24,828 nucleotides of DNA from Spirogloea muscicola (Eukaryota; Streptophyta; Zygnematophyceae; Spirogloeales; Spirogloeaceae), in the NCBI GenBank assembly GCA_009602725.1, contig WELB01000016.1:1127642-1152469 (forward strand), read 5' to 3'. Shown in pieces: positions 1 to 24,828 of the stretch (positions within the stretch are counted from its first letter, which is position 1; the number at the start of each line of letters is the position of its first letter). The translations under genes were made by a program, and so were the position numbers. The notes below the pieces were generated by a model, which saw only the letters and a program-made list of their open reading frames with translations, was not told the origin of the DNA and made no database searches.

Positions 1-190
1 AGGCTAGGCAGACAGGGCGCCCTCAATACCCCCGTGTCAGCAGTAGGAAGTCAGATGAGCTGAGGGGAGGAAGAGCAACCCCGCTGCGCAAACCAGAGGC
101 TGCTGCAAGGGCGCGACCAGCCCGGCGATGCAAAGCAATCGCCTGGGACCGCTGAAGGGACATAGACAAGCGCATACAAAGGGTGGGACC
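1..190 (-). mobile_element. LINE-like 3' tail, C-terminal coding end
   Basis: Read on the minus strand this encodes the last ~50 residues of a protein that recurs through the window: a segment like MSLQRSQAIALHRRAGRALA, then a Ser/Leu-rich link and the terminal LLLTRGY, with the TGA at 23-25. The 3' untranslated part continues off the left edge. The same tail occurs almost base for base at 6324-6480. The peptide resembles the extreme C-terminus, beyond the reverse transcriptase domain, of non-LTR retrotransposon polyproteins. No RT motif is present, so the LINE assignment is inference from this similarity and from the 3'-anchored, 5'-truncated copies. Confidence 0.5.
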
Positions 191-3073
191 CTGGGAGGGG
201 TGCAGGCGGAACGCTAAGAGTAGTAGGCCGAGGCCAGACTGATCAACCGGACCAGTGACGCTCAGAGAGCCGCCTGCTGCGCAGCTCTTGGAGCAACTCC
301 CGTCCAGCGGAGAGGGAGCAATAGCTGTAAAAGGTCAGCCCACAAAAAATGTACGATTTGAGATGCATCCGAATGTGGTTGAATAATCTGTTGTATAAGC
401 TCAGAGGTCAAAGGTACGGAGGTAGAGCATGTAAAGTTTCAATCTTGGTCCTCCGTTTTGCTGCATAGGAATATGATGTATTGCTAGCCCGAGGGGGTCA
501 TCATTTGGCAGGTTTCATATTATGGTATTAGTACAATTGACTACCCATATTGCCAATTCACCGGCGTGGCACTATGATAATATGCCTACAGTCTTCCCTC
601 TAGAAGCTGCACTACAACTTGATTTCATGAGCAGGACATCTGTTGCAAGCTGACAACGTCAGATTGGCGGCAAGGATAGGTGGCACTAAGTCAGACAAGT
701 AGTGGGCCAAGACCCAAGGATGGTGGGAGAGAAGCCCAGTGTGAGGCAGTCTGGCGGCTGCCTGCTGCTGTAGCTGCCGCCCCTGCAGATCGCTTCCAGC
801 AGCCGGTAGCTGCTGGAAGCAGCTAATCGTGAAGACCCTTAACGCGGGAGGTGCGAACCTAGAGAGGTTGCTTTGCAAGCTCAGGTTTCGGCTCCCTGGT
901 TGTGATTGTATTTTAGAGTTGAGATGTAAGTCAGGACCGAATCGTTGAATGCTAAACTCAAGAAGCACGTGCTGATTACGTGCTGTATCCGACTCAAGAG
1001 TAGCTATATACAAGCTTTCTTCTGCCCCGCCAGGAGCCGTGTTATATCCCAGGACGGTCACCCAGCGCTCCATGTCAGGCCGGGCCGCCAAGGGGCCCTT
1101 GATGATAAGTGACTTCGGCTAGTGCTGAGAAGATTTAGCTGAACATGTCACAGTCAACAAAGCGAGTCATTCACGCTCCACAGGCAACTAGAAGGAACAC
1201 CACTGCCGCCCTCCTGCACGGTCTTTCTTCGATCGATGCATAACCCAATGGTTGGTCAATTGAGTTCCAGGCTTTGTGCAAGCCTTCTGAAGACCATAGA
1301 GGTCACCGGATTCGACATACTATCTCCCCCACCATCCAGACGATTACGAGTGGCTGGATAGTGCGGTCACAGAAGTAGCAAGGCGGCAGCAGTGAGGTGG
1401 CAGTGGATGTATCGGTATCCACATAGCTGGAATATGAATGCAGCAGTAATAGCATGACAGATGCCTGGAGACTAGACACGTCATCTGGCTCACTGTAATT
1501 TGACCGTCAGTGCCGCAGGTCAGGCTTGACAATTGCCTGGAGACGGGACAAGTCACCAGGATGACGACTGGGCTGACGACTGACTCGAGGAAGATCATCA
1601 TCGAGGTGATTATATTCCTCGAGCTGGGAACGGGGCAACCGGAGTTGTGACGCGAGACAGCGTGGTGCTGCACGCTGGAGGCGCGATGGTAGGCAGGCAG
1701 CTGTGTGGATTACATTAACGGCACCGTCCATTGTCGTTGATGTTGACGTGGACGTCAGACCGCTCACGCTAGCCTGTTGGAAGTACACCGTCACTTGCTC
1801 TTGACGGGGCATTGACAGGGCATTGACCTGTCAGTATGACAGTGGTGGCCGACCGATGGGGGATTATGTCGGTGGTAGACGGTTGATGGTTTCAGGTCTG
1901 GCTGCTTCTAACTTGTCGTGCAACGTCCAGTCGGGGGTCGATGCGTATCGATGCTGACACGGATGCGGAGGTAGCTGCACACGTGGATGATCGAATCAGG
2001 TCATTCATCAGCTTGGTATGAAGAGGAGTCGCGAGCGCGGGACCTCCCACCCGCTTTGCTCAGGAAAGGTGCCCAGCTTGCCGCCGAAGTCCCGCTTGGC
2101 AACGCTTCACGTTCAAATGGCCGCGCAAGTCCCGCTTGACGCGGGCGCACAACCCAAGCAGCTGCGCAAGTCCCGACGCGGGCGCCCACCCCGATCAGCT
2201 GGCCGCGCCAGTCCGGCCACGGCGTGCAGGCAGAATTTGCCGACCATGTCGACTTCTGACACCGGCGCACAGTGCCATCTTGCCACCCAGTCCACACCAA
2301 GACAGGCCTCAACCATGGACCGAGAATGCCCATGAAAGCGCGTTGAAAGGTGCAATTTACCTCGACAGCCGTGGGGAACCGGCTAGGCAGTGGTGGGGAT
2401 ATGGTAGGTAAGTGGCAGGAGTGTCTTCAATCTCACTGGCCTTGAGGCTTGGGGGGATCAGATGAGCAGAATGGCCTACCTCATCAGACGATGTACTTTC
2501 CTCCTGACCAAGCACAAGGGTGTGGAGGACCGGGGCCGAGACAAGTCTCCTCGGCCCAGTCTTTCACTCTGGCCTTTCCTGCGGCACTGACAGTCATATC
2601 ATCTATCAGCCGGATAAGGTGTCTAATTTCCAAGCAAATGTCAATACATTACTGCTGCACTGACGACGATGCAGTGCATTGCGCAGAATGGTGGTGCGGG
2701 CGCGCCTATTTGTTAGCCCAGACATGTGAGACTTTGTTCTGCAGCTGAATTTCACCACTATTTGTTGAAGTTGCATTCTATGAAGTACATTCAGCCCACG
2801 CCTAGGGCTGATTCAAGACATGCCATGGCATGGTATCAGTTGCACCAACATGGACATGCACTGCTCAGCGAGCTGAGTTGGCTTCACATAAGTGACTGAT
2901 AAGTTCGCCGTGGATGTTGCATGTGGGGCAAGATTGCAACCTGAAGCATAGGTGCTGGAGCATAGAAGTTAGTATTGACAACGTTTCCAGAAAGATTGCT
3001 AAAAGTCAGAATGCTGGGCTTTGCAATTTATTGCAGGCAAAAAAGTAGGCCATCAAGAGACATCAATGGAGCC
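190..3073. other. 2.9 kb with no recognised gene
   Basis: Nothing here is recognisable as a conserved gene. A diverged relative of the LINE 3'-UTR hairpin lies near 325-350 (GCTGTAAAAGGTCAGCCC). Short imperfect repeats occur at 1460-1560 (TGCCTGGAGAC followed by GTCA) and 2090-2215 (GCGCAAGTCCCG). Open frames of about 100 codons at 1507-1812, 2001-2333 and 2449-2748 lack recognisable domains and overlap frames on the other strand, so I do not call them. The base composition is mixed and there is no clear promoter or terminator. Confidence 0.5.
612..1091 (-). CDS. unrecognised 159-codon open frame, doubtful
   Basis: This is the longest uninterrupted frame in the first 3 kb. I recognise no domain. 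The N-terminal half (around MERWVTVLGYNTAPGG) has mixed protein-like composition. The C-terminal half is rich in Leu, Gln and Ala from a locally repetitive CAG/CTG stretch near 760-820. There is no signal peptide, membrane segment or metal-binding motif. It could be an exon, a relic or chance; the lack of neighbours of known function gives no support. Listed only so the stretch is not overlooked. Confidence 0.15.
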   Translation of the reverse strand: MAARPDMERWVTVLGYNTAPGGAEESLYIATLESDTARNQHVLLEFSIQRFGPDLHLNSKIQSQPGSRNLSLQSNLSRFAPPALRVFTISCFQQLPAAGSDLQGRQLQQQAAARLPHTGLLSHHPWVLAHYLSDLVPPILAANLTLSACNRCPAHEIKL

Positions 3074-3153
3074 TGTCGTGCTATATCATGTCGACTGCTT
3101 GTTTGTGTCGATCTGACTAGGACAGTCGACTTGGCTTGACACGTGGCTGTCTA

Positions 3154-3403
3154 GGCTGGGTCATACACATTTGGGGTTGATTCAAGCTAAGGATGGAGGA
3201 CCACTTCACATCCTTTCTTCCTGGGCTGGGTCATACACTTCTGTGTGGGATTCACGCTAAGGATTGAGGACCACTTCTCCTCCTCTCTCTCTCTTCATTT
3301 CTCTCTCTTTCTCTCTCTCTTCCCTCTCTCTCGATGCAACAACATCGACCGCTCATCCAATGCGGACGACAACAACATCGACCGCTCATCAAATGCGGAC
3401 GAC
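3154..3403. repeat. 70-bp tandem pair, CT microsatellite, 33-bp pair
   Basis: Two imperfect 70-bp units begin GGCTGGGTCATACAC at 3154 and 3224. They run into a (CT)n/(TCTC)n microsatellite at about 3275-3332. This is followed by two 33-bp units (3338-3370 and 3371-3403) built on AACAACATCGACCGCTCATC. The segment occupies the place of the CAACGA-rich variable part of L in the younger copies (10440-10550), so it is probably local expansion inside the element's leader. Confidence 0.7.
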
Positions 3404-3699
3404 AACAACAATGGAGCGACTACAAGGGCCCACGCACGGCGCCAACCGGCCGAAGACCGTTCAAGGCGCACGAGAGAAGCCCATCTGCAAGCCCCTCAAC
3501 CACCAACAAGACCGTCAAGGTGGGCGCTATTGAAGCGGTGGCGGGGCAACGTGGAACAAGATGAAGTGCTCGCCCATCGAAAGAGAAGGCGCGCGGGGCG
3601 CATGGAATGAAAGGGAGGCCAAGTCAAGCCAATACATTGTTCAGGCAGAGTCTAGGGCAAAGTAAACAAGGCCACATACTACGGAGGCCGAGGCCTAAA

Positions 3700-4020
3700 A
3701 CTAAGGTGCCTACGGTGACATTAGTACCCACACACAAATAGTACCACCCACAAACAAATCCGACAAGCTAACTTGGGGAGCTGGAGCGCCGCCACGAAAG
3801 CTGGAGGCCTGACTTAGAGCGCGCCCTGCATGTTGATGAAGAGCCAATGCTTGCGAGCGCTGCAAACTAAGCGAGAGCCCATAGAGGAGAGGGGCTGGCA
3901 AAGCCAGCCCAAAAAGAATGGACAATGTCCAAAGCCCAAAAGAAGAGGTGCCGAAAAAGGACAAGACTATCAAACACGACAACGCACAAGGGGGGCTCAG
4001 TACCCGCGAGTGAGCACGGA
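3700..4020 (-). mobile_element. two abutting LINE-like 3' tails
   Basis: Minus strand, upstream first: a coding end reading ...LTRGY with TGA at 3997-3999; a 3' UTR containing the perfect hairpin GGGCTGGC-3 nt-GCCAGCCC (arms 3892-3899 and 3903-3910); then directly the related peptide SLSLQRSQALALHQHAGRAL at about 3795-3890. The same UTR, with TTGGACATTGTCCATTC before the hairpin, occurs at 7241-7360 on the plus strand. The block sits inside the L segment of the degraded retroelement and so is a later insertion. No RT motif is present. Confidence 0.5.
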
Positions 4021-4850
4021 ACGGACCGGCTGAAGATGACCATTTTACGGTCGAGCCAGCCACTGAGACGGGTGACGGCCCACGACAGCCGGCCATCCAG
4101 CTTAGCCAACCAGCGTAGCCATGGGCCGAACCTGGCCTGTCAGGCAGCGCTAGGATCTCTGCCGCGCCCGGCCCAAGTCGGGGCGAGCAGCCCTTGCAAA
4201 GCAGTCCGCTTTGCAAAGTTTTCCCTCCTGCCGCGAGCCACGCCTGCGCCAACGCCGCGCCATAGAAGCGTAGAGCCTAGGGCAGGAGCCGCAGCAGCTA
4301 GTAAACCTTTGCACGGACCCGCGGCGCAACTGCGAGAAGTCGTGGTGATGTGGTGAGCAGCCTCGAGTATTGTGCTGCGCATCGCAAGCTTCACTAGGCT
4401 GAGCACTAGTTCTCAGATTGCATCAGTCAGGGCTGTGCATTAAGGCCTAGTAGCACTATCATCGCTTGGCATTTACTGATCTTGCCCAAGTGATCATCTT
4501 GTGGACAAGGGACTGCACATTTGCTTGGGTGTGTGCTCTTTAATATTGCTCGCACTTCAAGATACACTTGTATGCTTGCATCGCACCATTGAAGCTGTAG
4601 ACCACGAGTCGCTTAGTGCTGAATACTAGATACAAGCACTCAGTAGACAGTTCATCGCCCTTTTACTTGCAAAACGGGCTACTTTCGTTGGGCAGCATCG
4701 TGGGAAAGACTTGCATAAGGAATGACATAACCAGAGTGATCTTCGTCCTGCTGGACAAGTACAGCTCTCATGCCGAGTTTGCTCCAGTCTGTGTGCAGCT
4801 GAAACCAGGACGACGCAAAAGAAGAACTTGTTGCCTGCCTTGCACTGTGA

Positions 4851-5105
4851 AGACTGTGTTACAATATCTGGTTACTCAACATCTATTCAACAGAATCTAC
4901 ATCTTCTGCATCTATATCTGATGTTCCTGATAATATACTCTTGTTTGGAGATGTTCCAGTCCTGCGAAGTAGTCAGACTGGCTTACTTCTTCTTGACATA
5001 CTCGCCCTACAGAAGGACGACATCACGCATAGCCTGAAGCCGGAACTTGCGCCTGGCACGTCATTGAGCATCGAGAGCATTAGATCTATCCTCCGGTGCA
5101 GATGA
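4851..5105 (+). pseudogene. unrecognised open frame near the 3' end of the degraded element
   Basis: This frame is open from 4851 to the TGA at 5103-5105 without a clear start. Its composition is protein-like, with stretches such as SISDVPDNILLFGDVPVL and SLKPELAPGTSLSIESIRSI. I do not recognise it. It is followed within 20 bases by two overlapping TGTAA motifs (ATGTAATGTAAA), the green-algal polyadenylation signal. It lies between L-like sequence and the poly-G tract that marks the 3' end of the element. It may therefore be the end of an element-encoded protein or the last exon of a captured gene; TTCAACAG just before AATCT could be a splice acceptor. Confidence 0.3.
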
Positions 5106-5114
5106 GTGATTGTG

Positions 5115-5125
5115 GATGTAATGTA
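5115..5125 (+). terminator. TGTAA polyadenylation motifs
   Basis: TGTAATGTAAA follows the stop codon at 5103-5105. TGTAA is the known poly(A) signal of green algae; position and spacing fit, but transcript evidence is lacking. Confidence 0.35.
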
Positions 5126-5450
5126 AATACTGATTCTATCCTACACTATGGTATGCTCAGTCTGAAATACTCAAGTGTTCACCCAACTTGTCATCCTGTG
5201 CCACGACTGACAGTTGGGGGGGGGAGGGACTACAGGTTCTGATTTGGACAATTCTGTAACTTTCGTCTTACGTTGTGAGACTATCAACAATTCTCAATGT
5301 TGGCTTCTCATGGGATTGTTTTCTTTCAGCCTGGCCAACAGGATTGACAATTCCTTTCGGTTTTGTTAATATGGGGAGTCTGGCACGTCAGAAATTGTCG
5401 TTATCTAGACCTATCGACGGCATCTCGCATAGACGCCCTCTCGCATGACA

Positions 5451-5729
5451 ACCCTCACCTGCTCCGCCTGCCCCGCTTCCAAACCGACTTGGGGCCCACT
5501 TTGCTGCTCCTGTGACCACGGAGGAGATAGCTGGCGGCAGGCAGCAGGTCCTCCTCACCCTTATCACTGCTTCGCTCTCTCTTGTGCCCATTGAAGAAGC
5601 TCGAGGCACACAGAGACTCGAGAGAGAGCCAGCAACAGCTAACAGCAAACGAGGTGTCCCTTTGCATCACCACGCGGTTGGGCACGTTGCTAGGGCATGA
5701 TGCCCTCCAGCCGGTCACCTCATCGAAGA
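5451..5729. other. unassigned spacer
   Basis: I see no recognisable gene or repeat between the degraded retroelement end and the LINE-like tail that begins near 5730. Open frames on both strands overlap one another and share no similarity with known domains. Confidence 0.4.
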
Positions 5730-6242
5730 AAGTTCTCGCCCATTGAGAATAGGGGCTGGAAAAGCCAGCCCAAAAAGCATGAACAGAGTACGAGAAGGGG
5801 CCAGGGGAAGTGCTAAGAACAACAAGCACACAGAGAAACAAAGCTACGAATCACTCGGTAACCTCTGCTAAGCAGCCGCAGGTCGGAGAGGCTCGTGGAA
5901 GTGGGTCCTCCGGCCGGAGCCAGAGGCAGCAGCGAGGGCTCTGCCGGCACGAAGGTGCAACGCCCGGGCCATATACCTCTGCAGCGAGACGGCCAGGCGC
6001 ATTCGATATACTTGCGCCAGCGACCCGGCTGCAGGAAAGTCTACCGGCTCCCCATGGAAGCGACGGGCGATGGTGTGGCGGGCGAGCTGGGTGAGCAGCT
6101 CGAGCCACTGAGCGCCCAGCGCCCCATGGGTGTCAATGGCCAACGGGAAGAACTCGTCTTCCCGCGGATGGTCTGCGTACTTCAGCTCTTTAGCCCGAAG
6201 CTCATCGAAGTTGTCTCCGAAAGCGGCAAGCGGCTGCTGCTA
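5730..6242 (-). mobile_element. LINE-like 3' tail with the longest coding remnant
   Basis: Read on the minus strand, an open frame runs from 6239 to 5868. It carries in order a segment like ELKYADHPRE, the block FFPLAIDTHGALGAQWLELL, then FPAAGSLAQVYRMRLAVSLQ, then LHLRAGRALAAASG. This pattern (hydrophobic P-L-A-x-D-x-x-G block, then an arginine-rich helix) resembles the conserved C-terminus after the RT domain in many LINE polyproteins. The usual end is recognisable at 5853 (LLSRGY) but its stop has become CGA. The 3' UTR contains the hairpin GGGCTGG/CCAGCCC (5753-5759 and 5765-5771). Its upstream end abuts the 3' end of the next tail (6243-6490). Confidence 0.55.
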
Positions 6243-6490
6243 TTAAAAATCGGCCTGTAAACTGCCAGCCAGATGCATACAGGTGTTCATGACGGAGCCA
6301 AAGGCTAGACAGACAGGGCGCCCTCAATACCCCCGTGTCAGCAGTAGGAAGTCAGATGAGCTGAGGGGAGGAAGAGCAACCCCGCTGCGCAAACCAGAGG
6401 CTGCTGCAAGGGCGCGACCAGCCCGGCGATGCAAAGCAATCGCCTGGGACCGCTGTAGGGACATAAACAAGCGCATACGGTAGCAGGACA
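6243..6490 (-). mobile_element. LINE-like 3' tail
   Basis: Minus strand: YRMRLFMSLQRSQAIALHRR, GRALAAASG, then SSSDFLLLTRGY and TGA at 6324-6326. The 3' UTR at 6243-6323 contains GTCATGAACACCTGTATGCA and a diverged GCTGGCAG...CTGTAAAC hairpin. The coding part may extend further upstream (to about 6590) through the GC-rich stretch, where similarity to the other tails fades. It is nearly identical to the tail at 1-190, suggesting a recent common source. Confidence 0.5.
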
Positions 6491-7009
6491 CAAGACCCAA
6501 AGGCACCGAGCCACCGGGAAGGGCTGCACCCCGTTCCGAAAGCGGACGGGGCCCGGCGGCCGATGGGAGGCCGCAAACCACGTCACGGAGGTGCGGCTGG
6601 CCAGCGGGACTCGGCCCCGGATAACCGCTAGGCTTCAGGTCATCCCGCCGGTGCCGGAGGGGCGCGCGGGGCACGGGGAGGCGGAGAGCTCCGGGGTACC
6701 TCCGGATGGGCGCGGTAACCCGCGGGGCAAACCTCCTTGGAGCCGGCCGGCGGGCCGGCCCGGGGGGAGTGGGCCGGCCGCACCGCCGCTACTACTGGCG
6801 GCGCCGCCGGCTTCTAGAGCCGCGGGCAGGCGGGGGTTGGTGCGCGGCCCGCCTCCGGTGGGAGCTCGCCGCCAGAGCCCCCCCGCCGCCAGATTAGGGC
6901 CGCTGGCCGCGGCGCCTTGCCGGCACGTATCTCGGCGGCTTCCAACCCCCCTCGCGGCCACTCGGCATTTGCCCACGGGAGCAGGTGGCGAGGGCGGCAC
7001 GCGAAGCAC
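6491..7009. other. very GC-rich stretch without a recognised gene
   Basis: This segment is dominated by GGCCGG/CCGGCC and GCCGCC runs. Open frames exist in most of the six phases because of the high GC content, and none shows a domain. The part next to 6490 may be upstream coding sequence of the LINE-like tail. Confidence 0.4.
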
Positions 7010-7240
7010 TCAGTAACCCCTGCTAAGCAGCCTTGAGGGTCCTCCTCCGATGTCCGAGGAGCTGGGGCTCCTGAGGGGTGATGACCCTTGGAGAGCGATG
7101 ACCCCTGGCGGCGGCAGAGACGAGACGGAGGGCCGAACGGCGATGACCCCTGGTGACGGAAGAGACGAGGAGCTGAGGCTCCTAAGGGGCGATGTCCCCA
7201 AGGGGCGAGATTGGCCCCGAGGCTCATTCGCGGGTACTGA
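7010..7240. mobile_element. two convergent-family LINE-like ends around a minisatellite
   Basis: At the left, the minus strand ends in RLLSRGY with TGA at 7010-7012. At the right, the plus strand ends in LIRGY with TGA at 7238-7240. Between them lie repeats with GGAGCTGGGGCTCC followed by GGGGYGATGACCCC, each arm pair self-complementary (7056-7090 and 7166-7200, again at 7376-7412). The two endings therefore belong to oppositely oriented tails, and the minisatellite occupies their coding portions. Confidence 0.4.
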
Positions 7241-7360
7241 GCTTCCCTCTGCGTCATCTCGTGTTTTATAGTGTAGTCCTTTTCGGCACCTTTTCCTTTG
7301 GATTTGGACATTGTCCATTCTTTTTTGGGCTGGCTTTGCTAGCCTCTCTCTCAGGACGAG
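7241..7360 (+). mobile_element. LINE-like 3' UTR with hairpin
   Basis: This matches the reverse complement of 3890-3996 along its length: TTTTCGGCACC, then TTGGACATTGTCCATTC, then the hairpin GGCTGGC-TTT-GCTAGCC (7328-7344), whose second arm has one mismatch. It follows the LIRGY stop at 7238-7240. Confidence 0.5.
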
Positions 7361-7375
7361 CACTTTCATCTGCCC

Positions 7376-7545
7376 CGAGGAGCTGGGGCTCCTGAGGGGC
7401 GATGACCCCTGCCGACCCGACGGAGGTCCCGAGACGCGACGGAGGCGGAGACATGGACACGCAATGTACGCCGGAGACGCGACGGAGGCCGGAGATGCGA
7501 TGTACGCCGGAGACGCGACGGAGGTGGGAGACGCGACAAAGGACC
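7376..7545. repeat. hairpin repeat and 36-bp minisatellite
   Basis: One GGAGCTGGGGCTCC/GGGGCGATGACCCC unit is followed by about three imperfect 36-bp units based on ACGCCGGAGACGCGACGGAG. In one plus-strand frame it reads as a Gly-Asp-Ala-Thr-rich tract. It ends just before a purine-rich run. Confidence 0.6.
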
Positions 7546-7998
7546 TCCCAACCAAGGGGGGAGCAGTGTAGCGGATAGGGCTAACCGATATCAAGTGGCC
7601 AAGCGGTTAGCCGATGATGTAATAGACAATGCCTACAACTACCGGGAACCGAACGGGAGTCACACCTTGCGGGGTACCCTGTCCGCTCCTGGGTCTGGCC
7701 CGTTACAATATCAACTCATTCGTCGTGGCGGAGCATTTAATACAGGAGAAGTTCCTCAATTAAGGTGCATGTTTTGTTGCTCAGAGTACCTTCGTCGAGT
7801 GCAATTTGTTGCATGAGTCACTCAACCTTCAGCTCGAACTGTGACTACAGCCTCACATCCTCACAAGACAATCTCTGCTACTATGGGTGCTTTTCACACC
7901 ACTCGATTTTGGCATGTCACAGGTGGTTTGTCCACCTCCAGGTAGCATGCGTGAAGTTGCATTCCGGCAGCAGTACTATTCACGGTCACTTGAATATT
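7546..7998 (+). repeat. possible polypurine tract and LTR edge
   Basis: CCAACCAAGGGGGGAGCAG (7549-7567) is followed by TGTAGCGGATAGGG. This is the arrangement seen at the internal/3'-LTR boundary of LTR retrotransposons (purine tract, then TG). The next bases contain a 9-bp inverted repeat (GGCTAACCG ... CGGTTAGCC, 7578-7612). I could not find a matching right edge, second LTR or target duplication, so this is only a candidate. No coding region is recognised up to the duplicated gene at 7999. Confidence 0.25.
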
Positions 7999-8341
7999 CT
8001 GCAGTTGTCGACCAATGCAACACAGACGGATCCACAAGGCAGAGAAGGTGCTTCAGACAGGTGCTATGCCCTTGCAAACTTCTCCACGACCTCCTTCAGA
8101 ACAGTGCTTTGTAAAGGCATGAATTTACTCGCTTGCAGAGCTAGCAACCACTCGCACAACACGTCACTTGGGCTTATGTGCGAAGTGGACCTAGTAAATC
8201 AGTAGTGCTTTGGTGGCAAAATTTTCTTCACGCCAATCTTTCTTCACACAATTTCTTCTATTACGTAGCACGAAGTCTGTCAAATAGTATCGTCTCTTCT
8301 GAGTCAGTCAAGTATTACCGTGACGAGCTACTGCCAGGATT

Positions 8342-9546
8342 TCACGAGATGGTGGCAACAGCATTCCTGCTCTGAATAAGCAGAGAAGTGGGACAGACCA
8401 CAAAGTCTAGAGGTGGGAGAAGGCTCTGGCCCGTGGACGAGAACATACAGTTGAGGAACGACTTCCCTGCAGCAGCATTGCAAACGGTGCACCGGGGTTG
8501 TGGTGTCACAATCTTGACGGCCACCCAAATGTACACGAAAGAAACCATGGGGCACACGCCAGAGCCAGGCTGGAAGATGGTGTTGACTCCAGACCAAGTC
8601 ACAGTAGCAGATGGCAGAGAGACGGGGAGAGCGCCAGCGATGGAGCAGGCGTTGCCCTTGAGTTCTGACCAGCCTTGTTGTTGGTTGCCGCAATGCGGAT
8701 GTTGCCGGTGACAACTGTGACGGCTACTGGAGTTGCCAGGAAGGTGATAGAGCCAGGGTGAGTGAATACATAGGCGGCAGCACCACAGGAGCCGGAGGCC
8801 GTCACCAGCCTGGGTGAGCCCCAGGTCACAACCTCGCCAACCTTGGAAGCGGGCCAAGGGCGGGCACCCCCAGCAGTGCAGAGGTTGAGGTAGGTCGTAA
8901 ATACGAGTGTAGTGCGGGCGGAGTCGGAGCGAGCGACCGGGACGGTGATGGTACCCCCCCCGATGGCGGCTAAGAAGCCGGAGTACAGGTCTGCCAGGCT
9001 CTGGCAAGACAGAGTCAAATTCGTGGCACCGTTGTATAGCACCGAGAACGACAGCAGGCCCTGCGGCACCGTCAACTTGCTGAAGCCAAGGCTAGTCTCT
9101 TGGGCCGTCGTCATGGCAGCAACTGACGCAGCAACCAGATACTGCCTGGCCTTGAGGCCGGTGTATCCAGCAGCTGAGCTGCCAGAGCAGGAGGGACACG
9201 CAATGTGGTGTCTCAGTATCAAGTGGTACACGGAGTTCCGGAGCGTGTAAATGTTGGCGACGGCATGCATCACTCCTTGAGAGCAGCAGGTCAACAAAGG
9301 CAGCGCGTCGATTTGGAGCGAAGCTTGCAAGAGAGTGCAACAACAGTTCCAGGAGAAGGCAAGCGAGTTACAATGACATTCGGATACCCGACCGAAGCGT
9401 AACAGCCGAAGGAGCCAGAGGAGTTGGTTCTTCAGGATTTGCGCAGAAGTGGCGCCGCCAAAGACGGTGGTGTTGGTGGCTGAGCAGGCGGCGGAGGCGG
9501 GGGCAGAGAGGGCGAGGACGAGCGCGGCGGCGAGGAGGAAAGCCAT
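8342..9546 (-). pseudogene. PstS-like secreted protein, decayed copy
   Basis: This is the paralogue of the gene at 22893-24108. The signal peptide (MAFLLAAALVLALSAPASA), the intron position (9179-9387) and the anion-binding motif region (RSDSARTT) are recognisable. Two small deletions break it. In exon 1, near 9426-9432, eight bases present in the other copy are missing. In exon 2, near 8656, one base is missing and shifts the frame so that the last third reads in another phase. The motif Gly that follows the Ala in the intact copy (SAGTT) is Arg here. Unless an unusual splice rescues it, this copy cannot make the full protein. Confidence 0.75.
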
Positions 9547-9999
9547 GGCTGCTCAAGCGGGTAGGATTTGCAGGGGCCTGCGGTGTGGGACTGGAAGCAC
9601 GGCGGTGAGCTGCACTCGATTCTTATGGGGCTCGAGAGCAGCCTCTTCCCGGGCCATCCGCCCCGAGGTGGACTTTCGTCACTTAATGCCCCTACAGGGC
9701 GGTTGGGATGAACGGGAAGCTCTCTGGAGGTCGAGGCGGCTGTTAAAGGCCAGCCCAGAAGGAAGATCGCAAAGGGAGTGGGGCAAACCAAAGTAGCATC
9801 CTCATCTGCAGGCATGCGAAGGCCAGCGAGCGACACTTGGCCCTGCTTGTAGTAGGATACGCAAGACGCCCGAGATGCCCGAGATGCCGATACCGTGCCC
9901 CGCCCAGGCCGCCCAAGGGCGAGCCCACGGCCGACGACGATCGGGAGCCGGCCCCACAAGCGGACTATACCAATGGCCCGTTCAGGGTGGAGCAGGGCG

Positions 10000-10003
10000 G
10001 CTC
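10000..10003. repeat. left target-site duplication of the outer element (GCTC)
   Basis: GCTC at 10000-10003 is repeated at 20041-20044, exactly outside the TGTC...GACA termini of the outer element. The duplicated gene copy shows the empty-site equivalent GCAGGGCGGCT near 24602-24613. Confidence 0.7.
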
Positions 10004-10205
10004 TGTCATGCGCGAGGGCGTCTATGCGAGATGGCGTCGATTGACTGATATAAAGACAAAATGCTGACGTATACGAGCTTTGTGATACACCAACCAAACA
10101 AAAAAGTGGTTGCGTTGGCCATGCCAACAAGAAGGCAGTCCGTCGAGAGGCCATCGTCACCAATCGTTCATCTCACGCAATGTCAACAAGGAAAACTTAG
10201 AGGTC
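10004..10205 (+). repeat. S segment, 3' end of the outer element
   Basis: About 200 bp starting TGTCATGCGCGAGGGCGTC. It is repeated in the same orientation at 14545-14745 and partly inverted at 15860-15961; its outermost ~40 bp recurs inverted at 5411-5450. Relative to the coding direction of each element it is the 3' terminal region, downstream of the poly-G tract where that is preserved. Confidence 0.8.
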
Positions 10206-10249
10206 CAAATTACTATTACTACGAACATGCAGCAGTATCTTGATTATGG

Positions 10250-10309
10250 GGAAAAACAATGCAGAATGGAATGATCAAAACCTCGACCGGATCCTGCATT
10301 GCTGAAGCC
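10250..10309 (-). pseudogene. methyltransferase fragment after the insertion point (motif IV-V)
   Basis: Minus-strand reading continues the outer methyltransferase immediately after the catalytic loop: FSNAGSGRGFDH, then a frame disruption relative to the inner copy (which reads FDHPNSALF at 15235-15205). The AGCC at 10306-10309 is the left target duplication; its partner is 15962-15965. Joining the two sides restores the reading order, showing that the inner element interrupted this gene. Confidence 0.7.
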
Positions 10310-11335
10310 TATCGTGCAATATTCCGTCGACTGCTTATTTGTGTCGATCTGACTAGGACAGTTGACCTGGCTTGACACGCGTCCTACGGCTGAGTCACGC
10401 GTTCCAGATGTGAAACGAGTCGGGGATGGAAAACCTCTTCCAGCCGGAAATCAAGGCAACCGCTCAACCAACTCAACCCCAACGACAACGCGACTCCAAC
10501 GCGACGGAGCAACGACGACAACATGGCGGAACGACAACGACACGCGACGGCAAGGGCCCGAGCCCACGCGCGACGACCACCATCCGATTGTGGAACGGAC
10601 GGCTGGAGGTCACCACCCCGGGAGACTGATTGCCCCTGGGTCATGTGGTTGGCCCACACCAAGCCCGTCACCCAACTTAGCCAACCAACGTCGCCACAGC
10701 CAAACCTGGCCTATTAGGCAGCGTTCGGATCTTCACGATGCCCTGCCGGCCAGGGCCAGCGGCCGCCGCAGCGCCCGTCCCGAGCCCAAGCGGGCGCCCC
10801 AAGCCGAGCAGTCCGCTCGGCAAGCTTCACCCTCCTGCCCACGCCTGCGCCACCCGCGCCGGTGTCTGCGCCTGCGCCCAGAGAGCGTAGCGCGTAGAGC
10901 ATACGGCAGACGGCCCCGCGCCTGCGTGCACGCCTGCGCCCAGAGAGCGTAGCGCGTAGAGCACACGGCGCACGGCAGCTAGTGAACCTTAGCCTGGACC
11001 CGCGTACGACTGCGTGAAGTCTACGTGACACTGCGGTAAGCAGTGCAAATCTTGCCATATCTTTATATTGAGGCAAGGTGCTGCACTCAGCGCCTGCGTG
11101 TATATATTTGCATGCTTGCATTGGTGCATTGGTTACAAAAGCCGCGGATCGGACTTTGGTTACGAAAGCCGCGGGTCGGACTTTGGTTACGAAAGCCGCG
11201 GATTGGACTTTGGTTACAAAAGCCGCGGATCGAACTTCAGTTACAAAAGCCGAGCTCGAGTCACAAGATTGAGATCGTCACATATCGCTTCGCTTGCCGA
11301 GCGGACTCTTATTCATCTTGCCAGACTCGAGTGAC
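10310..11335 (+). repeat. L segment, leader of the inner element
   Basis: About 1 kb of non-coding leader upstream of gag. It includes CAACGACAACG-rich sequence (10470-10550), the hairpin GCCGAGC-5 nt-GCTCGGC (10803-10821), a ~64-bp tandem pair with GAGAGCGTAGCGCGTAGAGC (10877-10965), A/T-rich TATATTT at 11100-11107, and a 27-bp tandem array (11135-11260). Other copies are at 13560-14542 (inverted), 15346-15860 (inverted, partial), 19030-20040 (inverted), and diverged at 3074-4360. Open frames inside L are not conserved as proteins. Confidence 0.8.
11135..11260 (+). repeat. 27-bp tandem array in L
   Basis: Four to five units of GGTTACRAAAGCCGCGGRTC plus GGACTTT. The same array, with its own substitutions, is in the inverted L copies at 13612-13725, 15405-15515 and 19095-19210. 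It lies just upstream of gag and downstream of a TATA-like stretch. A regulatory or packaging role is inference. Confidence 0.75.
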
Positions 11336-11391
11336 CTTCTTTTGTGACTTCTTGAAGTGCTTTACTCTCTTCTTTGTTGAGACAACATTGT

Positions 11392-13107
11392 ATGAGATTG
11401 CGGTCTGGAAAACTCGTCAATCTGGACGAGTCATTCAGCACAGATCTGCCTGATACTAGTCGTTCTACTTTTGTGTTGCCTGAACCTCCTGCTGTTGCAG
11501 ATACTCCAACGACCGGAGATTCCCAGCAGCTGGCAGAAGTGAAGGCCAAACGCCCTCGCTTCGGACGTACACACATGGCTTCAGGTGATCGTCTGAGATT
11601 CTCGGGCATGCCTGACGGGTCTTCTTTGGAAGAAGTCAGAGACCATTTCGTGGCAGAAATCTGTGAGTTAGACGTACAGGGTTTCGTGGTTGGTCGAGGT
11701 CAGAGAATGACCTTGTTTGCCAAATATTTTAATGGTGCTGCCGGAGCTGTGTACAGAAGGACTAAACAAGACGTGTTAGACCGTAGAACACCTCTATCCT
11801 TGACGGCTACGTCAGCAGAGATCGCGGCAGGTCCTAGTTTGATTGAGGATCCTGTTGAAGAGATGATCAAACGCATGTCTAAACAGTTCCCGGAAAACGT
11901 CATGCATTACAAACAAGAGCTGTATAAGTTCAGACGTCTTGAAGGTGAAACGGTGACCGCATGCTATCATCGGTACACCACTCTTATAGAGAAGTCGCGG
12001 ACAAGCATCAGTTCGCAAGACTTAGCTAATCAATTCCTTCGGGTTGTGTCTGGTAAAGCCATGCACAATGTTTTGATTTTATTGTTGATGCAGACGCGGC
12101 AACTCCACAAACCTCATTTTGACTTGGCCGATGTTTTCCAGGTCATGCTTGAGAAGGAGTCTGCAGACTTCGCACTTAAAAATCTTGATGATCGTTTCTC
12201 AGGTTCATCAACTCCTGACAAGGACAGGAGGGACGAGAAAGACACTGTCGTTAAGAAATCTTCATCAGGTAACACCAGAGCTCATGTGGCTCTACCTGAT
12301 ATGTCTCACACAATGACTCAAGCCTCTAAGCAGTATCAACAGCGTCCTTCTATCACTTGCCACAATTGTGGTAAGCCTGGTCATATAAATAGGAACTGTG
12401 CTGCATTACACCAGACTGCTGGTGCCACATGTGGTTTTTGTGGAAGGTTGGGTCATAGTGATACACAATGTTGGAAGAAGAATCCAGAGAAACTTCCGGC
12501 TCAGTTTCGAGCTAAGAACGGGAGTGGCCAGGGTCCTTCTAAAGATCACGCCGTTCATTCTGACCAATCTAATATGAATAGACTGGAACAGGATGTTGCA
12601 CGGCTGACACAGAAATTGGCAATTTATGAGGCCGAGGCTAAGACTCGAGCCAAGTTGGCTGCAGCTGCAGTTGCTCAAGCGACCCACGACGATGTCGAAG
12701 AAGACCTCGATGGGACAGCAAACGAGTATGATTACTCACACCTTGCTGTAATTGCTGCCACTGCCCCTGAACCAACTGTTTTCAGCAGGAATCCCCTCAA
12801 GAGGGGCGAAACTAACTTGCAACAGGCAGCACGTGCAGGGAATGCACGTTACCCTGCAACTTTTAAAGTCAAGGACATTACATTGACTAATGAGCCTCGT
12901 CTACCTAAAGCTCGAATAGCTTCAGATGATGTGGTTGCTACAGATTGTCAGTTGTCCAAGGACGTTCTTCTGACTAAGCTGCATAGAACACCGATGTTCA
13001 GCTTACATGAGTTAGGTTGGACAAAGGAGAAATTGTGTACTACACTACTGAGTAGCTCTGGTACTGCAACTCTCCTATGGTTCAAGTTGCAGCTGTTTCG
13101 ACAATGA
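11392..13107 (+). pseudogene. gag: retroelement Gag, inner copy (two CCHC zinc knuckles)
   Basis: Capsid/nucleocapsid protein of the retroelement, which packages element RNA. I take the ATG at 11392 (MRLRSGKLVNLDE); the frame is open slightly further upstream, but only through TTG codons. The N-terminal ~300 residues are Gag-like (RLEGETVTACYHRYTTLIEK is a typical capsid stretch). Two knuckles follow: CHNCGKPGHINRNC (from residue ~323) and CGFCGRLGHSDTQC (from ~347). A probable coiled coil comes next (MNRLEQDVARLTQKLAIYEA). The frame ends early: compared with the copy at 16872-18909 a one-base loss near 13065 shifts it out of the Gag-protease frame. In the other copy Gag and protease share one frame. 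Confidence 0.85.
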
Positions 13108-13139
13108 ATTCTGCTTAAGCGAATCCAGATCCACCTTGT

Positions 13140-13554
13140 TCTGGTTCTCTTCCATGCAGATCAGCAGAAGAGAGGCAGAAGAAATTCTCGTCAGCTACTT
13201 TCCTCGACAATGTCGAAGGCATGCTGACCGTGGAAGGTACCGCACCACCTTCTGTACTCATTGACACAGGTACCCAGCCAGTACTCCTAGGTCGCAGCAT
13301 GATTGATAAATTGCACCTGCAAACTGGAGATATTGTCCGCAGCAACTTGAAAATCAAGACTGCAGCTGGTGGGACTGATAGCATCATAGGGTTAACAAGG
13401 AAACCCCTTTGCATTACCCTATATGCTGATACACCTTCGAAGAAGACATCATCAAATAACAGACATTGTCTGTTATTTGTATGATCGCAAAAGCAGACAC
13501 CTACGATGTCTTGTTAGGAACCAAGTTCCTAGTTCCGCTAGGATTTGGAATGGA
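13140..13554 (+). pseudogene. retropepsin fragment, inner copy
   Basis: Aspartic protease that would process Gag. The active-site motif is VLIDTGTQPVLLG, followed by a KIKTAAGGT flap-like segment (13221-13380). It is separated from gag by the frameshift near 13065. The frame is broken again near 13480, after a 12-bp palindrome (13454-13478) absent from the other copy. It stops at 13554 just after LLGTKFLVPLGFG, where sequence jumps into an inverted L segment. The intact order in the other copy continues into the methyltransferase. Confidence 0.75.
13454..13478. repeat. 12-bp palindrome inserted in protease
   Basis: AAATAACAGACA, one base, TGTCTGTTATTT. The outer copy has only the right arm at the matching place (near 16840), so the left arm appears to be a templated inverted duplication. 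Confidence 0.7.
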
Positions 13555-13559
13555 GTTTT

Positions 13560-14542
13560 AGCGAACCGATATGTGACGATCTCAATCTTGTGACTCGAGC
13601 TCGGCTTTTGTAACTTAAGTTCGATCCGCGGCTTTTGTAACCAAAGTCCGATCCGCGGCTTTCGTAACCAAAGTCCGACCCGCGGCTTTCGTAACCAAAG
13701 TCCGATCCGCGGCTTTTGTAACCAATGCACCAATGCAAGCATGCAAATATATACACGCAGGCGCTGAGTGCAGCACCTTGCCTCAATATAAAGATATGGC
13801 AAGATTTGCACTGCTTACCGCAGTGTCACGTAGACTTCACGCAGTCGTACGCGGGTCCAGGCTAAGGTTCACTAGCTGCCGTCCGCCGTGTGCTCTACGC
13901 GCTACGCTCTCTGGGCGCAGGCGTGCACGCAGGCGCGGGGCCGTCTGCCGTATGCTCTACGCGCTACGTTCTCTGGGCGCAGGCGCAGACACCGGCGCGG
14001 GTGGCGCAGGCGTGGGCAGGAGGGTGAAGCTTGCTGAGCGGACTGCTCGGCTTGGGGCGCCCGCTTGGGCTCGGGACGGGCGCTGCGGCGGCCGCTGGCC
14101 CTGGCCGGCAGGGCATCGTGAAGATCCGAACGCTGCCTAATAGGCCAGGTTTGGCTGTGGCGACGTTGGATGGCTAAGTTGGGTGACGGGCTTGGTGTGG
14201 GCCAACCACATGGCCCAGGGGCAATCAGTCCCCGGGTGGTGACCTCCAGCCGTCCGTTCCACAATCGGATGGTGGTCGTCGCGCGTGGGCTCGGGCCCTT
14301 GCCGTCGCGTTGTCGTTGTCGTTCCGCCATATTGTCGTCGTTGCTCCGTCGCGTTGGAGTCGCGTTGTCGTTGGGGTTGAGTTGGTTGAGCGGTTGCCTT
14401 GATTTCCGGCTGGAAGAGGTTTTCCATCCCCGACTCGTTCACATCTGGAACGCGTGACTCAGCCGTAGGACGCGTGTCAAGCCAGGTCAACTGTCCTAGT
14501 CAGATCGACACAAATAAGCAGTCGACGGAATATCGCACGACA
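13560..14542 (-). repeat. inverted L segment, complete at its outer end
   Basis: Reverse complement of 10310-11300 with few differences. Its outer end (CGCACGACA at 14542) is the authentic element end, followed by GC and then the S end of another unit. Its inner end joins the protease at 13554-13560. With the copy at 10310 it forms ~1-kb inverted repeats around the inner gag-protease fragment. Confidence 0.8.
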
Positions 14543-14544
14543 GC

Positions 14545-14745
14545 TGTCATGCGCGAGGGCGTCTATGCGATATGGCGTCGATTGGCTGATATAAAGACAA
14601 ATGCTGACGTATACGAGCTTTGTGATACACCAACCAATTAAGAAAGTGGTTGCGTTGGCCATGCCAACAAGAAGGCAGTCCGTCAGGAGGCCATCGTCAC
14701 CAATCGTTTATCTCAAGCAATGTCAACAAGGAAAAATTAGAGGTC
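14545..14745 (+). repeat. S segment inside the inner element
   Basis: Direct repeat of 10004-10205. For the minus-strand PHD unit it is the 3' terminal region: PHD end, run of ten C (G on the minus strand) at 14766-14775, then S, ending CATGACA at 14545. Confidence 0.8.
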
Positions 14746-15111
14746 GTCATTTGAACCTGTGACTTCCCCCCCCCCAACTGAGAGTCCTGACACAGGATGA
14801 GAAGTTGGGTGAGTATCTGAGCACTTGACACAAAACCAGTCATCATGTGGTATAGAAGTCATGGGTGGAGTGAGGCAGTGGATATGCCAACCTTTGTTAC
14901 AATGAGAACACAAAAGCATAGCAGCTGCTTGATCAGCTTGTTGACAGACTTTACAACACAGATGCTCAGAAACCCATTGTTTAGTTGTATCGATGGTGGT
15001 GTCTATGTTGCTAAGATGGCAAGGAGCAATGGTTTGCACATGATCGCTAATGATGCGAATGCATGAGCCACGAAGCTTAACAACACCGGTAGGATGTTCT
15101 CCACCACCTGT
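14737..15111 (-). pseudogene. retroelement PHD finger (C4HC3) after integrase-like tail
   Basis: PHD fingers bind histone H3 tails; in a retroelement one could steer integration or recruit methylation to chromatin (inference). Visible C4HC3 ligands: CKVC, CSHC, H and C in GWHIHCLTPP, and CVKC after DDWF; the domain spans 15-cysteine-rich ~45 residues near 14955-14821. It is preceded by IAPCHLSNID. A one-base frame slip near 15095 separates it from the upstream integrase-tail segment; reading across the slip gives a continuous basic segment. The start is not determinable because this was part of a longer polyprotein. Confidence 0.75.
14766..14815 (-). promoter_or_regulatory. poly-G tract, candidate polypurine tract
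   Basis: Minus strand: CACCCAACTTCTCATCCTGT, a short spacer, then ten G (14766-14775) and AAG. The same arrangement with nine G is at 5165-5235 in the degraded copy. Its place just upstream of the 3' terminal region suits a plus-strand priming polypurine tract. In this copy it also falls within the last codons of the PHD frame. Confidence 0.4.
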
Positions 15112-15345
15112 AAAATCAGTGGTCCGGTTGACGAATCTAAGGCGTCATGGGGCTTGACTTTGACATATACAAAGTCACCCACATCAATAGTTTTATTATT
15201 CGAAAACAATGCAGAGTTTGGATGATCAAATTCTCGACCTGAACCTGCATTGCTAAAGCCTTCGCAGGGAAAGCCAGCAATGACTAGGTCAATTTCGGGA
15301 AGATTACTGAGATGATCTGGAGTAATGGCTCTGATGAGTCCGATT
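15096..15345 (-). pseudogene. methyltransferase motif IV-V fragment fused to integrase C-terminus-like segment
   Basis: Minus strand: ITPDHLSNLPEIDLVIAGFP, then CEGFSNAG (catalytic Pro-Cys loop, motif IV) and FDHPNSALF (motif V-like). Directly after comes DVGDFVYVKVKP and a TGPLILQVVE segment, which resembles the small beta-barrel domain at the C-terminus of Ty3/gypsy-type integrases. The methyltransferase is cut at both sides: its N-terminal part is replaced by L at 15346 and its C-terminal part is missing. RT, RNase H and integrase core would be expected between the two parts, so an internal deletion is likely. Confidence 0.65.
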
Positions 15346-15860
15346 GGCAAGCGAAGCGATATGTGACGATCTCAATCTTGTGACTCGAGCTCTGCTTTTG
15401 TAACTTAAGTTCGATCCGCGGCTTTCGTAACCAAAGTCCGATCCGCGGCTTTCGTAACCAAAGTCCGATCCGCGGCTTTCGTAAGCAAAGTCCGATCCGC
15501 GGCTTTTGTAACCAATGCACCAATGCAAGCATGCAAATATATACACGCAGGCGCTGAGTGCAGCACCTTGCCTCAATATAAAGATATGGCAATATTTGCA
15601 CTGCTTACCGCAGTGTCACGTAGACTTCACGCAGTCGTACGCGGGTCCAGGCTAAGGTTCACTAGCTGCCGTCCGCCGTGTGCTCTACGCGCTACGCTCT
15701 CTGGGCGCAGGCGTGGACGCAGGCGCGGGGCCGTCTGCCGTATGCTCTACGCGCTACGCTCTCTGGGCGCAGGCGCAGACACCGGCGCGGGTGGCGCAGG
15801 CGTGGGCAGGAGGGTGAAGCTTGCCGAGCGGACTGCTCGGCTTGGGGCGCCCGCTTGGGC
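15346..15860 (-). repeat. partial inverted L segment
   Basis: The gag-proximal half of L, nearly identical to 13560-14070. It fuses to methyltransferase coding sequence at 15346 and to the truncated S segment at 15860 through a short CTT microhomology. Confidence 0.8.
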
Positions 15861-15961
15861 TTTCTTATTTGGTTGGTGTATCACAAAGCTCGTATACGTC
15901 AGCATTTGTCTTTATATCAGCCAATCGACGCCATCTCGCATAGACGCCCTCGCGCATGACA
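15860..15961 (-). repeat. truncated S segment, right end of the inner element
   Basis: The outer ~100 bp of S, ending CGCGCATGACA at 15961 next to the AGCC target duplication. Confidence 0.8.
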
Positions 15962-15965
15962 AGCC
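15962..15965. repeat. right target-site duplication of the inner element (AGCC)
   Basis: Matches AGCC at 10306-10309. The uninterrupted methyltransferase fragment near 15255-15270 reads AAAGCCTTCGCAGG, agreeing with the reconstructed empty site. Confidence 0.75.
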
Positions 15966-16772
15966 TTCACAAGGAAAGCCAGCTATGACTAGGTCGATTT
16001 CAGGGAGTTTGCTGAGATAGTCTGGCGTAATGTCTCTGATGTCGCCGGGCAATGTTGTATCCCAGCCCTCAAAGGTCGCATTTGAAAGGAGATGCGAGTA
16101 CCTCTCCTTCAAAATGTGGATGTGGTGAGAAGCTGCCTCACGGGCCTCCGGATCGTTGTCAACGTATATGTATCTGCCAATCTGGTACCGGCTGCGGAGG
16201 AGACCTGCGAGACCAGTTGCAGAGCCTGCAAATAACTCCAACACGGTAAGTCCTTCCTCAGGAGTATCGAAAGGAATGACCCCTTCGTAGAAGCGTTGAT
16301 CTTGGGCTGGTCCTGCATTGGTCCCAGGATTATACAAACTAGATTCAAAAACTTTAGAAGACCAGGCCTCCTTCACCCGAAGAGACGCTGTACGGCTCCA
16401 GTCTGGCAACATGGCCAGGTACTTTCTGTAGTTCTCCTCCACAAGCATAGCCTCAAAATCCTCTTCAGCGAAACCATCTGTCTTTAGGCATTTGCGCAAC
16501 ACAGAAGGTCCAGAGTAGTAATCCGAGATATCACTTATAGGGCCCCTCTTCCGGTGAAAGACTACCGGTGCCTCCCCTGTCCCTTTGCCTGTAACAGGTG
16601 GTAATAAGGAAACATGATCAGATAAGGCTCTCATTAGTATCTGGTATGCCAGCATGGGCTTGCAGTCCAGCGTGAGACTGTTTCTTAAGAAGGGGTAATA
16701 ACACTGTGTTAGTACCAGAATTTTTCCAGTCTGGCCTATCCCAAGCTTTGTCTGAGTAAAAATGCATACCAA
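15966..16772 (-). pseudogene. DNMT3-like C5-cytosine methyltransferase in a retroelement
   Basis: Transfers a methyl group from SAM to cytosine C5 in DNA. On the minus strand, SAM-binding motif I is VLELFAGSATGLAGL; motif II region is YIYVDNDPEAREAA; motif IV is VIAGFPCEG with the catalytic Cys codon at 15969-15971. The ~90-residue spacing from motif I to IV and the FAG-ATGL wording are closer to DNMT3-type enzymes than to DNMT1 or Dnmt2. About 120 residues of unknown function precede motif I and follow the protease. The frame is cut by the inner element right after the catalytic loop; motifs VI (ENV), VIII, target-recognition, IX and X are absent. There is a frame slip near 16690 relative to the protease. 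It cannot encode an active enzyme as it stands. Confidence 0.8.
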
Positions 16773-18909
16773 ATCCTAGCGGAACTAGGAACTTGGTTCC
16801 TAACAAAACATCATGTGTCTGCTGTTGTGATCATGCAAATAACAGACAATAATGTCCTCTTCGAAGGTATATCAGCATATAGGGTAATGCAAAGGGGTTT
16901 CCTTGTTATCCCTATGATGCTCAGTCCCACCGGCTGCAGTCTTGATTTTCATGTTGCTGCGAACAATATCTCTAGCCTGCAGGTGCAATTTTCCAATCAT
17001 GTTGCGACCCAGGAGTACTGGCTGGGCACCTGTGTCAATGAGTACGGAAGGTGTTACGGTACCTTCCACGGTCAGAATGCCTTCGGCATTGTCGAGGAAA
17101 GTAGCTGACGAGAATTTCTTCTGCCTCTCTTCCGCTGATCTGCATGGTACAGAACCAGAACAAGATAGATCTGGATTCGGTTGAGCAGGATACATGGTTG
17201 GAACGGCTGCAACTTGAACCATATGAGAATTGTCAGTACCAGAGCTATTCAGTAGTGTAGTACACAATCTCTCCTTTGTCCAACCTAAGTCATATAAGCT
17301 GAACACAGGTGTTCTATGCAGCTTAGTCAGAAGTACGTCCTTGGACAACTGGCAATCTGTAGGAACCACATTATCTGAAGCTATTTGAGCTTTAGGCAGA
17401 CGAGGCTCATTGGTCAGTGTAACTTCCTTGACTTTAAAACTTGCGGGGTAACGTGCATTCCCTGCACGTGCTGCCTGTTGCAAGTTAGTTTCGCCCCTCT
17501 TGAGAGGATTCCTGCTGTCAACAGTTGGTTCAGGAGCCGTGGCAGCAATAACAGCAAGGTGTGAGTAATCATACTCGTTTGCTGTCCCATCGAGGTCTTC
17601 TTCGACATCGTCCTGAGCGGCTTGAGCAACTGCAGCTGCAGCCAACTTGGCTCGCGTTTTAGCCTCGGCCTCATAAATAGCCAAATTCTGGGTCAGCCGT
17701 GCAACATCTTGTTCCAGTTTATTCATGTTAGATTGGTCAGTATGAACGGCGTAATCTTTGGAAGGACCCTGTCCACTCCCGTTCTTAGCTCGGAACTGAG
17801 CTGGAACTTTCTCTGGATTCTTTTTCCAGCACTGTGCATCACTGTGACCCAACCTTCCACAAAAGCCACATTTGACTCCCGCAGTCTGGAGTAATGCAGC
17901 ACAGTTCCTCTTTATGTGACCAGGCTTACCGCAGTTGTGACAAGTGATAGTAGGACGCGGTTGATACTGCTTAGAAGTCTGAGTCATTGTCTGAGACATA
18001 TCAGGTAATGCAACATGAGCTCTGGTGTTACCTGATAGAGGTTTCTTAACGAGAGTGTCTTTGTCGTCCTTCCTGTCCTTGTCAGAAGTTGACGAACCTG
18101 AGAAACGATCATCGACATTTTTAAGCGCAAAGTCTGCAGACTCCTTTTCAAGCATGACCTGGAAAACATCGGCCAGGTCAAAATGAGGTTTGTGGAGTTG
18201 CCGCGTCTGCATCAACATTAAGTTCAAAACATTGTGCATTGGCTTTATTAGACACAACCCGAAGGAATTGATTAGCTAAGTCTTGCGAACTGATGCTTGT
18301 CCGCGACTTCTCTATAAGAGTGGTGTACCGATGATAGCATGCGGTCACCGTTTCACCTTCAAGACGTCTGAACTTATACAGCTCTTGTTTGTAATGCATG
18401 ACGTTTTCCGGGAACTGTTTAGACATGCGTTTGATCATCTCTTCAACAGGATCCTCAATCAAACTAGGACCTGCCGCGATCTCTGCTGACGTAGCCGTCA
18501 AGGATAGAGGTGTTCTAAGGTCTAACACGTCTTCTTTAGTCCTTCTGTACACAGCTCCGGCAGCACCATTAAAATATTTGGCAAACAAGGTCATTCTCTG
18601 ACCTCGACCGACCACGTAACCCTGCACGTCTAACTCACAGAGTTCTGCCACGATATGGTCTCTGACTTCTTTCAATGAGGATCCGTCAGGCATGCCCGTG
18701 AATCTCGGACGATCACCTGAAGCCATGTGTGTACGTCTGATGCGAGGGCGTTTGGCTTTCAATTCTGCCGGCTGCTGGGAATCTCCGGTCGTTGGAGTAT
18801 CTGCAGCAGCAGAAGATTCGGGCAACACAAGAGTAGATCGACCAGTATCAGGCAGATCTGTGCTAACTGACTCGTCCAGATTGACAAGTTTTCCGGACCG
18901 CACTCTCAT
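16690..18909 (-). pseudogene. gag: Gag-protease, outer copy (frameshifted)
   Basis: Starts at ATG 18909 (MRVRSGKLVNLDE) and aligns along its length with the inner Gag. An extra A near 18240 (AAAGCCAATGC against AAAGCCATGC) shifts the frame; from 18257 the correct frame continues. It carries knuckles CHNCGKPGHIKRNC and CGFCGRLGHSDAQC, the coiled-coil segment, and without a stop the retropepsin motif VLIDTGAQPVLLG. Two bases missing after KIKTAAGGT shift the frame again near 16915. The protease end (LLGTKFLVPLGFGMHFYSD, RPDW) reads at 16806-16690 in another phase. Gag and protease are thus one polyprotein, followed by the methyltransferase. Confidence 0.85.
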
Positions 18910-19029
18910 ACGATGTTGTTTCAACAAACAGATTCAGCCAATCAGCAATGATAGAGCTGATGCGGTAGCCTCAGATGCAAAGCACTTCAAGAAGTCACAA
19001 AAGAAGATCGCTCGAGTCTGGCAAGATGA

Positions 19030-20040
19030 GTAGCAGTCCGCTCAGCAAGCGAAGCGGTATGTAACGAACTCAATCTTGTAACTCGGACTCGACTTTTGTG
19101 ACAGATTGTTCGAACCGCGGCTTTTGTAACTTCAGTCCGAACCGCGGCTTTTGTAACCCAGTCCGATCCGCGGCTTTTGAAACCTTAAGTCCGAACCGCG
19201 GCTTTTGGGACCCAATGCACCAATGCAAGCATGCAAGGACATACACGCAGGCACTGAGTGCAGCACCTTGCCTCAATGTAACGATATGGCAAGATTAGCA
19301 ACTGCTTATCGCAGTGTCACGTAGACTTCTCGCAGTCGTATGCAGGTCCAGGCTAAGGTTCACTAGCTGCCGTCCGCCGTATGCTCTACGCGCTACGCTC
19401 TCTGAGTGCAGGCGTGGACGCAGGCGCGGGGCCGTCTGCCGTGTACTCTACGCGCTACGCTCTCGGGGCGCAGGCGCGGACACCGGCGCGGGTGGCGCAG
19501 GCGTGGGCAGGAGGGTGAAGCTTGCCGAGCGGACTGCTCGGCTTGGGCTGCCCGCTTTGGCTTGGGTCGGGTGCTGCGGCGGCCGCTGGCCCTGGCCGGC
19601 TGGGCACTGTGAAGATCCGAGCGTTGCCTAATAGGCCAGGTTTGGCTGAGGCAACGTTGGTTGGCTAAGTTGGATGACGGACTTAGTGTGGGCCAACCAC
19701 ATGACCCAGGGGTCAATCAGTTGCGGGTGGTGAGTTTCAGTCGTTTGTTCCACGATCGGATGGTTTTCGTTGCGCGTTGGCTTGGGCTTTTGCCGTCGCG
19801 TTGTCGTTGTCGCTCCGTTGCGTTGGTGTTGCGTCGTCGTTGTTGCTCCGTCCTTGCATCGTTGGGGTTGAGTTGGTGGAGCGGTTGCCTTGACTTCAGA
19901 CTGGAAGAGGTTCCCCATCCCCGACTTGTCTCACATCTGGAACGCGTGACTCAGCCGTAGAACACACGTGTCAAGCCAGGTCATCTGTCCTAGTCAGATC
20001 GACACACACAAATAGGCAGTCGACGGGATATCGCACGACA
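19030..20040 (-). repeat. L segment, leader of the outer element
   Basis: The most diverged of the younger L copies. It begins TGTCGTGCGATATCCC at 20040 and ends near TTCGCTTGCTGAGCGGACTG before gag. It has the CAACGA-rich part (19790-19870), the GCCGAGC/GCTCGGC hairpin (19524-19542), a GAGCGTAGCGCGTAGAG tandem pair (19385-19470) and the 27-bp array (19095-19210). Confidence 0.8.
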
Positions 20041-20044
20041 GCTC
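20041..20044. repeat. right target-site duplication of the outer element (GCTC)
   Basis: Matches 10000-10003, directly outside the GACA end. Confidence 0.7.
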
Positions 20045-20149
20045 CCAGGAAATGGAGTGTGTATTGATTTATGGAGGGCTTGTGTGACCAAGTACGGAGG
20101 CAAGCGCATTGACAGATGTACATCACCTGCTGCTGCTAAGCTGACCCCC

Positions 20150-20530
20150 TCAGTAACCACGAGTCAGCACATAGAGTTCGCTAACTGATGCTCGAATACC
20201 AGACGGCAGTTGACAAGCTCTTGTGCCACCAGCTATGGTAAGGAAGCGAAGACAGCTTAGGGCCAGGTAAGAAAGAGAGACGAAGTGAGCTCGTCCAAAG
20301 GCGGCGAGGCGCTGTGAAAAGCCAGCCAGGAAAGAAGTCGACAATGTCCGAGTAACGAAGTAGAGTAAGCGGGGTTTCAAATGGGCGGGGGCTATGGAAG
20401 AGTCCAGCTCATGCCCAAGGGGCTCAGGGCTGCGAACAGGAAGAAGTGGGCATGAGCCATAAGGATGGGCTCGCTCATTGAGGATAGGGGCTGGAAAAGC
20501 CAGCCCAAAAAGGAGCCGGATATGTAATAT
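20150..20530 (-). mobile_element. LINE-like 3' tail
   Basis: At the upstream end is the 3' UTR of a neighbouring tail: hairpin GGGCTGG/CCAGCCC (20488-20494 and 20500-20506) after ATTTGATCGG. Downstream follows a second unit with a diverged CTGGCTGGCTTTTCACAGCG hairpin (20311-20330) and a coding end ASVSELYVLTRGY, TGA at 20150-20152. Confidence 0.45.
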
Positions 20531-20790
20531 TTGATCGGTCAAGCTGGCCGGGCCCCGCACGCGGCACCTGGCGCGAGGTCAGCAGTGCCGGCGCGGCTAT
20601 GCCACAGCAGCTGGCCGCCTGGCCGGCGGCCCCTTGGCACCGCCAAAGAGGCCTTCGATGTGCCACCTGGCCACGCCAGCTCAGCCGGAGCCGGCGGCGA
20701 TGGCAGGTCGTCCACGCAGGTGCACTCCAAGCCGTTTTGCCGTTTGACTGTGACGCTGTGACGGACCCCCCGTTCTCTTTTAAAAGTGTA
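20531..20790. other. GC-rich stretch without a recognised gene
   Basis: Open in several phases on both strands because of GC content; no domain recognised. It lies between two LINE-like 3' ends and could be degraded LINE coding sequence. Confidence 0.35.
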
Positions 20791-21225
20791 AATATTACAA
20801 TGTATTTGAAACAAAGAAAGGCCAAATAGCCAAGTGCCAAGGCAAGCACGTCTGAAGACGTACATCACATAGAACAGAAGAAAGTGCTCGCCCATAGAAG
20901 AGAGGGGCTCCTTTCAAAGCGGGCGAGGGCTGTGAAAGTTGGTAGGCCAACAGATTGGTGTTGAGGAGGATCTGACAAGTAGCCGACGCGGTTGCATGCC
21001 ATAGGTTGCGCTGCCAGCCGAGGGAGCGCGCAACGGGGCCGGGGGAATGCGGCTGCTGAGATTAAAACTTGGCTGTGAAAAGCTAGCCAGATGCACACAG
21101 GTGTTCATGACGGAGCCTGAGGAGGGGAGAATGCGGCTGGTGATATTAAAGCACCGGCTGTAACTGCCAGCCAGATGCATACAGGTCTTCATGACGGAGC
21201 CTAACGCTAGGCAGACAGGGCGCCC
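20790..21225 (-). mobile_element. LINE-like 3' UTRs, including a tandem 3' end
   Basis: On the minus strand two ~80-bp units follow each other (21200-21120 and 21115-21040). Each has GTCATGAASACCTGTRTGCA, a GGCTGGC/CTAGC...CAGCC hairpin, TTTAAT and CAGCAGCCGCATTC. Further down (20870-20790) is a different 3' UTR type: GTGATGTACGTC, CTTGCCTT, TTGGC...GGCC and TTTCAAATACA. That type recurs at 21410-21510 (minus) and 22040-22115 (plus). Confidence 0.45.
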
Positions 21226-21345
21226 TCAATATCCCCTTGTCAGCAGTAGGTAGTCAGATGAGCTGAGGGGAGGAAGAGCAACCCCGGCTGCTGCAAGGGC
21301 GCGACCAGCCCGGCAATGCAAAGCAATCGCCTGGAACCGCCGCCG
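21226..21345 (-). mobile_element. LINE-like coding end
   Basis: Minus strand: a short version of the recurring C-terminus (HCRAGRALAAA, then LSSSDYLLLTRGY; TGA at 21226-21228). About 25 bases present in the tails at 1-190 and 6324 are deleted in the middle. The upstream side joins unrelated purine-rich sequence. Confidence 0.5.
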
Positions 21346-21409
21346 GGTGGTCCTTGTACTTGTGCAGAGGGGGAGGGAGGAGGGGAAGACATTGCCTGGG
21401 GAGGAGCGA

Positions 21410-21725
21410 ATTCGTGTATTTGAAACAAACGAAGGCCAACATGGCCAAGTACAAAGAAGAAAAGAAGAAAAAGGCAAAGGCAAAGACGAAGGCAAGCACA
21501 TCTTAAGGAAGCGGCTGCCGATATTAAAAGAGCGGCTGTGAAAGCCAGCCAGATGCATACAGGTGGTCATGACGGAGCCACAGGCAAGGCAGCCAGGGCG
21601 CTCTTAGTACCCCCGTGTCAGCAGTAGAAAGCCAGATGAGCTGAGGGGAGGAAGAGCAACCCCGCTGCGCAAGCCAGAGGCTGCTGCAAGGTCGCGACAT
21701 CTTAAGGAGGAGAGGGCGGCGCGGC
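21410..21725 (-). mobile_element. LINE-like 3' tail plus a second 3' UTR type
   Basis: Coding end LAAASGLRSGVALPP...SGFLLLTRGY with TGA at 21604-21606. Its UTR has GTCATGACCACCTGTATGCA and hairpin GGCTGGCTTTCACAGCC (21534-21550), ending CCGCTTCC. At about 21510 it passes directly into the CTTGCC/TTGGCCATGTTGGCC type UTR of another unit (21510-21410). Confidence 0.5.
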
Positions 21726-21729
21726 GGAA

Positions 21730-22115
21730 TGATGGGCCGCCCGCCGCGGCGGGCGGGGAGGCGTGAGCTTGGCTTTTTCTCTGGGCGGCCCCGCCAATCT
21801 GGAGGCTGGCGCCGCTTCGGGCGGTGGCCGGCGCCGACGCCGGGCCCACGGCTGCTCGCGCCGCCCGCCCTTCTTCTTCTCCCTTACCCCCCCCCTTCCC
21901 CCCCCTCCCCCGAAAGCTGGGCGAGCTCTAGTTAGTCGCAGACGCAGAAGGGCTTCGAATCTGCCATCTGGTTTTCAGGCATCGCTTAGCGACCCTTATG
22001 AATTGACCCATGAATACTGAGTGGGTCAATCTGCTGTGGGTGATGTACGTCACTTAGTGTGCTTGCCTTTGTACTTGGCCATTCTGGCCTTCGTCTGTTT
22101 CGAACACACGAAATA
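21730..22115 (+). mobile_element. LINE-like 3' tail, plus orientation
   Basis: A diverged coding end LPSGFQASLSDPYELTHEY with TGA at 22018-22020, then GTGATGTACGTCACTTAG and the CTTGCCTTTGTACTTGGCCA UTR type. The upstream part is GC-rich, with C runs at 21885-21912. Confidence 0.4.
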
Positions 22116-22189
22116 TTTCCTCTACCTCCCCGCACCTCAGAAAATCTTAGGGTTTCTGGGTTTTTGGGCTGGCCTCTCATAGAAATGAG

Positions 22190-22560
22190 ATGTGAGCTCT
22201 TCCAAAGAGGGGGCGGGGGCTGTGAAAGAAGGAGGGCTCACCCATTGAGGAATTGATTGGGAGCTTCGTAACCCCGAGTCAGCAGCCGCGAGTCGGCGCA
22301 TTTTGCAGCTGGAAAAGAGGCACCCCGACGCTGACCCATAAGTAGCAGCTAAAGCGAGGCCTGCCCGCAAGTGCACAGCGTGAGCCTGGGACCGTTGGAA
22401 GGGAGTGGATAGCGGCATGCGGAACAACTGGGCAAGCGACCCGGCGGCGTTAAAGCCGGGCAGCTCACCTTGCTGTCCCTGCCGACCATCGAGAGAATGC
22501 GGCTGCTGATATTCAAAGAGCGGCTGTGAAAGCCAGCCAGATGCATACAGGCTTTTATTT
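22190..22560 (-). mobile_element. LINE-like 3' tail abutting another 3' end
   Basis: Minus strand: the 3' UTR end of one unit (22560-22492, CCTGTATGCATCTGGCTGGC ... CAGCAGCCGCATTCTC) runs directly into coding sequence of the next (FNAAGSLAQLFRMPLSTPFQ, HLRAGLALAATYGSASG). That unit's final LLTRGY at 22266 has lost its stop (CGA). Its UTR follows to about 22190. Confidence 0.5.
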
Positions 22561-22892
22561 CTGCAATTGTCGACCAATATACACAGACGGATCCACAAAG
22601 CAAAACAGGTGCTTCAGACAGGTGCTATGCCCATGCAAACTCCTCTACGACCTCCTTCGGAACAGTCCCTTGAAAAGGCATGAGGTTACTCGCTTGCAGA
22701 GCTAGCAACCACTCGCACTTGGGCTTATATGGGAAGTGAACCTCGTAAGTCAGTAGTGCTTTGGAGGCAAAATTTTCCACACGGCAATCTTTCTTCACAC
22801 ATTTTCATCTATTACGTAGCATGAAGTCTGTTAAATAGTATCATCTCTTTTGAGTCACTCAAATATGACCTTGATCAGCTACTGCCAGGAAT

Positions 22893-24108
22893 TTACGAGA
22901 TGGTGGCAGCAGCATTCCTGTTCTGAGTAAGCAGAGAAGTGGGACAGACCACAAAGTCTAGAGGTGGGAGAAGGTTCTGTCCCGTAGACGAGTACATATA
23001 ATTGAGGAACGACTTCACTGCAGCAGCATTGCAAATGGTGCACGGGGGTTGTGGTGGCACAATCTTGACGGCCACCCAAATGTACACGAAAGAAACCATG
23101 GGGCACACGCCAGTGCCTTGCTGGAAGATGGTGTTGACTCCAGACCAAGTCGCAGTAGCAGGTGGCAGAGAGACGGGGAAAGCGCCAGTGATGGAGCAGG
23201 CGTTGCCCTTGTAGTTCTGACCAGCCTTGTTGTTGGTTGCCGCAATGCGGATGTTGCCGGTGACAACTGTGACGGCTATTGGAGTTGCCAGGTAGGTGAT
23301 GGAGCCAGGGTGTCCGAATACATAGGCGGCAGCACCACAGGAGCCGGAGGCCGTCACCAGCCTGGGTGAGCCCCAGGTCACAACCTCGCCAACCTTGGTA
23401 GCGGGCCAAGGGCGGGCACCCCCAGCAGTGCAGAGGTTGAGGTAGGTCGTAAATACGAATGTAGTGCCGGCAGAGTCGGAGCGAGCGACCGGGACGGTGA
23501 TGTTACCCCCCCCAATGGCGGCTAAGAAGCCGGAGTACAGGTCTGCCAGGCTCTGGCAAGACAGAGTCAAATTTGTGGCACCGTTGTATAGCACCGAGAA
23601 CGACAGCAGGCCCTGCGGCACCGTCAACTTGCTGAAGCCAAGGCTAGCCTCTTGGGCGACCGTCATGGCAGCAACTGAGGCAACAACCAGATACTGCCTG
23701 GCCTTGAGGCCGGTGTACCCAGCACCTGAGCTGCCAGAGCAGGAGGGACACGCAATGTGGCGTCTCAATGTCAATAGATACACGGAGTTTCCTAGCATGT
23801 AAATAATGGCAACGGTATGCATCACTCCGTGAAAGTAGCAGGTCAACGGAGGCAATACATTGTTCTGGAGCAGAAGCTCGCAAGGAAGTGCAACGAGAGT
23901 GCCAGGAGATGGCAAGTGGGCTACTGTGACATTTGCCGTACCCGACCGAAGCGTAGCAGCCGAAGGAGCCGTAAGCGTTGAGGAGTTGGTTCTCCAATAC
24001 AACCGCAGCACTGGAGCCACCGAAGACGGTGGTGCCGGCGGGCGAGCAAGCGGCGGAGGCGGGGGCAGAGAGGCCGAGGACGAGCATGGCGGCGAGGAGG
24101 AATGTCAT
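22893..24108 (-). CDS. secreted PstS-like phosphate-binding-fold protein, two exons
   Basis: Predicted extracellular or wall protein with the fold of the periplasmic phosphate-binding protein PstS (and eukaryotic DING proteins). Exon 1 is 24108-23942, intron 23941-23731 (GTACGG...GGCAG, 211 bp), exon 2 is 23730-22893; the product is 334 residues, normal for PstS. Signal peptide MTFLLAAMLVLGLSAPASA, cleaved before ACS. Splicing gives a VG-GSGAGYTGLKA junction like the Gly-rich PstS loop. The best motif is VARSDSAGTTFVFTTYL, matching the PstS R-S-D-x-S-G-T anion loop. Later blocks GSCGAAAYVF, PGSITYL, CPMVSFVYIWV and FLNYMYSSTGQ follow PstS order. Cysteines are numerous. The splice sites are my prediction; phosphate as ligand is inference. 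Confidence 0.75.
23731..23941 (-). other. predicted intron of the PstS-like gene
   Basis: Donor GG|GTACGG, acceptor CTCTGGCAG|CTCAGG, phase 2. The same sites occur in the decayed copy (9179-9387, donor GG|GTATCC). Without removal, the conserved N-terminal and C-terminal parts are in different frames. Confidence 0.6.
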
Positions 24109-24613
24109 GGCTGCTCAAGTCGGTAGGAGTCGCAGGGGCCTGCGGTGTGGGACTGGAAGCACGGCGGTCAGCTGCACTCGATCTTATGGGGCTCGAGAGC
24201 AGCCTCTTCCGGGGCCCTCCGCCTCGAGGTGGCAATCCGTCACTCAATGCCCCTACAGGGCGGTAGGGATGAACGAGGAGCTCTCTGGAGGTCGAGGCGG
24301 CCGTGAAAGGCCAGCCCAGAAGGAAGGTCAAACAGGGAGTAGGGGGAGTCCAGGGTAGCATCCTCATCCGCAGGAATTGCGAAAGGCCAGCGAGCGACGC
24401 GTGGCCCTGCTTGTAGGCGGATACCCAAGACGCCCGAGATGCCCTAGATGCCCGAGATGCCGATACCGTGTCCCGCCCAGGCCGACCAAAGGCGGGCCCA
24501 CGGCCGGCGACGATCGGGAGCTGGCCTCACAAGCGGACTAATGAATAAAGTAAGACGCTTCCAGTAGACTATACTCGTAGGCCCAGGCCCGGTCAGGGTG
24601 GAGCAGGGCGGCT

Positions 24614-24828
24614 TTTCCAACGTTGACTTCCCTGCAGCCGGGTCGCTGGCGCAAGTGTATCGAATGCGCCTGGCCGTCTCGCTGCAGAGGTCCATGGCCC
24701 GGGCGCTGCACCTTCGTGCCGGCAGAGCCCTCGCTGCTGCCTCTGGCTCTGGCCAGGGGACCCACTTCCAGGAGCCCAGCATCTCTGATCTGCGGCTGCT
24801 TAGCAGGGGTTACTGAGTGTCTCGTAGC
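24614..24828 (+). mobile_element. LINE-like 3' tail, plus orientation
   Basis: Open frame reading VDFPAAGSLAQVYRMRLAVS, LQRSMARALHLRAGRALA, then SISDLRLLSRGY and TGA at 24814-24816. It pairs at protein level with the minus-strand tail at 5868-6090, differing mostly at silent positions from the tail at 6324-6480. Its 3' UTR lies beyond the window. Confidence 0.55.

What the first reader, a model, noticed from the sequence alone, without database searches (positions are those of the whole stretch)
14737..18909. Retroelement carrying its own DNA methyltransferase and a PHD chromatin reader
Gag (two CCHC knuckles), retropepsin and a DNMT3-like methyltransferase follow one another on the minus strand. 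In the sister copy the methyltransferase fragment is followed by an integrase-tail-like segment and a C4HC3 PHD finger. Retrotransposon capture of cytosine methyltransferases has been reported in dinoflagellates and charophytes. Here the enzyme sits right after the protease, and a PHD reader lies at the other end of the polyprotein, in what looks like a chlorophyte. A writer plus reader in one element could let it methylate its own copies or direct insertion to marked chromatin.
Basis: partly seen in the sequence, partly recalled or inferred. Interest (0 to 1): 0.88.

Follow-up and report, generated by a model that had tools for sequence, protein, structure and literature searches.

The report
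Algal retrotransposon with methyltransferase and PHD
A family of jumping genes in a green alga related to land plants carries its own DNA-methylating enzyme and a histone-reader domain, with the enzyme set before what looks like a leaky stop codon, so it may mark its own new copies; the copies in this window are broken and nested.

Summary
The window holds two nested, dead copies, each flanked by a 4-bp target duplication. Better-preserved copies elsewhere in the genome show the layout: Gag-retropepsin-DNMT3-like methyltransferase, an in-frame stop, then RT-RNaseH-integrase-PHD. The methyltransferase lies inside the element, and the pairs of copies that can be estimated show purifying selection. 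The stop, present in 12 of 13 scored copies, sits in a known readthrough context (CAA next in 13 of 13, CAAYYA in 12 of 13). A contig from another organism, misfiled in a cyanobacterial bin, repeats order, stop and context. Nine insertions end in a left part A and a right part B with a 4-bp duplication; no LTRs were found in the five simple copies tested. Some have an extra B-GC-A junction, as described for the charophyte KnitGypsy-Dnmt3. The host looks like a streptophyte alga (GRAS, LEAFY), not a chlorophyte, so this is a new variant of a known kind. Apparently new: the slot between protease and RT, the leaky stop, the PHD-tailed integrase, and a second slot (RNaseH-integrase) in other elements, chlorophyte ones included. 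Methylation, histone reading and readthrough are inferred.

The parts
10004..20040 (-). Outer element E1 with E2 nested in it; termini TGTC at 20040 and GACA at 10004
   Evidence: GAGC on both sides (20041-20044 and 10000-10003)
18979..20040 (-). E1 left terminal part A (right limit approximate)
   Evidence: aligns at 88% with the A part of genome copy C134, starts TGTCGTGCGATATCCCGTCG
18178..18933 (-). Gag, first piece
   Evidence: ORF of 251 aa; within a stretch 92% identical in DNA to C134 gag-protease-methyltransferase
17460..18275 (-). Gag, second piece in another frame (end approximate), with zinc knuckles at about 17948-17901 and 17876-17820
   Evidence: PF00098 E 9.5e-6, over cut-off, for the first knuckle; sub-cut-off matches for the second
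16911..17069 (-). Retropepsin (LIDTGAQP)
   Evidence: PF13975 20.3 bits, below the 28.2 cut-off; homologous to the retropepsin of genome copies
15962..16775 (-). E1 DNMT3-like methyltransferase up to motif IV (GFPCEG), then cut by E2
   Evidence: PF00145 22.3 v 22 bits for the ORF 16775-15912; 63.6% aa identity to the C2 methyltransferase over 176 aa
10310..15961 (+). Nested element E2 in motif IV of the E1 methyltransferase; internally rearranged; its A part starts TATC instead of TGTC
   Evidence: TSD AGCC at 10306-10309 and 15962-15965
11356..13107 (+). E2 gag with zinc knuckle
   Evidence: ORF of 583 aa; PF00098 E 2.1e-4, 21.7 v 20.8 bits
13119..13484 (+). E2 retropepsin
   Evidence: PF13975 E 0.0012, below cut-off
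15198..15350 (-). Second methyltransferase fragment (motif IV region), inside E2 and inverted
   Evidence: PF00145 E 3.8e-9
15130..15203 (-). Integrase C-terminal (GDFVYVKVK) tail before the PHD (limits approximate)
   Evidence: 15195-14749 aligns at 75.6% with C2 13425-13872, the integrase tail and PHD
14821..14955 (-). PHD finger
   Evidence: PF00628 E 4.5e-10
14545..14736 (-). B part after the PHD, followed by GC and a further A part (14542 to 13560): the B-GC-A junction
   Evidence...CGCATGACA GC TGTCGTGCG...
10004..10309 (-). Distal remnant of E1: methyltransferase piece after the E2 site, and terminal B part ending GACA

Best explanation
It is a nested, decayed pair of copies of a Ty3/Gypsy-like retrotransposon family of a streptophyte alga. 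The layout seen in the best-preserved copy is A-[Gag-protease-methyltransferase]-stop-[RT-RNaseH-integrase-PHD]-B. Shown here: the layout, the conserved stop context, the 4-bp target duplications, conserved methyltransferase motifs, and low dN/dS in methyltransferase and PHD. Inferred: ribosomes mostly stop after the methyltransferase and sometimes read through, so the methyltransferase is made in Gag-like amounts, is packed in the particle and methylates the element's cDNA; the PHD on integrase binds the histone H3 tail, probably unmodified, and steers insertion; and the TGTC/GACA ends, joined as B-GC-A in a circle, are what the DDE integrase acts on.
For: Copy C2: frames of 1411 and 1037 aa, same frame, single TAG between; Pfam order CCHC and retropepsin (both below cut-off), DNA_methylase, RVT_1, RNaseH, Integrase_H2C2, rve, PHD. 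Stop at the joint in 12 of 13 scored copies (8 TAG, 4 TGA; C134 has TAC); CAA next in 13 of 13, CAAYYA in 12 of 13, C341 having CAACGA (L010, L012 and C21 were read from the printed sequence because the script's register was off; C2 and C328 are close relatives). Control: 7 of 127 CAA codons in the open frames are followed by YYA. L046: same order, TAG CAATCA. Profile of five genome methyltransferases plus P0001 v PDB: the first 29 of 57 rows are DNMT3A/B/C, best 5.9e-18; then HaeIII/HhaI, DRM2 1.4e-8, DNMT2 4e-4. Methyltransferase dN/dS 0.06-0.23 in the 12 of 66 pairs with a finite estimate, 5 of them with dS below 1.5; PHD 0.05-0.08 in 3 of 6 pairs. PHD downstream of 12 of 71 methyltransferase places v 0.15 expected. 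TSD matches for 6 of 8 A starts (1.29 expected), plus C30, E1, E2.
Against: No activity, expression or methylation data. The single C2 sequence matched HhaI (1.6e-6) and not DNMT3 in PDB; the DNMT3 match of the profile rests mainly on motifs IV-VIII. CpG decay between copies does not clearly show methylation: C>T at CG exceeds CHH in 6 of 6 pairs, but transversions at CG are raised in 5 of 6; CpG o/e is below the flank in 4 of 7 copies and higher inside than outside in the window (0.91 v 0.75). P0065, P0078 and P0132 run from methyltransferase into RT without a stop; C134 has lost it; in C361 the frame behind the methyltransferase ends TGA GGAGTT with no such context and no RT match was found there. 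In C21 RT is in another frame. 54 of 66 methyltransferase pairs are saturated and several rows carry stops. A structure model of a relative was poor (pLDDT 46). The PHD's nearest solved relatives are mixed.
Confidence: 0.6

Rival explanations
1. The methyltransferase acts on the host: it methylates rival elements or helps keep the host genome methylated, or serves against DNA viruses; cDNA methylation is a side effect.
For: Proposals of this kind exist for retrotransposon methylases (PMC6338049, passages; PMC5890265, parts and passages). C157 keeps Gag-protease-methyltransferase and integrase-PHD frames while RT and RNaseH are missing.
Against: Low dN/dS and the place beside protease fit a role in the element's own cycle; nothing here shows host effects.
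Confidence: 0.15
2. The methyltransferase is a nucleic-acid-binding structural passenger whose catalysis is not needed.
For: The tested SymbioLINE DNMT did not methylate DNA in yeast (PMC5890265, passage).
Against: Residues of motifs I, IV (PC), VI (ENV), VIII (RxR) and X (motif labels recalled) are invariant in the six-sequence alignment A2; low dN/dS.
Confidence: 0.15
3. The conserved stop is not leaky: RT-integrase is made from its own start or from a second transcript.
For: Many relatives have RT-integrase-PHD proteins of about the length of ORF2 with unknown upstream sequence.
Against: Same frame on both sides in C2 and L046; context conserved at nucleotide level across diverged copies.
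Confidence: 0.15
4. The B-GC-A junctions and the circular L046 contig are assembly or tandem-insertion artefacts, and the element has ordinary LTRs that were missed.
For: L046 is circular only by a 127-base end overlap, which assemblers can make from repeats.
Against: Simple copies end at A and B with TSDs and no end repeat found; the junction is GACA-GC-TGTC in C341, C328, the window, L046 and L051.
Confidence: 0.15

Closest known systems
KnitGypsy-Dnmt3 of Klebsormidium nitens (de Mendoza 2018, PMC5890265; parts 1 and 2 of 7 and passages seen)
   Same: Gypsy domain composition, DNMT3-related unpermuted methyltransferase under purifying selection, repeat arrangement like DIRS, charophyte (streptophyte) host
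   Different: There the DNMT is described as part of the Pol ORF; the word PHD does not occur in the main text, and I saw no mention of a stop between methyltransferase and RT in what I read. The figure is not held, so its domain order is unknown to me. Sequence relation was not tested.
SymbioDIRS-Dnmt3 and SymbioLINE-Dnmt of Symbiodinium (same paper)
   Same: Retrotransposons with DNMTs; split repeats in the DIRS ones
   Different: Tyrosine recombinase or LINE machinery; dinoflagellate hosts
PHD-tailed Gypsy Pol elements with methyltransferase between RNaseH and integrase, e.g. Haematococcus lacustris P0098 and Chrzof1 (Chromochloris, recalled) P0125 (found here)
   Same: Integrase-PHD fusion and a related methyltransferase
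   Different: Methyltransferase in another slot; its sequences form their own clade (97/100)
Chromoviruses (Gypsy with integrase chromodomain; PMC3605345, start of abstract in a listing)
   Same: Reader domain at the integrase C-terminus
   Different: Chromodomain instead of PHD; methyltransferase not mentioned there
Ginger1-9_HM DNA transposon (PMC2836005, passages)
   Same: PHD behind a Gypsy-type integrase
   Different: DNA transposon with Ulp1

Membership tests
Ty3/Gypsy | Retropepsin, RT, RNaseH, DDE integrase in the order PR-RT-RH-IN | tested here: met
   C2, (retropepsin below the Pfam cut-off)
Ty3/Gypsy | Direct LTRs at both ends | tested here: not met
   C2, C134, C38, C59, C157: A to B with TSDs, no repeat joining the two ends in a self-comparison. 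C30 has the same ends but was not self-compared.
Ty3/Gypsy | Short fixed TSD made by integrase | tested here: met
   4 bp in C2, C134, C38, C59, C157, C341, C30, E1, E2; not found for C351, C174 and an outer A start in C59
DIRS/PAT | Split direct repeats A-coding-B-A-B | tested here: inconclusive
   Complete in C341 (with a 0.46-kb insertion in it); C328 shows B-GC-A and the start of another B, its left A not found; absent from the simple copies
DIRS/PAT | Tyrosine recombinase | tested here: not met
   No such domain in the 10 proteins; integrase is of the rve type
KnitGypsy-Dnmt3 | Gypsy polyprotein with DNMT3-related methyltransferase in a charophyte | tested here: met
KnitGypsy-Dnmt3 | Sequence descent from or with the Klebsormidium element | not tested
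DNMT3 | Closest to DNMT3 among solved C5 methyltransferases, motifs not permuted | tested here: met
   Profile; the single sequence matched HhaI best
DNMT3 | De novo cytosine methylation | not testable with these tools
   no assay
Leaky stop of the CARYYA type | Stop followed by CARYYA, frame open on both sides | tested here: met
   12 of 13 copies with stop, 12 of 13 with CAAYYA; open on both sides in C2 and L046. CARYYA as readthrough signal: passage of PMC3441728.
Leaky stop of the CARYYA type | Readthrough product | not testable with these tools
   no expression data

The most novel reading that the evidence does not exclude
The element carries a split version of the DNMT3 logic: a DNMT3-type writer made in Gag-like excess through a leaky stop, and a PHD reader of unmodified H3 on its integrase. 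It pre-methylates its cDNA and inserts where H3K4 is unmethylated, so new copies are born silent and harmless. It also inserts as a circle joined at a B-GC-A junction by a DDE integrase, leaving copies without LTRs.
Probability: 0.2. Interest if true: 0.9.

Novelty: new variant of a known kind. Interest (0 to 1): 0.7.

Why it matters
It widens a curiosity (retrotransposons with DNMTs in Symbiodinium and Klebsormidium) into a green-algal lineage in which a DNA-methylation writer and a probable histone reader travel together, with the writer in two different polyprotein slots. The leaky stop makes a concrete, testable statement about how much methyltransferase is made relative to RT. Copies without LTRs would be missed by LTR finders.

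Tried and rejected
Chlorophyte host: set aside because of GRAS (92 matches) and the LEAFY C-terminal domain (3 matches); that these mark streptophytes is recalled. Pherophorin domain: none, but that search had no positive control. Host by rbcL: no match in the assembly. Spirogloea muscicola is a guess from recalled facts, not a result.

Sister copy as an independent neighbour, and 14737-18909 as one element: replaced by the nested picture with two TSDs.

Chance or non-DNA methyltransferase: rejected. TAG read as sense: unlikely, since C2 has one TAG in about 2450 codons and four copies have TGA at the same place.

CpG-decay test: inconclusive; the upper ratio of 3.6 in my note was wrong, the range is 1.2-2.8. 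Structure of P0001 from 15 sequences: pLDDT 46, not used. Viral contigs: no confirmed relatives. Related RTs without methyltransferase in this genome could not be counted (tool not answering). A tRNA scan of fetched loci for a primer-binding partner gave nothing. My note of 0.05 expected TSD matches per A start was too low; one search gives 0.08-0.22 each. My note that L051 lacks the methyltransferase goes too far: only 0.2 kb before its RT is held.
Full report
What is in the window. On the minus strand Gag with two zinc knuckles, retropepsin and a C5 methyltransferase follow one another, and further down a second methyltransferase fragment is followed by an integrase tail and a PHD finger. 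The stretch is a nest of two insertions. The outer copy E1 runs on the minus strand from 20040 to 10004 and is flanked by GAGC. A plus-strand copy E2 (10310-15961) sits in motif IV of the E1 methyltransferase and is flanked by AGCC, four bases of the methyltransferase gene duplicated on insertion. The second methyltransferase fragment and the PHD lie inverted inside E2, which is itself rearranged. The window copies are thus dead, and the finding's coordinates cross an element boundary.

The element elsewhere in the genome. The window is part of a 153-Mb assembly with at least 71 places matching PF00145. The 20 best were cut out as loci, and all 20 (one is C2 itself) match the methyltransferase of copy C2. 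Ten 20-kb regions were read. In C2 both frames are open: 1411 aa with Gag, retropepsin and methyltransferase, one TAG, then in the same frame 1037 aa with RT, RNaseH, Integrase_H2C2, rve and PHD; the Gag knuckle and retropepsin matches are below Pfam cut-offs. Of 71 methyltransferase places, 12 (the window's own included) have a PHD match 0.2-5 kb downstream on the same strand against 0.15 expected; the PHD search scored 150 of 198 candidates, so this is a lower bound.

The leaky stop. Thirteen copies could be scored at the methyltransferase/RT joint. Twelve have a stop (8 TAG, 4 TGA, no TAA); C134 has TAC. All 13 have CAA next and 12 have CAAYYA; C341 has CAACGA. Three of them (L010, L012, C21) were read by eye because the script's register was off; C21 has RT in another frame; C2 and C328 are 95.8% alike. 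Over the open frames of these elements 7 of 127 CAA codons are followed by YYA. The codon after CAA codes for Leu, Pro, Arg or Ser but always ends in A, so the nucleotide context seems to be what is kept. CARYYA behind a leaky stop is known; a passage of PMC3441728 says so and reports a fungal Copia element without it. Contig L046, filed under a cyanobacterial MAG (AVDCRST, which I take for soil crust), has Gag-protease-methyltransferase, TAG CAATCA, then RT-RNaseH-integrase-PHD in one frame, at 34% methyltransferase and 51% best-segment Pol identity to the query. Against this, P0065, P0078 and P0132 run from methyltransferase into RT without a stop; relatives L049 and L050, where four methyltransferase queries found nothing, have protease and RT in one frame; and in C361 the frame behind the methyltransferase ends in TGA without the context, no RT being found there.

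The methyltransferase. The single C2 sequence matches HhaI best among solved structures (1.6e-6), with DRM2 at 0.16 and no DNMT3. A profile of five genome sequences and P0001 matches DNMT3A/B/C best: the first 29 of 57 rows, best E 5.9e-18; then HaeIII and HhaI, DRM2 at 1.4e-8 and DNMT2 at 4e-4. The match rests mainly on the motif IV-VIII region, with weak pieces at motifs I and X in the same order. Catalytic residues are invariant in the alignment; motif labels are recalled. dN/dS is finite in 12 of 66 pairs and lies between 0.06 and 0.23; the five with dS below 1.5 are C2-C328 0.11, C351-C134 0.11, C351-window 0.08, L014-C38 0.09 and C134-window 0.23. The other 54 are saturated, and three rows carry stops. 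The PHD gives 0.05-0.08 in 3 of 6 pairs and RT 0.06 in 1 of 3. The PHD's nearest solved relatives are CHD4, Lid, BAZ2A/B, ubi-d4, JARID1D, MLL3, ATXR5, KMT2D, WSTF, KDM5, UHRF1, PHF21A, AIRE and others. Many of these I recall as readers of the unmodified H3 tail, but not all, so its preference is open.

Ends and copies. Each copy with ends found starts with a part A (TGTCRTG...; TATC in E2) before gag and ends with a part B (...GACA); where Pol is present B follows the PHD behind a run of G. Matching 4-bp duplications were found for C2, C134, C38, C59, C157, C341, C30, E1 and E2; none for C351, C174 and a second A start in C59, and no A start was found for C48. In the counted set 6 of 8 A starts match where 1.29 are expected. 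The five simple copies self-compared have no end repeats. C341 has A-coding-B-GC-A-B; C328 shows B-GC-A and the start of a further B; the window has B-GC-A. The same junction is in L046, whose ends overlap by 127 bases as in a circle, and in L051. I read this as insertion of circles with one or two LTR equivalents by a DDE integrase. That is inference, and assembly artefacts are possible for L046. De Mendoza et al. write that KnitGypsy-Dnmt3 has the repeat structure of a DIRS element and Gypsy domains.

How far the family reaches. A search with the integrase-PHD part gave 247 hits, of which 120 were listed; 117 of these 120 carry PF00628. In the 120 plus P0002 and P0003 the methyltransferase lies between RNaseH and integrase, or directly before integrase in a fragment, in 41 (24 MT-IN, 14 RT-RH-MT-IN, 2 RH-MT-IN, 1 Gag-MT-IN), before RT in 3, and after protease in P0002, named Mesvir1. 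The first kind includes Haematococcus lacustris, a chlorophyte, and Chrzof1, which I recall as Chromochloris zofingiensis. In a tree of 66 methyltransferases the 28 rows of the RNaseH-integrase slot form one clade (97/100) apart from other labelled rows, nine genome copies another (86/67, weak), C21 and C361 lie elsewhere, and the retroelement sequences separate from 9 outgroup rows at 87/75, weak and with outgroup rows under half filled. In the integrase tree of 124 rows (quick method) the six protease-RT-slot rows fall in a clade of 41 (SH-aLRT 100) with 35 that lack a methyltransferase between RNaseH and integrase and whose upstream part is unknown. A first methyltransferase search gave 3 hits, a profile search 58, most of them unnamed JGI proteins.

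Host. Chlorophyll a/b-binding domains (68 matches), GRAS (92) and the LEAFY C-terminal domain (3) point to a streptophyte alga, by what I recall of their distribution; the pherophorin domain gave none (without positive control). An LHCII exon matches a 620-aa chain, 9vfj_2, best (two stretches), then 7xqp and 8htu, which I recall as moss, above 6kac, which I recall as Chlamydomonas. Three copies of several genes suggest a triplicated genome; Spirogloea muscicola is a recalled guess.

Does it methylate itself? Between copies C>T at CG is 1.2-2.8 times that at CHH in 6 of 6 pairs, but transversions at CG are raised as well in 5 of 6. CpG o/e of seven elements is 0.64-0.78 against 0.67-0.91 in their flanks, lower in 4 of 7, and in the window it is higher inside (0.91) than outside (0.75). 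This neither supports nor refutes self-methylation.

Known and new. DNMT-bearing Gypsy elements in charophytes are known (PMC5890265, two of seven parts and passages seen). In ten searches of the PubMed Central library (listings, and passages of six papers) I saw no report of the protease-RT slot, the leaky stop behind the methyltransferase, the PHD on the integrase of such elements, or chlorophyte elements with the methyltransferase in the other slot. Subscription papers, figures and supplements are not covered, and one review passage does mention DAM- and DCM-encoding retrotransposons in green algae in general (PMC6338049). I therefore call it a new variant of a known kind.

Noticed in passing
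window 8020-9967 and 22581-24540: A gene with a weak PBP_like_2 match (PF12849 26.3 v cut-off 27) has a second copy, 86-96% alike over pieces, on the other side of the nested insertion.
   Followed up: no
G000:C157 region, L011 and L029/L030: A copy with its own TSD keeps open Gag-protease-methyltransferase and integrase-PHD frames although RT and RNaseH are missing.
   Followed up: partly
L046-L060: Fifteen contigs filed in bacterial or archaeal MAGs encode relatives of this Pol; L046 looks circular.
   Followed up: partly
P0091, P0110, P0168: Three PHD-tailed polyproteins also carry a G-patch domain, PF01585.
   Followed up: no
G000:C21:439825 and C361:40234: These copies hold a distinct methyltransferase lineage (36-40% identity to C2) that groups weakly with Mesostigma P0002 (84/33).
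   Followed up: partly
G000 C43/C89/C183; C256/C168/C234; C37/C98/C130: LEAFY, a host-type DNMT and an LHC gene each seem to occur three times, as in a triplicated genome.
   Followed up: no
C2 region 14769-15801 (L026): Tandem repeat of about 248 bp period, with related sequence at 3266-4582 of the same region on the other side of the element.
   Followed up: no
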